From NCBI GenBank assembly GCA_027489245.1, contig JAIYAC010000025.1, positions 62,001 to 126,000 of the forward strand: DNA of 64,000 nt. Direction: 5' to 3'. Positions 1-64,000 of the stretch are shown here, in pieces. The first letter of the stretch is position 1. The number at the start of each line of letters is the position of its first letter. The notes below the pieces were generated by a model. The model was not told the DNA's origin. It ran no database searches and saw only the letters and a program-made list of their open reading frames with translations. The translations under genes and the position numbers were made by a program. Source of the DNA: Neisseriaceae bacterium. Its GTDB lineage: Bacteria > Pseudomonadota > Gammaproteobacteria > Burkholderiales > Chromobacteriaceae.

Positions 1-119
1 GCAAAGTTGAATACACCGGACGCCTTGTAAATCAGTACAAAACCCAGCGCCACCAGTGAATACATCACACCGGCGAGCAGGCCGCCCACCAGCACCTCCA
101 GAAAAAACTGCCATTCCAT
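1..119 (-). CDS. livH: Branched-chain amino acid ABC transporter permease, LivH type (N-terminal fragment)
   Basis: Only the first 39 or so codons are inside the window; the gene runs off the left edge. The visible protein starts MEWQFFLEVLVGGLLAGVMY and continues into a hydrophobic stretch ending in LIYKASGVFNF. This is the typical first membrane segment of LivH-type permeases, which form the inner-membrane channel for branched-chain amino acids or related substrates. An AGGAG-type ribosome site lies about 7 bases before the ATG. The gene lies 109 bases downstream of the ATPase gene on the same strand, so both are probably in one operon with the acyl-CoA synthetase. The gap holds one copy of the AGGTTGGCCGCA motif (139-150). 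Confidence 0.85.
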   Translation of the reverse strand, partial: MEWQFFLEVLVGGLLAGVMYSLVALGFVLIYKASGVFNF

Positions 120-228
120 GACTTGCTCCTTTCATGCTTGCGGCCAACCTTTCATGCCCTTGTTCTTGCTGCAGGCAAGGCGAGGGCGTCCGTGCCGCGC
201 GGGCACGGGCAGGCTGCAAGCGGTGGGG

Positions 229-1017
229 TTAGTGGCTGCCGCCCAGGTAGGCTGCGATAACGTCCGGGTTCACGCGGATTTCATCCGGTGTGCCGTCGCC
301 GATTTTCTTGCCGTAATCCAGCACCACGATGCGGTCGGAGATATCCATCACCACGCCCATGTCGTGCTCGATCAGTACGATGGTGGTGCCGAACTCGTCG
401 TTCACATCCAGGATAAAGCGGCACATATCCTGCTTTTCTTCCACGTTCATGCCGGCCATCGGTTCGTCCAGCAGTAGCATGGTGGGCTCGGCCGCCAGGG
501 CGCGTGCCAGCTCTACGCGCTTTTGCAGGCCGTAGGGCAGGCGGCCCACCGGGGTTTTGCGGATGTGCTGGATCTCCAGAAAATCGATGATCTTTTCCAC
601 ATAGGCACGCTGGGCAATTTCCTCGCGCTGGGCGCGGCCCCAGTACAGGGCTTGCTGGATAAAGTTGGCGCGCATTTTCAGGTTGCGCCCGGTCATGATG
701 TTGTCCAGCACGCTCATGCCCTTGAACAGCGCAATGTTCTGGAAGGTGCGGGCGATGCCCTGGCGGGCGGCTTCGTGCGGGCGCATGCGGTCGCGTGTTT
801 TGCCGCGGTACACCACGTGGCCTTGTTGCGGGTGGTAGACGCCGTTAATGACGTTCAGCATGGAGCTTTTGCCAGCACCATTGGGCCCGATGATGGACAG
901 GATCTCGTGCTCGCGTACTTCCAGGCTGATATTGGACAGGGCTTTCACGCCGCCAAAGGAGAGCGAGATGGCCTCGGCCTGCAGGATAACGTCGCCGATT
1001 TTGCGGTGCTGGGTCAT
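229..1017 (-). CDS. livG: Branched-chain amino acid ABC transporter ATP-binding protein, LivG-like
   Basis: A 262-residue ABC ATPase. Walker A is GPNGAGKS at residues 44-51, the signature region reads LPYGLQKRVELARAL, and Walker B LLLDEP is followed by the LivG-type sequence MAGMN. The protein ends in the short AYLG segment typical of branched-chain amino acid ATPases. It would energise uptake through LivH/LivM at the inner membrane. Its ATG overlaps the stop of the upstream acyl-CoA synthetase by 4 bases (ATGA), so the two are translationally coupled. The pairing with an acyl-CoA synthetase is common in betaproteobacteria and suggests the substrate may be a carboxylic acid rather than an amino acid; that is inference. 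Confidence 0.9.
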   Translation of the reverse strand: MTQHRKIGDVILQAEAISLSFGGVKALSNISLEVREHEILSIIGPNGAGKSSMLNVINGVYHPQQGHVVYRGKTRDRMRPHEAARQGIARTFQNIALFKGMSVLDNIMTGRNLKMRANFIQQALYWGRAQREEIAQRAYVEKIIDFLEIQHIRKTPVGRLPYGLQKRVELARALAAEPTMLLLDEPMAGMNVEEKQDMCRFILDVNDEFGTTIVLIEHDMGVVMDISDRIVVLDYGKKIGDGTPDEIRVNPDVIAAYLGGSH

Positions 1018-2996
1018 GCGGCCTCCGAGGTGATGGCAGGGTAGGTCTTGGCGTCACGAATCTGCAGAGTGGCACGCAGGTTGCCGCTGCGGCCGTCTTC
1101 GAATTTCACCACGGTGTCGATGCTGCACGCCTGGCTGCCGTCGTACAGGGCTTCGATCAGCGGGGCATAGCGTTCGGCAATGAACTTGCGGCGCACCTTG
1201 CGGGTGCGGGTGAGCTCGCCATCATCGGCGTCCAGCTCCTTGTGCAGGATCAGGAAACGCTTGATCTGGCTACCATGCAGCTTGGGGTCGCGCGCCAGGT
1301 CGGCGTTCATTTTTTCGATGCACTCGCGGATCAGCTCGTACACCGGTGCCTGGCCGGCCAGATCGGTGTAGCCGGTGTAGGGCAGGCCGCGCTTTTCGGC
1401 CCAGTTGCCTACCGCGGTGAGGTCGATATTGATGAAGGCTGTGGTGTAATCCTGGCCATCGCCAAACGCCACCACTTCCTTGATGTGCTGAAAGAACTTC
1501 AGCTTGTTTTCCAGGTATTTGGGGGCAAACAGGCTGCCGTTGGTCAGCCGGCCTACGTCTTTGGCGCGGTCGATGATTTTCAGCTGGCCATCTTCGTCGA
1601 AGTAGCCGGCATCGCCGCTGTACACCCAGCCTTCGGCGTTACGGGTTTCATTGGTTGCGTCCGGGCGCTTCCAGTAGCTGTGGAAGGTGCCGGGGCCGCG
1701 GAACAGCACCTCGCCGTTATCGGCAATTTTCACCTCAACGCCCGGCACCGGCACGCCAACCGTGTCCGGTTTTACCTTGTCGTTGGGGTGCACGCATACC
1801 ATCACGTAGGCTTCGGTCTGGCCGTACAGCTGCTTGATGTTCACGCCGATGGCGCGGTAGAAGTCGAACAGCTCGGGCCCGATGGCCTCGCCGGCGGTAT
1901 AGGCCAGCTTCAGGCGGGTAAAACCCAGCACGTTCTTGACCGGGCCGTACACCAGATACTCGCCCAGTTTGTAGCCCAGGCGGTCCCAGAACCCTACCGG
2001 TTTGCCTTCCAGGATGTCGGTGCCCACGCGGCGGGCATGGTTCATGAAATAGTGGAACAGCCAGTACTTGAAGCGGCCGGCGTCTTCCATGCGGATCATC
2101 ACCTGGGTCAGCAGGTTTTCATACACGCGTGGCGGGGCAAAATAGTAGCTGGGGCCGATCTCGCGCATGTCGGTCATCACGGTATCGCTGCTTTCCGGGC
2201 ACGATACGCAAAAGCCGGTAACCAGCGACTGGGCATAGGAAAACAGGTTGTCGCCCACCCAGGCCATGGGCAGGTAGGCCAGTACTTCTTCGCGCTCGGT
2301 CAGGCCTTCCAGGTTGGCCGCATTGCGCGCGGTAATGATCATGCTGTCGTAGGTGTGCAGCACGCCTTTGGGGTGGCCTGTGGTGCCGCTGGTGTACAGC
2401 ATGATGGCCGGGTCGCTGCCACGGCCCATGTCTACCATGCTCTGGAAAAACAGCGGGTGTTCGTCGTGGTGAATGCGGCCGGCACCCAGAATCTCGGCCA
2501 TGTCGTACACGCCATCGTGCTGGTAGTGGCGCATGCCGCGCGGGTCGTCGTACACGATGGCTTGCAGGGCAGGCAGGCGATCGCGGATTTCCAGCAGCTT
2601 GTCTACCTGCTCCTGGTCTTCTACCACGGCCATGCTTACCTCGGCATCGGACAGGACGAAGACCATCTCTTCTGCGGCCGCGTCCTGGTAAAGCGGTACC
2701 GGTACGCCCCCCATGCACTGTGCCGCCATGATGGCCATGTACAGACGCGGGCGGTTATCGCCGATCACCGCCAGGCGGTCGCCACGCTTGAAGCCCTTGG
2801 CGGCCAGGCCCAGTGCCAGTGCACGTACTTCTATGGCGACTTCGTCCCAGTTCCAGGTTTGCCATATGCCCAGGTCTTTTTCGCGCATGGCCGGGCGGGC
2901 ACTGCGCGTTTTGGCATGGGCCTGCAGCAGCTTGGGAAAGGTGTCGGCCACACTTTCTTGCGCTTGGGCAGGTCGTATGGATTCAGGCTTTGCCAT
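1014..2996 (-). CDS. AMP-dependent acyl-CoA synthetase (long-chain type)
   Basis: A 660-residue adenylate-forming enzyme that would activate a carboxylic acid to its CoA thioester using ATP. The P-loop motif LYTSGTTGHPKG lies about one third of the way in, followed by later adenylation motifs such as YGQTEAYVM and YSGDAGYFDEDGQLKIIDR. I chose the ATG at 2996 (MAKPESIRP) because GGAG precedes it; the reading frame is open further upstream but lacks a ribosome site. It is the first gene of the minus-strand transporter operon and overlaps the ATPase start. A LiuR-like palindrome lies about 160 bases upstream (3156-3173). The substrate cannot be read from the sequence. A 615-residue antisense frame is a codon-bias shadow. 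Confidence 0.9.
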   Translation of the reverse strand: MAKPESIRPAQAQESVADTFPKLLQAHAKTRSARPAMREKDLGIWQTWNWDEVAIEVRALALGLAAKGFKRGDRLAVIGDNRPRLYMAIMAAQCMGGVPVPLYQDAAAEEMVFVLSDAEVSMAVVEDQEQVDKLLEIRDRLPALQAIVYDDPRGMRHYQHDGVYDMAEILGAGRIHHDEHPLFFQSMVDMGRGSDPAIMLYTSGTTGHPKGVLHTYDSMIITARNAANLEGLTEREEVLAYLPMAWVGDNLFSYAQSLVTGFCVSCPESSDTVMTDMREIGPSYYFAPPRVYENLLTQVMIRMEDAGRFKYWLFHYFMNHARRVGTDILEGKPVGFWDRLGYKLGEYLVYGPVKNVLGFTRLKLAYTAGEAIGPELFDFYRAIGVNIKQLYGQTEAYVMVCVHPNDKVKPDTVGVPVPGVEVKIADNGEVLFRGPGTFHSYWKRPDATNETRNAEGWVYSGDAGYFDEDGQLKIIDRAKDVGRLTNGSLFAPKYLENKLKFFQHIKEVVAFGDGQDYTTAFINIDLTAVGNWAEKRGLPYTGYTDLAGQAPVYELIRECIEKMNADLARDPKLHGSQIKRFLILHKELDADDGELTRTRKVRRKFIAERYAPLIEALYDGSQACSIDTVVKFEDGRSGNLRATLQIRDAKTYPAITSEAA

Positions 2997-3155
2997 CTCT
3001 CTGTGTCTCCTGTGTTCTTGTGTTGGCCGCATAGGCAGCCGAGATACAACCGGCCCTCTGGCGGGGCTTTGCATGGGGTAGTACGGTAAAACCGGTACGG
3101 ATGGGGCGGCAGCGGGGGTGGGCTGCGCGAATGACGCAAGGCTTTTGGCCTTGTC

Positions 3156-3173
3156 GTTGACGTAAACGTCAAC
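3156..3173. promoter_or_regulatory. LiuR-like operator palindrome upstream of acyl-CoA synthetase
   Basis: GTTGACGTAAACGTCAAC is an 18-base palindrome, imperfect only at the centre. It shares the ACGT-(T/A)A-ACGT core with the palindromes at 4200 and 5834. All three stand in front of acyl-CoA metabolism genes near a LiuR-type regulator gene. Operator function is inferred. Confidence 0.65.
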
Positions 3174-3260
3174 TTGATGTGAGTAAGCTAAAGCAAGCGC
3201 TCAGTTTTATGCAACGGGATTGCAATAAGATAGAACAATGTTGCGATGCGGCATGTGGTA

Positions 3261-3295
3261 GTTCCGTCACAGCATGCGGGCGGCAGTGACGGAAC
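3261..3295 (-). terminator. Hairpin downstream of 3-hydroxybutyryl-CoA dehydrogenase
   Basis: GTTCCGTCAC and GTGACGGAAC form a perfect 10-bp stem just past the stop of the minus-strand dehydrogenase gene. There is no T-run after it, so it may be a weak terminator or an mRNA 3' stabiliser. Confidence 0.4.
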
Positions 3296-3302
3296 TGATT
3301 GA

Positions 3303-4151
3303 TTAATATTGGTAAAAACCTTTGCCGCTCTTGCGGCCCAGGTGGCCGGCGGCAACCAGCTGTACCAGTAGCGGGCAGGCGCGGTATTTGGAATCACGGA
3401 ACTCGCGGTACAGGATGTCCATGATGGACAAGCAGGTGTCCAGGCCTATCAGGTCCGCTAGCGCCAGTGGCCCGATGGGGTGGTTCATGCCCAGCTTCAT
3501 GACCGTGTCGATGTCTTCGGCGGCGGCCAGGTTTTCATACAGCACGAAGGCGGCCTCGTTGATCATGGGCATCAGCACGCGGTTGGAGACAAAGCCGGCG
3601 CCGTCTTTTACCGTGACGGGTGTTTTGCCCAGCTCCAGGCTAAGGGCGTGGATGCGTGCATGGGTGTCGTCGCTGGTTTGCAGGGCACGAATGATTTCCA
3701 CCAGCTGCATCACCGGTACCGGGTTCATGAAATGCATGCCAATAACGCGTTCCGGCTGTTTGACCCAGGCGGCAATGGTGGTGAGCGAAATGGACGAGGT
3801 GTTGGACGCCAGAATGGTGCTGGCGGGCACAATACCAGCTAGCTCGCGGAAAATCTTTTCCTTGATCTGCGCGTTTTCTGTAGCGGCTTCCACCACCAGC
3901 TCGCACGCTGCCAGGTCGGCCAGCTGGGTGCTGCCGCGGATGCGCGACAGAATCAAGACCGCTTCGTTTTCATTGAGTGTGGCCTTTTTTACCAGGCGGC
4001 TCAGGCTGTTGCTGATGGCGGCCAGGCCACGGTCCAGTGCGCTTTGCGATACATCGGCCATGATCACGTCAAAGCCAGCCTGGGCAAATACCTGTGCAAT
4101 GCCATTGCCCATGGTGCCGGCGCCTACGACGCCTACGGTGCGAGAGGTCAT
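3303..4151 (-). CDS. 3-hydroxybutyryl-CoA dehydrogenase
   Basis: A 282-residue NAD-dependent 3-hydroxyacyl-CoA dehydrogenase of the short HbdA/PaaH type. The N-terminal Rossmann motif is GAGTMGNGIA (residues 11-20), the catalytic-region signature is MHFMNPVPVMQLVEI, and the C-terminal domain has GFVSNRVLMPMINEA and ends GHLGRKSGKGFYQY. It oxidises 3-hydroxybutyryl-CoA to acetoacetyl-CoA, the substrate of the thiolase at 5874. GGAG precedes the ATG. The gene is divergent from the LiuR-like regulator, and a perfect 14-bp palindrome (4200-4213) sits 49 bases before its start, so direct control by that regulator is likely. Confidence 0.93.
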   Translation of the reverse strand: MTSRTVGVVGAGTMGNGIAQVFAQAGFDVIMADVSQSALDRGLAAISNSLSRLVKKATLNENEAVLILSRIRGSTQLADLAACELVVEAATENAQIKEKIFRELAGIVPASTILASNTSSISLTTIAAWVKQPERVIGMHFMNPVPVMQLVEIIRALQTSDDTHARIHALSLELGKTPVTVKDGAGFVSNRVLMPMINEAAFVLYENLAAAEDIDTVMKLGMNHPIGPLALADLIGLDTCLSIMDILYREFRDSKYRACPLLVQLVAAGHLGRKSGKGFYQY

Positions 4152-4199
4152 AACGGGTCTCCTGTTTGCAGAACGAAACGGTTGGGAATAAGTTCCAGT

Positions 4200-4213
4200 T
4201 TACGTTAACGTAA
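4200..4213. promoter_or_regulatory. LiuR-like operator in the hbd/liuR divergent region
   Basis: TTACGTTAACGTAA, a perfect 14-base palindrome, lies between the divergent dehydrogenase and regulator genes. The same 14 bases recur in front of the thiolase (5834-5847). It could control both divergent promoters, including autoregulation. Confidence 0.75.
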
Positions 4214-4356
4214 TCTATGCTGTCATCAGTGCTGCATCGCTTGTTTCGGTTTGTAGCTGTCGTTACACCCGGCGTGCCTGTGCTGTGCTGCCGTATTACA
4301 ATTGCGCGTCGCTTCATTAGCGCCTACCCACCGCAGTGACCGAACCAGGAGACGTC

Positions 4357-4761
4357 GTGACTGCCGCCGCAGACCGCACATTCAGCATTTCCGAGCTGGC
4401 ACAGGAGTTCGACGTAACGACCCGTGCCATCCGCTTTTACGAGTCGGAAGGCCTGCTCACGCCCGAACGCCAGGGCCAGCGCCGTATCTACTCGCGCCGC
4501 GACCGCGTGCGCCTGATGCTGACCCTGCGCGGCAAGCGCATAGGTTTGTCGCTGCTGGAGATCCGCGAGCTATTCGAGCTGTACGATGCGGCCAACAATG
4601 ACGAGCCGCAGCTCACCAAATTTGTCGACATTCTCAGCCGTCGCGAGCAGCAGCTCACGCAGCAGATGCAGGACATCCAGCTGGTGCTGCGCGAAATCGG
4701 CCAGCTGAAGGCGCAGTGCGAGCACTGGATGGAAAAGCGCAGCGGCGGGTTGCCGGAGTAG
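4357..4761 (+). CDS. liuR: MerR-family transcriptional regulator, LiuR-like
   Basis: A 134-residue DNA-binding protein with an N-terminal MerR helix-turn-helix (FSISELAQEFDVTTRAIRFY), the wing region TPERQGQRRIYSRRD, and a C-terminal coiled-coil dimer helix. The sequence RFYESEGLLTPERQGQRR followed by RVRLMLTLRGKRIGLSL is what I know from LiuR, the regulator of branched-chain amino acid and acyl-CoA degradation in proteobacteria. GTG at 4357 is preferred over the GTG at 4336, because AGGAG at 4347-4351 is correctly spaced for it. There are no effector-binding cysteines of the metal-sensing type, as expected for LiuR. Neighbouring palindromes at 3156, 4200 and 5834 are its probable targets. 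Confidence 0.85.
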   Translation: MTAAADRTFSISELAQEFDVTTRAIRFYESEGLLTPERQGQRRIYSRRDRVRLMLTLRGKRIGLSLLEIRELFELYDAANNDEPQLTKFVDILSRREQQLTQQMQDIQLVLREIGQLKAQCEHWMEKRSGGLPE

Positions 4762-4786
4762 GGCGGCCCGTTTTCGCAGGGCAAGC

Positions 4787-4816
4787 AAAAAGCCGCAGCG
4801 GGTGCTGCGGCTTTTT
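4787..4816. terminator. Bidirectional terminator after liuR
   Basis: AAAAAGCCGCAGC pairs with GCTGCGGCTTTTT around a 4-base loop. The A-run and T-run flanks make it work in both directions, for liuR and for the minus-strand pair at 4892-5635. Confidence 0.85.
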
Positions 4817-4891
4817 CTGTTCTGTGCGCCAGGGTGAGGGTGGCAGGGCTAGCTTTGCTGGTGGCGGCAGCATGCCCTTGTGGGCAGCGGG

Positions 4892-5206
4892 TCATGTTGG
4901 CAGCTGCCGCCAATGGCGCATTTCTTCCTCGATGAAGTGGTTCACCAGGTCTGTGAACAGGCGCTCGATGGCGTCAGCGTTCAGGCCTGCTTGCTCGGCC
5001 CACTGTCGCCGTTGTGCCAGCATGGCATTGAAACGATCCGGGGCGCGTACTGCGGTGGCTGATGTTTTGAATTTTGCTGCGGCAAGCACGTATGTGTAAT
5101 GCTGGCCGATAAGGCTGATGACTGCCTGGTCAAGCAGGTCTATCTCGGCGCGGATCTCCTCCATGCTGGTACATTGCTCGGGTAAGCGCTGGTTCTTGAT
5201 GTGCAT
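4892..5206 (-). CDS. Chorismate mutase type II family protein (PchB-like)
   Basis: A 104-residue all-helical AroQ-fold protein. It aligns by eye over its whole length with PchB, the isochorismate-pyruvate lyase that makes salicylate: IRAEIDLLDQAV, AAAKFK, RAPDRFNAMLAQRRQWAE and HFIEEEMRHWRQ all have PchB counterparts. One difference matters: the Arg-Arg after the first long helix of PchB appears here as Gln-His (IGQHYTYV), and the second of those arginines is important for PchB catalysis. The enzyme may therefore act as a chorismate mutase, do something else, or be weak. It follows the VOC gene by 9 bases on the same strand, with no salicylate or siderophore genes nearby. Confidence 0.75.
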   Translation of the reverse strand: MHIKNQRLPEQCTSMEEIRAEIDLLDQAVISLIGQHYTYVLAAAKFKTSATAVRAPDRFNAMLAQRRQWAEQAGLNADAIERLFTDLVNHFIEEEMRHWRQLPT

Positions 5207-5215
5207 GCGTTTTCC

Positions 5216-5635
5216 TTACTGGCTATTCGGTGGGGCGTCTTGGTTTTCCGCCTCATGGCACGCCACGCACAGCTTGTTGCCGTCCGGGTCGCGGAAGTAG
5301 GCACCGTAATAGTGCGGGTGGTAGTGCGGGCGCAGGCCGGGGGCACCTTCACAGCGCCCACCGTGTTGCAAGGCGGCTTGGTGGGCGGCGTCTACCTGGC
5401 AGCGCGTGGCGGCCAGCAGGGCGATGGTCTGGCCGTTGCCAGGGGTGGCTGCGGCGCCGTCCAGCGGTTTGCCGATCAGCAGGAGCGGGCGCGGGCCAGG
5501 CTCGCTTTGCCAGCCCGCCCATGGTCGCGACGGGTCGCAAAAGCGTTCGCGGATGCCCAGCGCCTGCATCAGCGGGCGGTAAAAGGCGAGGGCGCGGTCG
5601 AAATCGTTGATGCCGATGCAGAGGTGCGAAAACAT
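5216..5635 (-). CDS. VOC (glyoxalase/bleomycin-resistance) family protein
   Basis: A 139-residue vicinal-oxygen-chelate fold protein. It starts MFSHLCIGINDFDRALAFY, the usual first beta-alpha unit, and ends with YYGAYFRDPDGNKLCVACHE, the usual last strand with its acidic metal ligand. The family includes glyoxalases, dioxygenases and drug-binding proteins, and the substrate cannot be told from this sequence. GGGAG lies before the ATG. It is the first gene of a two-gene minus-strand unit with the PchB-like gene. Confidence 0.85.
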   Translation of the reverse strand: MFSHLCIGINDFDRALAFYRPLMQALGIRERFCDPSRPWAGWQSEPGPRPLLLIGKPLDGAAATPGNGQTIALLAATRCQVDAAHQAALQHGGRCEGAPGLRPHYHPHYYGAYFRDPDGNKLCVACHEAENQDAPPNSQ

Positions 5636-5833
5636 GGTGTCTCCCGTGTTGGTGGCGTGCGTTGCCCGGCGGTGCCTTGCCGGCCTGGTAGCTTGGCTGG
5701 GGTGGCTGGCGTGTAAGGTTGCTTTGCGCTTGGGCTGCGGGTGGTGGTGTGATTTTATTGCATGATGATGCCATGCTGCCTGCGGTGTCTACGCCACAGC
5801 ATGGCGGCGTGGGGCTTGAATTTCATGACAAGT

Positions 5834-5847
5834 TTACGTTAACGTAA
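5834..5847. promoter_or_regulatory. LiuR-like operator upstream of thiolase
   Basis: TTACGTTAACGTAA is identical in all 14 bases to the palindrome at 4200-4213. It lies 27 bases before the thiolase ATG, a position that overlaps or closely follows a promoter. Confidence 0.75.
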
Positions 5848-5873
5848 GCGTTATCTAACCGGAGGCTTGAACC

Positions 5874-7058
5874 ATGAACAACGAAGCAATCGTGATTGTC
5901 GGTATGGCACGTACTGCCATGGGTGGTTTTCAGGGCGTATTGGCTGGCCAGACCGCCAGCGAGCTGGGCGCCGTGGCGATCCGCGCGGCAGTAGAGCGTG
6001 CCGGTATTGCACCGGACGCGGTCGAAGAAGTGATCATGGGGTGTGTACTGCCGGCTGGCCAGGGCCAGGCGCCTGCGCGCCAGGCTGCCATCAAGGGCGG
6101 GCTGCCGCTGTCGGCGGGTGCCACCACCATCAACAAGATGTGTGGCTCGGGTATGAAGGCGCTGATGCTGGCCAATGACCTGCTGAAAGCTGGTGCGGCC
6201 AAGGTGATGGTGGCTGGCGGCATGGAAAGCATGAGCAACGCGCCGTATGTGATGCCGAAAGCGCGTGGCGGCCTGCGCCTGGGCCACGGCGAGATCAAGG
6301 ACCATATGTTCCTGGATGGCCTGGAAGACGCCTACGACAAAGGCCAGCTGATGGGCGTATTTGCCGAGGCCTGCGCCGAAAAGTACGGGTTTAGCCGCGT
6401 GGCGCAAGACGAGTACGCCATTGCCTCGCTAACGCGCGCGCAGCAGGCCATTACCAGTGGTGCCTTTGCCGGCGAGATCGCCCCGGTGACCGTGGTCAGC
6501 CGCAAGGGTGAAGAAGTGGTGCTGCAGGACGAGCAGCCGCTGAAGGCGAATCTGGACAAAATCCCCACGCTGAAGCCTGCATTCAAGAAAGACGGCACGG
6601 TGACCCCGGCCAACGCCAGCTCCATTTCAGACGGCGCGGCCGCGCTGGTGCTGATGCGCGAAAGCGACGCTGTGGCGCAGGGCCTGCAGCCGCTGGCACG
6701 CATTGTGGGCCACAGCACGCACGCGCACGAGCCGGCCTGGTTCTCCACCGCGCCGGTAGGGGCCATGCAGAAGCTGTTTGCCAAAACCGGCTGGACGGCG
6801 GACGACGTGGACCTGTTCGAAATCAACGAAGCTTTTGCGGTGGTAACCATGGCCGCCATGCACGACCTGGGCCTGCCGCATGCCAAGGTCAACGTAAACG
6901 GCGGTGCCTGCGCGCTGGGCCACCCCATTGGCGCCTCCGGTGCCCGTATTGTGGTATCGCTGATTGCCGCCCTGCAGGCACGTGGTGGCAAGCGTGGCGT
7001 GGCCAGCCTGTGTATTGGTGGCGGCGAAGCGACTGCCCTGGCGGTAGAGCTGGTGTAA
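5874..7058 (+). CDS. Acetyl-CoA C-acetyltransferase (thiolase)
   Basis: A 394-residue thiolase that would join or split acetyl-CoA and acetoacetyl-CoA (or a longer 3-ketoacyl-CoA). The acyl-accepting Cys90 lies in NKMCGSGM, the NEAFA motif follows in the C-terminal half, the catalytic histidine is in GHPIGASGAR, and the second cysteine is Cys380 in CIGGGEA. GGAGG is 8 bases before the ATG. Together with the hydroxybutyryl-CoA dehydrogenase (3303) and acyl-CoA dehydrogenase (7362) it covers most of a short-chain beta-oxidation or amino acid degradation route. The identical palindrome upstream ties it to the LiuR-like regulator. Confidence 0.93.
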   Translation: MNNEAIVIVGMARTAMGGFQGVLAGQTASELGAVAIRAAVERAGIAPDAVEEVIMGCVLPAGQGQAPARQAAIKGGLPLSAGATTINKMCGSGMKALMLANDLLKAGAAKVMVAGGMESMSNAPYVMPKARGGLRLGHGEIKDHMFLDGLEDAYDKGQLMGVFAEACAEKYGFSRVAQDEYAIASLTRAQQAITSGAFAGEIAPVTVVSRKGEEVVLQDEQPLKANLDKIPTLKPAFKKDGTVTPANASSISDGAAALVLMRESDAVAQGLQPLARIVGHSTHAHEPAWFSTAPVGAMQKLFAKTGWTADDVDLFEINEAFAVVTMAAMHDLGLPHAKVNVNGGACALGHPIGASGARIVVSLIAALQARGGKRGVASLCIGGGEATALAVELV

Positions 7059-7361
7059 GCGCGGCGTTTGCCACGGAAGGCACGCAGGCAGATTGTTTAG
7101 CCACGGCACCCACGGAAGGCACCGAAAAGCCGGCAGGTTTTGCCCGTCTCTTTTCGTGCATGCCGTGGCTGAAAAGATTGTGTGCTTGCACCTGAATCGC
7201 ATGGCACGAGTTGATATTGCGCGCCACGAAAGCCACGAAAGTAAGCAGCCGGGTCGCAGCTACGTGGCGTGCTTTGCGTGTCTTTCCTGGCAAAAAGATG
7301 TTGTCTTTGCCTGGCAAGGCAGGGCTAATCAATATCACGCATAAAAGCAAAAGGAATCAGC
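7059..7361. repeat. 303-bp intergenic region with GCCACG/GGCAC repeats
   Basis: No credible gene. Short related words recur: GCCACGGAAGGCACG at 7070, a GCCACGGCACCCACGGAAGG block at 7100, and GCCACGAAAGCCACGAAAG at 7222. GCCACGGCA (7100-7108) and TGCCGTGGC (7161-7169) form an inverted repeat. The GCCACGAAAG type of word is common between genes in many proteobacteria. A promoter for the following dehydrogenase is probably included but not clearly recognisable. Confidence 0.5.
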
Positions 7362-8504
7362 ATGTTGCTGACTACAGAGCAGGAACAGGTAGTGGACGCG
7401 GTGCGCCGCTTCGTTACCAGCGAGGTGGCCCCGCACGCGGCGGCGTGGGACCGCGAGCATACGTTTCCGCGCCAGGCGCTGAGCGGCCTGGGTGAGCTGG
7501 GCTGCTTCGGCCTGACGGTGTCGCCGGATTGGGATGGCGCCGGGTTCGACTACCTGACCCTGGCCGCCGTGATCGAGGAAATCGCCGCCGGTGACGGTGC
7601 GCTGTCCACCATCATTTCGGTCATCAACTCGGTGGGCTGCGGCCCGATCGAGCGTTTTGGCAACGACTGGCAGAAAGACACCTTCCTGCGCCGCATCGCC
7701 CGTGGCGAGTGGGTGTCGGCATTTTGCCTGACCGAGCCGGACGCCGGGTCCGATGCGGCCAACCTGCGCAGCCGCGCCGTGCGCGACGGCGACGATTACC
7801 TCATCAACGGCGTCAAGCAGTTCATCACCAACGGTAAACACGCTGATGTGGCCATCGTGTTTGCGGTAACCGACCCGGCGGCCGGCAAGAAAGGCATCAG
7901 CGCTTTTCTGGTGCCTACCGCCACGCCTGGTTATACCGTGGCCAAGGTGGAAGACAAGCTGGGTCAGCACGCGTCGGATACCTGCCAGATCGTGTTCGAC
8001 AACGTGCGGGTGCCAGCCAGCCACCGGCTGGGCGCGGAAGGCGAGGGCTACAAGATTGCCCTGGCCAACCTGGAGTCCGGCCGCATCGGCATCGCCGCGC
8101 AGTGCCTGGGCATGGCGCGCGCAGCGCTGGATTTTGCCACCCGTTACGCCACCGAGCGCCACACCTTTGGCCAGCCCATCATCCGCCACCAGGCAGTAGG
8201 CTTCCGCCTGGCCGAGGCGGCGGCACGGCTGGAAGCTGCCCGCCAGCTGGTGTGGCACGCCGCTGCGCTGAAAGACGCCGGCAAGCCCTGCCTGAAGGAG
8301 TCCAGCATGGCCAAGCTGATGGCGTCCGAAATGGCCGAAGCAGTGTGCTCGGCCGCCATCCAGACGCTGGGTGGCTACGGCTACCTGAGCGACTACCCGG
8401 TGGAGCGCATCTACCGCGATGTGCGTGTGGCGCAGATCTACGAAGGCACCTCGGACGTGCAGAAGCTGGTGATCGCCCGTGCGCTGGAAGACGGGCTGAG
8501 CTAG
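7362..8504 (+). CDS. Acyl-CoA dehydrogenase (short or branched chain type)
   Basis: A 380-residue FAD-dependent acyl-CoA dehydrogenase that would introduce the alpha-beta double bond in an acyl-CoA and pass electrons to ETF. Family signatures are CLTEPDAGSDAANL (flavin and substrate region), GQHASDTCQIVFDNVRVP, and IQTLGGYGYLSDYPVERIYRD. The catalytic base is Glu361 in QIYEGTSDVQ, the position found in short-chain and butyryl-type enzymes. AAGGA precedes the ATG. It lies 303 bases after the thiolase on the same strand and may have its own promoter. No LiuR-like palindrome is visible directly upstream. Confidence 0.93.
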   Translation: MLLTTEQEQVVDAVRRFVTSEVAPHAAAWDREHTFPRQALSGLGELGCFGLTVSPDWDGAGFDYLTLAAVIEEIAAGDGALSTIISVINSVGCGPIERFGNDWQKDTFLRRIARGEWVSAFCLTEPDAGSDAANLRSRAVRDGDDYLINGVKQFITNGKHADVAIVFAVTDPAAGKKGISAFLVPTATPGYTVAKVEDKLGQHASDTCQIVFDNVRVPASHRLGAEGEGYKIALANLESGRIGIAAQCLGMARAALDFATRYATERHTFGQPIIRHQAVGFRLAEAAARLEAARQLVWHAAALKDAGKPCLKESSMAKLMASEMAEAVCSAAIQTLGGYGYLSDYPVERIYRDVRVAQIYEGTSDVQKLVIARALEDGLS

Positions 8505-8513
8505 TAGGCAGCC

Positions 8514-8533
8514 TGCGGCCAACGTTGGCCGCA
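8514..8533. repeat. Abutting inverted pair of the GTTGGCCGCA motif
   Basis: TGCGGCCAAC followed directly by GTTGGCCGCA, a perfect 20-base palindrome just after the acyl-CoA dehydrogenase stop. It is one of several inverted pairs of the interspersed motif in terminator-like positions. Confidence 0.85.
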
Positions 8534-8543
8534 GGGCAGACGT

Positions 8544-8580
8544 AGCAAGGGCCGGTGCACGCACCGGCCCTTGCTGCTTT
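8544..8580. terminator. Intrinsic terminator between acd and dsbD
   Basis: AGCAAGGGCCGGTGC pairs with GCACCGGCCCTTGCT, followed by GCTTT. It lies between two converging genes and probably serves both. Confidence 0.8.
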
Positions 8581-8594
8581 AAACAGGGGCGAGT

Positions 8595-10346
8595 CTAGCG
8601 GCCAACCTGACCCAGCGACGCGGCAAAGTCGTCGGCGTTCTGGTAGCCAATCACCTTGTGCACCAGCTCGCCCTGCGCGTTGTACAGCATGATGCCGGGC
8701 GGGCCGTACAGGCCAAAGCGCTTCAGCAGCGCCTGGTGCTCGGCGTTATTGGCGGTGACATCCGCCTGCAGCAGGCGCAGCTTGCCCATGCGGCTGGCAA
8801 TGGCCGGGTCGCGGAAGGTGGTTTCTTCCATTTCGATACAGCTCACGCACCAGTCGGCGTAGAAATCCAGCAATACCGGCTGGCCGGCTGCTTTGGCCTG
8901 CGCCAGTGCTGCGTCCAGTTCGGTGCTGTTGGCAATGCGCTGGAAAGCCGGTTTGGCGGCCAGCTGGCCCTGCCAGATACCCGCCAGCGGTAGCCGTGGC
9001 GATGGCGCGCCGGTAGCTGCACCCAGCACTTGCAGCAGGCCGGCCACGGCCAGCACCGCCGCCAGCAGGCGTACTGCCCAGGGCCCGATGCCGCGTGCGG
9101 CCGGGCGCTGTGGGCTCAGCAGCAGCCACCAGGCACTGCCCAGCGTCAGAGCAGCCCATAGCAGCATGGTGAGCCACACCGGCAGGAAGGGGCCGGCCAG
9201 CCAGATGGCCACGCCCAGCATCACCACGCCAAAGGTGTATTTCACCTGCTGCATCCAGGCCCCGGCCCGTGGCAGTAGGTGGCCGCCAAAAGTGCCTACC
9301 AGCAGCAGCGGCAGGCCCAGCCCCATGGCCATGGCGTACAGGGCTGCCCCGCCCAGCAGGGCGTCGCCGGTCTGGCCGATGTAGCCCAGCGCCAGCGCCA
9401 GCGGCGGGGCCACGCACGGGCCGACCAGCAGCGCGGACAGCGCACCCATGGCAAACACGCTGGCCAGGCGGCCGCCGCCCAGCTTGTTGCTCTGGTTGGC
9501 CAGCCGGCTTTGCAGCGCGGACGGCAGCTGGATGGTAATCAGGTCGAACATGCCCAGCGCAAACACCACCATCAGCGCGCTGGCGGCCAGTATCACGGCG
9601 GGCTGCTGTAGCCACACGGTGAGCAGGCTGCCGGTTTTGCCGGCGATCACGCCCACGGCGGTATAGGTCAGCGCCAGGCCCTGCACGTAGGCAAAGGTCA
9701 GCACAAAGCCGCGGGTTTTGTTGAGCTTGCTGCCCTGGCCAGCCACCATGCTGGACACAATGGGCAGCAGCGGGTACATGCAGGCGGTAAAGGCCATGCC
9801 CAGACCCGCCAGCAGGAAGGTCAGCAGCGTGCCCAGCCATTGCTGGCGGCTGAGTGCGGGTGCGCTGTCCTGCGCTGGGCTGCCTGCTGGGCTGAGCCAG
9901 TCGCCCAGCTTGTTATCGCCAATCTTGAGCTGATGGGTATACGGCGGGTAGCACAGGCCGGCGTCGGCACAGCCCTGGATGGTGGCCAGCAGGGTAAAGG
10001 TGTCGGGGTTGATGGGGCCAGTCAGCGGCAGCGTCACGGTCACGCGCTGGTGATACACCTGCTGCAGGCCAAAGTACGGGTCTTGCTTGGCCTCGCCGGC
10101 GGGCAGCTGCGGTGTGCCCAGTACGCCGGCTGGCTGGCTGGCAAAGCGCGTGCGGTCGCGGTACAGGTAGTAGCCTTTGGCAATGTCGAAGTGCACGCGT
10201 AGCTGCTGGCCGTGTTGCTCCACGCTGGCGGCAAAGGCTTTTTCCGGTGGCAGCAGCTCGTCCGGGTTCAGGGCGCGGGCGGGCAGGGCCGCCATCAGCA
10301 TTAACAGGGGGAGTAGCCAGTGAAACAGGCGCAACAGTGCAGGCAT
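8595..10346 (-). CDS. dsbD: Thiol:disulfide interchange protein DsbD
   Basis: A 583-residue inner-membrane electron carrier that passes reducing power from cytoplasmic thioredoxin to periplasmic thiol proteins. It has a signal peptide, a periplasmic N-terminal domain with the cysteine pair in IQGCADAGLCYPP, and a central block of about eight membrane segments with the redox cysteines in FTACMYPL and VGPCVAPP. The C-terminal thioredoxin domain carries Cys500 and Cys503 (WCVSC). The start ATG at 10346 is chosen because it gives a proper signal peptide; no strong ribosome site precedes it. The last codons carry a GCGGCCAACCT motif copy. Confidence 0.95.
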   Translation of the reverse strand: MPALLRLFHWLLPLLMLMAALPARALNPDELLPPEKAFAASVEQHGQQLRVHFDIAKGYYLYRDRTRFASQPAGVLGTPQLPAGEAKQDPYFGLQQVYHQRVTVTLPLTGPINPDTFTLLATIQGCADAGLCYPPYTHQLKIGDNKLGDWLSPAGSPAQDSAPALSRQQWLGTLLTFLLAGLGMAFTACMYPLLPIVSSMVAGQGSKLNKTRGFVLTFAYVQGLALTYTAVGVIAGKTGSLLTVWLQQPAVILAASALMVVFALGMFDLITIQLPSALQSRLANQSNKLGGGRLASVFAMGALSALLVGPCVAPPLALALGYIGQTGDALLGGAALYAMAMGLGLPLLLVGTFGGHLLPRAGAWMQQVKYTFGVVMLGVAIWLAGPFLPVWLTMLLWAALTLGSAWWLLLSPQRPAARGIGPWAVRLLAAVLAVAGLLQVLGAATGAPSPRLPLAGIWQGQLAAKPAFQRIANSTELDAALAQAKAAGQPVLLDFYADWCVSCIEMEETTFRDPAIASRMGKLRLLQADVTANNAEHQALLKRFGLYGPPGIMLYNAQGELVHKVIGYQNADDFAASLGQVGR

Positions 10347-10499
10347 GGTAGGGGCAGGCAGGGTAATGAACAGGGTAGACCGTAACCCGGCGTCGGTGTT
10401 CCGGGGCGGCTGCAGCTTATCATAGCCCGCATGGGGTGGGCAGATGTCATGTAAACAAGTGTTTGCTTGCGCTAATATGCGATGCAGAGGAGAACAATA

Positions 10500-11288
10500 A
10501 TGGATAGAACCATTCACTTTGCCCACGCTAACAGCTTTCCGGCACCCATCTACCGGCAGCTGCATGCCGTGTGGCAGGAGGCCGGTTATGCCGTGGGCTT
10601 TCTGCCGCGCAGCGGCCACGACCCGCACTACCCGGTGACAGACTGTTGGCCGCAGCTGGTAGAAGAAATGGTGGCTTACATGCGCGCGCACTACACCGCG
10701 CCAGTGCATGGGGTCGGGCATTCGCTGGGCGGTATCCTGCTGTTTTTGTCCGCCATCCGTGCCCCCGAGCTGTTTCGCAGCGTGGTGCTGCTGGACTCGC
10801 CGCTGCTGTCGCCACAGCGTGCCTTCGGCATCTGGCTGGCCAAGCGGCTGGGCTTCATCCAGAACGTTACCCCCGGTGGCACGGGGACCCTGAAACGGCG
10901 TGACAACTGGGCCAGCGTCACGTCGGTATACGACTACTTTGCCCGCAAGCCAGCCTTCGCCCGCTGGGCGCCCGCGGTGCTGCATGACTACGCCGCGCTG
11001 GGTACCGAAGACAATGGCGAGGGCGGGCGCCGCCTGTTGTTCCGCCCGCAGGTGGAGCACGACATCTACGGCACCTTGCCGCACCACTATTGGCAGCTGC
11101 GCGGCCAACTACAGGTGCCCATGCACTATGTGGCCGGCGAGGGCAGCGATGTGACCCGCCCGTCCGACCTGGCCTTCATGCAAAAGCACTTTGGTGCGCA
11201 GGTTCACTGGCACTCCGGCAGCCATCTGTTCCCCATGGAGCAGCCGCAGGCCACGGCCGCGTTTGTGCTGGGCTTGTTGCAGCCTTAG
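10500..11288 (+). CDS. Alpha/beta hydrolase
   Basis: A 262-residue alpha/beta-hydrolase. The nucleophile elbow is GHSLG with Ser75. The likely catalytic histidine is in SGSHLFPMEQP near the C-terminus, and an acidic residue is available in GEGSDVTRPSD. HFAHANSFPAPIYR at the N-terminus matches the oxyanion-hole strand of this group. No signal peptide, so it is probably cytoplasmic. AGGAG lies 8 bases before the ATG at 10500. It is divergent from dsbD and converges with folE2. The substrate is unknown. Confidence 0.85.
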   Translation: MDRTIHFAHANSFPAPIYRQLHAVWQEAGYAVGFLPRSGHDPHYPVTDCWPQLVEEMVAYMRAHYTAPVHGVGHSLGGILLFLSAIRAPELFRSVVLLDSPLLSPQRAFGIWLAKRLGFIQNVTPGGTGTLKRRDNWASVTSVYDYFARKPAFARWAPAVLHDYAALGTEDNGEGGRRLLFRPQVEHDIYGTLPHHYWQLRGQLQVPMHYVAGEGSDVTRPSDLAFMQKHFGAQVHWHSGSHLFPMEQPQATAAFVLGLLQP

Positions 11289-11297
11289 CCTGCTGCA

Positions 11298-12089
11298 TTA
11301 GGCCAGATCGTGGCTGTTGATGCAGGCGTAGGCCGAGTGGTTGTGGATGGATTCGAAGTTTTCCGACGTCACCACAAAATGCCGCACCAGCGGGTGCTGC
11401 CGCAGTGCCCCGGCGACGTCACGCACCAGGTCTTCCACGAATTTGGGGTTGTCGTAAGCCTGCTCGGTAACGACTTTTTCGTCGCTGCGTTTCAGCAGGC
11501 CGTACAGCTGGCACGACCCCTGGGCCTCGGCCATGGCAATCAGCGTTTCCACCGTCAGCCCATTATCAGCCTCGGCATCGATACAGATATGCGAGCGCTG
11601 GTTGTGCGCGCCGTAGCGCGAAATCTGTTTGGAGCACGGGCACAGGCTGGTGACCGGCACCGTTACCTGCAGCCGGTAGCGGTAGTGGCCGTGTATCACG
11701 CTGCCATCCAGGCACACTTGATAGTCCAGCAGGCTGGCGACGCCAGAGGCCGGCGCCGTCTTGCCCAGAAAGTACGGAAAACTCAGGCGGATGCGCGCGC
11801 TATCGCTTTCCAGCCGTGTGGCGGTGGCGCGGACCAGCGCCTCGAAACCGGCGCCATCCAGCGGGCTATGCTGCTCGTGCAGCAGCGCGACAAAGCGCGA
11901 CATATGCGTGCCTTTCTGCGTGGCCGGCAGCGCTACCGTTAGCTGGCAGTCGGCCACGGTATGCTGCACAGCGCCATCGGCTTGCCGCAGGCGGAGCGGG
12001 TGGCGCAGGCCTTTGATGCCTACCTCGCGGATAGGGATGTGGCGCTGGTCTTGGTGGCTTTGTACATCGGGCAGGGCTGTGTGCGGCAT
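11298..12089 (-). CDS. folE2: GTP cyclohydrolase FolE2 (type IB)
   Basis: A 263-residue enzyme for the first step of folate/pterin synthesis, GTP to dihydroneopterin triphosphate. Recognised by SLCPCSKQISRYGAHNQR (Cys150, Cys152) and by HICIDAEADNGLTVETLI. FolE2 is the metal-flexible alternative to zinc-dependent FolE and is often derepressed by zinc shortage. The ATG at 12089 is chosen because it matches the usual FolE2 N-terminus and lies 20 bases downstream of a perfect Zur-box-like palindrome. A nudB gene for the next pathway step lies at 47841, far away. Confidence 0.95.
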   Translation of the reverse strand: MPHTALPDVQSHQDQRHIPIREVGIKGLRHPLRLRQADGAVQHTVADCQLTVALPATQKGTHMSRFVALLHEQHSPLDGAGFEALVRATATRLESDSARIRLSFPYFLGKTAPASGVASLLDYQVCLDGSVIHGHYRYRLQVTVPVTSLCPCSKQISRYGAHNQRSHICIDAEADNGLTVETLIAMAEAQGSCQLYGLLKRSDEKVVTEQAYDNPKFVEDLVRDVAGALRQHPLVRHFVVTSENFESIHNHSAYACINSHDLA

Positions 12090-12108
12090 GATGGCTATTC
12101 GATTAAAA

Positions 12109-12125
12109 ATGTTATGGTATAACAT
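12109..12125. promoter_or_regulatory. Zur-box-like palindrome upstream of folE2
   Basis: ATGTTATGGTATAACAT has perfect 7-base arms around GGT. It matches the known proteobacterial Zur operator style (ATGTTATA-n-TATAACAT). Its position 20 bases before the folE2 ATG fits repression by zinc-loaded Zur, and folE2 is a classic Zur target. Confidence 0.82.
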
Positions 12126-12170
12126 AAATGATTCGATGCAATCTGTCACGCAGCAGTGCCGAAAAAGCAG

Positions 12171-12202
12171 CAGGCCCACCGGGTGCTTAGCTGGTGGGCC
12201 TG
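12171..12202 (-). terminator. Terminator after the DUF4010 gene
   Basis: CAGGCCCACC pairs with GGTGGGCCTG. Read on the minus strand the hairpin is followed by GCTTTTTC, a T-run, which suits the minus-strand gene ending at 12225. Confidence 0.8.
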
Positions 12203-12224
12203 TCGAAGCTTGGCCGCATGCGCG

Positions 12225-13514
12225 CTAGGTAGCGCCCCATAGCCCGGCCAGCATGCCCAGCATGGACATGGCCAGCGCCGGGGCGCAGGCCCGTGCCAGG
12301 CTGGCACCGCCTATGCTGGCGATCAGCCCGAACTTGAACACGGTATTGCTGAACACCGCCAGCGCCATGGTTACCAGTAGCGGTGTGGTAGCCAGCTGCT
12401 GCTGGCTAAACAGCTCCAGCGCGGTGAGGCTGATGGCGTCGACATCGTTCAGGCCGGAAACCAGCGCCACCACGTACAGGCCGCTTTCGCCAAACAGGTC
12501 GCGTAGCCAGGCCGAGCACAGCATGACCACGGCAAACATGGCGGCAAAGCCAAGGGCAATGCTGAGCTTGGCCGGGTTTTTCAGCGCGAGCTCGGGGGCG
12601 TTTTCCTGCTGTGCTTGTCGTTTGCCCAGGATCAACAGGGTGGCCAGGCCGGCCAGCAGCGCGGGTAGCATCATGCTGGCTACGCTGCGAATACTGGTGG
12701 GGGCAATGGCCAGTGCCAGCACCGATAGCCGCACGAACAGCACCATATTGGCTAGCAGGATCACCCGCGTGGCCAGCCGTAGCGAGCCAGGGTTGGCCGC
12801 TGCCTCGCGCGCGTACACCAGGCTGGTGGCCGTGGTGGACACCAGGCCGCCCAGGATGCCCAGCACGGGCGCGCCCACGCGTTCGCCCAGAATCTTCACC
12901 GCCAGGTAGCCTGCCAGGCCCACACCGACAATCAGCACCACCAGCAGCCAGATGCGGTGCGGGTTAAACGCCAGATAGGGGCCGAAGCCCTGGTTTGGCA
13001 AAATCGGCAGGATGATGAAGGTGAGCGCGGCAAACTGCAGCAGCGACAGCAGGTCTTGCCGCTCCAGCTGGTTGGAAAAATTGGACAGCTCCGGCTTCAG
13101 GTACAGCAAGCCGGTCGTGATGATGCCCAGCGCAATGGCCAGCTCGGTATTGCCCAGCCCCACCATCAAGCCCAGCGTATACGCCACCAGCAGCGCAATC
13201 ACCGAGGTGGTGCGCGGTTCGGGGGCCGCGCTTTCGCTGCCGCCGCTGCCCAGCGGCAAAAAGCCCAGCATGGCCACGGCCAGCAGCCCGGCCGGCATCA
13301 GCCAGGGCAGTGCCGACTGCGCCGCCAGCATGGCCAGCATGGTGCCCAGCAGGCTGACCAGCGGAAAGGTGCGGATGCCGGCCAGCACGCGGCGCTTGCG
13401 TTCGCGCTCTACGCCGATCAGCAGGCCGATACCCAGGCTGGATAGCAGCATGGGCAGCGCGGCGTAGGGGGTGTTGGCCAGGTGCAGCCAGTGGTGTACG
13501 TCCAGGCTTGTCAT
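12225..13514 (-). CDS. MgtC/SapB and DUF4010 family membrane protein
   Basis: A 429-residue polytopic membrane protein with about twelve hydrophobic segments. The N-terminal part has the MgtC-like motif GIGLLIGVERERKRR and AGIRTFPLVSLLG. The C-terminal part is the DUF4010 type, with GGLVSTTATSLVYARE and GLNDVDAISLT. The function of this family is not established; MgtC relatives are linked to magnesium limitation and membrane energy control. AGGA precedes the ATG. It stands alone, with its own terminator. Confidence 0.85.
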   Translation of the reverse strand: MTSLDVHHWLHLANTPYAALPMLLSSLGIGLLIGVERERKRRVLAGIRTFPLVSLLGTMLAMLAAQSALPWLMPAGLLAVAMLGFLPLGSGGSESAAPEPRTTSVIALLVAYTLGLMVGLGNTELAIALGIITTGLLYLKPELSNFSNQLERQDLLSLLQFAALTFIILPILPNQGFGPYLAFNPHRIWLLVVLIVGVGLAGYLAVKILGERVGAPVLGILGGLVSTTATSLVYAREAAANPGSLRLATRVILLANMVLFVRLSVLALAIAPTSIRSVASMMLPALLAGLATLLILGKRQAQQENAPELALKNPAKLSIALGFAAMFAVVMLCSAWLRDLFGESGLYVVALVSGLNDVDAISLTALELFSQQQLATTPLLVTMALAVFSNTVFKFGLIASIGGASLARACAPALAMSMLGMLAGLWGAT

Positions 13515-13540
13515 GGTTTTATCCTGTCGACGATGGGCAA

Positions 13541-13573
13541 GAAAAAAGGCCTGCAGCTCGGGGCGGCAGGCCT
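13541..13573 (-). terminator. Terminator after dxs
   Basis: AGGCCTGC pairs with GCAGGCCT across an 11-base loop, and on the minus strand the stem is followed directly by TTTTTT. It ends the xseB-ispA-dxs operon. Confidence 0.85.
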
Positions 13574-13589
13574 GTCGGGCAGCGGCTGG

Positions 13590-15443
13590 CTAGTGTGCGG
13601 CCAACCTGGCTTCGATACTGCGCTGGATGCCCGCAGCGTCCAGGCCGCAATCGGCCAGCAGCACGGCCGGGTCCCCATGTTCAACATAGTCATCCGGCAG
13701 GCCCAGGTGCAACATTGGCACGCTGATACCGGCGGCGGCCAGTACCTCGGTACAGGCGCTGCCGGCCCCGCCCATGATGGCGTTTTCTTCTACCGTGACC
13801 AGCAGGCTGTGGCTGGCGGCCAGCTCGCGCACCAGGGCGGCGTCCAGCGGTTTCACAAAACGCATGTCGGCGACGCTGGCATCCAGCGCTGCGGCGGCGG
13901 CCAGCGCGGGCTGCACCATGCTGCCAAAGGCCAGGATGGCGACCTTGCCCTGGCCCTGGCGGCGCAATACGCCTTTGCCCACCGGTAGCGCAGTCATGGC
14001 CTGCTCGATGGTGGCACCCGGGCCGGTACCACGCGGGTAACGCACGGCGGTGGGGGTGTCCAGACTAAAAGCGGTGTACAGCAGCTGGCGGCATTCGTTT
14101 TCGTCCGATGGCGCCATCACCGTCATGTTCGGGATGCAGCGCAGGAAGGACAAATCGAACGAGCCCGCATGGGTAGGGCCATCGGCGCCCACCAGGCCGG
14201 CGCGGTCGATGGCAAACACCACCGGCAGGTTTTGTAGCGCCACGTCGTGAATCAGCTGGTCGTAGCCGCGCTGCAGGAAGGTGGAGTAGATCGCCACCAC
14301 CGGCTTCAGGCCGTCGCAAGCCATGCCGGCGGCAAAGGTTACGGCGTGTTGCTCGGCAATGGCCACATCGAAGTAGCGGTCCGGGTGTTCTTTCTCAAAG
14401 CGCACCAGGCCGGAGCCCTCGCGCATGGCCGGGGTAATGCCTACCAGGCGGCTATCCAGCTTGGCCATATCGCAGATCCAGTCACCAAAAATCTGCGTGT
14501 ACTGCGGCTTGCCACCGCCTTTGCTGCCGGCCAGGCCACAGGCCGGGTCGAATTTGGTCACGCCGTGGTATTTCACCGGGTCGTTTTCGGCCAGCTTGTA
14601 GCCCTGGCCTTTTTTGGTAACGATGTGCAGGAACTGCGGGCCTTTCAGGCTCTTGATGTTCTTGAGTGTGTCGACCAGTACGTCCAGATCGTGGCCATCG
14701 ATCGGGCCGATGTAGTTGAAACCGAACTCCTCGAACAGCGTGCCGGGGGTAAAGAAGCCCTTCACGTGTTCTTCCATCTTGCTGGCGATATCGCGCAGCG
14801 GCGGGGCGATGCCCAGTACCTTGTTGCTGCCTTCTTTGACCGCTGCGTAGAAGCGGCCGCTCATCAGCTTGGCCAGGTAGTTGTTCAGCGCGCCCACATT
14901 GGGCGAGATCGACATATCGTTGTCGTTGAGGATCACCAGCAGGTCGGTATCCATGGCGCCGGCGTTGTTCAGCGCCTCGAAGGCCTGGCCGGCGGTCATC
15001 GAGCCGTCGCCGATGATGGCAATGCTTTTGCGCGGAATGTTCTGCAGCTTGGCGGCTACCGCCATGCCCAGCGCGGCACCGATGGAGGTGGACGAATGGC
15101 CCACGCCAAAGGTGTCGTATTCGGACTCATCACGTTTGGGGAAGCCCGCCAGGCCGCCTTTCTGGCGCATGGTGTGCATCTGTTCGCGACGGCCGGTCAG
15201 GATCTTGTGCGGGTAAGTCTGGTGGCCTACGTCCCATACCAGCCGGTCGTCCGGGGTATTGAACACGTAGTGCAGCGCTATGGTCAGCTCGATGCTGCCC
15301 AGGTTGGAGGCAAAATGGCCGCCGGTTTTGCTAACCGAGCTCACCAGGAATTCGCGCAGCTCGCGGGCCAGCTGTGGCAGCTTGCTGCGGTCCAGGGTTC
15401 TGAGGTCGGCCGGACTCTGTATGGTGTCGAGCAGTGTAGTCAT
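13590..15443 (-). CDS. dxs: 1-deoxy-D-xylulose-5-phosphate synthase
   Basis: A 617-residue transketolase-like enzyme that joins pyruvate and glyceraldehyde 3-phosphate in the first step of the MEP isoprenoid pathway. Thiamine diphosphate and Mg binding: [18 protein letters not shown] followed by [14 protein letters not shown]. Catalytic regions: [13 protein letters not shown] and [13 protein letters not shown]. It is last in the operon xseB-ispA-dxs, 19 bases after ispA. No strong ribosome site is seen before its ATG, so coupling to ispA is plausible. Two copies of the GTTGGCCGCA-type motif lie at or just past its 3' end or in the neighbouring ispA. Confidence 0.97.
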
Positions 15444-15462
15444 GATGTTGCTTTTGTTATGG

Positions 15463-16359
15463 TCAGAACGAGCGGGCCACGATGTAGTCTGCCAGCTGTT
15501 TCAGGCGGTCGGCGCGGCTGCCGAACGGCGCCAGTGCAGCCAGCGCGTCGTCGTACAGGTCGCGGGCAAACTGGCGGGCTTCGCCCAGGCCCATCAGGCT
15601 GACATAGGTAGGCTTGTCGTTGGCCGCATCCTTGCCGGCGGTCTTGCCCAGTGTGGCGGTGTCGGCTTCGCAGTCCAGCACGTCGTCCACCACCTGGAAG
15701 GCCAGGCCCATGCGCTTGGCAAAGTGGTCCAGCCCGGTTTCTTCCGCTTCGGTCAAAGGTTGGCCGCAGTATGCGCCCAATAGCACGGCAGCGCGAATCA
15801 AGGCGCCGGTTTTCAGCATGTGCATGAATTCCAGCTCTGGCTGGTTCAGTGCAGTGCCGACGCTGGCCAGGTCAATCGCCTGGCCGCCGGCCATGCCGGC
15901 GTGGCCGCTGGCGTGGGCCAGCAGCTTGACCATGGCCAGCTGGCGGCTGGCGTCTACGCCCGCCAGTGGGGTGGCCAGCACGTCGAAAGCCAGGGTTTGC
16001 AGGGCGTCGCCTACCAGCAGGGCGGTGGCGTCGTCGTACTGTACGTGGCAGGTGGGTTTGCCACGGCGCAGCACGTCGTCGTCCATGCACGGCATGTCGT
16101 CGTGTACCAGCGAGTAGGCGTGGATCATCTCCACGGCACAGGCGACGCGGGCCACGTTGGCCGCATCGGCACCGGTGAGCTCGCCTGCGGCAAAGGCCAG
16201 CAGCGGGCGCACGCGTTTGCCGCCTTGCAGGGTGCTGTAGCGCATGGCGTCGTGCAGCACCTGCGGGGCACGGTCCGCGTTGGGCAGCAGTGTTTCCAGC
16301 GTGTTTTCTACGGTTTGCTGGGTATGGGTCATCCAGCCGGTAAAGGTGTTATTGGCCAT
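15463..16359 (-). CDS. ispA: Polyprenyl (farnesyl) diphosphate synthase
   Basis: A 298-residue all-helical prenyltransferase that condenses IPP with DMAPP/GPP to make farnesyl diphosphate. The first aspartate-rich motif is DDMPCMDDD at residues 87-95 and the second is DDVLD in [20 protein letters not shown] binds diphosphate. Its product feeds quinones, undecaprenyl phosphate and, in this genome, squalene through hpnCDE at 27.3 kb. Its start overlaps the xseB end by 11 bases. Three GTTGGCCGCA motif copies fall inside this gene (15619, 15757, 16156), unusually dense. Confidence 0.96.
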
Positions 16360-16582
16360 CGGTGAGGTCCAGCGGCTTGAGTTCGTCGTTTTCCAGCACG
16401 CGCAGCTGTTGTTCGGCGTCTGCCAGCTTGCCCTGGCAGAACTTGATCAGTTCTATACCCTGCTTATACGACGTCAGGGCGGTATCCAGCGGCAGGTCGC
16501 CGCCTTCCATCGCCTGGATAATGTCCTCCAGCTGCGCCAGTGCGCTTTCGAAACTGGCTTGGGCTTTGGCGGTTTTAGCCAT
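16349..16582 (-). CDS. xseB: Exodeoxyribonuclease VII small subunit
   Basis: A 77-residue helical protein, the small subunit of ExoVII, which degrades single-stranded DNA. The family core SFESALAQLEDIIQAMEGGD and LTSYKQGIELIKFCQGKL is clear. ATG at 16582 is chosen for AAGGA in front of it and because it gives the normal XseB length. It opens the xseB-ispA-dxs operon, an arrangement conserved across proteobacteria. Confidence 0.95.
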   Translation of the reverse strand: MAKTAKAQASFESALAQLEDIIQAMEGGDLPLDTALTSYKQGIELIKFCQGKLADAEQQLRVLENDELKPLDLTDGQ

Positions 16583-16698
16583 GGCGCTTGTCCTTCTGCA
16601 TCTATAACGGTTGGCCGCCATTGTAGGGGTTTTCCGCTGCGCAACAAAGCGGCAACAAAGCCAGCAGCATGGCTATGTCGCGGCGTGTGCAGGCAAAA

Positions 16699-16730
16699 CA
16701 AACCCCCTTTGCCAGGCAGAAGGGGGTTTG
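16699..16730. terminator. Bidirectional terminator between terC and the xseB region
   Basis: CAAACCCCCT pairs with AGGGGGTTTG across a 12-base loop. Its main use is for minus-strand terC, whose stop is at 16772. Confidence 0.75.
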
Positions 16731-16771
16731 CAAGACGGCCTGCTGCCGGGCAGCAGGCCGGGTGGGCACGC

Positions 16772-17743
16772 TCAGGCGGCTTTTTTCGGGAACATCAGCG
16801 AGGCAAGCACCGAGCCGATAATCACCACAAAGACCACGCCCAGCGAGATCGCTACCGGGATGTGCACAAACTTCAGGATCAGCAGCTTCACGCCGATGAA
16901 CGACAGCACGATGGCCAGGCCGTAGCGCAGCAGGTGGAAGCGGTCTGCCACATCTGCCAGCAGGAAGAACATGGCGCGCAAGCCCAGAATGGCGAAGATG
17001 TTGGACGTCAGCACAATGAACGGGTCCATGGTGACGGCAAAGATCGCCGGGATGCTGTCCACGGCAAATACCACGTCTGACAGCTCGACAAACACCAGCA
17101 CCAGGAACATGGGCGTGGCGTAGCGCATGCCGTTTTTCATCACGAAAAACGCTTCGCCGTGGTAGTCGTCAGTCATGCGGATATGTTTGCGCAGGAACTT
17201 CAGCAAGCCGTTGTTGGCCAGGTCTTCTTTTTCCTCTTTTTCCGGCAGCATCATTTTCAGGCCGGTAAACAGCAGGAAAGCACCGAACACGTACAGGATC
17301 CAGCTGAACTCTTTCACCAGTGCCGCGCCCAGGAACACCATCACGGTACGCAGGATGATGGCACCGAATACACCGTACAGCAGCACGCGGCGCTGGTACT
17401 CTGCCGGCACCTTGAAGAAGGCAAAAATCATCAGGAACACAAAGATGTTGTCTACCGCCAGCGATTTTTCAATCACGTAGCCGGTAAAGAATTCCAGTGC
17501 TTTCTGTTTGGCAACCACCTCGCCGTAGGCGGGGTCGTTGGCCAGGGTCCACCACAGCCAGCCGCCAAAGGCGCAGGCTACGGCTACCCACACAGCCGAC
17601 CAGCCGGCTGCTTCCTTGATGGACACCTTGTGCGAGCCGCTTTGCTTGAGCGCCACCATGTCGATGACGATCATGATCAGTACGGCCACGAAGAACACCG
17701 TATAGAAGAAAGGCGATCCGATAGAGGGGAGGGCCTGTTCCAT
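16772..17743 (-). CDS. TerC family integral membrane protein
   Basis: A 323-residue membrane protein with about nine hydrophobic segments of the TerC/Alx family. The paired acidic motifs EKSLAVDNIFVF and FVELSDVVFAVDSIPA are the family's proposed metal-binding sites. TerC/Alx proteins are implicated in manganese export and metal loading of secreted proteins. AAGGAG lies before the ATG, slightly further than usual. I looked for the manganese riboswitch (yybP-ykoY) that often precedes such genes and did not see its conserved core. The gene is divergent from the SDR at 17889. Confidence 0.9.
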   Translation of the reverse strand: MEQALPSIGSPFFYTVFFVAVLIMIVIDMVALKQSGSHKVSIKEAAGWSAVWVAVACAFGGWLWWTLANDPAYGEVVAKQKALEFFTGYVIEKSLAVDNIFVFLMIFAFFKVPAEYQRRVLLYGVFGAIILRTVMVFLGAALVKEFSWILYVFGAFLLFTGLKMMLPEKEEKEDLANNGLLKFLRKHIRMTDDYHGEAFFVMKNGMRYATPMFLVLVFVELSDVVFAVDSIPAIFAVTMDPFIVLTSNIFAILGLRAMFFLLADVADRFHLLRYGLAIVLSFIGVKLLILKFVHIPVAISLGVVFVVIIGSVLASLMFPKKAA

Positions 17744-17888
17744 TATGTTGAATACTCCTTGAGTGAAGGCTGTGGTGAGGTTTTGTTATTATCTGCCGGT
17801 TTTGTTAGTAAACGTACCGCCCGGCGCGATGTACATATTGTTACATATGCGCCAGTTTGACAGGCATGTCTTTTAACTGGTTCAACCG

Positions 17889-18722
17889 ATGACACAAAAA
17901 AACATCCTGATTACCGGCTGCTCCAGCGGCATAGGCCTGGACGTAGCGCGTGGCCTGCAGCAGCAGGGCTGGCGCGTGTTTGCCACCGCTCGCCGCGCCG
18001 AAGACGTGGCCAGCTTGCGGGCACAGGGTTTTGCCGATGCCCTGCAGCTTAATGTAGATGATAGCCAAAGCATACGCACGGCACTGGCCGAAGTGTTGCA
18101 GCGTAGTGGCGGCACGCTGCACGCCCTGTTCAACAATGCCGGCTACGGCCAGCCCGGTGCCGTAGAAGACATCAGCCGGCAGGCCATGCGCGAGCAGTTT
18201 GAAACCAATCTGTTTGGTGCCTGGGAGCTGATGAACGCCGTGCTGCCGGTAATGCGCAGTCAGGGTCATGGCCGCATCCTGTTCAATAGCTCGGTGCTGG
18301 GCTTTGCCGCCATGAAATACCGTGGTGCCTACAATGCCAGCAAATACGCCATGGAAGGCCTGTGCGATACCCTGCGGCTGGAGCTGGCTGGCAGCGGCAT
18401 TTTTGTCAGCCTGATCGAGCCGGGCCCGATCGAAAGCCGCTTCCGCCCCAACGCGCTGCAGAAATTCCTGCAAAACGTGGATATACAGGGCAGTGTGCAT
18501 CGCGACAGCTATGAAAAGCAGCTGCAGCGCCTGAAGAAAGAAGGCCACGCCGCGCCGTTTACGCTGCCAGGCACGGCAGTGCTGGCCAAGGTGGAGCAGG
18601 CCTTGGCCGCAGCACGGCCGGCAGCGCGCTACCGTGTTACCACCCCCACTCATGTGTTCTGGTATCTCAAGCGCCTGCTGCCCACGCGCTGGCTGGACTG
18701 GGTGCTGAACAAGGCGGCGTAA
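17889..18722 (+). CDS. SDR family oxidoreductase
   Basis: A 277-residue classical short-chain dehydrogenase. The cofactor motif is TGCSSGIG (residues 9-16), the NNAG motif is in ALFNNAGYGQPG, the serine is in LFNSSVLGF, and the catalytic Tyr-Lys pair is in YNASK. ATARR after the second strand suggests NADP preference. The C-terminal tail past the fold has conserved hydrophobic residues seen in SDRs close to fatty-acid or steroid reductases. The substrate is unknown. It is a single gene with a strong terminator after it and no obvious ribosome site in front. Confidence 0.88.
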   Translation: MTQKNILITGCSSGIGLDVARGLQQQGWRVFATARRAEDVASLRAQGFADALQLNVDDSQSIRTALAEVLQRSGGTLHALFNNAGYGQPGAVEDISRQAMREQFETNLFGAWELMNAVLPVMRSQGHGRILFNSSVLGFAAMKYRGAYNASKYAMEGLCDTLRLELAGSGIFVSLIEPGPIESRFRPNALQKFLQNVDIQGSVHRDSYEKQLQRLKKEGHAAPFTLPGTAVLAKVEQALAAARPAARYRVTTPTHVFWYLKRLLPTRWLDWVLNKAA

Positions 18723-18772
18723 CCGGCTGCCTGGCATAAACACAGCCCTGGCTATGCCGGCGTGGGCGCCAA

Positions 18773-18811
18773 AAGAAAACCCCCGCTTGTCAGGCAAGCG
18801 GGGGTTTTCTT
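18773..18811. terminator. Strong bidirectional terminator
   Basis: A 17-bp stem with left arm AAGAAAACCCCCGCTTG and a 5-base loop lies between the converging SDR and GGDEF genes. The A/T flanks suit both directions. Confidence 0.9.
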
Positions 18812-18823
18812 GTTAGCCATCAG

Positions 18824-20047
18824 CTAGCCGATACACACCTGGTTGCGTCCCTGGCTCTTGGCCATGTATAGGCGCTCGTCGGCCAGTTTCAGCAGGGCGC
18901 TGACGTCCGGCAGCCCGGCGGCGACGCCTATGCTCAGCGTAAACTGCAAATCCCCTTGGCTGGTGGGAAACACTGAGTCGGCAACGCTGGTGCGAAACGT
19001 TTCCATGGCGGCGATCATGTCCTGCTCGCTGCGAGCCTGCATCAGAATGACAAACTCCTCGCCGCCAAAGCGGGCAATGTGCTTGCCGGGGAACTGGTCG
19101 CGCAGCAGGTCTGCCACCAGTTTCAGTGCCAGGTCGCCTATATCGTGGCCGAAGCGGTCGTTGATGCGCTTGAAGTGGTCGATATCCACCATGGCCACGC
19201 CAAACGGCAGGGTTTGCTTCAGCACGTTTTCAAAGAAATAGCGGCGGTTGGGCAGGCCGGTCAGCGGGTCTTCGCGGGCGGCGCGCGACAGGGCGCGCAA
19301 GTTTTCCACGAACTCCACGTTGCGTGTCACGCGGCAAAAAAACTCTTCGTGGTTAAACGGCTTGTTCAGGTAGTCATCGGCGCCTGCCTTGATGAAGCGG
19401 GCGGTCATGGCCGGGTCCTGGCTGCCGGAAATGCCGATAATGGCCAGCTCTTCGTGGCTGCGAAAACGGCGGATTTCGCTGACCATGGTCACGCCGTTTT
19501 TGCCGGGCATATCGTGGTCGGACAGCACCAGGCGGATAGTCGGGTCATCGCGCAGCATGCGTAGCGCCGTGTCGGCCTCTGGCGCTTCCAGTACTTCGTA
19601 CAGGTGGCGGCGCAGCAGCTGACGCAGATAGCTGCGTATGGTGACCGAATCATCCACCACCAGTACCCGTATGCCGGGGTTGTGGTGGATGCGGCGTATC
19701 ATCTTGATGGTGTATTCAAACGCAGCAGGCGTGTCTTTGGGTACGTAGTCCACCACGGGCTGCAGCAACACCTTTTCGCGCGTTTCCATATCGCTGCGCG
19801 CCGTCAGCACGATGGTGGGGATCTTCTTGGCCAGCACCAGCGGCAGTGTCTCACCATCGGGGGCATCGGGCAGGCAGTAGTCCAGTACGCAGGCCATGAA
19901 GCCATGCTCGCCCTGGGCCAGGATGGTTTCCACCTCGCGCAGGGTTGTGGCGCAGACCACCGCAAAGCCATCGTTTTCGATGATGCGCTGCATGGTGCGC
20001 AAGACAGAGGTGTTGTCCTCTACCAGTAAAATCTTGTTGCTGGACAT
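18824..20047 (-). CDS. Dual-receiver diguanylate cyclase (REC-REC-GGDEF)
   Basis: A 407-residue signalling protein with two receiver domains and a C-terminal cyclase domain that would make cyclic-di-GMP. The first receiver is about residues 5-120 with acceptor Asp56. The second is about 127-240 with Asp177 in LSDHDMPGKNG. The GGDEF domain starts near DPLTGLPNRRYF, with the active-site motif GGEEF at 328-332. The RxxD inhibitory site normally five residues before GGEEF is absent (the stretch reads FPGKHIA), so product feedback by that route is unlikely. No kinase gene is adjacent. The layout resembles PleD with a degenerate linker, but both acceptor aspartates are intact here. Confidence 0.92.
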   Translation of the reverse strand: MSSNKILLVEDNTSVLRTMQRIIENDGFAVVCATTLREVETILAQGEHGFMACVLDYCLPDAPDGETLPLVLAKKIPTIVLTARSDMETREKVLLQPVVDYVPKDTPAAFEYTIKMIRRIHHNPGIRVLVVDDSVTIRSYLRQLLRRHLYEVLEAPEADTALRMLRDDPTIRLVLSDHDMPGKNGVTMVSEIRRFRSHEELAIIGISGSQDPAMTARFIKAGADDYLNKPFNHEEFFCRVTRNVEFVENLRALSRAAREDPLTGLPNRRYFFENVLKQTLPFGVAMVDIDHFKRINDRFGHDIGDLALKLVADLLRDQFPGKHIARFGGEEFVILMQARSEQDMIAAMETFRTSVADSVFPTSQGDLQFTLSIGVAAGLPDVSALLKLADERLYMAKSQGRNQVCIG

Positions 20048-20254
20048 GGTGTTCGGTGTTGAGCCTGGTTACAGCCGCCAGGTGGCGAGCCATGTAAAAA
20101 ACAGTTTTGCTTAGTCATATATACATGGCTTTTGTGAGGATTGTCGCGGCCAACGTGCTATCTGATAACGCTTCGTGGCAGCAAGCGGGACGCAGTGCAG
20201 CAGATCGGTTTATAATTTCAGCCATTTTTGCCTCACTCAGACCGAATTCACACC

Positions 20255-23077
20255 ATGACCATGGAACTTGCCAAAAGCTACGAGCCGGGCGACATCGAAC
20301 GTCGCTGGTACGATCAATGGGAACAGTCCGGCTACTTCAAGCCGCACATGGATACCACCAAGCCGTCCTTTGCCATCCAGCTGCCGCCGCCTAACGTCAC
20401 CGGCACGCTGCACATGGGCCACGCCTTCAACCAGACCATCATGGATGGCCTCACGCGCTACTACCGCATGAAGGGCGACAACACGGTGTGGATTCCGGGT
20501 ACCGACCACGCCGGTATCGCCACCCAGATCGTGGTAGAGCGCCAGCTGGCCGAGCAAGGCATTAGCCGCTTCGACCTGGGCCGCGACGCCTTTACCGCCA
20601 AGGTATGGGAATGGAAAGAAAAATCCGGTGGCACGATCACCAGCCAGATGCGCCGTGTCGGCTGCTCGGTAGACTGGGGCCGTGAATACTTCACCATGGA
20701 CGACGTCCGCGCCGACGTAGTCACCGAAGTGTTCGTGCGCCTGTTCGAGCAAGGCCTGATCTACCGTGGCAAGCGCCTGTCCAACTGGGACGCCAAGCTG
20801 GGCACCGCCATCTCCGACCTCGAAGTGGTTTCCGAGGAAGAAGACGGCCACATGTGGCACATCAAATACCCGGTAGTGGGTAGCGACGAGTCCATCACCG
20901 TGGCCACCACCCGCCCGGAAACCCTGCTGGGTGACGTCGCCGTCGCCGTGAACCCCACCGACGAGCGCTTTGCCCACCTGGTCGGCCAGCTGGTCGAGCT
21001 GCCGCTTACCGGCCGCCAGATTCCGGTGATTGCTGACGAGTATGTAGATAAAGAATTCGGCACCGGCTTCGTCAAGATCACCCCGGCCCACGACTTCAAC
21101 GACTACGAAGTCGGCAAGCGCCACAGCACCCAGCTCATCAACGTGATGAGCCTGGACGCCACCATCCTGGCAAAAGCACAAGTATTCGGCTTTGACGGCA
21201 GCGCCCAGGGCAGCATCGAGCTGCCAGCCGCCTACGCCGGCCTGTCCACCGCCGACGCGCGCAAAGCCATGCTGAAAGACCTGGACGCCCAGGGCCTGCT
21301 GCTGGACACCAAACCGCACAAACTGATGGTGCCGCGCGGCGACCGTACCGGTACCGTGATCGAGCCGCTGCTTACCGACCAATGGTTCGTGGCCATGAGC
21401 AAAGTGGGCGAGGGCGACGCCACCGGCCAGTCCATCGCACAAAAAGCCATCGACGCTGTTGCCAGCGGCGAAGTGCGCTTCATCCCGGAAAACTGGGTCA
21501 ACACCTACAACCAGTGGATGAACAACATCCAGGACTGGTGCATCAGCCGCCAGCTGTGGTGGGGCCACCAGATCCCGGCCTGGTACGACGAAGACGGCAA
21601 CATCTACGTTGGCCGCACCGAAGCCGAAGCCCAGGCCAAAGCGCCAGGCAAAACCCTGCGCCGCGAACAAGACGTACTGGACACCTGGTTCAGCTCCGCC
21701 CTGGTGCCGTTCTCCACCCTGGGTTGGCCGCAAGACACGCCAGACCTCAACGCCTTCGTGACCAGCAACGTACTGGTTACCGGCTACGAAATCATCTTCT
21801 TCTGGGTTGCCCGGATGATCATGATGACCAAGCACTTCACCGGCAAAGTACCGTTCCGTGACGTTTACATCCACGGCATGGTGCGCGACCACGAAGGCAA
21901 GAAGATGTCCAAGTCGGAAGGCAACGTCATCGACCCGGTCGACCTGATCGACGGCATCGCCCTGGCCCCGCTGGTAGAAAAACGCACCACCGGCCTGCGC
22001 CGCCCCGAAAAAGCCCCGGCCATCGCCAAAGCCACCGAAAAGCTGTTCCCGGACGGCATCCCGGCCTACGGCACCGACGCCCTGCGCTTCACCATGGCCA
22101 GCTACGCCACCCTGGGCCGCTCGGTCAACTTCGACTTCAAGCGCGCCGAAGGCTACCGCAACTTCTGCAACAAGCTGTGGAACGCCACCCGCTTCGTCAT
22201 GATGAACGTGGAAGGCAAAGACTGCGGCCAGGACGAAACCCTGCCGCTGGAATACAGCTTTGTCGACCAGTGGATCATCGGCCGCCTGCAGCAAGCCGAA
22301 GCCGACGTGACCAACGCGCTGGAAACCTACCGCTTCGACCTGGCCGCCCAGATCATCTACGAGTTCATCTGGAACGAGTACTGCGACTGGTACGTGGAGC
22401 TGGCCAAGGTACAGCTGCAAACCGGTAACGAAGCGCAGCAGCGCGCCACCCGCCGCACCATCGTGCGCGTACTGGAAGTGGCCCTGCGCCTCACCCACCC
22501 GCTGATGCCGTTCATCACCGAAGAGCTGTGGCAAACCGTGGCCCCGCTGGCCAACGCCAAGCACACCGACAGCATCATGCTGGCGCAGTGGCCAGTGGCC
22601 GTACCCGAGAAGATCAATGCCGCGGCCAACGCGCGCATGGACGCCTTCAAGGACATGGTGAACGCCGTGCGTAACCTGCGCGGCGAAATGGGTATCGGCC
22701 CGGCTGTAAAAGCGCCGCTGTTCATCGAAACCGCCGACGCCAGCATCGCCGACTTTGTGCCGTACCTGAAGCTGCTGGCCCGCCTGACCGAAGGCAGCAT
22801 CGTGGCCGCCCTGCCAGCCGACGACGCACCGGTGGCCATGTCGGGCAACGCCCGCCTGATGCTGAAGGTGGAAGTGGACAAAGCCGCCGAAACCGCCCGC
22901 CTGACCAAAGAGCAGGGCAAGGTAGAAGCGGAGCTGGCCAAGCTGACAGCGAAACTGGAGAAGCCAGGCTACATCGATAAAGCCCCGGCGCATCTGGTAG
23001 AGCGTGATAAGGCGCAGCTGGCTGAGCTGAATGACAAGCTGGAGAAGGTGAAGGCGCAGCTTGTGAAGTTGGCTTAA
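20255..23077 (+). CDS. valS: Valyl-tRNA synthetase
   Basis: A 940-residue class I synthetase that charges tRNA-Val. The HIGH motif is HMGH (residues 53-56) in [14 protein letters not shown] and the KMSKS motif is KMSKS at residues 550-554. The end is the usual ValS coiled coil ([15 protein letters not shown]). Length is normal. The start at 20255 ([13 protein letters not shown]) is supported by family alignment; the ribosome site is weak. A TATAAT at 20211-20216 may be its -10 element. Two GTTGGCCGCA motif copies lie in the gene (21608, 21722). A 950-residue open frame on the opposite strand is a bias artefact. Confidence 0.97.
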
Positions 23078-23084
23078 TTTTAGG

Positions 23085-23113
23085 AACACCCTCCTGAGGA
23101 GGGTGTTTTTTTA
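23085..23113 (+). terminator. valS terminator
   Basis: AACACCCTCC pairs with GGAGGGTGTT around TGA, followed by TTTTTTT. It separates valS from the AT-rich pair, which must have its own promoter or depend on read-through. Confidence 0.93.
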
Positions 23114-23142
23114 TCCATTAAAAATGACAAAGGAGATTTCAA

Positions 23143-23982
23143 TTGAGTGAAAATAAGTCAATGGAAAGACTTGTCCGCGAATTGCTGCCTGGTCATCTTG
23201 GAGTTTATGCGCAATATGAGTCTGGTAGACTAAATGTAACTGATTTTTTATCTTCTTATCTTAAGGCTATTGCTGCATTTGAACGGGCTAACAAATTATT
23301 TTTGACCAGAATTAGTCCTGGTGCTTCTGCATTCAAATATAAGTTATATGAATTCGAAAAGGGTTCACTTTTTGGTAAGGTTTTCCCATCAAAAAAAGGT
23401 GACGAGGTGGCAGCCTCTCAGAAGTCGTCATTCTCGCTTTTTAATGTTTTTGAAGGAGAGAAGTTGCCTTCTGTAAATAAGTTGGATAAAGTGGCTGTTG
23501 ATTTGAATGAAAATTTGAAAGATTTTGGATTGCCTGATTGTAATATTGTTACGCCGGAGACTTTGTTGCTTGATGCATTGCAGGTTTCAAAGGTTTTAAA
23601 AGGGATTTCTTTGGATCAGAGTGTGTTCATTGCAGCCAATGATGATTGTGCTGAGGTGGCAGGAATCGCTAGAGTGAATGATTATTATGTTGAGGATGTG
23701 CTTTCATTTGTGGAAAGCATGGAGGTTAGAAATGGGCAGTTGCTTGAAGTGAAGAAGCCTGAGTATATTGATAAGTCTGCTTGGTCATTTGTTTATAATG
23801 GAAAAGTTATTGTGGCTAAAATTATTGATGAGGAGTGGCTTGAGAATTTTCAAAGGGGTAGTATAAGTGTTCCTCCGGGTACGAAACTATTGGTTGATCT
23901 TGTTGTATCTAAGGTTAGGAGTACGGTTGGCAAGAGTTTGAAAGAAAAGTTTGCTGTGCAGAGGATTGGAGGTAAGATTTGA
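23143..23982 (+). CDS. Uncharacterised AT-rich accessory protein, first gene of a two-gene module
   Basis: A 279-residue soluble protein I do not recognise. AAAGGAG at 23129-23135 and a TTG start at 23143 define the beginning; the nearby ATG at 23124 runs into a stop. Base and codon use are far more AT-rich than in any neighbour (TTT, AAT, ATT, TTG common), so it was probably acquired. The N-terminal third is helical and polar. The last 60 or so residues (GKVIVAKIIDEEWLENFQRG to GTKLLVDLVVSK) look like a small beta-rich domain of the kind seen at the end of many uncharacterised accessory-locus proteins; that is an impression, not an assignment. Its stop overlaps the start of the membrane-protein gene by three bases. 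Confidence 0.7.
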   Translation: MSENKSMERLVRELLPGHLGVYAQYESGRLNVTDFLSSYLKAIAAFERANKLFLTRISPGASAFKYKLYEFEKGSLFGKVFPSKKGDEVAASQKSSFSLFNVFEGEKLPSVNKLDKVAVDLNENLKDFGLPDCNIVTPETLLLDALQVSKVLKGISLDQSVFIAANDDCAEVAGIARVNDYYVEDVLSFVESMEVRNGQLLEVKKPEYIDKSAWSFVYNGKVIVAKIIDEEWLENFQRGSISVPPGTKLLVDLVVSKVRSTVGKSLKEKFAVQRIGGKI

Positions 23983-24398
23983 TTAAATTTAATTTTAGCA
24001 AGGCGGCTTTGATTGATTTTATTTTCATAATGCTTCCTTTTTTAATTTTCCTTATAGTTAATTCTGTGTCTGGAAGTGGGGCTCTAGTCAAAACTTTCTA
24101 CTCTTCGGAGGTTGGTTTTGCGGCTAGTATTTTGTATGGGCAGTTGGTTGCGAAATTTGTTATAGAGGTTGCTGATTCAAAAGGAGTTGTTTCTGCAGAT
24201 CTTGCTGGGTTAGTTGTTACAATCTTGGTTGCACTTTTGCTAATTGCATCAATAGTCCTTGCGATTGTTTTGATTTATAAACCGCTTTCTGATTGGGTGT
24301 ATTGGTTTCAGATATTCTTGTTTATTGTGGCAATTTATTTGCATTTTGACTTTTATGAAAAGCTTGAGGCTTTTAAATCAAGAGATTCGAATGATTAG
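23979..24398 (+). CDS. Small multi-pass membrane protein, second gene of the AT-rich module
   Basis: A 139-residue protein with three clear hydrophobic segments (about residues 9-30, 75-99 and 107-126) and a weaker fourth near 44-65. It ends in a charged tail (KLEAFKSRDSND). The TTG start overlaps the upstream stop (TTGA), and GGAGG is 5-6 bases before it, so the two proteins are made together. AT-rich like its partner and unlike all other genes here. No family recognised. A soluble protein plus a small membrane protein in a two-gene insert is a layout also used by defence and toxin-immunity modules, but nothing in the sequence proves such a role. Confidence 0.7.
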   Translation: MIKFNFSKAALIDFIFIMLPFLIFLIVNSVSGSGALVKTFYSSEVGFAASILYGQLVAKFVIEVADSKGVVSADLAGLVVTILVALLLIASIVLAIVLIYKPLSDWVYWFQIFLFIVAIYLHFDFYEKLEAFKSRDSND

Positions 24399-24442
24399 CG
24401 TATAGAGTGGACTGGATACAATGAAACCCATCGTTCACCACG

Positions 24443-24752
24443 TCCCGCAAGGTTGGCCGCAAACGTTTACGGTATTGCGGCCAACCTTTTGTTTTGTGTA
24501 CCGCTGCGCGGCGTGATGATCTGCCGCTTTCCGCGCGGCGGCGGGGTACTTTCTTTTGCGTCGCCAAAAGAAAGTACCCAAAGAAAAGGCGACCCGTGGC
24601 TGCTCGAAACCCCGTGCCAAACGGCCCGCCCCAGGCGCCGCCGAACTCGCCCCTTGCTAACGGCGCGGGGCTCAAACAAATCGGCGTCTTAAAACCTGGG
24701 GCAAACCGTTTGACCCGGCTCGCGCCAACGGGGTATGGCGGCGTCGGTACGG
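24443..24752 (+). repeat. Long intergenic repeat, copy A
   Basis: About 310 bases with no credible gene. In order: an inverted pair of the AAGGTTGGCCGCA motif (24449-24461 and 24476-24488), a GC-rich stretch, a hairpin with a perfect 15-bp stem and CGTCGC loop (24544-24579, stem starting GGGTACTTTCTTTTG), and a conserved tail ending near GACCCGGCTCGCGCCAACGG. Copies B (24900) and C (25577) repeat the same order. Several frames stay open through it, but the encoded peptides (RGTFFCVAKRKYPKK type) are the well-known spurious products of this repeat. Confidence 0.85.
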
Positions 24753-24809
24753 TTCTATTGATTGACTGGTTTGTGTGCTATGGGCCTCTAATGCTTTTTG
24801 TGGCCTTAA

Positions 24810-24849
24810 AAGGTTGGCCGCAAATATTTGCGTTACTGCGGCCAACCTT
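24810..24849. terminator. Inverted motif pair between repeat copies A and B
   Basis: AAGGTTGGCCGCA (24810-24822) and TGCGGCCAACCTT (24837-24849) form a 13-bp stem with a 14-base loop. It is terminator-like in shape, without a long T-run. Confidence 0.6.
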
Positions 24850-24856
24850 GTGCAGC

Positions 24857-24900
24857 CCGTAGGTTGGGCTGAATGAAATGAAGCCCAACATTTACCGCGC
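24857..24900 (+). repeat. Short AAGCCCAAC-type repeat
   Basis: GTAGGTTGGGCTGAATGAAA followed by TGAAGCCCAAC, a small hairpin sequence placed just before copy B. A close variant stands at 25223-25266, and degenerate forms precede copies A and D. It resembles a widespread bacterial intergenic repeat. Confidence 0.65.
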
Positions 24901-25216
24901 CTCACAGAGTTGGCGGCATGCCGTCACGGTATGGCGGCCAACCTTTTTGTTTTGTGGTGCCGCTGCGGGGCGTATTGGCATGCCGCTTTCCGCGCGGCGG
25001 CGGGGTACTTTCTTTTGCGTCGCCAAAAGAAAGTACCCAAAGAAAAGGCGACCCGGGGCTGCTCGAAACCCCGTGCCAAACGGCCCGCCCCAGGCGTCGC
25101 CGAACTCGCCCCTTGCTAACGGCGTGGGGCTCAAACAAATCGGCGTCTTAAAACCTGGGGCAAACCGTTTGACCCGGCTCGCGCCAACGGGATGGGGCGG
25201 CGCCGGTGCGGTGGTG
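24900..25216 (+). repeat. Long intergenic repeat, copy B
   Basis: Nearly identical to copy A over about 300 bases. The first motif arm is degenerate (AGTTGGCGGCA) and the second is intact (24934-24945). The 15-bp hairpin is at 25003-25038, exactly the same sequence as in A. Confidence 0.85.
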
Positions 25217-25272
25217 TCTTAACGTAGGGTGGGCTGAATGAAATGAAGCTCAACGTTCACCGCGCCCTGTGC

Positions 25273-25309
25273 GGTTGGCCGCAAACATTTACGTTATGCG
25301 GCCAATCTT
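25273..25309. repeat. Inverted motif pair (one arm with a mismatch)
   Basis: GGTTGGCCGCA (25273-25283) and TGCGGCCAATCTT (25297-25309). The right arm has one change from the consensus. It lies in the gene-free stretch between copies B and C. Confidence 0.6.
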
Positions 25310-25360
25310 GTGCCGCAACCCATGCCCCCTTGGGGAGCGCCGGTAAAAAGTCTGCCGCAA

Positions 25361-25434
25361 GGTTTTAAGCGGCCGATTTGTTTGAGCCCGGAGCCGTTAG
25401 CGTAGGGCGAGTTCGGCAGCGCCTTGCGGCGGGC
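25361..25434 (-). repeat. Inverted partial copy of the long repeat
   Basis: Read on the minus strand, this segment matches the tail of copies A-C (GCCGAACTCGCCC ... GGGCTCAAACAAATCGG ... TTAAAACC) with a few changes. It shows the element can also sit in the opposite orientation. Confidence 0.75.
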
Positions 25435-25576
25435 TTTTTACCGGGGTTTCGCGGACCGCGGGGGCGAGGGGGGATGAAAGGGGGCGGCGACCCGCCCCCT
25501 TCCTGCCTGCCGGGCGGAACCGGCTGTAACTATCATCCGCGCAGCGGATTCAAAGCCTGTTATGTGATCGCACGAC

Positions 25577-25915
25577 AAAATGAAAGGTTGGCTGCATGCT
25601 GTCATGGTATTGCGGCCAACCTTTTGTTTTGTGTGCCGCTGCGCGGCGTGATTGTCTGCTGCTTTCCGCGCGGCGGCGGGGTACTTTCTTTTGCGTCGCC
25701 AAAAGAAAGTACCCAAAGAAAAGGCGACCCGGGGCTGCTCGAAACCCTGTGCCAAACGGCCCGCCCCAGGCGCCGCCGAACTCGTCCCTCGCTAACGGCT
25801 CGGGACTCAAACAAATCGGCGTCTTGCGCGTGCGAATCTTCGATTCGCTCAGCACAACCCTGGGGCAAACCGTTTGGCCCGGCTCGCGCCAACGGGGCAG
25901 GGTGGCGTCGCTGCA
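25577..25915 (+). repeat. Long intergenic repeat, copy C
   Basis: Same order as A and B: motif pair (25584-25596 with one change, 25611-25623 perfect), hairpin 25679-25714, and conserved tail. About 30 bases, including the small hairpin GCGAATCTTCGATTCGC, are inserted where A and B have only AAA. Confidence 0.85.
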
Positions 25916-25916
25916 G

Positions 25917-26010
25917 CCCAACGTTTACCGCGCCCCGCAAGGTTGGCCGCATGCCGTCACGGTGTTGCGGCCAACCTTTTTTTGTTTTGTGGTGTCGCTG
26001 CGCGGCATGC
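25917..26010 (+). repeat. Long intergenic repeat, truncated copy D
   Basis: It begins like the others with GCCCAACGTTTACCGCGCCC, a perfect motif pair (25939-25951, 25966-25978) and TTTTGTTTTGTGGTGTCGCTGCGCGGC. It then diverges before the 15-bp hairpin and leads into the leader of the binding-protein gene at 26094. Confidence 0.75.
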
Positions 26011-26093
26011 TTTTTTGCTGCTTTCATCCCGCTGGCGTGATGATCTATGCGAAATTTCGATATGATGCTGCTGGATGACATTCGGGATACGCC

Positions 26094-26846
26094 ATGCTCA
26101 AACCGGTGCTTTTATGCTTGCTGCTGCTGTTGCCGTGCGCGCACGGCCTGGCCTTGCGTATTGCTACCGGCGAGCTGCCTCCCTACGCCACGCAGGAGCG
26201 GCCGGATCAGGGGGTGGCGCTGCAGATTGTGCGCCGTGCCTTTGCGCTGGCTGGCCATTCGGTGGAATACCATTTCATGCCCTGGACGCGTGCGCTGGAG
26301 GAAACCGCCAGCGGTCGCTGGGATGCCACGGCGTACTGGGGGTATAACGCCGAGCGTAATGCCCGCTTTCTCAGCAGCGATACCGTGCTGAACGAGCAGT
26401 GGGTGTTTGTGCACCGCCGTGACATGCGTTTTGACTGGAAGGTGCTGCCAGACCTGCAGCCTTACCGCCTGGCGATTATTGCCAATTACACCTACACCCC
26501 CGAGATGTGGCAGCTGCTGCATCAGGGCAGGCTGCAGGGCGATGCCACGCCGGATGACTCGCTGGCCTTGCGCAAGCTGCTGGCGCGGCGGGTGGATGTG
26601 GTGCCGATGGAGCGCAATGTGGCGTGCTATCTGCTGGCCAGGCACTTTACGATGGCGCAGTCAGAGAAGCTGCATGTTCACCCGCGCTTGCTTACCGACC
26701 AGTTCACCACCCACTTGCTGTTGCCACGGGCGTTGCCGGGGAGTGCGGCCCTGCTGGCGGATTTCAACCGGGGTTTGCAGCAGCTCAAGGCTAGCGGCGA
26801 GCATGCGCGTCTTTTGAAAGGGGTGAGCTGCCCGCGTGGCTGGTAG
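26094..26846 (+). CDS. Periplasmic solute-binding protein, amino-acid type (SBP_bac_3 fold)
   Basis: A 250-residue secreted protein. The signal peptide is about residues 1-19 (MLKPVLLCLLLLLPCAHGLA). The mature part opens RIATGELPPYAT and contains YHFMPWTRALEETASGRWDA, typical of the small extracellular solute-binding family 3. No permease or ATPase gene is adjacent, so it may be an orphan binding protein or part of a sensory pathway rather than uptake. No strong ribosome site is visible. It lies directly after the repeat cluster. Confidence 0.82.
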   Translation: MLKPVLLCLLLLLPCAHGLALRIATGELPPYATQERPDQGVALQIVRRAFALAGHSVEYHFMPWTRALEETASGRWDATAYWGYNAERNARFLSSDTVLNEQWVFVHRRDMRFDWKVLPDLQPYRLAIIANYTYTPEMWQLLHQGRLQGDATPDDSLALRKLLARRVDVVPMERNVACYLLARHFTMAQSEKLHVHPRLLTDQFTTHLLLPRALPGSAALLADFNRGLQQLKASGEHARLLKGVSCPRGW

Positions 26847-26890
26847 TAGGGGGTGTCTTGTGTCGCTGCCGCAGGGCTGTGCACCATGCA

Positions 26891-26920
26891 AAAAGCCCGC
26901 TGCTTGCGCAACGGGCTTTT
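26891..26920. terminator. Bidirectional terminator between binding protein gene and tRNA operon
   Basis: AAAAGCCCG pairs with CGGGCTTTT. The minus-strand side continues as TTTTTGC, which ends the tRNA-Ala/tRNA-Glu transcript 5 bases past the CCA. Confidence 0.85.
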
Positions 26921-26924
26921 GTCT

Positions 26925-27000
26925 TGGCGTCCCCACGGGGATTCGAACCCCGGTTACCGCCGTGAAAGGGCGATGTCCTAGGCCTCTAGACGATGGGGAC
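26925..27000 (-). tRNA. tRNA-Glu (anticodon TTC)
   Basis: A 76-base cloverleaf on the minus strand. It begins GTCCCCATCGTCTAGAGG, has CCCTTTCACGG as anticodon stem-loop (anticodon TTC), the T-arm GGGGTTCGAATCCCC, and an encoded CCA end. Confidence 0.97.
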
Positions 27001-27042
27001 TTATCCATCAAACCCGCCATGCGGCAGATTTTTGTCTGTTTG

Positions 27043-27118
<76 letters not shown>

Positions 27119-27162
27119 ACTGAGGCGTTACCGCGTTGTGTGTTGGTCACAACGTGGGGCGC

Positions 27163-27191
27163 ATAATAGACGCCCGTTTTGGGTGTGTCAA
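27163..27191 (-). promoter_or_regulatory. Sigma-70 promoter of the tRNA operon
   Basis: On the minus strand: TTGACA (27186-27191), a 17-base spacer, and TATTAT (27163-27168), followed by a GC-rich discriminator as is usual for stringently controlled stable RNA promoters. Confidence 0.88.
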
Positions 27192-27251
27192 GCACTGCGC
27201 TGCATTTTTTCGTTAAATGGCCGGCGCTGCGGTTTGCTGCCTACTTGCCTT

Positions 27252-27257
27252 TATAAT
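27252..27257 (+). promoter_or_regulatory. Candidate -10 element for the hpnCDE operon
   Basis: TATAAT, 28 bases before the hpnC ATG. The -35 region at the right distance is poor, so the call is tentative. Confidence 0.4.
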
Positions 27258-27285
27258 GCCCGCTTTGTTTCTGCAGGGGCGTGCC

Positions 27286-28122
27286 ATGTCGGTAGGGCAT
27301 TACGAAAACTTTCCGGTGGGTTCCATCCTGCTGCCACGGCGCATGCGCCGGGCGGTGCATGCCATCTACCACTTTGCCCGCTACGCCGACGACCTGGCCG
27401 ATGAGGGCGACGCGCAGCCGGCAGAAAGGTTGGCCGCACTGCAGGCGCTGCGCGACGAGCTGGGCCGTATCGAGGCCGGGCAGGCGCCGCAGACGGCGCT
27501 GATGCAGCGCCTGGCGGTGGTGATCGCCGAGTACAAGCTGCCGCTGGCGCCGTTTTACGATTTGCTGTCGGCGTTTAGCCAGGACGTGGAAAAAACGCGT
27601 TACCAGAACTTTGCCGAGCTGGTGGACTACTGCCGCCGTTCGGCCAACCCGGTAGGGCGGCTGATGCTGCACCTGTACGGCGAGCACGACCCGCGCAGCG
27701 TGGCCATGTCGGACGGCATTTGCACCGCGCTGCAGCTGATCAACTTCTGGCAGGATGTGGCAGTGGATTGGGACAAAGGCCGCGTGTATATCCCGCAGGA
27801 AGACCTGGCGCGCTTTCGCGTGACCGAGGCGCAGATCGCCGCGCGTGACGCCGGCGGCGTGTGGCCCATGCTGATGGACAAAGAAGTAAAACGTGCACTG
27901 GCCATGCTGGAAGCCGGCTCGCCGCTGGCACTCAAGCTGAAAGGCCGCCTGGGGCTGGAGCTGCGCATGATTGTGCTGGGTGGCGAGTGCATACTGAAAA
28001 AGATTCACGACGCCCGTGGCGATGTGCTCACGCAGCGCCCGGTGCTGGTGTGGAAAGACTGGCTGTACATTATCTGGAAGGCGTTTAGCGCGCCGTACAG
28101 CAAAAAAAGGAGGCGGGCGTGA
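27286..28122 (+). CDS. hpnC: Squalene synthase subunit HpnC (hydroxysqualene synthase)
   Basis: A 278-residue trans-isoprenyl diphosphate synthase-like protein. The first aspartate-rich motif is DDLADE (residues 35-40) and the second is in NFWQDVAVDWDKGR. In the three-enzyme HpnCDE route HpnC converts presqualene diphosphate to hydroxysqualene. The start MSVGHYENFPVGS at 27286 is the family N-terminus; an upstream in-frame extension is hydrophobic leader-like but lacks support. Its stop overlaps hpnD (GTGA). A motif copy (AAGGTTGGCCGCA, 27426-27438) lies early in the gene. Confidence 0.93.
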   Translation: MSVGHYENFPVGSILLPRRMRRAVHAIYHFARYADDLADEGDAQPAERLAALQALRDELGRIEAGQAPQTALMQRLAVVIAEYKLPLAPFYDLLSAFSQDVEKTRYQNFAELVDYCRRSANPVGRLMLHLYGEHDPRSVAMSDGICTALQLINFWQDVAVDWDKGRVYIPQEDLARFRVTEAQIAARDAGGVWPMLMDKEVKRALAMLEAGSPLALKLKGRLGLELRMIVLGGECILKKIHDARGDVLTQRPVLVWKDWLYIIWKAFSAPYSKKRRRA

Positions 28123-28964
28123 CCCCCCAACAATATTGCGAAGACAAAGCCGCCAAGAGCGGCTCCAGCTTCTATAGCAGCTTTCGCTACCTGCCGGCCG
28201 ACAAGCGCGACGCCATGGTGGCGCTGTACGCCTTCTGCCGCGAGGTGGACGACGTGGTGGACGAGATTCACGACGACAATGTGGCGCGTACCACGCTGGC
28301 GTGGTGGCGCACCGAGCTGGCAGCGCTGTACGAGGGCACGCCCACGCACCCGGTGATGCAGGCGCTGAAGCCGCATGTGGCGGCGTTCGACCTGCCGCAA
28401 GCCTGGCTGGCCGAGATCATCGACGGCATGCAGATGGACCTGGACGTGCCGCGCTACAGCCGCTACAGCGACCTGCAGCTGTACTGCCACCGCGTGGCCG
28501 GCGTGGTGGGGCAGCTGTCGGCGCAGATTTTCGGCTACACCGACCGCGCCACGCTGAAGTACGCGCACGAGCTGGGGCTGGCGTTCCAGCTGACCAATAT
28601 CATCCGCGACGTGGGCGAAGATGCGCGCCGTGGCCGCCTGTACCTGCCGGTGGAAGACCTGCAGCGCTTTGGCGTGCCGGCCGCCGACATCATGGCGTAC
28701 AAAGAATCGCCGGAATTTGACGCGCTGATGCGCTTCCAGATCCAGCGCGCGCGCGAAAGCTACCAGAAAGCCTGGCAGCTGCTGCCGGCGGCCGACCGCA
28801 AGGCGCAGCGCATCGGCCTGGTGATGGCGGCCATCTACCGCGCCACGCTGGACGAAATCGAGCTGGACGGCCCGCGCAAGGTGCTGAACCAGCGCCTGTC
28901 GCTATCGCCCGGCCGCAAGCTGTGGCTGGCGTGGAAAACCGCCACCTTCGGCTACAAGCCTTGA
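28119..28964 (+). CDS. hpnD: Presqualene diphosphate synthase HpnD
   Basis: A 281-residue enzyme that joins two farnesyl diphosphates into presqualene diphosphate. Motifs: DDVVDE (residues 44-49) and NIIRDVGEDARRGRLYLP. GTG start at 28119 with AGGAGG a few bases before it, overlapping the hpnC stop by 4 bases. Farnesyl diphosphate would come from ispA at 15463. No squalene-hopene cyclase gene is in the window. Confidence 0.95.
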   Translation: MTPQQYCEDKAAKSGSSFYSSFRYLPADKRDAMVALYAFCREVDDVVDEIHDDNVARTTLAWWRTELAALYEGTPTHPVMQALKPHVAAFDLPQAWLAEIIDGMQMDLDVPRYSRYSDLQLYCHRVAGVVGQLSAQIFGYTDRATLKYAHELGLAFQLTNIIRDVGEDARRGRLYLPVEDLQRFGVPAADIMAYKESPEFDALMRFQIQRARESYQKAWQLLPAADRKAQRIGLVMAAIYRATLDEIELDGPRKVLNQRLSLSPGRKLWLAWKTATFGYKP

Positions 28965-30253
28965 CCCCACGCGTTGCCATTATCGGTGCCGGCTGGGCCG
29001 GGCTCGCCGCCGCCATCGAGCTGGCACCCGCTGCCAGCGTGGTGCTGTACGAGGCCGGCAAAGCCGCCGGCGGGCGGGCGCGGCGCGTGCCGCTGGGCGG
29101 CATGGCGCTGGATAACGGCCAGCACATCCTGATTGGCGCCTACCGCGAATGCTTGCGGCTGATGCGCACTGTAGGTGTGAATGTAGACGCGCAGTTGGCC
29201 GCACAGCCGCTGGCCTGGCAGCAGGTAGACGGCATGGCCATGCGCTGCCCGGCCTGGCCGGCGCCGCTGCACCTGCTGGCGGGTCTGGTCACCGCCCGTG
29301 GCCTGCGCTGGCGCGACAAGCTGGCGCTGGCACGGCTGTTGACCTGGCTCAGGTGGCAGCGCTGGCAAATCGGGCAAGATGCGCCGGCGCAGGCATGGTT
29401 GGCCGCACATGGCCAGAGCGAGCTGCTGCTGCAGCGCTTCTGGCAGCCGCTGATTCTGGCCACGCTCAATACGCCCCCGGCGCAGGCATCCATGCAGCTG
29501 CTGGCCAATGTGCTGCGCGATAGCCTGGGCGCGCCCTCGGCGCGTGACAGCCAGCTGCTGCTGCCGCGCGTGGATTTGTCCACGCTGTTTGTCGACCCGG
29601 CGCTGCAATGGTTGGCCGCACAGGGCGTGGCTACCCGGCTGGGCCAGCGTGTGGCCGCGCTGCAGCCCGATCACGGCGGCTGGCGCGTGGACGGCGAGTA
29701 TTTCGATGCGGTAGTAGTGGCGGTCGCGCCGTACCACGCCGCTGCCTTGCTGGATCACGCGCCGCTGACTGCGCTGCTCAAGGCGTGGCAATACCAGCCG
29801 ATAACTACCCTGTACCTGCAGTTTGAGGGCAGGGTGCGGCTGCCCGCCGTGATGACCGGCCAGGCCAGCGGTGTCGGCCAATGGTGGTTCGACCGCCAGG
29901 CGCTTAGCGGCGAACCGGGGCTGGTGTCGGTGGTGATCAGTGCCGACGGCCCGCACGCCACGCTGGGGCGTGACGCGCTGCTGGCTGCGGTGCTGGGCGA
30001 AATGCAGCGCCATGTGCCGGATTTGCCGCCGCTGCAAGCCAGCTGGCAGATCACCGAACAGCGCGCCACCTTTGCGGCCAACGTGAGCCTGGCGCGCCCG
30101 GCTGTGCGACTTGGCGTAGAATCCGCCTATCTCGCGGGCGACTGGTTGTGCGCCGACTACCCGGCCACACTGGAAGGGGCTGTGCGCAGTGGCGTCACGG
30201 CCGCCCGAACCCTCATGCAGGACTGGACTAAAAAGAATGACGCAAACGTTTGA
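28961..30253 (+). CDS. hpnE: Hydroxysqualene dehydroxylase HpnE (FAD-dependent)
   Basis: A 430-residue flavoprotein of the desaturase/amine oxidase type that reduces hydroxysqualene to squalene, completing the route. The FAD-binding motif is IIGAGWAGLAAAIEL at the N-terminus, followed by GGRARRVPLGG and DNGQHILIGAY. Near the end, YLAGDW and LEGAVRSGVTAA form the second FAD contact. The TTG at 28961 overlaps the hpnD stop (TTGA) and gives the expected N-terminus; no ribosome site precedes it, so translation is likely coupled. Four motif copies fall in the gene, three of them encoding Leu-Ala-Ala as TTG-GCC-GCA. Confidence 0.9.
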   Translation: MTPRVAIIGAGWAGLAAAIELAPAASVVLYEAGKAAGGRARRVPLGGMALDNGQHILIGAYRECLRLMRTVGVNVDAQLAAQPLAWQQVDGMAMRCPAWPAPLHLLAGLVTARGLRWRDKLALARLLTWLRWQRWQIGQDAPAQAWLAAHGQSELLLQRFWQPLILATLNTPPAQASMQLLANVLRDSLGAPSARDSQLLLPRVDLSTLFVDPALQWLAAQGVATRLGQRVAALQPDHGGWRVDGEYFDAVVVAVAPYHAAALLDHAPLTALLKAWQYQPITTLYLQFEGRVRLPAVMTGQASGVGQWWFDRQALSGEPGLVSVVISADGPHATLGRDALLAAVLGEMQRHVPDLPPLQASWQITEQRATFAANVSLARPAVRLGVESAYLAGDWLCADYPATLEGAVRSGVTAARTLMQDWTKKNDANV

Positions 30254-30989
30254 AAAAGATTATCTGGCCGGCCGTGTGGTGCTGGTCACCGGTGCTACCC
30301 AGGGCATAGGCCGCGAAACGGCGCTGGCCGCCGCCGCCCACGGTGCCACCGTGGTGCTGCTGGCGCGCAGTGTGAAAGGCCTGGAAAAGGTATACGACGA
30401 CATCGTGGCGGCAGGCGGCCCCGAGCCGGTAGCCATCCCGCTGGATTTGCTGAAGGCCAGTGACGACGACTTCAACACCATGGCCTACCAGATCAAGCAC
30501 GCGGTAGGCCGCCTGGACGGCATCGTGCACTGTGCCGCGCACTTTTACGCGCTGTCGCCGCTGGTAGACCAGCGCATCGACGAATGGATGAACCAGTACC
30601 GTATCAACACGGTCGCACCGTTCGCGCTGACCCGTGCCTGCATGCCACTGCTGACGACCGCAGCCGACGCCAGCGTGCTGTTTGTGGGTGAGACCCACGG
30701 CCAGCAGCCTGGGCCGTTCTGGGGCGCATTTGGCGCGTCCAAGGCCGGTGTGGGCTACCTGATGCAAGTGGCCGCGTCGGAATGGGATGTGTACCCGAAC
30801 CTGCGGGTAAACCTGCTGGTGCCCGGCCCGGTCAACTCGCCGCAGCGCACGCGTACCCACCCGGGTGAAGCCAAGAGCGAGCGCGGCAACCTGGCCGACC
30901 TGATGCCGCACATGCTGTACTGGCTAGGCGGCGCCAGCCGTGGCCGCAGTGGCGAAACCACGGTGCTGGATTTGCGCACTATTGCATAA
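30237..30989 (+). CDS. YciK-like SDR family protein with altered active site
   Basis: A 250-residue short-chain dehydrogenase-fold protein. The cofactor site TGATQGIG (residues 18-25) is intact. The classical catalytic tyrosine is replaced: the motif reads FGASK with Phe165 and Lys169, and the usual serine region reads VGETHGQ. The flanking sequence (PFWGAFGASKAG, RVNLLVPGPVNSPQR) otherwise matches the YciK group of SDRs. It may bind NADP(H) without classical catalysis. Its start lies inside the hpnE 3' end (17-base overlap), so it is co-transcribed with hpnCDE. Confidence 0.82.
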   Translation: MTQTFEKDYLAGRVVLVTGATQGIGRETALAAAAHGATVVLLARSVKGLEKVYDDIVAAGGPEPVAIPLDLLKASDDDFNTMAYQIKHAVGRLDGIVHCAAHFYALSPLVDQRIDEWMNQYRINTVAPFALTRACMPLLTTAADASVLFVGETHGQQPGPFWGAFGASKAGVGYLMQVAASEWDVYPNLRVNLLVPGPVNSPQRTRTHPGEAKSERGNLADLMPHMLYWLGGASRGRSGETTVLDLRTIA

Positions 30990-30998
30990 GGATACTGA

Positions 30999-31658
30999 AT
31001 GCGGGCTTATCTGTTACTGCCCATGCTGGTGTTGCTCACCGGTTGCAACTGGGTAATGAATGTCAGCGGGCTGGCCGCCGAGTCCAACAAGGCGATAGGT
31101 GCGTCCTGCCGCCAGACCGGCCGCTCGCTGGAGGAGTGTTACAACCGTAACCCCGACGCAGATAAGGCGCAGGTGTATGCCGGCTGGCGCGAAATGCACG
31201 AGTACATGACCAAGAACAAGCTGGAAACGGTCACGCCACCACCCGAGCCGACACCGCCGCCGCCACCGGCGGAGGCGTCGGCACCGCCCGCAGCGGCAGA
31301 AGGTGCCGCGCACGACGACCCGGCTCAAAAAAAAAGTGATCAGCCTGTAGCCGCACCCGCCGCACACGGTGGAGCCGCCGCCCCCGGTGCGGCTGCGGCA
31401 GCGCCGGGCGCCCCGGCTGGCAAGCGCGTGATCACCAACGAAGAAGCCGAAGAGCTGGCCAAGCACGACCCGCTGATTGATTCCATCCTGTCTACCGTAC
31501 GCGGGGCCGAGAAAGCCGAAAATGCCGATAAGGGCGCGCCCAGCGCTACCGACAACCGTCTGCTGAATATCCTGAACGACCTGGAAGCCGAGAAAAACGG
31601 CACCGCCCCGGCCGCCAAACCCGCACCCGCGCCCGCCAAACCTGCTGCTACGCACTAA
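30999..31658 (+). CDS. Pro/Ala-rich lipoprotein of unknown function
   Basis: A 219-residue predicted lipoprotein. The lipobox LLTGC ends the signal sequence (Cys16). After about 70 ordinary residues there is a low-complexity Pro/Ala/Gly stretch (about residues 80-145), then an acidic helical segment (ITNEEAEELAKHDPLIDSIL) and a Pro/Ala/Lys tail. I do not recognise a family. It follows the SDR by 9 bases and precedes radA by 66 bases. A structural role bridging the envelope is possible but is only inference. Confidence 0.7.
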   Translation: MRAYLLLPMLVLLTGCNWVMNVSGLAAESNKAIGASCRQTGRSLEECYNRNPDADKAQVYAGWREMHEYMTKNKLETVTPPPEPTPPPPPAEASAPPAAAEGAAHDDPAQKKSDQPVAAPAAHGGAAAPGAAAAAPGAPAGKRVITNEEAEELAKHDPLIDSILSTVRGAEKAENADKGAPSATDNRLLNILNDLEAEKNGTAPAAKPAPAPAKPAATH

Positions 31659-31724
31659 CCGGCATTGCTGCGCGGGTGTGCTGGCTGCCGTGACCTGACC
31701 GCCGTACTGGCTCATAATCCCCTC

Positions 31725-33095
31725 ATGGCAAAACTCAAGACGCAATATCAATGCGGCGAGTGCGGTGGCACCTCGCCCAAATGGCAAGGCCAGTGCCCGC
31801 ACTGCGGTGCCTGGAACAGCCTGGCCGAAACCGTGGCCGCGCCGCCCGCCGCGGCGGCCAACGCCCGTTTCCAGAGCTGGACCGCGCAAACCCAGCCGGT
31901 GCAGCAGCTGTCGCAAGTACAGGCCGCCGAAGTGCCGCGCGAATCGTGCGGTATCGAGGAGCTGGACCGTGTACTGGGCGGCGGCATCGTGAAAGGGGCC
32001 GTCATCCTGCTGGGCGGTGACCCTGGCATTGGCAAATCCACGCTGCTGCTGCAGGCGCTGGCCACCATCGGGGCTAGCCGCAAGGTGCTGTACGTGTCCG
32101 GCGAGGAATCGCCGCAGCAGATCGCCCTGCGCGCCAGCCGCCTGGCGGTAGACGCCAGCCGCGTGCGGCTGCTGTCCGAAATCCGCCTGGAGGCCATCAT
32201 CCCGGCGCTGCAGGCCGAAATGCCTGAAGTGGCGGTGATCGACTCCATCCAGACGCTGTATTCCGACCAGGTGACTTCGGCCCCGGGCTCGGTGTCGCAG
32301 GTGCGCGAGTGCGCGGCGCAGCTCACGCGCATCGCCAAGCAAAGCGGCATCACCATCATCCTGGTGGGCCACGTCACCAAAGAAGGCTCGCTGGCCGGCC
32401 CGCGTGTGCTGGAGCACATCGTGGATACCGTGTTGTATTTCGAGGGCGACAGCCACTCCAGCTACCGTATGATCCGCGCCATCAAAAACCGTTTTGGTGC
32501 GGCCAACGAGCTGGGCGTGTTCGCCATGACCGACCGCGGCCTGCGTGGCGTGTCCAACCCGTCGGCCATTTTCTTGTCCAGCTACCGCGACGATGTATCA
32601 GGCTCCTGCGTGCTGGTGACGCAAGAAGGCAGCCGCCCGCTGCTGGTGGAAATCCAGGCGCTGGTGGACGACGCGCACGGCTTTCAGCCCAAGCGCCTGA
32701 GCGTGGGGCTGGAACAAAACCGCCTGGCCATGCTGATGGCGGTGCTGAACCGCCACGCCAGCATTGCCTGCTTCGACCAGGACGTGTTCCTGAACGCGGT
32801 GGGCGGGGTAAAAATCAACGAACCGGCGGCCGACCTGGCGGTGATTCTGGCCATGGTGTCATCGCTGCGGAACAAGCCGCTGCCGGAAAAGCTGGTGGTG
32901 TTTGGCGAGGTTGGCCTGTCTGGCGAGGTGCGCCCGGTGGCGCGTGGCCAGGAGCGCCTGAAAGAAGCCGCCAAGCTGGGTTTCGAGCGTGCCATCGTGC
33001 CGGCGGCCAATAAGCCGCGTCAGGACATAGAAGGCCTGGAAGTCATTGCGGTCGAGCGCCTGTCCGAGGCGGTCGATTTTTGCATTCGCCGCTAA
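31725..33095 (+). CDS. radA: DNA repair protein RadA
   Basis: A 456-residue RecA-like ATPase that promotes branch migration in recombination and, in naturally competent bacteria, integration of transforming DNA. Four-cysteine zinc finger at residues 10-27 (CGECGG, CPHC), Walker A GGDPGIGKST at 97-106, the RadA motif KNRFG, and a C-terminal Lon-protease-like domain. The start at 31725 puts the zinc finger at the normal place. A TGCGGCCAAC motif copy is at 32498. Confidence 0.96.
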   Translation: MAKLKTQYQCGECGGTSPKWQGQCPHCGAWNSLAETVAAPPAAAANARFQSWTAQTQPVQQLSQVQAAEVPRESCGIEELDRVLGGGIVKGAVILLGGDPGIGKSTLLLQALATIGASRKVLYVSGEESPQQIALRASRLAVDASRVRLLSEIRLEAIIPALQAEMPEVAVIDSIQTLYSDQVTSAPGSVSQVRECAAQLTRIAKQSGITIILVGHVTKEGSLAGPRVLEHIVDTVLYFEGDSHSSYRMIRAIKNRFGAANELGVFAMTDRGLRGVSNPSAIFLSSYRDDVSGSCVLVTQEGSRPLLVEIQALVDDAHGFQPKRLSVGLEQNRLAMLMAVLNRHASIACFDQDVFLNAVGGVKINEPAADLAVILAMVSSLRNKPLPEKLVVFGEVGLSGEVRPVARGQERLKEAAKLGFERAIVPAANKPRQDIEGLEVIAVERLSEAVDFCIRR

Positions 33096-33103
33096 GGAGC
33101 CCC

Positions 33104-33667
33104 ATGAGCGCCAGCCCTGAACAGATCGAAGCCGAGCGCCCTTGGCTGCTGCGTTACGCCCGCGCCCAGCTGCAAGACCAGGCCGCCGCCGAAGACGCGG
33201 TGCAGGACGCGCTGTTGGCCGCACTGGAAGGGCGCGAGCGCTTTGCTGGCCAGGCCAGCGTGCGCACCTGGCTCACGTCTATCCTGCGCTTCAAGCTGGT
33301 GGACACGATTCGCCGCCAGCACCGCGAGGTAGCGACAGACCTGAGCGAAGACACCGACCTGTCCGACCTGGATGGCCTGTTTGATGGCCAGGGTGCGTGG
33401 CAGCAGGCGGTGCGTGCCTGGGGTGTGCCGGAGGAGGGCCTGCTGGCCAAACAGTTCTGGCAGGTGTACCAGCAGTGCGCCCAGGCCATGCCCAAGCGCA
33501 CGGCCATGGTGTTTGCCATGCGCGAGGTGATGGATATGGAGATTGCCGATATTTGTCAGAATTTATCGATTACGGCGACTAACTGTTCAGTCATGTTGTA
33601 CCGCGCGCGCATGAGCCTGCGCGAGTGCCTGGAAACGCGCTGGTTTCAGCAGAAGGGGGCATCATGA
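33104..33667 (+). CDS. ECF-type RNA polymerase sigma factor
   Basis: A 187-residue sigma-70 family protein with region 2 (RPWLLRYARAQLQDQAAAEDAVQDAL and FRGQ-like RTWLTSILRFKLVDTIRRQ) and region 4 (RTAMVFAMREVMDMEIADICQNLSI). AAGGAG is well placed before the ATG at 33104. It overlaps the following zinc-finger gene by 4 bases, the classic sigma/anti-sigma arrangement. Its stimulus and target genes cannot be read here. Confidence 0.9.
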   Translation: MSASPEQIEAERPWLLRYARAQLQDQAAAEDAVQDALLAALEGRERFAGQASVRTWLTSILRFKLVDTIRRQHREVATDLSEDTDLSDLDGLFDGQGAWQQAVRAWGVPEEGLLAKQFWQVYQQCAQAMPKRTAMVFAMREVMDMEIADICQNLSITATNCSVMLYRARMSLRECLETRWFQQKGAS

Positions 33668-33840
33668 GGATGAGCTGCAAACAGGCTAGCCGCCTGATTT
33701 CGGACGGCATGGACCGCCCGCTTGGCCGCAGCGAGCAGGTGCGGTTGTCGTTTCACCTGCTGCTGTGCCGCAACTGCCGCCATTTTCGCCAGCAAATGCA
33801 GCAGCTGCGTAGCGGTATCCGCCGCGCCCGCGACGAGTAA
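33664..33840 (+). CDS. Small zinc-finger anti-sigma-like protein
   Basis: A 58-residue protein with the anti-sigma zinc-binding pattern: SCKQASRLISDGMDRPL, then LSFHLLLCRNCRHF (His-x3-Cys-x2-Cys). It has no membrane segment, so any sensing must be cytoplasmic. The ATG at 33664 overlaps the sigma stop (ATGA); an alternative ATG at 33670 would shorten it by two residues. Confidence 0.8.
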   Translation: MRMSCKQASRLISDGMDRPLGRSEQVRLSFHLLLCRNCRHFRQQMQQLRSGIRRARDE

Positions 33841-33881
33841 GGGCAGGGCGGCAGCTTGGCCGCAGACGATGCTGTAAAAAG

Positions 33882-33911
33882 ACGGCCAGCAGGCTACCCG
33901 CTGCTGGCCGT
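33882..33911 (-). terminator. Terminator downstream of the DUF2325 gene
   Basis: ACGGCCAGCAG pairs with CTGCTGGCCGT. On the minus strand it is followed by CTTTTTAC, fitting the minus-strand gene that ends at 33982; it may also help end the sigma-factor transcript. Confidence 0.75.
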
Positions 33912-33981
33912 ATCACATCAAGCCATCCGATCCATAAGAAGCGATCGTCCGCGTACGGACACGGTAGAGCGGGCGGGCGGC

Positions 33982-34344
33982 TTAGTGCTTGCGCGCCTTG
34001 CCGCCAGCGCTGGTTTTCTCGCAGGCATTGGGGCAGCTGGCACAGTGCTGTTTTTCGGTAAAGCCGACACAGCTCAGCTGCTGCTTGAGCGAGCACACCG
34101 AGCGGCGGCAGGCGATAAAGCGCACTTTTTCTTCGTTGGCCAGCTCGCGAAAATGCTTCATCACGTTATGGCCCAGAAAATCGGTAAACAGGATCAGCAG
34201 GTCGGTGCCGGCTGGCAGGCGGTCCAGCTTGCGCTGGTGCGAGCTGTTGCGGCCGCTCAGGTGCTTGTGAATGCTGATGCCGAACTCGTCCAGCACCCCC
34301 GGGATATTGCCCAAAGTATCTGCCCCTACCAGCATGGCGTTCAT
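33982..34344 (-). CDS. DUF2325 domain-containing, cysteine-rich protein
   Basis: A 120-residue protein of the DUF2325 type (MLVGADTLGNIPGVLDEFG at the start, LLILFTDFLGHNVMKHFR in the middle). The C-terminal 40 residues hold six cysteines (CRRSVC, SC, HCASC, AC), a pattern suited to metal or Fe-S binding. GGAG lies 8 bases before the ATG at 34344. A Fur-box-like sequence lies 45-80 bases upstream, so iron control is likely. The frame stays open far upstream through the efflux gene, but that is a shadow. Confidence 0.85.
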   Translation of the reverse strand: MNAMLVGADTLGNIPGVLDEFGISIHKHLSGRNSSHQRKLDRLPAGTDLLILFTDFLGHNVMKHFRELANEEKVRFIACRRSVCSLKQQLSCVGFTEKQHCASCPNACEKTSAGGKARKH

Positions 34345-34389
34345 GTCATTCACTCCTGCATTGATTGATTCGATATGTGGATGATATCC

Positions 34390-34424
34390 ATTCTCATTAT
34401 TGTTATCAAGAATAATTCTCATTA
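34390..34424 (-). promoter_or_regulatory. Fur-box-like region upstream of the DUF2325 gene
   Basis: Two AT-rich blocks with AATGAGAAT-type half sites: ATTCTCATTATTGTTATC (34390-34407) and GAATAATTCTCATTA (34410-34424). AATGAGAATTATTC-type words are typical Fur targets in betaproteobacteria. The surroundings are otherwise GC-rich, so the stretch stands out. Confidence 0.7.
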
Positions 34425-34518
34425 AATGTTTGTGACTGTCGCATTGCCCGCAGCGCGTGCCTGTAACCGGTATGGGGGGCGTGAGTGCAACTGCGTTCAG
34501 CGGGCGAGCGAGAGCGCG

Positions 34519-34549
34519 CAAGGCCTGCCGGCATAGCCGGCAGGCCTTG
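34519..34549 (-). terminator. Terminator of the efflux operon
   Basis: CAAGGCCTGCCGGC pairs with GCCGGCAGGCCTTG around ATA, 23 bases past the emrB stop on the minus strand. A motif copy (34560-34571) overlaps the stop codon region itself. Confidence 0.75.
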
Positions 34550-34571
34550 TTGTCTACGTTGCGGCCAACCT

Positions 34572-36101
34572 TTAATGCGCCTGGCTGGTGTCGGCCACGC
34601 GGGTGGGGCGCGGTGCCAGCCAGATCATGCACGCAGCCAGCACGAAGGACAGGCCGGACAGCCAGAACAGCTCGTTGGTGGACAGCATGATGCTTTGCGC
34701 CTGAATCAGCTGCCCTAGCTGCGCGCGGCCGCTCTCGATGCTGCCGTTGCCCAGCTGCTGCAGCGCCTGCGGCGTACTGTCCACCAGCGCGGTGAGCTCG
34801 GCGTGGTAGTGGCTGGCCTTGTCGTCCCACGCGGTGGTGACGATGGAGGTGGCAAACGCGCCAGCCAGCGTACGCATGAAGCTCATCAGCCCGGCGGCGG
34901 ACGCCATTTCTTCCGGCTCGACGCTGGCCATGGCCAGGCCGGTAAGCGGCACAAAGAAAAACGGCATGCCCACGCCCTGGAACAGCAGCGGCAGCGCCAC
35001 CTGCCAGAAGTCCATGTCGGTGGTGGCAAAGCTGCGGTACAGGGTGACCGCCCCCAGCCACATCACACCGGCAAACACCAGCGGGCGCGGGTCCACCTTT
35101 TGCGATAGCTGTGCGGCTAACGGGGCCACCAGTACCGCCAGGATGCCGCTCATGGCGGTGGCGTGGCCGGCTTCGGTGGCGGTGTAGCCCATATAGGCCT
35201 GCAGCCATTGCGGCGTGAGTACCGTGGCGCCAAAGAACGAGCCGAACGCCAGCGAGATGGTGGCCACGCTCACCCAGTAACCGCGGTGGCGGAACACGCG
35301 CAGGTTCACCACCGGGTCGCGCTCGGTGAGCTCCCAGATCATGAAGGCGGCAAAGCCGATGGCGCTCACCACGGCCAGGCCCACGATGATGGGCGAGCCG
35401 AACCAGTCCAGGTTTTTGCCTTCGTCGATCATGATCTGGAACGCGCCCACCCACAGCACCAGCAGCGCCAGGCCGATGGTGTCAAAGCGCATCTTCATGA
35501 GGGGGCTCTGGTAGCGTTTGAGCAGGTGCCAGCCAAAGTAGCCGCAGGCAATGGCGATGGGCACATTGATGTAGAAGATCCACGGCCAGCTGGCTTCGTC
35601 GCACAGCACGCCGCCCAGAATGGGACCCATGATGGGGGCCACCAGCGTGGTCATGCTCCACAGGCCAATGGCGGCGCCGGCTTTTTCTTTGGGAAAAATC
35701 TGCAGCAGCAGGGTTTGCGACATCGGCATCAGCGGGCCGCCGGCCAGGCCTTGCAGCACGCGGAACAGGATCAGCATTTCCAGCGAGGTGGCCATGCCGC
35801 ACAGCAGCGAAAACACGCCGAACAGCATCATGGCACCGGCAAATAGCCGCACCGTGCCAAAGCGCGCCGCCAGCCAGCCGGTCAGCGGCACGGTAATGGC
35901 CTCGGCCACCGCGTAGGAGGTAATGACGTAAGTGCCCTGGCTGGACGACACGCCCAGGCTGCCGGCGATATTGGGTACCGACACGTTGGCGATGGTGGTG
36001 TCCAGCACGGCCACAAAGTTGGCCGCAGCCAGCAGCAGGGCCGCCAGCCATAGCTGGCTGCCTTGCAGCGGGACAATAGGCGGGGGGTTGGGCGCGGACA
36101 T
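34572..36101 (-). CDS. emrB: Drug efflux MFS transporter, EmrB/QacA (DHA2) family
   Basis: A 509-residue inner-membrane proton antiporter with about 14 membrane segments. Family motifs: LDTTIANVSVPNIAGSLG in the first segment, GWLAARFGTVRLF (motif A) and RVLQGLAGGPLMP (motif B). It would work with the adaptor EmrA and the outer-membrane protein encoded just upstream to expel lipophilic compounds. Last gene of a three-gene operon, 9 bases after emrA. Confidence 0.93.
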   Translation of the reverse strand: MSAPNPPPIVPLQGSQLWLAALLLAAANFVAVLDTTIANVSVPNIAGSLGVSSSQGTYVITSYAVAEAITVPLTGWLAARFGTVRLFAGAMMLFGVFSLLCGMATSLEMLILFRVLQGLAGGPLMPMSQTLLLQIFPKEKAGAAIGLWSMTTLVAPIMGPILGGVLCDEASWPWIFYINVPIAIACGYFGWHLLKRYQSPLMKMRFDTIGLALLVLWVGAFQIMIDEGKNLDWFGSPIIVGLAVVSAIGFAAFMIWELTERDPVVNLRVFRHRGYWVSVATISLAFGSFFGATVLTPQWLQAYMGYTATEAGHATAMSGILAVLVAPLAAQLSQKVDPRPLVFAGVMWLGAVTLYRSFATTDMDFWQVALPLLFQGVGMPFFFVPLTGLAMASVEPEEMASAAGLMSFMRTLAGAFATSIVTTAWDDKASHYHAELTALVDSTPQALQQLGNGSIESGRAQLGQLIQAQSIMLSTNELFWLSGLSFVLAACMIWLAPRPTRVADTSQAH

Positions 36102-36110
36102 GCAGCCTCC

Positions 36111-37274
36111 TTATTCGCTACGGGTGTCGATGGTGGCGGTCATCGACAGCCCCACTTGCAGCGGGTGCTGGCGCAGCTCGGCCGGGTCCAGTGCAATGCG
36201 TACCGGCACGCGCTGCACCACCTTGATCCAGTTGCCGGTGGCGTTTTGTGCCGGAATGGTGGCAAACGCCGCGCCGGAGCCACCGGCCAGGCCGGCGACC
36301 TTGCCGTGGTAGACCACCTCGCTGCCGTACAGGTCGGCTTTCAGCGTGACCGGTTGGCCAATGCGCACGGTGCGCAGCTGGCCTTCCTTGAAGTTGGCGT
36401 CCACGTGTACCGCCTGCAGCGGTACCACAGCCAATAACTGGCTACCGGCCTGCACGCGCTGCCCCAGCTGTACCTGGCGTTTGGCGACCACGCCGTCTAC
36501 CGGGGCGCGAATCACGGTGCGCGCCAGGTCTACGCGGGCCTGGTCACGTTTGGCGCGCGCCAGCATGACCTCGGGGTTGGTTTCCACGCTGGTGTCGCGG
36601 GTCAGCGTCTGGTTGGCTTTCAGGCTGCCTTCTGCGGCGCGCAGGTTGGCCGCGCTCTGTCTGGCGGCCGCTTCGGCGGCCTGGTGGGCGGCCTCGGCGA
36701 CGTTCAGTGCGCTGCGGGCATTGCTGACTTCTTCACCGGATACCGAGCCGTTTTTGGCCAGTGCCTGGCGGCGGTTATAGTCCAGACGGGCGCGCTCCAG
36801 CTCGGCTTGCGCCGAAACCAGCTGCGCCTGGCTGCGTACCTGTTCGGCGGCGCGGGCCTGTACCTGGGCACCGAGGCCTTCATCGCTGGCCAGGTAGCCT
36901 TGCACGCGGCGCTGGGCGCGCGCCAGCTCGGCTTCGGCCTGGGTCAGTGCCAGGCGGGCGTCGGTGTCGTCCAGCTCTACCAGCACGTCGCCGCGCTTCA
37001 CCGCCTGGGTGTCGACGACCTTCACCTGGCGCACTGTGCCGCCTACTTCGGGGGTGAGCTGCGCCATTTCGGCGGCCACGTAGGCGTTGTCGGTGCTGAC
37101 GTGGTGCGAGGCCACCAGGTACCAGTAGCTGCCGTAGGCCAGCGCGCTCACGGCCACCACGCCGCCCAGCAGGGCAAGCAGGGTTTTGCGGCGGGCGCCA
37201 GGGTTGGCCGCATCGGCCGGCGTGGCTGGGGCAGGGATGTCCTGGGTGGGGAGGGCTTGGGTGTGTTCGCTCAT
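36111..37274 (-). CDS. emrA: Efflux periplasmic adaptor, EmrA/HlyD type
   Basis: A 387-residue membrane-fusion protein. One N-terminal membrane segment (LLALLGGVVAVSALAYGSYWY), a lipoyl-like half YVAAEMAQLTPEVGGTV, a long helical hairpin rich in Ala/Gln/Glu, then the second half RAPVDGVVAKRQVQLGQRV. It bridges EmrB and the outer-membrane channel. ATG at 37274 (MSEHTQALPTQ) is chosen; the upstream in-frame sequence lacks family similarity. It carries motif copies in the hairpin and in the N-terminal tail. Confidence 0.93.
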   Translation of the reverse strand: MSEHTQALPTQDIPAPATPADAANPGARRKTLLALLGGVVAVSALAYGSYWYLVASHHVSTDNAYVAAEMAQLTPEVGGTVRQVKVVDTQAVKRGDVLVELDDTDARLALTQAEAELARAQRRVQGYLASDEGLGAQVQARAAEQVRSQAQLVSAQAELERARLDYNRRQALAKNGSVSGEEVSNARSALNVAEAAHQAAEAAARQSAANLRAAEGSLKANQTLTRDTSVETNPEVMLARAKRDQARVDLARTVIRAPVDGVVAKRQVQLGQRVQAGSQLLAVVPLQAVHVDANFKEGQLRTVRIGQPVTLKADLYGSEVVYHGKVAGLAGGSGAAFATIPAQNATGNWIKVVQRVPVRIALDPAELRQHPLQVGLSMTATIDTRSE

Positions 37275-37308
37275 GATGGGGTGCTTTCTCTCAATAGTCT
37301 GTGTCGGG

Positions 37309-38748
37309 TCAGGCCGGGCGGCTGCTGCCACCCAGAGCCTTGGTCAGGGCGATGTCCAGCTGCGCCTGTTGGCTTTGCAGCTGGGCCAGCGTGCGGCGGG
37401 TGGCGATCACGCTGTCTTCGGCATTCAGTACGTCCAGGTAGCTGGCCAGGCCGCCCTGGTAGCGGTCGTGGGTGAGCTCCCATGCACGCTGTGCGGCGTC
37501 CAGCGCCCGGCTGCGCTCTGCCAGCTGTGCGGCCAACCCTTGCTGGCGGGTGTAAGCCTGGGCGATATCCTGCAGTGCTTGCAGCAGGGTCTGGTTGTAG
37601 CTGGCTACGGCGCTGTCGTACTCGCCGCGTGCGCTACGGTAGCTGCCTTGCAGCGCATCCTGGCGGAACAGTGGCAGGCTGATGGCCGGGCCGAAGCCGG
37701 CTATGCCGGAGCCAGCACGGGTGAGCGCATCCAGCCCCAGGCTCTGGGCACCCACGTAGGCGCTGAGGTTGACGTTGGGGTAGAAACCAGCGCGGGCGAC
37801 CTGGATGCGGCTGGCGGCGGCCTCGGCGCGCAGGCGGGCGGCGGCCAGGTCGGGGCGGTGGCCGATCAGGTTGGCTTGCAGCTGGGCGGGTAGCGCCTGC
37901 GCCTGGTTCACGTTCAGCGCCGGGCGTTGCAGGGCCAGGCCACGGTCGGGGCCGGCACCCAGCAGGGCGGCCAGGGCCTGGCGCTGCAGGGTGATGGCTT
38001 CGTCGGCGGCCAGCAGGTCGGCCGCAGCGACGGCGCGGCGCGAGGCAGCCTGCGCCACGCTGGCGCGGTTTTCTAGGCCCTGGCTTTCGCGTTCGCGTAT
38101 CAGGCCTTCGCTCTGGGTACGTACTTTCAGCGCCTGCTGGCAGGCGTCACGGTCGGCAAACAGCCGCGCCAGCTCGGCGTACTGGCTGGCCACGGCGGTG
38201 GTAAGCAGCAGCTGGCTTTGCGCTAGCTCGGCCTGGGCGGCGGCTTGCTCGCTGCTGGCGGCGGCAATGGCGCTGCGGTTTTTGCCCCAGAAATCCAGCT
38301 CGTAGCTGATATCCAGTGCCACGCGGCTGCTGGTGTTGAAGCCTGGCGGTACAAAGGCGGCCGGCATGCCGTTGTTCATACTTTGGCGCAGGCGGGTGAA
38401 GTCGGCGTTGGCGCTGACGCTGGGCTGCTGCAGGGCGCCGGCTTGCTGCGCCAGGCCTTCGGCCTGCAGCAGGCGGGCACGGGCGCTTGCCAGCGATGGC
38501 GACTGGGCCAGCGCTTCTTGCATGAGCTGGTTCAGCTGCGCGTCCTGGTAGCGTTGCCACCAGTGTTCGCCTGCCCACTCGCCCTGGCTGGCAGGCAGGC
38601 TCTGGCTGCTGTGCAGCTGATTGGCCGGCAGCAGGTCAGGGCTGGCAGGCAGGTCGGGTACGCTGGCGCAGCCGGCCAGCAGGCTGCCGGCACCTAGCAG
38701 CAGGGCTAGCCGGGTGCGGGCAAGGGGGGCGGTGGGGGTCTGGGTCAT
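37309..38748 (-). CDS. Outer-membrane efflux lipoprotein, NodT family
   Basis: A 479-residue TolC-like outer-membrane factor. Lipobox LLAGC near residue 27, then the family sequence EWAGEHWWQRYQDAQLNQLMQEAL and two OEP repeats with long helices (LRAEAAASRIQVARAGFYPNVNL is diagnostic). It is the first gene of the efflux operon, 34 bases before emrA. Start at ATG 38748; a TTG four codons upstream (38760) is an alternative. Operators for the divergent TetR regulator overlap its promoter. Confidence 0.92.
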   Translation of the reverse strand: MTQTPTAPLARTRLALLLGAGSLLAGCASVPDLPASPDLLPANQLHSSQSLPASQGEWAGEHWWQRYQDAQLNQLMQEALAQSPSLASARARLLQAEGLAQQAGALQQPSVSANADFTRLRQSMNNGMPAAFVPPGFNTSSRVALDISYELDFWGKNRSAIAAASSEQAAAQAELAQSQLLLTTAVASQYAELARLFADRDACQQALKVRTQSEGLIRERESQGLENRASVAQAASRRAVAAADLLAADEAITLQRQALAALLGAGPDRGLALQRPALNVNQAQALPAQLQANLIGHRPDLAAARLRAEAAASRIQVARAGFYPNVNLSAYVGAQSLGLDALTRAGSGIAGFGPAISLPLFRQDALQGSYRSARGEYDSAVASYNQTLLQALQDIAQAYTRQQGLAAQLAERSRALDAAQRAWELTHDRYQGGLASYLDVLNAEDSVIATRRTLAQLQSQQAQLDIALTKALGGSSRPA

Positions 38749-38766
38749 GATTTTGATCAATAATTA

Positions 38767-38834
38767 AACTGTACGGTACGGTTATAATCGTGGTGTACAA
38801 TGGTTGTCAAGATTAAATTGAACCGTATGGTTCA
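38767..38834. promoter_or_regulatory. Efflux operon promoter with two TetR-type operators
   Basis: Minus-strand promoter: TTGACA (38805-38810), 18-base spacer, TATAAC (38781-38786). Two related near-palindromes flank it: AACTGTACGGTACGGTT (38767-38783), overlapping the -10, and TGAACCGTATGGTTCA (38819-38834), close to the tetR start. Both contain AACCGTA-type half sites, so the TetR protein next door probably binds both and represses both genes. Confidence 0.78.
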
Positions 38835-38850
38835 GTATTGAGGGGTAAGC

Positions 38851-39465
38851 ATGCGGGTCAAAACCGAGGCAAAACGCCAGAGCATTGTGGATGCTGCGGC
38901 CGAGGTGTTTATGGAGAAGGGCTACGAGGCGGCGTCGATGGCTGAAATCGCCAGCCGTGCCGGTGGCTCCAAGGCCACGCTGTACAGCTACTTTCCGTCC
39001 AAGGAAGAGCTGTTCCTGATGGTGATGAAAACGCTGGCGGAAGAGCGCATGAGCCAGGCCCACGCGCGACTGACGGCTGATGGCGACCTGCGCGGCGCGT
39101 TGCTGCGCTTTGGCGAGCAGATGCTGCGCAACCTGCTCAGCCCGGAAATCGCCGCCTTGCGCGGTATCGTGCTGGGCGAGGGGCGCCGGTCCGGCGTGGG
39201 CCAGCTGTTCTTCGAAAACGGCCCAGCCATCGGCTGGAGCAAGCTGGCCGCGTTTCTGGAAGGGCAGATGCAGGCTGGTCGACTGCGCCAGGCCAAGCCG
39301 TGGACGGCGGCGGTGCACCTGCTGGCCTTGCTGGAAGCCGAGTTCATGGAGTGGTTTATTGTTGGCGCGCGAGAGATGCCATCCGACGAGGCCATTACCG
39401 AAGCGGTAGTCGCGGCGGTGGAAGTGTTTATGGCCGGCTACGCGCCATCGTCTGGCGCTGTCTGA
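38851..39465 (+). CDS. TetR/AcrR-family repressor of the efflux operon
   Basis: A 204-residue regulator. The N-terminal helix-turn-helix is clear: SIVDAAAEVFMEKGYEAASM, then EIASRAGGSKATLYSYFPSKEELF. The C-terminal ligand domain is of the AcrR/TetR_C type and has no specific signature. GAGGGG precedes the ATG. It is divergent from the OMF-emrAB operon with shared operators, the standard local-repressor design. Confidence 0.92.
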   Translation: MRVKTEAKRQSIVDAAAEVFMEKGYEAASMAEIASRAGGSKATLYSYFPSKEELFLMVMKTLAEERMSQAHARLTADGDLRGALLRFGEQMLRNLLSPEIAALRGIVLGEGRRSGVGQLFFENGPAIGWSKLAAFLEGQMQAGRLRQAKPWTAAVHLLALLEAEFMEWFIVGAREMPSDEAITEAVVAAVEVFMAGYAPSSGAV

Positions 39466-39482
39466 GGCGGGGTATAACGGCA

Positions 39483-39513
39483 CAAGGCCGGCCTGCAGTG
39501 CAGGCCGGCCTTG
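39483..39513. terminator. Bidirectional terminator between tetR and the EF-hand protein gene
   Basis: CAAGGCCGGCCTGCA pairs with TGCAGGCCGGCCTTG, a long GC-rich stem between converging genes. Short T-runs only. Confidence 0.7.
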
Positions 39514-39533
39514 CTGTGGCGGTCAGGGCTCAC

Positions 39534-40640
39534 TCAGGCAGTGAGGTCAAGCTGCGAGATCAGCCCGGCCTGGCCGCCTTCGGTCAGGTACACGCCGGCT
39601 TTGCGCATCTGCGCCACGGTCTGGTTGGCCGCATCGGTGTGGCGGAATTCGGCGTCCACGTGCGGTAGCAGCAGGGCACCGATGCCCACGTCCATCAGGC
39701 TGGCCAGCTGGTCTTGGCCATCCTGCTCGCCTTGCCACAGCTGCAGGCGGGCAAACAGCGGGTCGCCTTCGTCGATGGCACCATTGCCGTCGCTGTCCAG
39801 GGCGGCCAGCTCGCCAAAGCCGTCGCCGCTTTGCGGGCCGAACAGCTCGTTCTGCTGGTCGATCTTGCCGTTGCCGTTGCGGTCCAGCGCCAGCCAGCCG
39901 CCGTTTTTCGGCACTGGCAGGGCATTTTTCTTGCCATCGTTGTCGATGTCGAACTGTACGGTGGCGCCGGACAGTGTACCGGCGTCGCTGCCCAGGCTAA
40001 TCATCAGCGGGTCGCGTGCGGCGGCGCCAAAGTTCAGCGTTTCCTTGCTGCTGATGGCAAAGCTGCGCTGCAGGCTCACGTCCAGCTGAAAGCTCAGGCT
40101 GCGCCCGTCTTGTGTGGTGATGTTGCCGCTGGCGGAAAACTGCAGCGCTTCCTGCTCGCTATAGTGCATTTCGCGCTCGATGCGCAGGCCCCAGTCTTCG
40201 TTGCCTTCGTCGCGGCGCGGCTCGCCATCTTGTTGCTGGCCGCCTTGCATGGCCTGGTCTTGTGCCGCCGCTTGCAGGTGTTGCTTGTCCAGCGGGTACA
40301 CGTCGGACAGGTCGATGCGGATGCCGAAGGTGGATTCCAGAATATTGCGCAGCAGCGACAGCGTGGGGCTCAGGTCGGTCTCTAGCGGGTTGTCGCTGGC
40401 TTGTACGCCGTCGGTGGCCTGGCTGGCGTTGCTGTCTGCCAGGCGCTGGCTGATATTGGCCAGCGTGCTGGTGTCCTGGGCTGCGGCGGCGCGGCGGCCG
40501 TCTTCGCTGATGTCTACCTGGTCTTGCGGGCTATTTTGCCGAGCACCCTCTTGCCAGAAGGTCACGCGCTGCTGGGTGCTGTGGGTCTGTTCCAGGTAGT
40601 GCTGGCTGCTCAGGTCTAGCGACAGGCTATCGATTCTCAT
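39534..40640 (-). CDS. EF-hand-like calcium-binding protein of unknown function
   Basis: A 368-residue protein with no signal peptide. Three Asp-rich calcium loops in the second half: DIDNDGKKN, DRNGNGKIDQQNELFG and DSDGNGAIDEGDPLF. The arrangement with GFGELAALDSDGNG resembles the dockerin-like EF-hand module found inside large RTX/hemolysin-type proteins, here in a stand-alone protein. The N-terminal half is Gln/Asp-rich and probably disordered. AGGAG lies before the ATG at 40640. Its cell location and partners are unknown. Confidence 0.75.
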   Translation of the reverse strand: MRIDSLSLDLSSQHYLEQTHSTQQRVTFWQEGARQNSPQDQVDISEDGRRAAAAQDTSTLANISQRLADSNASQATDGVQASDNPLETDLSPTLSLLRNILESTFGIRIDLSDVYPLDKQHLQAAAQDQAMQGGQQQDGEPRRDEGNEDWGLRIEREMHYSEQEALQFSASGNITTQDGRSLSFQLDVSLQRSFAISSKETLNFGAAARDPLMISLGSDAGTLSGATVQFDIDNDGKKNALPVPKNGGWLALDRNGNGKIDQQNELFGPQSGDGFGELAALDSDGNGAIDEGDPLFARLQLWQGEQDGQDQLASLMDVGIGALLLPHVDAEFRHTDAANQTVAQMRKAGVYLTEGGQAGLISQLDLTA

Positions 40641-40860
40641 GGCTCTGCTCCTGCTGGCGTGTTTGCGCCGTGTTGGCCGCAATACAGGCGATGCGATGGC
40701 TTTATATCGGCAGCATGGCGGCAGGGCTTAGCTTTTTTTGATAGCAAGTGCTAATAAAACCAGCGCGCCCCATCATGGGGGCGGCTGGCGGGCAGGCGAG
40801 GGGTGGCGGGCGGGAAAATCCAGACAGATCAGCAGATTGCGCCAGGGTTGGCCGCAGCGC

Positions 40861-42543
40861 TTACAGGTGCTTGCCTGCGCGCCAGATGGACCAGATCAGC
40901 CACAGGCTGTTGAAAAAGGCGGCCATGAAGCCCAGGAAACCGAACAGCGGCAGGCCGAACAGCGTGGGACCGCCTTTTACCGTCATCACAATGGACGAGC
41001 CGATAATCAGGCAGCCGGTGACGATGCCCATGGTGAGGCGGTTCACGCTCTTGTCCAGCTGGTGGCCAAACTGTTCCAGCCGCTTCAGGTCCAGGTTGAT
41101 GCGGAAGCGGCCGTGGCGGATATCTTTGCCCAGGCGGATGATATCGCCGGGCAGGCCCGCCAGCATGCCCAGGCCTTCGGTGACGGTGGTTTTGCCGCGC
41201 TTGAACAGGTTGCGTGGGTCGTAGCGCGCCAGGATCAGCTGTTTGACGAACGGCGCCAGGTGCTCCACCAGCTGGAAGTCCGGGTCCAGCTGGCGGCCCA
41301 GGCCTTCCAGCGTGATCAGCGCCTTGAACAGCATGGCCATGTCGGGCGGCAGCAGAATGCCGTGGTTGCGGATCAGCGCCATGATGTCGTTGATCAGCTG
41401 GGTGATGTTCAGGTTTTTCAGCGGCACGTGGTCGTACTGGAACAAAATCTCGCCGATGTCCTCGGCGAACTGTTCTTCGTCTACCGGCGTGCTGCCGGTC
41501 CACTCCAGCAGCACATTCATGATGCCGCGTTCATTGCGCTCGGCCAGTGCGGCCAACATGTCTACGATCTCGTCGCGGCGCTTGTGCGACAGCCGCCCCA
41601 CCATGCCAAAGTCGATAAAGGCAATACCGTTGTCGGCCAGAAAAATCACGTTGCCGGGGTGCGGGTCGGCGTGAAAAAAGCCGTTGAGCAGAATCATCTT
41701 CAGCACCGCGTCGGCGCCGCGCTTGGCCAGCAGCGGTGGCGACAGGCCGGCTGCCGGCAGCGCGTCTACCGGCGTGGCCGACCAGCCTTCGATGTAGTCC
41801 TGCACGTTGACCGCCGGGCGGGTGTAGTCCCAGTACACCGCCGGTACGCGAATATGCGGGTCGCCGGCAAAGTCTTTGCCGAAGCGTTCCATATTGCGCG
41901 CTTCTACCGCCAGGTCCAGCTCGCGCCGCAGCGAGCGCGAAAACTGCGCCACGATTTCGGATGGCTGAAAGCGCCGCGTGTCGGGAAACTCCAGCTCGAT
42001 CAGGTGCGCGATGTGTTCCAGGATGCGCAGATCGGCTTCCACTTTTTCCACGATGCCGGGGCGGCGCAGTTTTACCGCCACCACGGTGCCGTCTTTCAGT
42101 ACCGCGCGGTGTACCTGGGCGATAGAGGCAGAGCCGATGGGTTTGCGGTCGAACTCGGCAAACACCTCGTGCGGCTGGCAGCCCAGCGCCTGCGCCAGCA
42201 GCGCGTCCAGAAAAGCATCGCCGATGGGTGGCACGGTGCTTTGCAGTTTTTCGAATTCGGTGATCCATTCCGGGCCGAATACATCCACCCGCGTGGACAG
42301 GATTTGCCCCAGCTTGATAAAGGTGGGCCCTAGTTCTTCGAAGGCGCGGCGCACGCGGATAGGCGCCGGTATGGCGTTGGCCGGGTCGGGCAGGGTGATG
42401 TTCAGCCACTCGCCTGCCTTTTCTACCGCACGTGGCAGCCGTAGCCGCTGGGCGAATTCGCCCAGGCCGTGACGGAACAAAATGCCGCTGATCTGTTTCA
42501 GACGGGGCAGGTCGCGCATGGCGATGAGGGTTTCTCTGAGCAT
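40861..42543 (-). CDS. ABC1/UbiB-family atypical kinase
   Basis: A 560-residue member of the ABC1/AarF/UbiB family. The KxGQ region is PTFIKLGQILSTRVD, the alanine-rich nucleotide loop is IGSASIAQVHRA, the invariant lysine is in VAVKLRRPG, and the catalytic/metal motifs are FFHADPHPGN and FIDFGMVG. Two membrane helices close the protein (GIVTGCLIIGSSIVM and LFGLPLFGFLGFMAAFF). UbiB proteins support ubiquinone biosynthesis, but as no ubi genes are adjacent it could be another family member. Start at ATG 42543 by homology; ribosome site weak. Confidence 0.88.
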   Translation of the reverse strand: MLRETLIAMRDLPRLKQISGILFRHGLGEFAQRLRLPRAVEKAGEWLNITLPDPANAIPAPIRVRRAFEELGPTFIKLGQILSTRVDVFGPEWITEFEKLQSTVPPIGDAFLDALLAQALGCQPHEVFAEFDRKPIGSASIAQVHRAVLKDGTVVAVKLRRPGIVEKVEADLRILEHIAHLIELEFPDTRRFQPSEIVAQFSRSLRRELDLAVEARNMERFGKDFAGDPHIRVPAVYWDYTRPAVNVQDYIEGWSATPVDALPAAGLSPPLLAKRGADAVLKMILLNGFFHADPHPGNVIFLADNGIAFIDFGMVGRLSHKRRDEIVDMLAALAERNERGIMNVLLEWTGSTPVDEEQFAEDIGEILFQYDHVPLKNLNITQLINDIMALIRNHGILLPPDMAMLFKALITLEGLGRQLDPDFQLVEHLAPFVKQLILARYDPRNLFKRGKTTVTEGLGMLAGLPGDIIRLGKDIRHGRFRINLDLKRLEQFGHQLDKSVNRLTMGIVTGCLIIGSSIVMTVKGGPTLFGLPLFGFLGFMAAFFNSLWLIWSIWRAGKHL

Positions 42544-42813
42544 GGCTATCGTCGTGGTAGGGCCGCTGGGCCGTTGCGTGGAGTATGCGCCCGGGGTGGT
42601 GGCGCGGCCAGTATCGCAATATTTCACTGGCGCCCACAATAGCCGCGCCAGAGGCCGGCATGGCCGCCGTTATTGGGCGGCAGCGATGCATTGCCGCTTG
42701 GTGACAGGGGTGAACGATGGTATCGTTCAGCACTATTTTGTTCAAAACCAGCTAACAGAAGCGCTGCCAGCTCACCCTTGGGTACGGCTTTGGCGGCGTA
42801 TCGTCTTGAACCT

Positions 42814-43638
42814 ATGAAATTTTATCAATCCATTCTGGCCTTGTTTCTGGCCGGTTTCATGGCGGTGGCCCATGCCGCGCCGGAAACCATGCCCGACGGC
42901 GAGGCCGACCCGATAGCCCGCTTTGCCTCGCCCGGCGAAGAGGCCGCTGGCGACCTGCTATTGCAGGCCATGAGCCTGATTGGCGTAGCGTACCGTTTTG
43001 GTGGCAGTAACCCGGAAAGCGGCCTGGACTGCTCCGGCTTTATCCAGTACGTATTTAAAAAATCCCTGCGCGTCAACCTGCCGCGTACGGCGGCGGGCAT
43101 GGCCCAGGTTGGCCGCGAGATCGACCGTGATGAACTCAAGGCGGGTGATCTGGTCTTTTTTAATACCCGTGGCTTTCGTTACTCTCACGTCGGCATGTAT
43201 CTGGGTAATAACAAATTCATTCACTCGCCGCGTACCGGCAAGAGTATCGAAGTGGTCAATATGACCCAGAGCTACTGGGCCACCCGTTATAACGGTGCCC
43301 GCCGTGTGGCGCGTGCCGGCATGCCGGTAGCCGCCGCCGAGGTGGAAAAACCAGCCAGCACGATAGCCGCTGCCAGCACCGGCAAGCGCAGTTACCGCAA
43401 GGTAGAGGCGGCCGAGACCGAGCAGCGTAGCGTGAAAGGCAAAAAGAAAAAGAACGCGCGGGATGAGGAGCCGGTAGCCAAAGGCAAAAAAGGCAAGAAA
43501 GCCGAGCAGGCCAGTAGCGCCCGTAACAAAAAGAAAACCGGCAAAGGCGATGCTGTCAGCAAGAAAAGCAGCAAGAAGAGTAGCAAGTCGTCCGACAACG
43601 CCAAGAAAAAAGCGCCGGTGAAAAAGAAAAAAGACTAA
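42814..43638 (+). CDS. Secreted NlpC/P60 peptidase with lysine-rich tail
   Basis: A 274-residue cell-wall hydrolase. Signal peptide about residues 1-21 (cleavage after AHA). The NlpC/P60 domain spans about 48-165 with Cys73 (LDCSGF), His125 (SHVGMY) and His137 (FIHSPR). The family cuts peptidoglycan stem peptides. After the domain comes a roughly 100-residue tail with many Lys-Lys and Ser-Lys runs (residues about 195-274), strongly basic and probably disordered. Such a tail could bind anionic envelope polymers or DNA; this is inference. Confidence 0.9.
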   Translation: MKFYQSILALFLAGFMAVAHAAPETMPDGEADPIARFASPGEEAAGDLLLQAMSLIGVAYRFGGSNPESGLDCSGFIQYVFKKSLRVNLPRTAAGMAQVGREIDRDELKAGDLVFFNTRGFRYSHVGMYLGNNKFIHSPRTGKSIEVVNMTQSYWATRYNGARRVARAGMPVAAAEVEKPASTIAAASTGKRSYRKVEAAETEQRSVKGKKKKNARDEEPVAKGKKGKKAEQASSARNKKKTGKGDAVSKKSSKKSSKSSDNAKKKAPVKKKKD

Positions 43639-43674
43639 CTGCCCGCCGCAGCACGGCGTAGCACCATGTATAAC

Positions 43675-43700
43675 CGAGGCCCCGCTCCCGCCGGGCCTCG
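43675..43700 (+). terminator. Hairpin after the NlpC/P60 gene
   Basis: CGAGGCCC pairs with GGGCCTCG. No T-run follows, so it may be a weak terminator or mRNA end stabiliser. Confidence 0.4.
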
Positions 43701-43753
43701 CCCGTTGCAGGGCGTAGACAGCCCTGCCCGCAAGCGACAAGAAAGGCCGAATA

Positions 43754-43966
43754 ATGAAACCGGACCTGCCAATCTGGCATGCCCCCGATGGTAGCGTGGT
43801 GTCCTGCACCGAAAAGGTAAAGGTCATGACCGAAAACATGGAAGAGCTGGCCCAGGTGGCACAAGACGCGTTTGAAGACGCCATCCTGATGGGCTGTGAC
43901 GAGCATCAGGTCCGTGCTTTTCTGGTCGCCATGATGCAGCAGCTGGACAACCCTTACCGAGCCTGA
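43754..43966 (+). CDS. Small conserved-looking protein upstream of lolC
   Basis: A 70-residue acidic protein (starts MKPDLPIWHAPDGSVVSCTE, contains EDAILMGCDEHQVRAFLV). It has two cysteines and no membrane segment. GAAAGG lies before the ATG. It ends 8 bases before lolC and so is probably in the lol operon. I recall similar short proteins at this place in other betaproteobacteria but know no function. Confidence 0.75.
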   Translation: MKPDLPIWHAPDGSVVSCTEKVKVMTENMEELAQVAQDAFEDAILMGCDEHQVRAFLVAMMQQLDNPYRA

Positions 43967-43974
43967 GCCCGCCC

Positions 43975-45214
43975 ATGTCCTTCCCTTACGAGGTCTTTAT
44001 CGGCCTGCGTTATCTGCGCGCCCGCCGGCGCAACGGTTTTATCTCGTTCATTTCGCTGATGTCGGTGCTGGGCATTGCCCTGGGCGTGGCAGCGCTGATT
44101 GTGGTGCTGTCGGTAATGAACGGCTTCCAGCAGGAAATCCGTGGCCGCATGCTGTCGGTGGTGTCGCACCTGGAAATCGGCAGCTACGACGGCCAGATCG
44201 CCGGCTGGCAGCCATTGCAGGCGCAGCTGCGCCAGCAGCCGCACGTGGTGGCCGCCGCGCCGTATGTCAACGCGCAGGGTTTGCTATCCAGCCGTGGCAA
44301 TGTGCGCGGCGCGCTGATACGCGGTGTGGACCCGGCGGCCGAGCAAACCGTGGTAAGCCTGGGCAAAGAGATGCTGCGCGGCAAGCTGGCCGACCTGGAG
44401 GCCGGCAGCTACCGCATCGTGCTGGGGGTAGAGCTGGCGCGCCAGCTGGGGGTAGAGGTGGGCGACAAGGTCACGCTGATTACCCCGCAGGGCAACGTGA
44501 CCCCGGCCGGCATGATGCCGCGCCTGAAGCAGTTCACCGTGGCTGGCGTGTTCAAGGCCGGCATGTTCGAGTACGACTCGTCGCTGGCCATGATCTCGCT
44601 GCGTGATGCGCAGGTGTTGTTCCGCCTGGGGCAGGACGTGTCCGGCATCCGCCTGAAGCTGGACGACGCCATGCTGGCGCCCCAGGTCAAGGCCGCCCTG
44701 CAGCCGCAGCTGGCGGCCAACCAGATGGCCACCGACTGGACCGACATGAACGCCAACTACTTTCGCGCGGTACAGATCGAAAAACGCATGATGTTCATCA
44801 TCCTCACCCTGATTGTGGCGGTGGCCGCGTTTAACCTGGTGTCCACGCTGGTGATGGTGGTGACCGACAAGCAGGCCGATATCGCCATCTTGCGCACGCT
44901 GGGGGCCAGCCCGGCCAGCATCATGAAGATATTCATCATCCAGGGCTCGGTAGCCGGTGTGCTGGGCACGCTGGCCGGTGTGGCCGGCGGCTTGCTGCTG
45001 GCGCATAACCTGGGGCTGGTGCTGTCCACGGTAGAGCACATGGTGGGCGCCAAACTGCTGTCCAGCGACGTGTACATGATCGACTACCTGCCTACCGACA
45101 TCCAGCTGGGCGATGTGTCCACCATTGGCCTGATTTCGCTGGCACTGGCGCTGCTGGCGACCCTTTACCCAAGCTGGCGCGCCGCCCGTGTGCGCCCGGC
45201 GGAGGCACTGCGCT

Positions 45215-45222
<8 letters not shown>
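43975..45222 (+). CDS. lolC: Lipoprotein-releasing ABC permease (LolC/LolF type)
   Basis: A 415-residue inner-membrane permease of the Lol system, which extracts lipoproteins for transfer to LolA. Family N-terminus [21 protein letters not shown]-like (here starting [13 protein letters not shown]), first membrane segment around [15 protein letters not shown], a large periplasmic domain, and three C-terminal segments with [21 protein letters not shown]. Only one permease gene accompanies lolD, so a homodimeric (LolF-like) arrangement is likely. It overlaps lolD by 8 bases. Confidence 0.93.
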
Positions 45223-45898
<676 letters not shown>

Positions 45899-45927
45899 AG
45901 AACGTTTTATCAAGATAAGGACCTGAC

Positions 45928-47211
45928 ATGCTGCAACACGACTCTACCCTTACATTTGACCGGCTACTGGCCGCCATTCAGGGCCCCACCGGCTGGGTGG
46001 AGCTCCTGGTGGCTGCGGTGGGGGTAGGGCTGGCTTTCTGGCTGTCGCGCCGCATTCACGCCCGCTACTTTGCGGCCAACCCGGCTGACTGGGGCTTTGG
46101 CAAATACCTGCTGTACCGCCTGGTGTTGCCGCTATCGGCCCAGCTGTGGACACAGGTAGCCGCCGTGTTGTGGCAGCTGGCGGTGGGGGTGCGCTCCGAG
46201 CTGCTGGTGGTGTCGGCCACGCTGTTGTTCTGGATGTCCATCATCCGCGTGATGACCGCCGTGGTGCGCCACGCCCTGCCGGATGGCAAGCTGGAGCGTA
46301 GCACCGAGCACTTCATGGCCATGCTGTTGTGGATGGGGTTTGCCAGCTGGGCGGTAGGCGTGGACAGCGTGGTGCTGGACTGGCTGGAGTCGGTGAGCTT
46401 TCACATCGGCAAAAACCAGATCAACCTGCTGATGATCCTGTCGGCCCTGGTGTGGGTGTCGGTCATCATGGTGGGCGCGCTGTGGGTGAGCAAACTCATC
46501 GAAAAACGCGTGATGAAGCTGTCCGACGTCGACCTGAGCCTGCGCATCGTGTTTACCAAGCTGGCGCGTACCCTGCTGATGGTGACTGGCGTGCTGGTGG
46601 CGCTGCCCATCGTGGGCATCGACCTGACCGTGCTGTCGGTATTTGGCGGTGCACTGGGTGTGGGCCTGGGTTTTGGCTTGCAGAAAATTGCCAGTAACTA
46701 CGTGTCCGGTTTCATCATTCTGCTGGACCGCTCCATCCGCATCGGCGACCGCCTGATGGTGGACAACCGCGTGGGCTATGTCAGCAAGATCACCAGCCGT
46801 TTTGTGGTGCTCAAAAGCGCCGATGGCTCCGAGGCGCTGGTGCCGAACGACACGCTGATTGCCAACACCGTGATCAACCAGTCTTATACCGATAAATCAC
46901 TGTGGATCAGCCTGCCCATCCAGGTAGCCTACGGTACCGACCTGCACCAGGCGCTGGCGCTGCTGTGCCAGGCGGCGACGCATCCGCGCGTGAAAGCCGA
47001 CCCGGCACCCTCTGCCTTTGTGGTGGCGTTTGCCGATTCGGGTATCAATCTGGAAGTAGGGCTATGGGTAAGCGACCCGGAAAACGGCATGCTGTCGCTG
47101 CGCTCGGACATCAACCTGCGTATCTGGCAGCTGTTTAGCCAGCATGGCATCCAGATACCGTACCCGCAGCGCGAAGTACACGTACTGAACCACGGCAACG
47201 GCGAAGCGTAA
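45928..47211 (+). CDS. MscS-family mechanosensitive channel
   Basis: A 427-residue membrane protein with about five N-terminal hydrophobic segments, then the MscS pore and beta domain: GGALGVGLGFGLQKIASNYVSGFIILLDRSIRIGD and LVPNDTLIANTVINQ. The Gly/Ala-rich pore helix matches the family. It would release small solutes under membrane tension. AAGGA precedes the ATG. It is 29 bases after lolD and 9 before the regulator gene, so the genes may be co-transcribed. Confidence 0.92.
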   Translation: MLQHDSTLTFDRLLAAIQGPTGWVELLVAAVGVGLAFWLSRRIHARYFAANPADWGFGKYLLYRLVLPLSAQLWTQVAAVLWQLAVGVRSELLVVSATLLFWMSIIRVMTAVVRHALPDGKLERSTEHFMAMLLWMGFASWAVGVDSVVLDWLESVSFHIGKNQINLLMILSALVWVSVIMVGALWVSKLIEKRVMKLSDVDLSLRIVFTKLARTLLMVTGVLVALPIVGIDLTVLSVFGGALGVGLGFGLQKIASNYVSGFIILLDRSIRIGDRLMVDNRVGYVSKITSRFVVLKSADGSEALVPNDTLIANTVINQSYTDKSLWISLPIQVAYGTDLHQALALLCQAATHPRVKADPAPSAFVVAFADSGINLEVGLWVSDPENGMLSLRSDINLRIWQLFSQHGIQIPYPQREVHVLNHGNGEA

Positions 47212-47220
47212 GGAGGGGCA

Positions 47221-47844
47221 ATGAACAAACAGACCCTGGCAGTAATCGACGACGATCTGGCGGTACGGCAGTCGCTGTTATGGCTGCTGGAAACCCCCGG
47301 CCTGGCGGTAAGCGGCTTTGACAGTGGCGAGGGCTTTCTGGCGCTGGGCAGTGATGCGGCCAACTTCAACTGCCTGATTGTCGACCTGCGCATGTCCGGC
47401 ATCAGCGGCATCATGCTGCTGGAAAAAATGGCGCAATGGCCCTATTGCCCGCCGGTCATCATGCTGACCGCCCACGGCGATGTGCCGCACGCTGTGGCCG
47501 CCTTCAAGCTGGGTGTGGCCGACTTTCTGGAAAAACCATTCGACGATGCGCGCCTGCTGGCCCTGGTAGAAGAATGCCTGGCCCGGGACGTGCAAGAGCG
47601 CGAGCGCTACCAGCGCCGCGTGCGGGTGGCCGAGGCGTTGGCCACGCTCACCGAGCGCGAGCGCGAGGTCATGCAGCATATTCTGACCGGCCTGCTGAAC
47701 AAGCAGATCGCCGAGGTGCTCAGCATCAGCATGAAAACGGTAGAAGTGCACCGCGCCCGCGTGTTCGACAAAATGGGGGTGAAGTCGGCAGTAGAGCTGG
47801 CCGGGGTCATTACCGTACTGGACGAGGCCGGCAGCAAGGCATGA
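47221..47844 (+). CDS. FixJ-type response regulator (REC-LuxR)
   Basis: A 207-residue two-domain regulator. Receiver with acceptor Asp55 (LIVDLRMSG), Thr in MLTAHGD and Lys in LEKPF. The C-terminal LuxR/FixJ helix-turn-helix reads LTEREREVMQHILTGLLNKQIAEVL followed by MKTVEVHRARVFDKMGVKSA. AAGGAGG is in front of the ATG. No partner kinase is adjacent; MscS lies just upstream and nudB overlaps downstream (ATGA). Confidence 0.92.
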   Translation: MNKQTLAVIDDDLAVRQSLLWLLETPGLAVSGFDSGEGFLALGSDAANFNCLIVDLRMSGISGIMLLEKMAQWPYCPPVIMLTAHGDVPHAVAAFKLGVADFLEKPFDDARLLALVEECLARDVQERERYQRRVRVAEALATLTEREREVMQHILTGLLNKQIAEVLSISMKTVEVHRARVFDKMGVKSAVELAGVITVLDEAGSKA

Positions 47845-48287
47845 AAACCATGAAACAACCCGTGTCCGTGCTGGTGGTGATTCACACCGCCGACTTGCAG
47901 GTCTTGCTGATCGAGCGTGCCGACAAGCCCGGCTACTGGCAGTCGGTAACCGGTAGCCGCGAGGGCAGCGAAGCCATCGCCGATACCGCGCAGCGTGAGG
48001 TGGCAGAAGAAACCGGTTTTGCCGCCACCGCCGGCCAGTGGCACGACTGGCAGCAGCAGAATGTCTACGAAATCTACCCGCACTGGCGCCACCGCTACGC
48101 CGAGGGCGTCACGCACAATACCGAGCACGTGTTCAGCCTGCAGCTGCCGGACACCCTGCGGCCAACCCTGGCCCCGGGCGAGCACTTGGCCTGGCAATGG
48201 CTACCCTGGCAGCAGGCGGCCGAGCAGGTGTTTTCCCCCTCCAATGCCGCGGCCATTCGCGCGCTGGCTCAGCGTTTTTTGCCCTAA
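47841..48287 (+). CDS. nudB: Dihydroneopterin triphosphate diphosphatase (Nudix)
   Basis: A 148-residue Nudix hydrolase. The Nudix box spans GSREGSEAIADTAQ then REVAEETGF. The start KQPVSVLVVIHTADLQVLLIER and the segment WQSVTGSREG fit NudB, the second enzyme of folate synthesis, acting on the product of FolE2 (11298). Its ATG overlaps the regulator stop. Confidence 0.88.
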   Translation: MKTMKQPVSVLVVIHTADLQVLLIERADKPGYWQSVTGSREGSEAIADTAQREVAEETGFAATAGQWHDWQQQNVYEIYPHWRHRYAEGVTHNTEHVFSLQLPDTLRPTLAPGEHLAWQWLPWQQAAEQVFSPSNAAAIRALAQRFLP

Positions 48288-48375
48288 TCTACATATTTCC
48301 CTTATGTATCCTTGCGCCATTTTGTAGCAGATACCATCATGTGAAGTGTCGGTGGGATAAAAGCAAGGAGGCACC

Positions 48376-49089
48376 ATGACTATTGACTTTGCCAAGCTGA
48401 AAATACTGGTGGTCGATGACCAGATGCTGGTGCGCTCGTTATTAACCCAGTCATTGAAAGCCATGGGGGTCAGCCCGGACAATATCTACCAGGCGGTAGA
48501 CGGTGCCACGGCCAAGCGCGCGCTGGATGGCAAACCGGTAGACATCGTGCTGTGTGACCTGCAAATGGAGCCGATGAACGGCATGGATTTGCTCAAGGAA
48601 ATCCGCTGCGGCCGCACCATGAACCCGCCCAACATGCCTTTTGTGTTTTTGTCTGGCCACGCCGAAAAACACAATATCGTGCTGGCAGCCCAGCTGCACG
48701 CCGATGGCTTTGTCATCAAGCCGCCCAAGCCCGCCGAGCTGGAAAAAAACATCAGCGCAGCCATGCAGCGCGTGCGCCCAGAGCCGGACCCGTTTGCCTA
48801 CTACGCTATCCCCACCGGCTCGGCCCATGACAAGTTTGTGTTTGGCGAACAATTACAGGCCGCGGCACGCAAAGTGGACGAAGATGGCCAGCCGGTCGAA
48901 ACCGTCACACTGAAAGACGTACAAGCTGGCCGCATCCTGGGCGAAGACCTGTACAACAAAACCGGTCAGCTGCTGCTGCAGCGCGGCAGCGAGCTCACCA
49001 TCACCCAGCTGCGTGTGTTGCTGAACTACCCGGACCGCTTTGGCGTGCAGAAAGTGGTGCTGCGCAAGGACCAGCCAGTCGAGGCCTGA
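48376..49089 (+). CDS. Response regulator with C-terminal output-like domain
   Basis: A 237-residue protein. Receiver domain at residues 8-130 (ILVVDDQMLVR; acceptor Asp61 in LCDLQMEPMNG; Lys in VIKPPKP). The C-terminal 80 residues (LKDVQAGRILGEDLYNKTGQLLLQRGSELT) resemble the small domain found before HD-GYP domains, but no HD-GYP follows. AAGGAGG precedes the ATG. It is followed after 25 bases by the hybrid kinase and is likely its partner. Confidence 0.88.
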   Translation: MTIDFAKLKILVVDDQMLVRSLLTQSLKAMGVSPDNIYQAVDGATAKRALDGKPVDIVLCDLQMEPMNGMDLLKEIRCGRTMNPPNMPFVFLSGHAEKHNIVLAAQLHADGFVIKPPKPAELEKNISAAMQRVRPEPDPFAYYAIPTGSAHDKFVFGEQLQAAARKVDEDGQPVETVTLKDVQAGRILGEDLYNKTGQLLLQRGSELTITQLRVLLNYPDRFGVQKVVLRKDQPVEA

Positions 49090-49114
49090 GCCCTGCACCG
49101 CAGGCGGAGGTTGT

Positions 49115-52100
49115 ATGAAACAAACATTGCGTACTGCCGGGCAAACCTCCGACATTGGCCGCGCTGCCTTGTTTATCGTGCTGTTGCTGGGGGCTATCCA
49201 GCTGGTGGCCTCGGCGCTGCTGATCCACTCGGGCTACCAGGGTTACAAGCGGGCTACCGAGCACGAGCAGCTTAACCAGGCCAGCCAGCAGCTGTTTCTG
49301 GCAGCCCAGGCTTTTAGCCGCGAAAACGACCACACCCTGGCGTTATTGTCTGCGGCCAAGTCACCCAGCCAGGCCAGCCGCGACGCGCTGCTACCGCTGC
49401 GTCAGCAGGCCGACCAGGCGCTGGCCCGTGCGCTGGCCATGCCGCGCCAGGATAACCATAACGCCGACCTGCACGCCGAAATCGTGGCCAAGCATCAGCA
49501 CTTGCTTGGCCGCCGCGTGGATATCGACCATATCCTGCAGCGTCAGCCCTACCAGATGGAAGAGAACGCCAGCTTTGGCTGGCGACTTTCCATGGCGTCG
49601 GTGTTTGGCTCCATAGACAAGGCCCTGCGTCAGGACACCTATGACCTGGGTGACGAGGCCGACCCCAAGCTGAACCGCATGGCCGAGGTAAAGTTTGACA
49701 TCTGGAGCCTCAGCCAGGTGCTGAACGATGAAGCGCATGCGCTTAAGCTGCGTGCCGAGTTCAAACGCCGGCTGAACTCCTCGGACGAGTACCAGCTGAC
49801 GCGTAACCGCGAGCGGGCCCTGCTGATCGTAGACCGCCTGCGCGACAGCATCCGCTTTCTGGACCAGCCAGAGCTGCAAGGCCGTCTGCGTCATCTCAAT
49901 AGCGCCATCCTTACCCTGAACCGGCAAACCGACCAGCAGCTGCAACAGCTCGAAGTGAGTGGCCAGCTTGTGCCGGGCAAAGGCAGCCATACCCAGGCAT
50001 GGACCACACTTAGCCAGCAGCTGGATGACTTTTTCCTGGCGCTGACCCGTCACACCCGGGAGAGCGTCAGCAGCTACCTGGACGAATACATTGCGGGCCT
50101 GGCGCTGAATATCCTGTTCACCCTGCTGGTGATGTGCCTGTACATCTACCTGCTGCGCCGCCTGCGCACGCACATCCTGTACCCGCTGCAACGGCTGCAG
50201 CACCTGCTGGACGCCGCTGCCGATGCCATTCTCACGGTGGATGACGAGCGCAAGGTGGTGGTGGCCAACCAGGGGGCAGAGCGCATGTTCGGCCGCAGCA
50301 AGGAGCACCTGGGCAATGTGCCTATCGGCGAGCTGCTGATCATCGACTCGCAAGACAGCGACTGGATGGAAAACAGCCACGGCCTGGACCAGTCGCTACC
50401 CGGGCGCGGCATGCACGCCGATGGCAGTATTTTCTATGCTGGCGTGTCTATCAGTGCGCTGAACGAAAAGGCACGCGGCCGCGACCACTACCTGCTGATT
50501 GTGCGTAACGAGCAGGCGCGGCGCGTTGCGGAAAAATCGCTGGCCAAAAGCCTGCAGCTGTTGTCCGGTATTCACCGCGTAGAGGGGCTGCTGTTTGCCC
50601 GTAGCCCGCGTCATGCGGTGTACCACGAAATCTTGCGCATCCTGCTGGACTACTTCGGGCTGGATGCCGGCCTGATCCTGGCGCTGGAAACCGGGCGCGA
50701 TAAAAACTCGTCGTTTCATGTGCAGGCCAGCATCGGTGCGGCCAACCCACCGGACTGGGTAGAAGACTTCCGCCGCAAACCGCATGTGCAGGCCCTGCAG
50801 CTGGGGGCGCAGCAGCGCATCGTGCGCGAGGAAGACTGGGTATACCTGCCGGTAGAAGTAGACGCACGCACCGTGATGGTGGCGGGCCTGCAAGACTGCC
50901 ACCTGAGCGATGAGCAATACGAAGCACTGCAGCCCATGCTGGGTACCTGCGGCAGCATCGTCAGCTTTTATGCCGAAGAAGACCGCCGGCGGAACTCCGA
51001 GCGCCACCTGCGCGAAGTCCTGCAACAAGAAGAAGCCATCTACAGCGCCTCGCCCGTGGGCCTGCTGCGCCTGAATCGTGACTACGCCATCGTGCGCGCC
51101 AACCGTACCGCCGAAACCCTGTTCGGCGCCGGGCAGGACGGCCTGCAGGGCCTGAGCCTGCAAGAGGTGCTGGCCACCGAGCAAGAATGGCACGCCCTGT
51201 TTGCCCAGCTGGAACACGCCCGTCAGCACGATCGCCAGCTCAGTACCGAAATAGAGTGCGTGCGGGTAGGGGGGCAGCCGGTATGGGTAATGTTTACCGG
51301 GCAGCTGCTGTTCCCCGGCATGGCCGAGCACGACATGATTCTGGCCTGTATGGATGTATCCGACCGCCGCGCGGCCGAAGAAGGCCTGCTACATGCGCGT
51401 GACGAGGCGGCGGAAGCACGCAGCCAGCTGGTGGTGGCCATCGAGACGCTGGAAGAAGCCTTTGCCTTTTTTGACGTGCACGACAAGCTGGTGCTGTGCA
51501 ACCGCCGCTTTGCCGAGCTGGCGGGGGTGGGCTTCACCCCCGAGCAGCTGCGCGGCCGTACGTTTGAATCCATCGTAAAAGCCGCGCTGGAAGAAGGCGA
51601 GCACCCCGAAGTCGGCATGGATAACGCCAGCTGGGTAGCCGAGCGCCTGCGCCGTCATGCCAGTGGCAGCGCCTCGTTCCAGCTGCAAGTAGGCGAGCGC
51701 TGGTTCCAGGTAAGCGACCACGCCACGCCAGGTGGCGGTTCGGTGTGCATCCATGCCGACATTACCAGCCTGAAAATGCAGGAAGGCGACCTGCTGCTGG
51801 CACGTGACCTGGCCGAGCAAGCCAACCGTGCCAAGAGCGGTTTCCTGGCGGCCATGAGCCATGAAATCCGTACGCCGATGAATGGTGTGCTGGGCATGCT
51901 GGAGCTGCTGGCGCTGACCCGCCTGGAAGCCGAGCAGCGCGAATCGGTGGAAACCATCCAGGAATCGGCCCGCACCCTGCTGCGCCTGATCGACGATATT
52001 CTGGATTTTTCCAAGATCGAGGCGGGCAAGCTGGATATCACGCCGGAAACCGCGTCCATTGCCGATATCATGCACAAGGTGCACCAGCTGTATGAGGAAA

Positions 52101-53401
52101 TGGCCACGCGTAAAAACCTGCAATTCCATCTGGAAATCGACCCGCAGCTGGCCCCGGCCGTGCTGGTAGACCCGCTGCGTTTGCGCCAGATCCTGCAAAA
52201 CTTCTGCAGTAACGCGCTGAAATTTACCGCAGAAGGCGCGGTCACCCTGCGGGTGCGCAGCCTGGAAACCTATCCGGGCGAGCAAAGGCTGCGTTTCGAG
52301 GTGCAGGACACGGGTATCGGGATCTCGCGCGAGAACCTCAGCCGGCTGTTCGAGCCCTTTACCCAGGCCGAAAGCTCCACCGCACGCCGCTTTGGCGGTA
52401 CCGGGCTGGGCCTTACCATCTGCCGCCGCCTGGCCATGCTGATGGGCGGCGAGGTGGCCATGGACAGCCAGGAAGGCGTGGGGACCATCGCCTCGCTGGA
52501 CATCACCCTGCCGCTGGGCGAGCTGGCCGACATCCGCACCGCGCCGGTAGAGATCACCGCAGACGACGTGCTGGAAAGCAAGGCCGAGGTGGCGGCCAAC
52601 CTGCTGCCGGTGCTGTTTGTGGAAGACAACCCCACCAACCGCAAGCTGACACTGAAGCAGTTCGAGCTGCTGGGCTACCCGGTAGACGCTGCCGAGAACG
52701 GGGTGGAGGCGGTAAATAAATGGCAGAAAGGCGAATACTCGCTGATTCTGACCGACTGCCACATGCCCGAAATGGATGGCTACGAGCTGGCGCGCACCAT
52801 ACGCTACTACGAAGGCATCGTGTTCGATTCGCGCCATATTCCCATCATTGCCTGCACGGCCAACGCTTCGCATGAAGAGCTGGAAAAAACCAGTGCGGCG
52901 GGCATGGACGATTTCATGACCAAGCCGCTAAGCCTGGGCACGCTCAAGGCCATGCTGGAGAAATGGATCACCCAGGCCAACGACGAGGCCATCAAGGAAA
53001 GCGAGCAGCGCAAGCTGCCGCAGGCAGATAACGGCCCTGCCGACGCGGTGAGCTTTGCCATGGCCATGCCCATAGACCGCAGCGTGCTGGAGGTGTACAG
53101 CAGCGGCGACTGGATGATGGAGCGTGCCATCCTGGACGAATTCCTGCTGGCCAACGACGAAGACGTGGCCGTGCTGCAGGCTGCGGTAAGCGAGGACAAC
53201 GCCGAGCGCGTGGCCTGGAGCGCCCACCGTATCAAAGGGGCCAGCCGCATGGTGGGGGCCATGATGCTGGGCGACGCGGCCGAGCTGCTGGAAAAAGCCG
53301 GCAAAGCGGCCGACCTGCCCACCATCCACACCGAATGGCCCGGCTTTGTACAAAACCTGGCGGTGCTGAAAGCCTGGCTGGCTACCCAGCCGGTTGCCTG
53401 A
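49115..53401 (+). CDS. Hybrid sensor histidine kinase (PAS-PAS-PAS-HisKA-HATPase-REC-HPt)
   Basis: A 1428-residue membrane kinase. TM1 at about residues 16-38, a long periplasmic helical sensor, TM2 at about 328-348. Then PAS domains near 358, 638 and 772 with a GAF-like segment near 482-620. HisKA has the acceptor His916 (MSHEIRTPMNG). HATPase follows with the N-box NFCSNALKF and G-boxes ending FGGTGLGLTI. The receiver has Asp1214 (LTDCHMPEMDGYE) and the C-terminal HPt domain has His1371 (WSAHRIKGASRM). This is the tripartite BarA/ArcB-type relay. GGCGGAGG precedes the ATG. The preceding response regulator is the probable final acceptor. Confidence 0.93.
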   Translation: MKQTLRTAGQTSDIGRAALFIVLLLGAIQLVASALLIHSGYQGYKRATEHEQLNQASQQLFLAAQAFSRENDHTLALLSAAKSPSQASRDALLPLRQQADQALARALAMPRQDNHNADLHAEIVAKHQHLLGRRVDIDHILQRQPYQMEENASFGWRLSMASVFGSIDKALRQDTYDLGDEADPKLNRMAEVKFDIWSLSQVLNDEAHALKLRAEFKRRLNSSDEYQLTRNRERALLIVDRLRDSIRFLDQPELQGRLRHLNSAILTLNRQTDQQLQQLEVSGQLVPGKGSHTQAWTTLSQQLDDFFLALTRHTRESVSSYLDEYIAGLALNILFTLLVMCLYIYLLRRLRTHILYPLQRLQHLLDAAADAILTVDDERKVVVANQGAERMFGRSKEHLGNVPIGELLIIDSQDSDWMENSHGLDQSLPGRGMHADGSIFYAGVSISALNEKARGRDHYLLIVRNEQARRVAEKSLAKSLQLLSGIHRVEGLLFARSPRHAVYHEILRILLDYFGLDAGLILALETGRDKNSSFHVQASIGAANPPDWVEDFRRKPHVQALQLGAQQRIVREEDWVYLPVEVDARTVMVAGLQDCHLSDEQYEALQPMLGTCGSIVSFYAEEDRRRNSERHLREVLQQEEAIYSASPVGLLRLNRDYAIVRANRTAETLFGAGQDGLQGLSLQEVLATEQEWHALFAQLEHARQHDRQLSTEIECVRVGGQPVWVMFTGQLLFPGMAEHDMILACMDVSDRRAAEEGLLHARDEAAEARSQLVVAIETLEEAFAFFDVHDKLVLCNRRFAELAGVGFTPEQLRGRTFESIVKAALEEGEHPEVGMDNASWVAERLRRHASGSASFQLQVGERWFQVSDHATPGGGSVCIHADITSLKMQEGDLLLARDLAEQANRAKSGFLAAMSHEIRTPMNGVLGMLELLALTRLEAEQRESVETIQESARTLLRLIDDILDFSKIEAGKLDITPETASIADIMHKVHQLYEEMATRKNLQFHLEIDPQLAPAVLVDPLRLRQILQNFCSNALKFTAEGAVTLRVRSLETYPGEQRLRFEVQDTGIGISRENLSRLFEPFTQAESSTARRFGGTGLGLTICRRLAMLMGGEVAMDSQEGVGTIASLDITLPLGELADIRTAPVEITADDVLESKAEVAANLLPVLFVEDNPTNRKLTLKQFELLGYPVDAAENGVEAVNKWQKGEYSLILTDCHMPEMDGYELARTIRYYEGIVFDSRHIPIIACTANASHEELEKTSAAGMDDFMTKPLSLGTLKAMLEKWITQANDEAIKESEQRKLPQADNGPADAVSFAMAMPIDRSVLEVYSSGDWMMERAILDEFLLANDEDVAVLQAAVSEDNAERVAWSAHRIKGASRMVGAMMLGDAAELLEKAGKAADLPTIHTEWPGFVQNLAVLKAWLATQPVA

Positions 53402-53642
53402 GGGCGGTTCCTGCGTGGTCGGCGTGGTTGTAAAAGCGTGCTACGTATGGATGGCCGATGTGGTTGGCGAGTACTGTCAGGCAGGGTTGTTAGCCTCATG
53501 AATTTTGTTAATTTCACTTGTCAATAAAATTCATGTTTTTTTCTTCTTTTATTTCATTTTGATGTTGCTTTTTTTCTTGAAAATTATTTTGTCATGAATG
53601 AGAATTCACCTTCTTATTGTTTTGACCGAGAAGAGTGAAGTA

Positions 53643-54431
53643 ATGCAGTCCAGTGTTAGTGCATGTCAGAAGGTATGTCCGGTATGTGTGACCCCCAGCG
53701 GGTCATATTTTGTTCCGGTGGGGGAGTTCAAGATATACAAGTGTGCACATTGTGGTTTGGAGCATACCTACCCCATTCCTTCCAAAGTACAGCTTAAAAA
53801 CTTCTACGCCAGCTACGATGACGTCCGAGCCGCGCCCGATGTAGTGCGGCTGAATGCCCGAAGAAATCTGAAGCTACTGGAAAGATTTGGCTATGACGGC
53901 ACCAAAACGGTATTGGATTTCGGAACTGGCGACGCTGCTTTTGTCGGCGTGGCGGGGCCGAATTGCTTTGGTATCGATTTTAAAGTGTCCGCTAATCCCA
54001 GGGTGTATACCGACCTGGAGGATCTGCCGGTCAAGCAGTACGATTTTGTCACGCTATGGGGTGTGCTGGAGCATCTGGATCATCCGGTACAAGTGTTGTC
54101 GGCATTGCATGCCCTGCTGAAACCGGGTGGCATCATGGTGCTGACAACGGTTAATGCCGAGGGCAGCATTCCGTATTACTACAAACCGGTAGAGCACCTG
54201 ACCTACTGGACGAAAAACTCTTTTGTGCATCTATTCGAGAAGGTCGGTATTGAACTGCTCAGCATTGAGCCGTACCGGATGAAGCAGCGCCCAGAAATCT
54301 ATGCCGACCGCCTGTTGAGCAGAACGCCAGTGGCGTATCGCCATGCCTTTAGCAACGCGGTGGAGTCTTTGCCAAAATATATTGAAGTACCAACAAATGA
54401 AGTACTGGTAGTTGCAATACGTCAGGCATAA
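53643..54431 (+). CDS. SAM-dependent methyltransferase with N-terminal zinc ribbon
   Basis: A 262-residue protein. Residues 8-37 hold two cysteine pairs (CPVC, CAHC) typical of a small zinc ribbon. The methyltransferase fold follows: VLDFGTGDAAFVG (SAM site) and YDFVTLWGVLEHLDHPVQVL, then LKPGGIMVLTTVN. This is the Methyltransf_23 type often found with polysaccharide, lipid or O-antigen genes, but none is adjacent. The 240 bases upstream are AT-rich, and the gene is less GC-rich than its neighbours, so it may be a recent arrival. Start ATG at 53643 with a GAAG site. Confidence 0.82.
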   Translation: MQSSVSACQKVCPVCVTPSGSYFVPVGEFKIYKCAHCGLEHTYPIPSKVQLKNFYASYDDVRAAPDVVRLNARRNLKLLERFGYDGTKTVLDFGTGDAAFVGVAGPNCFGIDFKVSANPRVYTDLEDLPVKQYDFVTLWGVLEHLDHPVQVLSALHALLKPGGIMVLTTVNAEGSIPYYYKPVEHLTYWTKNSFVHLFEKVGIELLSIEPYRMKQRPEIYADRLLSRTPVAYRHAFSNAVESLPKYIEVPTNEVLVVAIRQA

Positions 54432-54491
54432 ATTGCTGGTGGCGCGATAGCTTGCTACATAAGCATATGCATATGAGGCGTCTTCCCCCAG

Positions 54492-55235
54492 ATGAACAGC
54501 ATCAGCGTACTTACTTACAATCTGCACAAAGGCATGTCGCCATTGGGCGGGCAGGTACGCCTGCCGCAAATGGCGGCCGCGCTGCGCCAGCAAGCGGCGG
54601 ATGTGCTGTTTTTGCAAGAGGTACAAGGCCGGCATGATGGGCGGGCGGCGGGGCATGAAGGTTGGCCGCAGCACAGCTATCTGGCGCAGGCGCTACGGTA
54701 TGACGCCTGCTATGGCATGAATGCGCGCTACGATCACGGCCACCATGGCAATGCGGTGCTATCGCGCTTTGCGCAGCAGCTGGCGGCCAACCACGACCTG
54801 ACGGTGAACCGGCTGGAGCAGCGCGGCCTGCTGCATACCATCATCCAGCCCCCCGGCTGGCCCACGCCGGTAGCGTGCCTGTGCGGCCATTTCAATCTGC
54901 TGGGGCGCGCCAGGCAGCGGCAGTACCGTGTGCTGCTGGACTATCTGACGCGGCACGTGCCCCCGGCCATGCCGCTGATTCTGGCGGGCGACTTTAACGA
55001 CTGGCGCAGCGAGGCCGACCGCCACCTGTGGCAGGAAGCCGGCCTGTACGAGGTGCACGCCAGGCTGCACGGCCACCATGGCCGTAGCTTTCCGGCCCGT
55101 TTACCCCTGCTGCCATTAGACCGTATCTACGTGCGTGGCCTGGCAGTAGAGCAGGCTTCGGTCTGCCGTGGCCTGCCGTGGTCTGCGCTGTCAGACCATT
55201 TGCCCCTGCAGGCTACCTTGCGTTTGCCTGGCTAG
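54492..55235 (+). CDS. Endonuclease/exonuclease/phosphatase family protein
   Basis: A 247-residue EEP-fold hydrolase. Motifs: LTYNLHKG, LFLQEVQ, AGDFNDWRSE and the terminal SDHLPLQA. Enzymes of this fold act on DNA, RNA, lipids or phosphoinositides; in bacteria this length is often adjacent to cardiolipin synthase, which is not present here. Two motif copies (54658, 54783) fall in it. Confidence 0.88.
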   Translation: MNSISVLTYNLHKGMSPLGGQVRLPQMAAALRQQAADVLFLQEVQGRHDGRAAGHEGWPQHSYLAQALRYDACYGMNARYDHGHHGNAVLSRFAQQLAANHDLTVNRLEQRGLLHTIIQPPGWPTPVACLCGHFNLLGRARQRQYRVLLDYLTRHVPPAMPLILAGDFNDWRSEADRHLWQEAGLYEVHARLHGHHGRSFPARLPLLPLDRIYVRGLAVEQASVCRGLPWSALSDHLPLQATLRLPG

Positions 55236-55440
55236 CGGTCGGGCTGGCGGCCAGACGTTGCCGCTGTGTAAACGTTCTGCGGCTTTTCATTAAGGATTGT
55301 GAAGCAGCCCGCAAAAAGCCCACGTTGGTTATTGCAAATCATTCCTGTTATATCTAACATCGCCCCTCGCTGTACAAGCCAGCCGCCCCCTGCGGCAAGC
55401 CAGTCAGTTCTTTTTTTGACACCAGAAACCGAACCCGTAC

Positions 55441-56097
55441 ATGGCTTTCCGACTCTTTTCGCGCCGCGCCCGCCCTGCGGCCAACCCTGCTGGCGGCCTG
55501 GCGCTGCGTACCCTGTTGCAATGGCACTGGATCAGCTCGGCTATCTGTCTGGGCGGCATGCTGCTGTTTGCCATTACCGGCTTCACGCTAAACCACGCCA
55601 GCCAGATCGAAGCCAAACCGGCGATCACCAGCAAACAATACCCACTGCCCGCTACTCAGCTGGATCGGCTGCAGCTGCTGGCCGAAAGCGAGGCACCGCC
55701 ACCCACGCTGCCGCAAGACACCCTGACCTGGCTGGCCGGCGTGTGCCAGTGCCAGGTGGCCGACGCCGTACCGGAATGGTCGGCCGACGAGGTATACCTG
55801 CCCATGCCGCGCCCCGGTGGCGATGCCTGGCTGCGCATTAGCCTGGCCGACAAGCTGGTAGAGCACGAGGTCACCGACCGTGGCTGGCTGGCCTATTTCA
55901 ACGACCTGCACAAAGGCCGCCACACTGGTGATGCCTGGCGCTGGTTTATCGACCTGATCGCTATCGGCAGCGTGGTGTTTTGCGTCACTGGCCTGCTGAT
56001 CCTGCAAAAACACGCCGGCAACCGCCCGTCCACCTGGCCGCTATTCGGCCTGGGGCTGCTGCTGCCCGCCCTGATTGCCCTACTGACTATTCACTAA
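55441..56097 (+). CDS. PepSY-associated membrane protein, first gene of the macAB operon
   Basis: A 218-residue inner-membrane protein. One N-terminal hydrophobic helix (WISSAICLGGMLLFAITGFTLNH), a periplasmic PepSY-like part, and two C-terminal helices (FIDLIAIGSVVFCVTGLLIL and the last 25 residues). The pattern WHW followed by ITGFTLNHA is characteristic of PepSY-associated TM proteins, many of which are linked to iron reduction or siderophore uptake. It ends 6 bases before macA. No ribosome site is evident. The 205 bases upstream contain ATTGCAAATCATTCC, weakly Fur-like. Confidence 0.85.
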   Translation: MAFRLFSRRARPAANPAGGLALRTLLQWHWISSAICLGGMLLFAITGFTLNHASQIEAKPAITSKQYPLPATQLDRLQLLAESEAPPPTLPQDTLTWLAGVCQCQVADAVPEWSADEVYLPMPRPGGDAWLRISLADKLVEHEVTDRGWLAYFNDLHKGRHTGDAWRWFIDLIAIGSVVFCVTGLLILQKHAGNRPSTWPLFGLGLLLPALIALLTIH

Positions 56098-56103
56098 GCC
56101 CAC

Positions 56104-57879
56104 ATGAACCCGACTTCTTCCGCCCCTCGTCGCCGCACCGGCAAGCGCATTGCGCTGGCTGGCGGCATTGTTGCCGCGCTTGCGGCTGCCGGCTGGTATG
56201 GCTGGCAGCATTACCACGCCAAGGAAGATGCCCTGGCGCGCTACCTGACCGCCACCGTACAGCCAGGTGATATCGAAGACCTGGTCACCGCCACCGGCAG
56301 CTTGCAGCCCAGCGACTACGTAGACGTGGGGGCCCAGGTGTCCGGGCAGCTGGAAAAAATCTATGCCGAGGTGGGCTCGGTGGTGAAAAAAGGCGACCTG
56401 CTGGCCGAAATCGACTCTACCGTCTATAGCGCCACGGTCGACGCCCGACGCGCCGCCCTGAAAAACCTGCAAGCCACGCAGCAAGCGCGCGAGTCCGACC
56501 TGAAGCTGGCCGAGCAGCAGCTACAGCGCCAGCAAAACCTGGCGCGCGACAGCGCCACCAGCGAAGACAGCCTGCAGCAAGCCCAGGCCGGCGTGCGTAG
56601 CGCCCAGGCGCAGCTGGCGTCGGTGAAAGCCCAGATCGAGCAGGCCGAATCCACCCTGCGCGTAGACGAAACCAGCCTGAAGTACGCGCAGATACTGGCG
56701 CCCATGGACGGCGTAGTGGTGTCCATCTCGCTCAAACAGGGCCAGACCATCAACGCCAGCCAGTCGTCGCCTACGCTGCTGCGCATTGCCGACCTGTCCA
56801 CCATGACGGTGCAAACCCAGGTGTCCGAGGCCGACGTGACCCGTCTACGCCCCGGCATGCCGGTTTACTTCACTACGCTGGGTAGCCGCAATCGCCGCTA
56901 TCAGGGCGAGCTGCGCAAGGTAGAACCTACCCCCACCGTGAACAACAACGTGGTGCTGTACAACGCGCTGTTCGACGTCAAAAACCAGCAGCGTAACCTG
57001 CTGCCACAGATGACCGCGCAGGTGTTCTTTGTGGCAGCCGAGGCGCACGACACCCTGGTGGTACCGGCCGGTGCGGTCAAGCTGGCGCGTATGGCGCCGG
57101 GGAGCCGCCGTGCTGATGGCGAGGCGTCCAGCCCGGCTGGCGCGCCGCCACGTGGCGAGGCCAGCGCGGGCAAAGGCCAGGTGTCGGCTACGGCACAGCC
57201 AGGCAAGGCTGCGGCCAACCGTCACGACACCACCCGGCCTGACGCGCAGGCCAGGCCGGCGCAGGGCGCTATGCCGCCTTCCGCTGCGGGCGAGCGCCCG
57301 GCCGGCTTTGGCGGCGCAGCGCTGTCCGACGCCGAGCGCGAAGCGCGCCGCAAACAGTTTGAAAGCATGACGCCCGAGCAGCGCGAAGCCTGGCGCGCCC
57401 GCCGCGCCGAGCAGCGCCAGGCGCAGGGCGAGGGCGGTATGCCGCCGGCTGGCCCGCGCGCAGCGGGTGCCGAGCCAGCGGCCAAGCGTGGCGACACAGC
57501 CAGCAGCGACAAAGCCGCTAAAGCCGGCGCTGCGGCCAACCCGGTGGCCACCACGGCCCGCGTCAAGCCACGCGAGCTGCCGGTGTGGAGCGGGGTGGGC
57601 AATGGCCGCCAGCAGCGCCCGCGCGAGGGGACCGTGCGCGTGGTCTTGCCGGACAACAGCATCGTGGAGCGCAAAGTTACCGTGGGCATTACCGACCGGG
57701 TCAGCTACCAGGTGCTGGCCGGCCTGAAGCCGGGCGAGCGTGTGATCGTGGGCGAGAAGGCGCAAGACAAGGAAGCCGCCCGCAGCAGCAACCGCAACGC
57801 CGACATGGGCCCGCCAGGCATGGGCGCACCGGGTATGGGCGCACCGATGGGCGGCAGCACGGGGGCACGTAGCCGATGA
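56104..57879 (+). CDS. macA: MacA-type periplasmic adaptor with large low-complexity insertion
   Basis: A 591-residue membrane-fusion protein. N-terminal membrane helix about residues 16-33, lipoyl half [21 protein letters not shown], helical hairpin rich in Gln/Ala, second half [18 protein letters not shown], then a beta-barrel ([11 protein letters not shown]). Between residues about 330 and 505 there is an insertion rich in Ala, Pro, Arg and Gly that contains an ordered-looking charged piece ([23 protein letters not shown]). The normal end follows ([26 protein letters not shown]). Ordinary MacA proteins are near 370-400 residues. ATGA overlap with macB. Confidence 0.9.
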
Positions 57880-59822
57880 GCCAGCCGCAGCAAGCCGTGC
57901 CGCTGATCCAGTTGTCGGCGGTGACCAAGTCTTACCGCCAGGGCGAGCTGGAAAGCACCGTGCTGCACGGCATCGACCTGGCGATTCACGAAGGCGAGTT
58001 CCTGGCCATTGTCGGCGCATCCGGCTCTGGCAAGTCCACGCTGATGAATATCCTGGGCTGCCTGGACCGCCCCGGCAGTGGCAGCTACCGCTTTCGCGGC
58101 CAGGACGTGAGCGGCCTCAGCCGCGACGAGCTGGCGCGCCTGCGCCGTGAAGAGTTCGGCTTTGTGTTTCAGAGCTACCACCTGATCGCCGCCGGTACGG
58201 CGGTAGAAAACGTGGAAATGCCCGCCATGTACGCCGGTGTGCCGCACGCCGAGCGCCGCGCGCGCGCGGTGCAGCTGCTGCGCGAGCTGGGGCTGGAAGA
58301 GCGGCTATACCACCGCCCCAGCCAGCTGTCCGGTGGCCAGCAGCAGCGGGTATCCATTGCCCGTGCGCTGATGAACGGCGGCCGCATCATTCTGGCGGAT
58401 GAACCCACCGGCGCGCTGGACAGCAAAAGCGGCGCCGACGTGATGCGCCTGCTGAAAGACCTGTCGCAGCGCGGCCATACCGTGATCCTGATTACCCACG
58501 CCGCCGAAGTGGCCGCACACGCCAGCCGCGTGATCGAAATCCGCGACGGCCATATCCTCAGCGACAGCGGTAGCCAGGACAAGCTTGCGGCCAACTACCA
58601 GCCGCCGCTGGTACACCGTGCTTTCAGCACGCTGGCCGACCTGCTGGAAACCGTGCGCCTGGCGCTGCGCTCGCTGCGCGGCAACCTGTTTCGCGCCGTG
58701 CTCACGCTGCTGGGTATTGTCATTGGCGTGGGCTCGGTGATTGCCATGATGGCCATCGGCGACGGCGCCAAACAGCGCGTGGTGGACAATATCAGCGCCA
58801 TGGGCAGCAACCTGCTGCTGGTGCGCCCCGGCGGCAGCAACCAGCGCGGCTTTAGCCCGTCCACGCTGGTGCTGGAAGACGTGGCGGCCATCAATAAACA
58901 GGTGGACAACGTGCTGGCGGCGGTGCCGGAGCAGCAGAACAGCGTGACGCTGCGTGCCGGCGAAAACGACGTCAGCACCACGCTGATTGCTACCTCGGCC
59001 AGCTACCCGCTGGCGCGTAACTGGGCGCTGTCCAGCGGTACCTTTTTTACCGATGATGACGACGAAAGCTACGCCGGCGTGGCCGTGCTGGGCAAAACCG
59101 CTGCCGAGAACCTGTTCCCCGGCAACCCCAGCCCGCTGGGCGAGTTCGTCATGGCCAATAACGTGATGCTGCAGGTGGTGGGCATCATGAGCCGCAAAGG
59201 CGCCTCGCCCGGCGGCCAGGACCAGGACGATGTGATCATCGTGCCGTACGCCACCAACAACCTGCGTATCTCTGGTGCACGCAGCCTGCGCAATGTGAAC
59301 GTGGCGGTGAAAGACGTCGCCCGCATCGACGAAACCCAGGCCGCGGTAGAGCAGCTGCTGGCCGAGCGCCACGGCAAGGTGGATTTCCAGATCCGCAATA
59401 TGGCGTCCATCATCGCCACCACCGAAGAAACGCAAAACACCATGACCCTGCTGCTGGGCGCGATTGCCGCCATTTCGCTGCTGGTGGGCGGCATCGGCGT
59501 GATGAACATCATGCTGGTGTCGGTTACCGAGCGTACCCGCGAGATCGGCATCCGCATGGCCACCGGGGCGCGCGAGCGCAACATCCTGCAGCAGTTTCTG
59601 ATCGAGGCGCTGGTTGTGTCCGCCATCGGTGGCGTTATCGGCGTGGTGGCCGGGCTGGGCACCGCCTGGCTGATCGCTGCCTTCGATACCCCGGTCAAGA
59701 TCACCCTGATGCCGGTACTGCTGGCCTTTGGCTGCGCGTTTTCCACCGGCCTGCTATTCGGCTATCTGCCGGCACGCAAGGCCGCCCAGATGGACCCGGT
59801 GACGGCACTGGCGTCGGATTAG
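57876..59822 (+). CDS. macB: MacB-type ABC exporter (ATPase plus permease)
   Basis: A 648-residue fused exporter. The N-terminal ATPase has Walker [10 protein letters not shown] (residues 47-55), signature [10 protein letters not shown] and Walker B in [12 protein letters not shown]. After a linker come the first membrane helix ([20 protein letters not shown]), a large periplasmic domain, and three C-terminal helices with [18 protein letters not shown]. MacB uses ATP to drive export of periplasmic substrates through the adaptor and the outer-membrane factor. In some betaproteobacteria and pseudomonads this trio handles siderophores; the link to PepSY here fits but does not prove that. Confidence 0.95.
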
Positions 59823-59830
59823 GAGCTTTC

Positions 59831-61219
59831 ATGTACAACAAGACGCTTACCCTGGCCGTGCTGGCCGCCCTGCTGGCCGGCTGCGCGCAGACTACGCCAC
59901 CACAAGACTCCGCCTTGCCGCTGCCCGGCGCCTGGCAGGCCACCCCTGCGGCCAAGCCTGGTGCCGCCGTACTGAACGATAGCTGGTGGCAGCTGTTTGG
60001 CGCCGCCGAGCTCAACCGCCTGGTGGACCAGGCACTGGCCGGTAGCCCGGACCTGGCACAAGCCGCTGCACGCTTGCAGCAGGCACAGGCCAGCGCCGAT
60101 AGCAGCGCCGCCAGCCTGTTTCCGGCCATCAGCCTGTCCGGTAGCAGCACCCAGCGTGAAACCGAGACCGCCAATGGCGCCAGCAGCACCAGCAAAAGCA
60201 GCAGCCTGTCTGCCGGCATCAGCTACGAGCTGGACCTGTGGGGCAAGGTGGCGGCCAGCCAGCGTGCCGCTGCGGCCAACCTGCAGGGCAGCCAGTACGA
60301 CCTGGCCACCGCCCGCCAGACGCTGCTGGCGGCAGTGGTGAATGCCTACTTCCAGCTGCAAGCCGTACGCGACCGCCTGGCGCTGGCACAGGCCAGCCTG
60401 CACGACAGCCGCCAGCTGCTGGACATCAGCGAAGCCAAACTACGGCATGGCGCCGCCACCGAGCTGGATGTCAGCCAGGTACGCAGCAGCTGGCTGGCGC
60501 AGCAGGCCACCGTATTGAGCCTGCAAAACCAGCAGCAGCCGCTGCTTAACAGCCTGGCCATTCTGGCCGGCCAGCTGCCGCAGGGCTTTAGCGTGGCCAG
60601 CGAGCCGCTGCTGGCGCTGGCGGTGCCGGACGTGCCCGCCGGTTTGCCGTCCGAGGTACTGCGCCGCCGGCCGGATATCGCCAAGGCAGAAAGCGAGCTG
60701 GAAGCTGCTGCGGCCAACCTGGACGCCGCCCGCGCCGCGCTGTACCCCAGCCTGCAGCTGTCCGGTAGCGCCGGCCTGGCTTCTAGCGCCTTGCTGTCGC
60801 TGTCTGGCGCCACGCAAAGCCTGAGCCTGGGGGCCAGCCTGGCGCAAAGCCTGTTTGACGGCGGCAAGCTGCGCGCCCAAGTGGCCAGCAGCCAGGCGGC
60901 ACGCCAGCAGCTGCTGCACAGCTACCGTAAAACCACGCTCACGGCGCTGGGCGAAGTCGAAGACGCGCTGAATGCCGTGGCACTGGCGCGCCAGCAGGAG
61001 CGCTTGCAACAGCAAGCGAGCCGAGAGGCAGAGCGCACACTGCAGCTCACCCGCATTCGCCAGCGCGAAGGGCTGGTGGACATGGCCACGCTGCTATCGG
61101 CACAAAAAAGCCACGCCAGCAGCCGCGATAGCCTGCTGCAACAGCGGCTGGCGCGCCAGCAGGCCACCGTCACGCTGATCAAGGCGCTGGGCGGCGGCTG
61201 GCAGGGCCGCGGCGGCTGA
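59831..61219 (+). CDS. Outer-membrane efflux lipoprotein, NodT family (partner of MacAB)
   Basis: A 462-residue TolC-like protein. Lipobox LLAGC at about residue 18, then DSWWQLFGAAELNRLVDQAL and the diagnostic RRRPDIAKAESELEAAAANL of OEP repeat 2. AGGAG precedes the ATG; it starts 8 bases after macB, as the last gene of the four-gene operon PepSY-macA-macB-OMF. Two perfect AGGTTGGCCGCA copies (60271, 60709) fall in the gene, both coding for Ala-Ala-Asn-Leu. Confidence 0.93.
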   Translation: MYNKTLTLAVLAALLAGCAQTTPPQDSALPLPGAWQATPAAKPGAAVLNDSWWQLFGAAELNRLVDQALAGSPDLAQAAARLQQAQASADSSAASLFPAISLSGSSTQRETETANGASSTSKSSSLSAGISYELDLWGKVAASQRAAAANLQGSQYDLATARQTLLAAVVNAYFQLQAVRDRLALAQASLHDSRQLLDISEAKLRHGAATELDVSQVRSSWLAQQATVLSLQNQQQPLLNSLAILAGQLPQGFSVASEPLLALAVPDVPAGLPSEVLRRRPDIAKAESELEAAAANLDAARAALYPSLQLSGSAGLASSALLSLSGATQSLSLGASLAQSLFDGGKLRAQVASSQAARQQLLHSYRKTTLTALGEVEDALNAVALARQQERLQQQASREAERTLQLTRIRQREGLVDMATLLSAQKSHASSRDSLLQQRLARQQATVTLIKALGGGWQGRGG

Positions 61220-61293
61220 TAGGGCAAGTAGCCTGCCATCGCGGGATATGGCACGGCTGCGTATCCAAGCAAGCGCTGTTTATGCTTTATGAA

Positions 61294-61345
61294 TTGTAAC
61301 TGGCTGCGCTTTTGATATGATAATAGTTCTCAAATAGATTATTAT
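61294..61345 (+). promoter_or_regulatory. Promoter with Fur-box-like overlap in front of the DUF3857 gene
   Basis: TTGTAA (61294-61299), 16-base spacer, TATGAT (61316-61321). TGATAATAGTTCTCAAATA and ATTATTATT follow (61318-61345); read on the other strand this is TTGAGAACTATTATCA, a Fur-type word. It is the only AT-rich stretch nearby. Confidence 0.6.
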
Positions 61346-61352
61346 TAGCAAA

Positions 61353-62543
61353 ATGAAAACACAGCGCCTGTTCCACTTGGTTTTGCTGGCCAGCCTGCCG
61401 GCCTGGGCCGAAGTCAATCTGGTCTATCACCTGGATATGCAGTTGCAGCCCGGGAGCCGTGCCGCGGAATTGACGCGCGACATCCTGCTGGAAGACGACA
61501 GCGACGTGGCGCGCAACCGCGTGCGCCAGCTGGAATACCACCCTGCATGGCAGAAAGTCACGCTGCTGGAAGCCTATACCGTGCTGCCGGATGGCCGCCG
61601 GGTGGCGGTACCGGCGTCTGCCGTGGTGGATCAGCCGTACAGCCAGTCGCAAGGCAACCGCTACACGCAAAGCATGCGCAGCCTGGATGTGGCCTTCCCG
61701 CAAGCCCAGAAGGGCGCGCGTGTGGTGTACCGCTTTCGTACCGACAGCCAGCTGCTGCCGCTACAACTACGGCAGGGCGATTTTTACCCGGATAGCGTGA
61801 AGAACCTGCGCTCGGTGCGTTTCAGCCTTAGTGCACCGCATAGCCTGGGCCTGAAGGTAGCCGCCAACACAGCCACTGCAGAACAGCAGCTGGCCGATGG
61901 TCGCGTGCAATGGCAGGCGCAATGGCAGCTGGGGGCGGATGGTGCGCAGCCCGTACCGCATTTGGCGTATTCGGCGTATCGCGACTGGTCGGCCCTGGGG
62001 CAGGCCTATGCACAGCTATGGCCGCAGCGGCAGCCGTCGGCTGCCATCAAGGACAAGGCGGCACAGCTGGTGGCCGCGAGCAATGGCGACCGCCTGAAGG
62101 AAATGCAGGCGTTGTACCGCTGGGTGGCCGAGCTGCCGGCTCAGTACCTGGCCTACAGCAGCCGTGCGCTGCAGCCGCATGCTGCCGAGCAGGTGATGGC
62201 ACAGGGCTACGGCAATAGCCGCGACAAGGTAGCGCTGCTGCAGGCGTTGTTGGCCGCACGCGGTATCGACAGCTACCCGCAGCTGGCCAGGCGCCAGGGC
62301 AGGGCAATGCCGCTGCTGCCCACCAGCCTGGCGTTTGATTACGTGCTGTTGCACGTGCCGGCGCAGGACGGCATGCGCGCGCAGTGGCTGGACCCGGCCG
62401 AGCGCATGAGCGCAGGGGCAGAAACCACCGTGTCTGTTGTGGCAGAAGCAACGCCGCTGCCGTTTGGCGCCGGCTTCAGCCCAGCCTTGCTGGGCAGCCC
62501 GCAGTTGCCGCTACGCGCACCGTACGACCCGCGGCCGTTTTAA
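61353..62543 (+). CDS. DUF3857 / transglutaminase-like protein with substituted active site
   Basis: A 396-residue secreted protein. Signal peptide about residues 1-19. N-terminal DUF3857 beta-domain (RQLEYHPAWQKVTLLEAY, VLPDGRRVAVPASAVVDQPY), then a transglutaminase-like core (LYRWVAELPAQYLAYSS). In active relatives the core reads GDCKDK and FNHV; here the places read GYGNSRDK with Ser289 instead of Cys, and FDYV with Tyr330 instead of His. WLDPAER keeps the Asp. It is therefore probably a binding or scaffold version. It starts the possible Fur-controlled group with the DUF2271 and DUF4198 genes. Confidence 0.85.
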   Translation: MKTQRLFHLVLLASLPAWAEVNLVYHLDMQLQPGSRAAELTRDILLEDDSDVARNRVRQLEYHPAWQKVTLLEAYTVLPDGRRVAVPASAVVDQPYSQSQGNRYTQSMRSLDVAFPQAQKGARVVYRFRTDSQLLPLQLRQGDFYPDSVKNLRSVRFSLSAPHSLGLKVAANTATAEQQLADGRVQWQAQWQLGADGAQPVPHLAYSAYRDWSALGQAYAQLWPQRQPSAAIKDKAAQLVAASNGDRLKEMQALYRWVAELPAQYLAYSSRALQPHAAEQVMAQGYGNSRDKVALLQALLAARGIDSYPQLARRQGRAMPLLPTSLAFDYVLLHVPAQDGMRAQWLDPAERMSAGAETTVSVVAEATPLPFGAGFSPALLGSPQLPLRAPYDPRPF

Positions 62544-62603
62544 CCTGATTTTGCATTGCAGCTCCGGCTGCACTTTACCCACCCCCTCCTAGCGAGTTTG
62601 AGC

Positions 62604-63116
62604 ATGAAATACCGTTACCCCGTGGCGCTGGCGTTGGCGTCTGCCGCCGCACCAGGCATGGCGGCCAACCTGGCCGTGAAAGTAGAACTGCCGCAGCTGA
62701 ATGTGGCCGAGTACCACCGCCCTTATCTGGCCATGTGGCTGGAAACCGCGGACCAGCAGTTCGCCGGCAACCTGTCGGTGTGGTACGACATGAAAAAGAA
62801 AGACAACGCCGGCACCAAATGGGTAAACGACATGCGTCAGTGGTGGCGCAAGAGCGGCCGCGAGCTGACCCTGCCGGTAGATGGTGTGTCCAGCGCCACC
62901 CGCGCACCGGGCGAGCACACGCTGGTGTTTGCCGACAATAAATCGGTGCTGGGCAAGCTAGCACCAGGCGCCTACCAGGTGGTGGTAGAGGTGGCGCGTG
63001 AAGCCGGTGGCCGCGAGCTGGTCCGCGTGCCGCTGCAATGGCCGCCCAAAGGCGAAAAGCAAACCAGCGCCCAGGGTAAGGGCGAGCTGGGCAAGATTAC
63101 CGTTACCGCCAAATAA
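62604..63116 (+). CDS. DUF2271 family secreted protein
   Basis: A 170-residue protein with a signal peptide (MKYRYPVALALASAAAPGMAA, cleavage near residue 21). The mature part has the DUF2271 sequence YLAMWLETADQQFAGNLSVWYD and NDMRQWWRKSGRE, then a beta-rich second half (PGAYQVVVEVAREAGGRELV). The family is often beside PepSY-TM, DUF4198 and ApbE genes under iron control; a PepSY gene (55441) is here but ApbE is not. Start at 62604 gives a proper signal peptide. Followed by the DUF4198 gene after 15 bases. Confidence 0.87.
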   Translation: MKYRYPVALALASAAAPGMAANLAVKVELPQLNVAEYHRPYLAMWLETADQQFAGNLSVWYDMKKKDNAGTKWVNDMRQWWRKSGRELTLPVDGVSSATRAPGEHTLVFADNKSVLGKLAPGAYQVVVEVAREAGGRELVRVPLQWPPKGEKQTSAQGKGELGKITVTAK

Positions 63117-63131
63117 GCAGGAGCACACACC

Positions 63132-63992
63132 ATGAACAAGAAACTGCTTGCCCTGGCCGCTATGGCACTGGTGTCTCTGGGCGCCCAGGCGCACCGTGGC
63201 TGGCTGCTGCCCTCTGCTGGTGCCATTGAAGGCGACAAGCCGTGGGTGACCGTGGATGCTGCCATCTCCGAAGCGTTGTTCGACTTTGAGCACCAGCCGC
63301 TGAAGCTGGATGGCCTCAGCATCACCGGCCCCGATGGCGCGGCGGTGAACCCGCAGAACATCACCAGCAGCCGCTTCCGCAACAGCTTTGATATCGAGCT
63401 GACGCAGCAGGGCAGCTACCGTGTCTCGCTGGTGAGCGAAGGTGCCATGGCCAGCTACAAGCTGGGCAACGAAGTAAAACGTGTGCGTGGTACCCCCGAC
63501 ACCATCGACCAGCAGATCCCGGCCGGTGCGACCGACGTAAGCAAGTCGCTCAGCGTGAGCCGCATCGAGACCTTTGTCACCGCGGGCAAACCGAGCAACG
63601 GCGTACAACAGCCGGTTGGCAAAGGCCTGGAGCTGCAAGCCGTCAGCCACCCCAACGAGCTGTTTGCCGGTGACAACAGCAGCTTCCGCCTGCTGATGGA
63701 TGGCAAACCGGTAGCCGGTGTACCTGTCAGCGTGGTGCGTGGCGGCGTGCGCCATAGCGGCCTGCTGGACGAGCAGGTGTACACCACCGACGCCAAAGGC
63801 GACATCAAGGTGAGCTGGAAGCAAGGTGGCATGTATTGGGTCAACGCCAGCTGGCCCAAGCGCGATGCCATGCCGCAAGGCGGCCAGCCGCCGGTAGCCG
63901 CCAAGCCTGGCCAGGCCGCCCCGACAGGGATGCCACCGGCCATGCCGCCGTTCCGCGCCAGCTACACCGCCACACTGGAAGTGCTGCCGTAA
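63132..63992 (+). CDS. DUF4198 family secreted protein
   Basis: A 286-residue protein with a signal peptide (cleavage AQA, near residue 20), then HRGWLLPSAGAI. The His right after the cleavage site and the HRGWLLPS sequence are typical of DUF4198, thought to be metal-related periplasmic proteins. C-terminal Ig-like domain (VAGVPVSVVRGGVRHSG, DAKGDIKVSWKQGGMYWVNA). A Pro/Gly/Ala segment lies before the last strand. CAGGAG precedes the ATG. It is the last complete gene in the window. Confidence 0.88.
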   Translation: MNKKLLALAAMALVSLGAQAHRGWLLPSAGAIEGDKPWVTVDAAISEALFDFEHQPLKLDGLSITGPDGAAVNPQNITSSRFRNSFDIELTQQGSYRVSLVSEGAMASYKLGNEVKRVRGTPDTIDQQIPAGATDVSKSLSVSRIETFVTAGKPSNGVQQPVGKGLELQAVSHPNELFAGDNSSFRLLMDGKPVAGVPVSVVRGGVRHSGLLDEQVYTTDAKGDIKVSWKQGGMYWVNASWPKRDAMPQGGQPPVAAKPGQAAPTGMPPAMPPFRASYTATLEVLP

Positions 63993-64000
63993 ACCGGTAG

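What the first reader, a model, noticed from the sequence alone, without database searches (positions are those of the whole stretch)
24443..26010. Cluster of long non-coding repeats built on the motif pair
Three near-full copies (A, B, C), one truncated copy (D) and one inverted partial copy lie within 1.6 kb. Each starts with an inverted AAGGTTGGCCGCA pair and carries a hairpin with a perfect 15-bp stem and CGTCGC loop. Copy C has a 30-base insertion with its own hairpin. Almost the same sequence is seen in other proteobacterial genera and produces spurious protein predictions there, so the DNA itself is conserved. It could be a non-autonomous mobile element, a structured RNA, or a recombination-driven array next to the AT-rich insert.
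Basis: partly seen in the sequence, partly recalled or inferred. Interest (0 to 1): 0.65.

Follow-up and report, generated by a model that had tools for sequence, protein, structure and literature searches.

The report
Structured mobile repeat cluster in Vogesella
The cluster is a nest of three different kinds of repeat, and the main one is a folded, non-coding element shared by many proteobacteria that, in this genus, also travels between the ends of a transposon that lands in transcription stop signals.

Summary
The repeats are real, but they are three things. (1) The AAGGTTGGCCGCA pairs are copies of a genus-wide, uptake-sequence-like word: GGTTGGCCGCA occurs 1,284 times in this genome, 1,141-1,510 times in each of 13 genus genomes (Vogesella; own included) and 1-22 times in 48 other family genomes. 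(2) Short GTAGGTTGGGCTGAATGAAATGAAGCCCAACGTTTACCGCG units resemble REPs beside RAYT genes; V. urethralis has a RAYT at this locus. (3) The long block has a 128-nt core (92% of cells paired, 30 of 38 pairs with double changes) and a hairpin whose extra purine tract mirrors its purine arm, a potential intrastrand triplex. It occurs in many beta/gammaproteobacteria; no Rfam family matched. Single copies elsewhere in this genome are missing at orthologous places in relatives. In six Vogesella genomes the core also sits between IS4-type inverted repeats (17 of 19 fetched miniature loci; 11-bp target duplications in 19 of 21 pairs), in terminator-like hairpins; one relative has a full-length IS4-family element with the same ends. 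The window copies lack those ends. Whether the core acts as ssDNA or RNA, and what moved the other copies, is unknown.

The parts
24449..24488 (.). uptake-like motif inverted pair (terminator-like) before copy A
24605..24733 (-). copy A covarying core (model R1, 133.8 bits)
24810..24850 (.). motif inverted pair between A and B
24859..24899 (.). REP-like unit GTAGGTTGGGCTGAATGAAATGAAGCCCAACATTTACCGCG
   Evidence: sequence; similar units flank RAYT genes, by eye
24906..24945 (.). motif inverted pair before copy B (one mismatch in each arm)
25003..25048 (.). copy B hairpin H3 and mirror tract
25064..25192 (-). copy B covarying core (133.6 bits)
25224..25264 (.). second REP-like unit
   Evidence: sequence; by eye
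25271..25309 (.). motif inverted pair (one arm with a mismatch)
25325..25451 (+). inverted copy E, covarying core (119.1 bits)
25470..25560 (.). copy E alternative hairpin module (GGGGGCGG/CCGCCCCC type) with H2 and H1; edges approximate
25584..25623 (.). motif inverted pair before copy C
25679..25724 (.). copy C hairpin H3 and mirror tract
25740..25897 (-). copy C covarying core (77.0 bits) with ~29-nt insertion near 25827-25855 that can form its own hairpin
25939..26037 (.). truncated copy D: motif pair plus first hairpins only

Best explanation
It spreads by borrowing machinery. SHOWN: compensatory structure; the mirror relation of the third tract; presence/absence of single copies between congeners; a subfamily carried between IS4-family ends into terminator-like hairpins with 11-bp target duplications. 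INFERRED: that the IS4 transposase moves these copies in trans; that the window cluster grew downstream of valS, a place where RAYT genes, REP-like units, uptake-like terminators and this element collect and recombine; that the core is kept for folding as ssDNA (transfer, replication or recombination intermediate) rather than as a transcript.
For: Core: 33 sequences from 5 genera of the family, 92.0% of 1,247 cells paired (shuffled mean 71.1%), 30 of 38 pairs changed on both sides, 0 of 500 shuffles reach any of the five measures, slides give 37-45% paired. Third tract: a mirror run of at least 7 in 19 of 20 asymmetric hairpin-arm kinds. Mobility: own copies L007, L008, L009, L011, L013 have 700 bp between the compared flanks here and 265-486 bp in the 24 relative loci where both flanks lie together; R1 finds the core in 8 of 8 own loci (57-145 bits) and in 0 of 20 fetched relative stretches above 11.5 bits. 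IS4: core in 17 of 19 fetched miniature loci; 11-bp duplication with at most 2 mismatches in 19 of 21 end pairs, 9 perfect; A4 or T4 tract beside the target in 19 of 21 against 8.7% of 2,000 random sites, both in 11 of 21 against 0.25%; a 1,389-bp element with the same ends codes for an IS4-family transposase, 247.6 bits. Hot spot: between valS and the same solute-binding gene (83% identical) V. urethralis has a REP_Tyr_transpos gene, the block and the motif pairs; another genus has RAYT and block after valS.
Against: The window copies have no IS4 ends, so their mover is unknown. RAYT is not required now: genus g2 has 0 of 10 genomes with RAYT yet all 10 have a match to the block; own genome has none (it is 88% complete). 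Of 26 RAYT loci searched with 1.5-kb flanks only 7 have the core, and some look orthologous. In the broad named set the fold-energy preference for one strand is fully explained by composition, so strand-specific folding is shown only for the family alignment. A direct run of at least 7 is also found in 11 of the 20 arm kinds, because most arms are nearly symmetric. The second full-length IS4 copy (L337) has only the last 331 codons open from a listed start. No transcript or ssDNA data exist here.
Confidence: 0.6

Rival explanations
1. The core is a structured non-coding RNA (multi-copy sRNA or 3'-end element) and the copies are its genes, some of them picked up by IS4 ends.
For: Extensive compensatory pairing with conserved unpaired stretches (UUUUAAG, UUUGUUUGAG, CGUUAGC, GCGAGUUCGG) and a single preferred strand; found in many genera.
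Against: No Rfam match for it; copies in both orientations in varied sites; no promoter or expression evidence was sought or found; several copies are recent insertions.
Confidence: 0.3
2. The long block is the substrate of RAYT (Y1/HUH) transposases, a giant REP/BIME.
For: Core beside RAYT genes in 7 of 26 RAYT loci and in 9 of 39 fetched Y1_Tnp loci, against 0 of 20 ComP-family loci from the same family and 5 in 400 kb of the own genome; strand-specific hairpins fit ssDNA transposition.
Against: Short REP-like units, not the block, flank several RAYT genes (by eye); genus g2 has the block without RAYT.
Confidence: 0.15
3. Only a local tandem duplication array of no wider meaning.
For: A, B and C lie in tandem with 459- and 676-bp spacing and share the motif-pair-then-block order.
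Against: Same block dispersed in own genome, 51 of 61 family genomes and other families.
Confidence: 0.03

Closest known systems
IS4 family MITEs / IS4 (NCBIfam NF033592; ends of E. coli IS4 recalled, not looked up)
   Same: Terminal inverted repeats TAATGCCAGTCAGTTAA, 11-bp duplications, a matching full-length element with IS4-family transposase
   Different: Cargo is an unrelated conserved folded element that exists without IS4 ends in the window and whose relatives occur in other families; window copies have no such ends
REP / RAYT systems (NCBIfam NF047646)
   Same: Intergenic, hairpin-based, clustered, sometimes beside RAYT; short REP-like units are present in the same cluster
   Different: Block is ~270 nt with a long covarying core, present in a genus in which no RAYT was found
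Intrastrand triplex motif TMECO (Holder et al. 2015, PMC4666352; abstract, sections 15 and 16 and passages read)
   Same: Pyrimidine arm, purine arm, second purine tract in mirror order; intergenic, many copies, proteobacterial
   Different: A/T-richer sequence, part of a larger folded element, tied here to mobile ends; that paper reports no mobility genes near TMECO
DNA uptake sequence of Neisseriaceae (Frye et al. 2013, PMC3630211; passages read)
   Same: Non-palindromic word at about 0.4 (11-mer) to 1.0 (9-mer) per kb, both strands, sometimes as inverted terminator-like pairs
   Different: GTTGGCCGC core lacks the CTG core; that paper found no obvious DUS in Chromobacterium, Pseudogulbenkiania, Lutiella and Laribacter genomes

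Membership tests
IS4-family MITE (the flanked subfamily) | inverted repeats shared with an autonomous element | tested here: met
   a 1,389-bp element with IS4-family transposase and a 1,390-bp relative share the ends with 19 miniature pairs of 186-478 bp
IS4-family MITE (the flanked subfamily) | target-site duplication | tested here: met
   11 bp, at most 2 mismatches in 19 of 21 pairs; not seen at L309 and L342
IS4-family MITE (the flanked subfamily) | transposition by the IS4 transposase in trans | not testable with these tools
   bench assay needed
IS4-family MITE (window copies A, B, C, E) | IS4 inverted repeats at the ends | tested here: not met
   none in the window at up to 4 mismatches
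REP/RAYT substrate | RAYT gene in genomes that carry the element | tested here: not met
   0 of 10 g2 genomes and 0 in own genome although elements are present
REP/RAYT substrate | element flanks RAYT genes | tested here: inconclusive
   7 of 26 loci
Rfam RNA family | match over gathering score | tested here: not met
   window, and 20 other loci
Intrastrand triplex motif | third tract mirrors hairpin purine arm | tested here: met
   mirror run of 7 or more in 19 of 20 asymmetric arm kinds, direct run of 7 or more in 11; with fixed 7-mers, perfect mirror in 10 of 18 asymmetric kinds, perfect direct copy in 0
Intrastrand triplex motif | triplex forms physically | not testable with these tools
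   needs CD/NMR/footprinting
DNA uptake sequence (motif GGTTGGCCGCA) | strongly over-represented, both strands, whole genome | tested here: met
   1,284 against 0 in own genome; 1,141-1,510 in 13 of 13 genus genomes
DNA uptake sequence (motif GGTTGGCCGCA) | ComP-type receptor present | tested here: inconclusive
   PF16732 matches in 61 of 61 family genomes, also those without the motif
DNA uptake sequence (motif GGTTGGCCGCA) | raises DNA uptake | not testable with these tools
   transformation assay needed

The most novel reading that the evidence does not exclude
A class of structured element spread through beta- and gammaproteobacteria, with no match in Rfam 15, that joins a covarying long-stem core to an intrastrand triplex, works as a strand-specific folded nucleic acid and is passed between transposon chassis (IS4 ends in Vogesella, others elsewhere) into transcription terminators.
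Probability: 0.3. Interest if true: 0.8.

Novelty: new variant of a known kind. Interest (0 to 1): 0.62.

Why it matters
A conserved folded element in many beta- and gammaproteobacteria, which the Rfam library used here does not hold, becomes a defined object with a model, a strand and a testable triplex. The IS4 copies give a clean system for terminator-targeted insertion. The genus-wide GGTTGGCCGCA word suggests that uptake-sequence-biased transformation arose, or was re-invented, outside the Neisseria clade, which is directly testable.

Tried and rejected
Rejected: (a) the motif pair as the start of the long block only: the word is genome-wide. (b) Strand preference from fold energies in the broad set: first looked significant (48 against 15 of 69) but shuffles give the same mean difference (-3.9 observed over 110 sequences, -3.8 shuffled, kcal/mol), so dropped. 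(c) RAYT as the only mover. (d) ComP presence as evidence for an uptake sequence: uninformative. (e) Plasmid or phage carriage: no blastn match in either collection. (f) Genome-wide enrichment of facing motif pairs: only 8 facing against 10 back-to-back among 337 ten-mers in 464 kb, 3 of the 8 in this cluster. (g) Own copies L004, L005, L006: L004 is occupied in four relatives and lacks the core in G059; L005 lacks the core in the two relatives fetched but the spacer is only 67-177 bp shorter in six, so other sequence stands there; at L006 G060 has a 2.1-kb gap that holds a RAYT gene. (h) Rfam weak matches lie far below the cut-offs. (i) L309 and L342 show no 11-bp duplication. (j) L353 has one IS4 end only; L344 is a 186-bp form without core. 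(k) My note says 1-25 copies of the word in other genera; one search gives 1-22.

Paper searches: printed sequence strings (0 papers), LLATQKKV, Vogesella with uptake sequence, Vogesella with repeat (10 listed, titles and abstract starts seen, none on this), DNA uptake sequence with Chromobacterium (5 listed), DUS dialects (20 of 43 listed), IS4 with rho-independent terminator (2 listed), MITE/terminator (20 of 31 listed), betaproteobacterial structured repeats, intrastrand triplex (10 listed). PMC12061091: passages only (no mention of Vogesella). Only open-licence PMC papers are held, so absence there is weak evidence.

Full report
Observation. The cluster exists as described: three long direct copies, a truncated fourth and one inverted copy between 24443 and 26037. 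It lies between valS (20228-23077), followed by two ORFs without Pfam match, and a solute-binding protein gene (26094-26846). The window belongs to a 3.51-Mb draft genome. Its genus is Vogesella by inference: contig lengths of two congeners (96,848 and 144,249 bases) equal those of Vogesella urethralis YM-1 and V. aquatica DC21W records.

Three repeats, not one. (1) GGTTGGCCGCA occurs 638+646 times in the genome, its backward control 0 times. The 13 genus genomes, own included, have 1,141 to 1,510 copies each, 48 other family genomes 1 to 22. In 464 kb GTTGGCCGC is the commonest 9-mer, and single-base variants inside positions 2-10 of the 11-mer total 23 against 202 perfect copies. This is what DNA uptake sequences look like; Frye et al. 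2013 (PMC3630211, passages read) describe inverted-pair terminators for such words and report no obvious one in Chromobacterium and allies. Most copies here are single: 8 facing and 10 back-to-back pairs among 337 ten-mers. (2) REP-like units stand at 24859 and 25224; similar units flank RAYT genes in Vogesella (by eye). (3) The long block.

The block. Homologues were found by blastn in 51 of 61 family genomes, 7 of 10 genera. From the loci then at hand 43 cores were extracted; 8 with an insert or over 150 nt were left out (35 remained), I dropped two more (L052, L053), and 33 from 5 genera were aligned. On the complementary strand the named structure pairs 92.0% of 1,247 cells; 30 of 38 pairs change on both sides; no shuffle of 500 reaches any measure. 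So the folded strand is the complement. The covariance model R1 finds the four window cores (77-134 bits; next best 13.4) and matches 36 of 399 genomes of the order in 18 of 158 genera, the weaker ones near threshold. Beside the core stands a hairpin of pyrimidine and purine arms with a downstream purine tract in mirror order; a mirror run of at least 7 is kept in 19 of 20 arm kinds, including changed arms such as AAGAAAAAG with AAAAAGAAGG and AAAAGGAAGAAA with AAGGAAAAGG; direct runs of that length exist in 11, since most arms are nearly symmetric, and 166 hairpin readings had no such tract downstream, mostly the same hairpins read on the other strand by my reading. With fixed 7-mers, 10 of 18 asymmetric kinds have a perfect mirror and none a perfect direct copy. 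This is the layout of intrastrand triplex motifs (PMC4666352; abstract, two sections and passages).

Distribution. With up to two mismatches it is in 13 of 369 genomes of the class and 11 of 398 of the phylum, all 11 within the class. Twenty loci (18 of the named ones, L112, L117) have no Rfam match except one tRNA and one C4 RNA.

Mobility. Eight other copies in the own genome were compared with six relatives through their flanks. For L007, L008, L009, L011 and L013 the spacer is 265-486 bp in all 24 relative loci where both flanks lie together, against 700 bp here. R1 finds the core in all 8 own loci and in none of 20 fetched relative stretches: 17 for these five sites, two for L005 and one for L004. 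L008 carries 17-bp terminal repeats TAATGCCAGTCAGTTAA with one mismatch; L009 and L013 keep one end, and I read 11-bp duplications at them by eye. The same ends occur in 6 of 13 Vogesella genomes. From that list I fetched 20 places, to which L309 and L008 were added: 21 of 22 have both ends; 19 show an 11-bp duplication (9 perfect); 19 have an A4 or T4 tract beside the target, against 8.7% of random sites, and 16 fold at -12 kcal/mol or lower against 38%. L309 is a full 1,389-bp element with an IS4-family transposase; L337, 1,390 bp, has only its last 331 codons open from a listed start. R1 finds the core in 17 of the 19 miniature loci fetched and in neither full element. That E. coli IS4 has similar ends and enters attenuators is recalled, not looked up.

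The window cluster itself has no IS4 ends. In V. urethralis the same interval, between valS and the same solute-binding gene (83% identical), has a REP-associated tyrosine transposase gene, the block in both orientations and the motif pairs. In another genus valS is followed by an AT-rich ORF, a RAYT gene and the block. Across the family the core is within 1.5 kb of 7 of 26 RAYT loci, while 20 ComP-family loci have none. But 10 of 10 genomes of one genus carry the element without a RAYT match. I therefore read the cluster as a repeat nest at a hot spot, the block as a folded non-autonomous element that uses other elements' ends, and leave ssDNA against RNA open (about 6 to 3).

Noticed in passing
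whole genome; window e.g. 139, 2312, 7754, 13596, 21722: GGTTGGCCGCA is a genus-specific, uptake-sequence-like word in Vogesella (1,284 copies here), a finding of its own.
   Followed up: partly
L309:1501-2889 and L337: Full-length IS4-family insertion element in one Vogesella genome and a similar, possibly broken one in V. urethralis, with ends like those of the miniature copies.
   Followed up: partly
L248:2667-3203, L249:2825-3463: RAYT genes at the valS downstream locus in V. urethralis and in another genus; no RAYT was found in the window's (incomplete) genome.
   Followed up: partly
window 23143-24398: Two AT-rich ORFs (279 and 139 aa) without Pfam match after valS; the corresponding place holds a ParA-like ATPase gene in V. 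urethralis and another unmatched ORF in L249, so it looks like a variable slot.
   Followed up: no
L107: In genome G052 several motif-pair plus element units lie in a close array over about 2 kb, another nest like the one in the window.
   Followed up: no
window 25470-25560 and own loci L005-L009: An alternative GGGGGCGG/CCGCCCCC hairpin replaces the A/T-rich one; a following CCCCCGC tract is, by eye in L005-L007, again in mirror order, so the swap may keep triplex potential.
   Followed up: no
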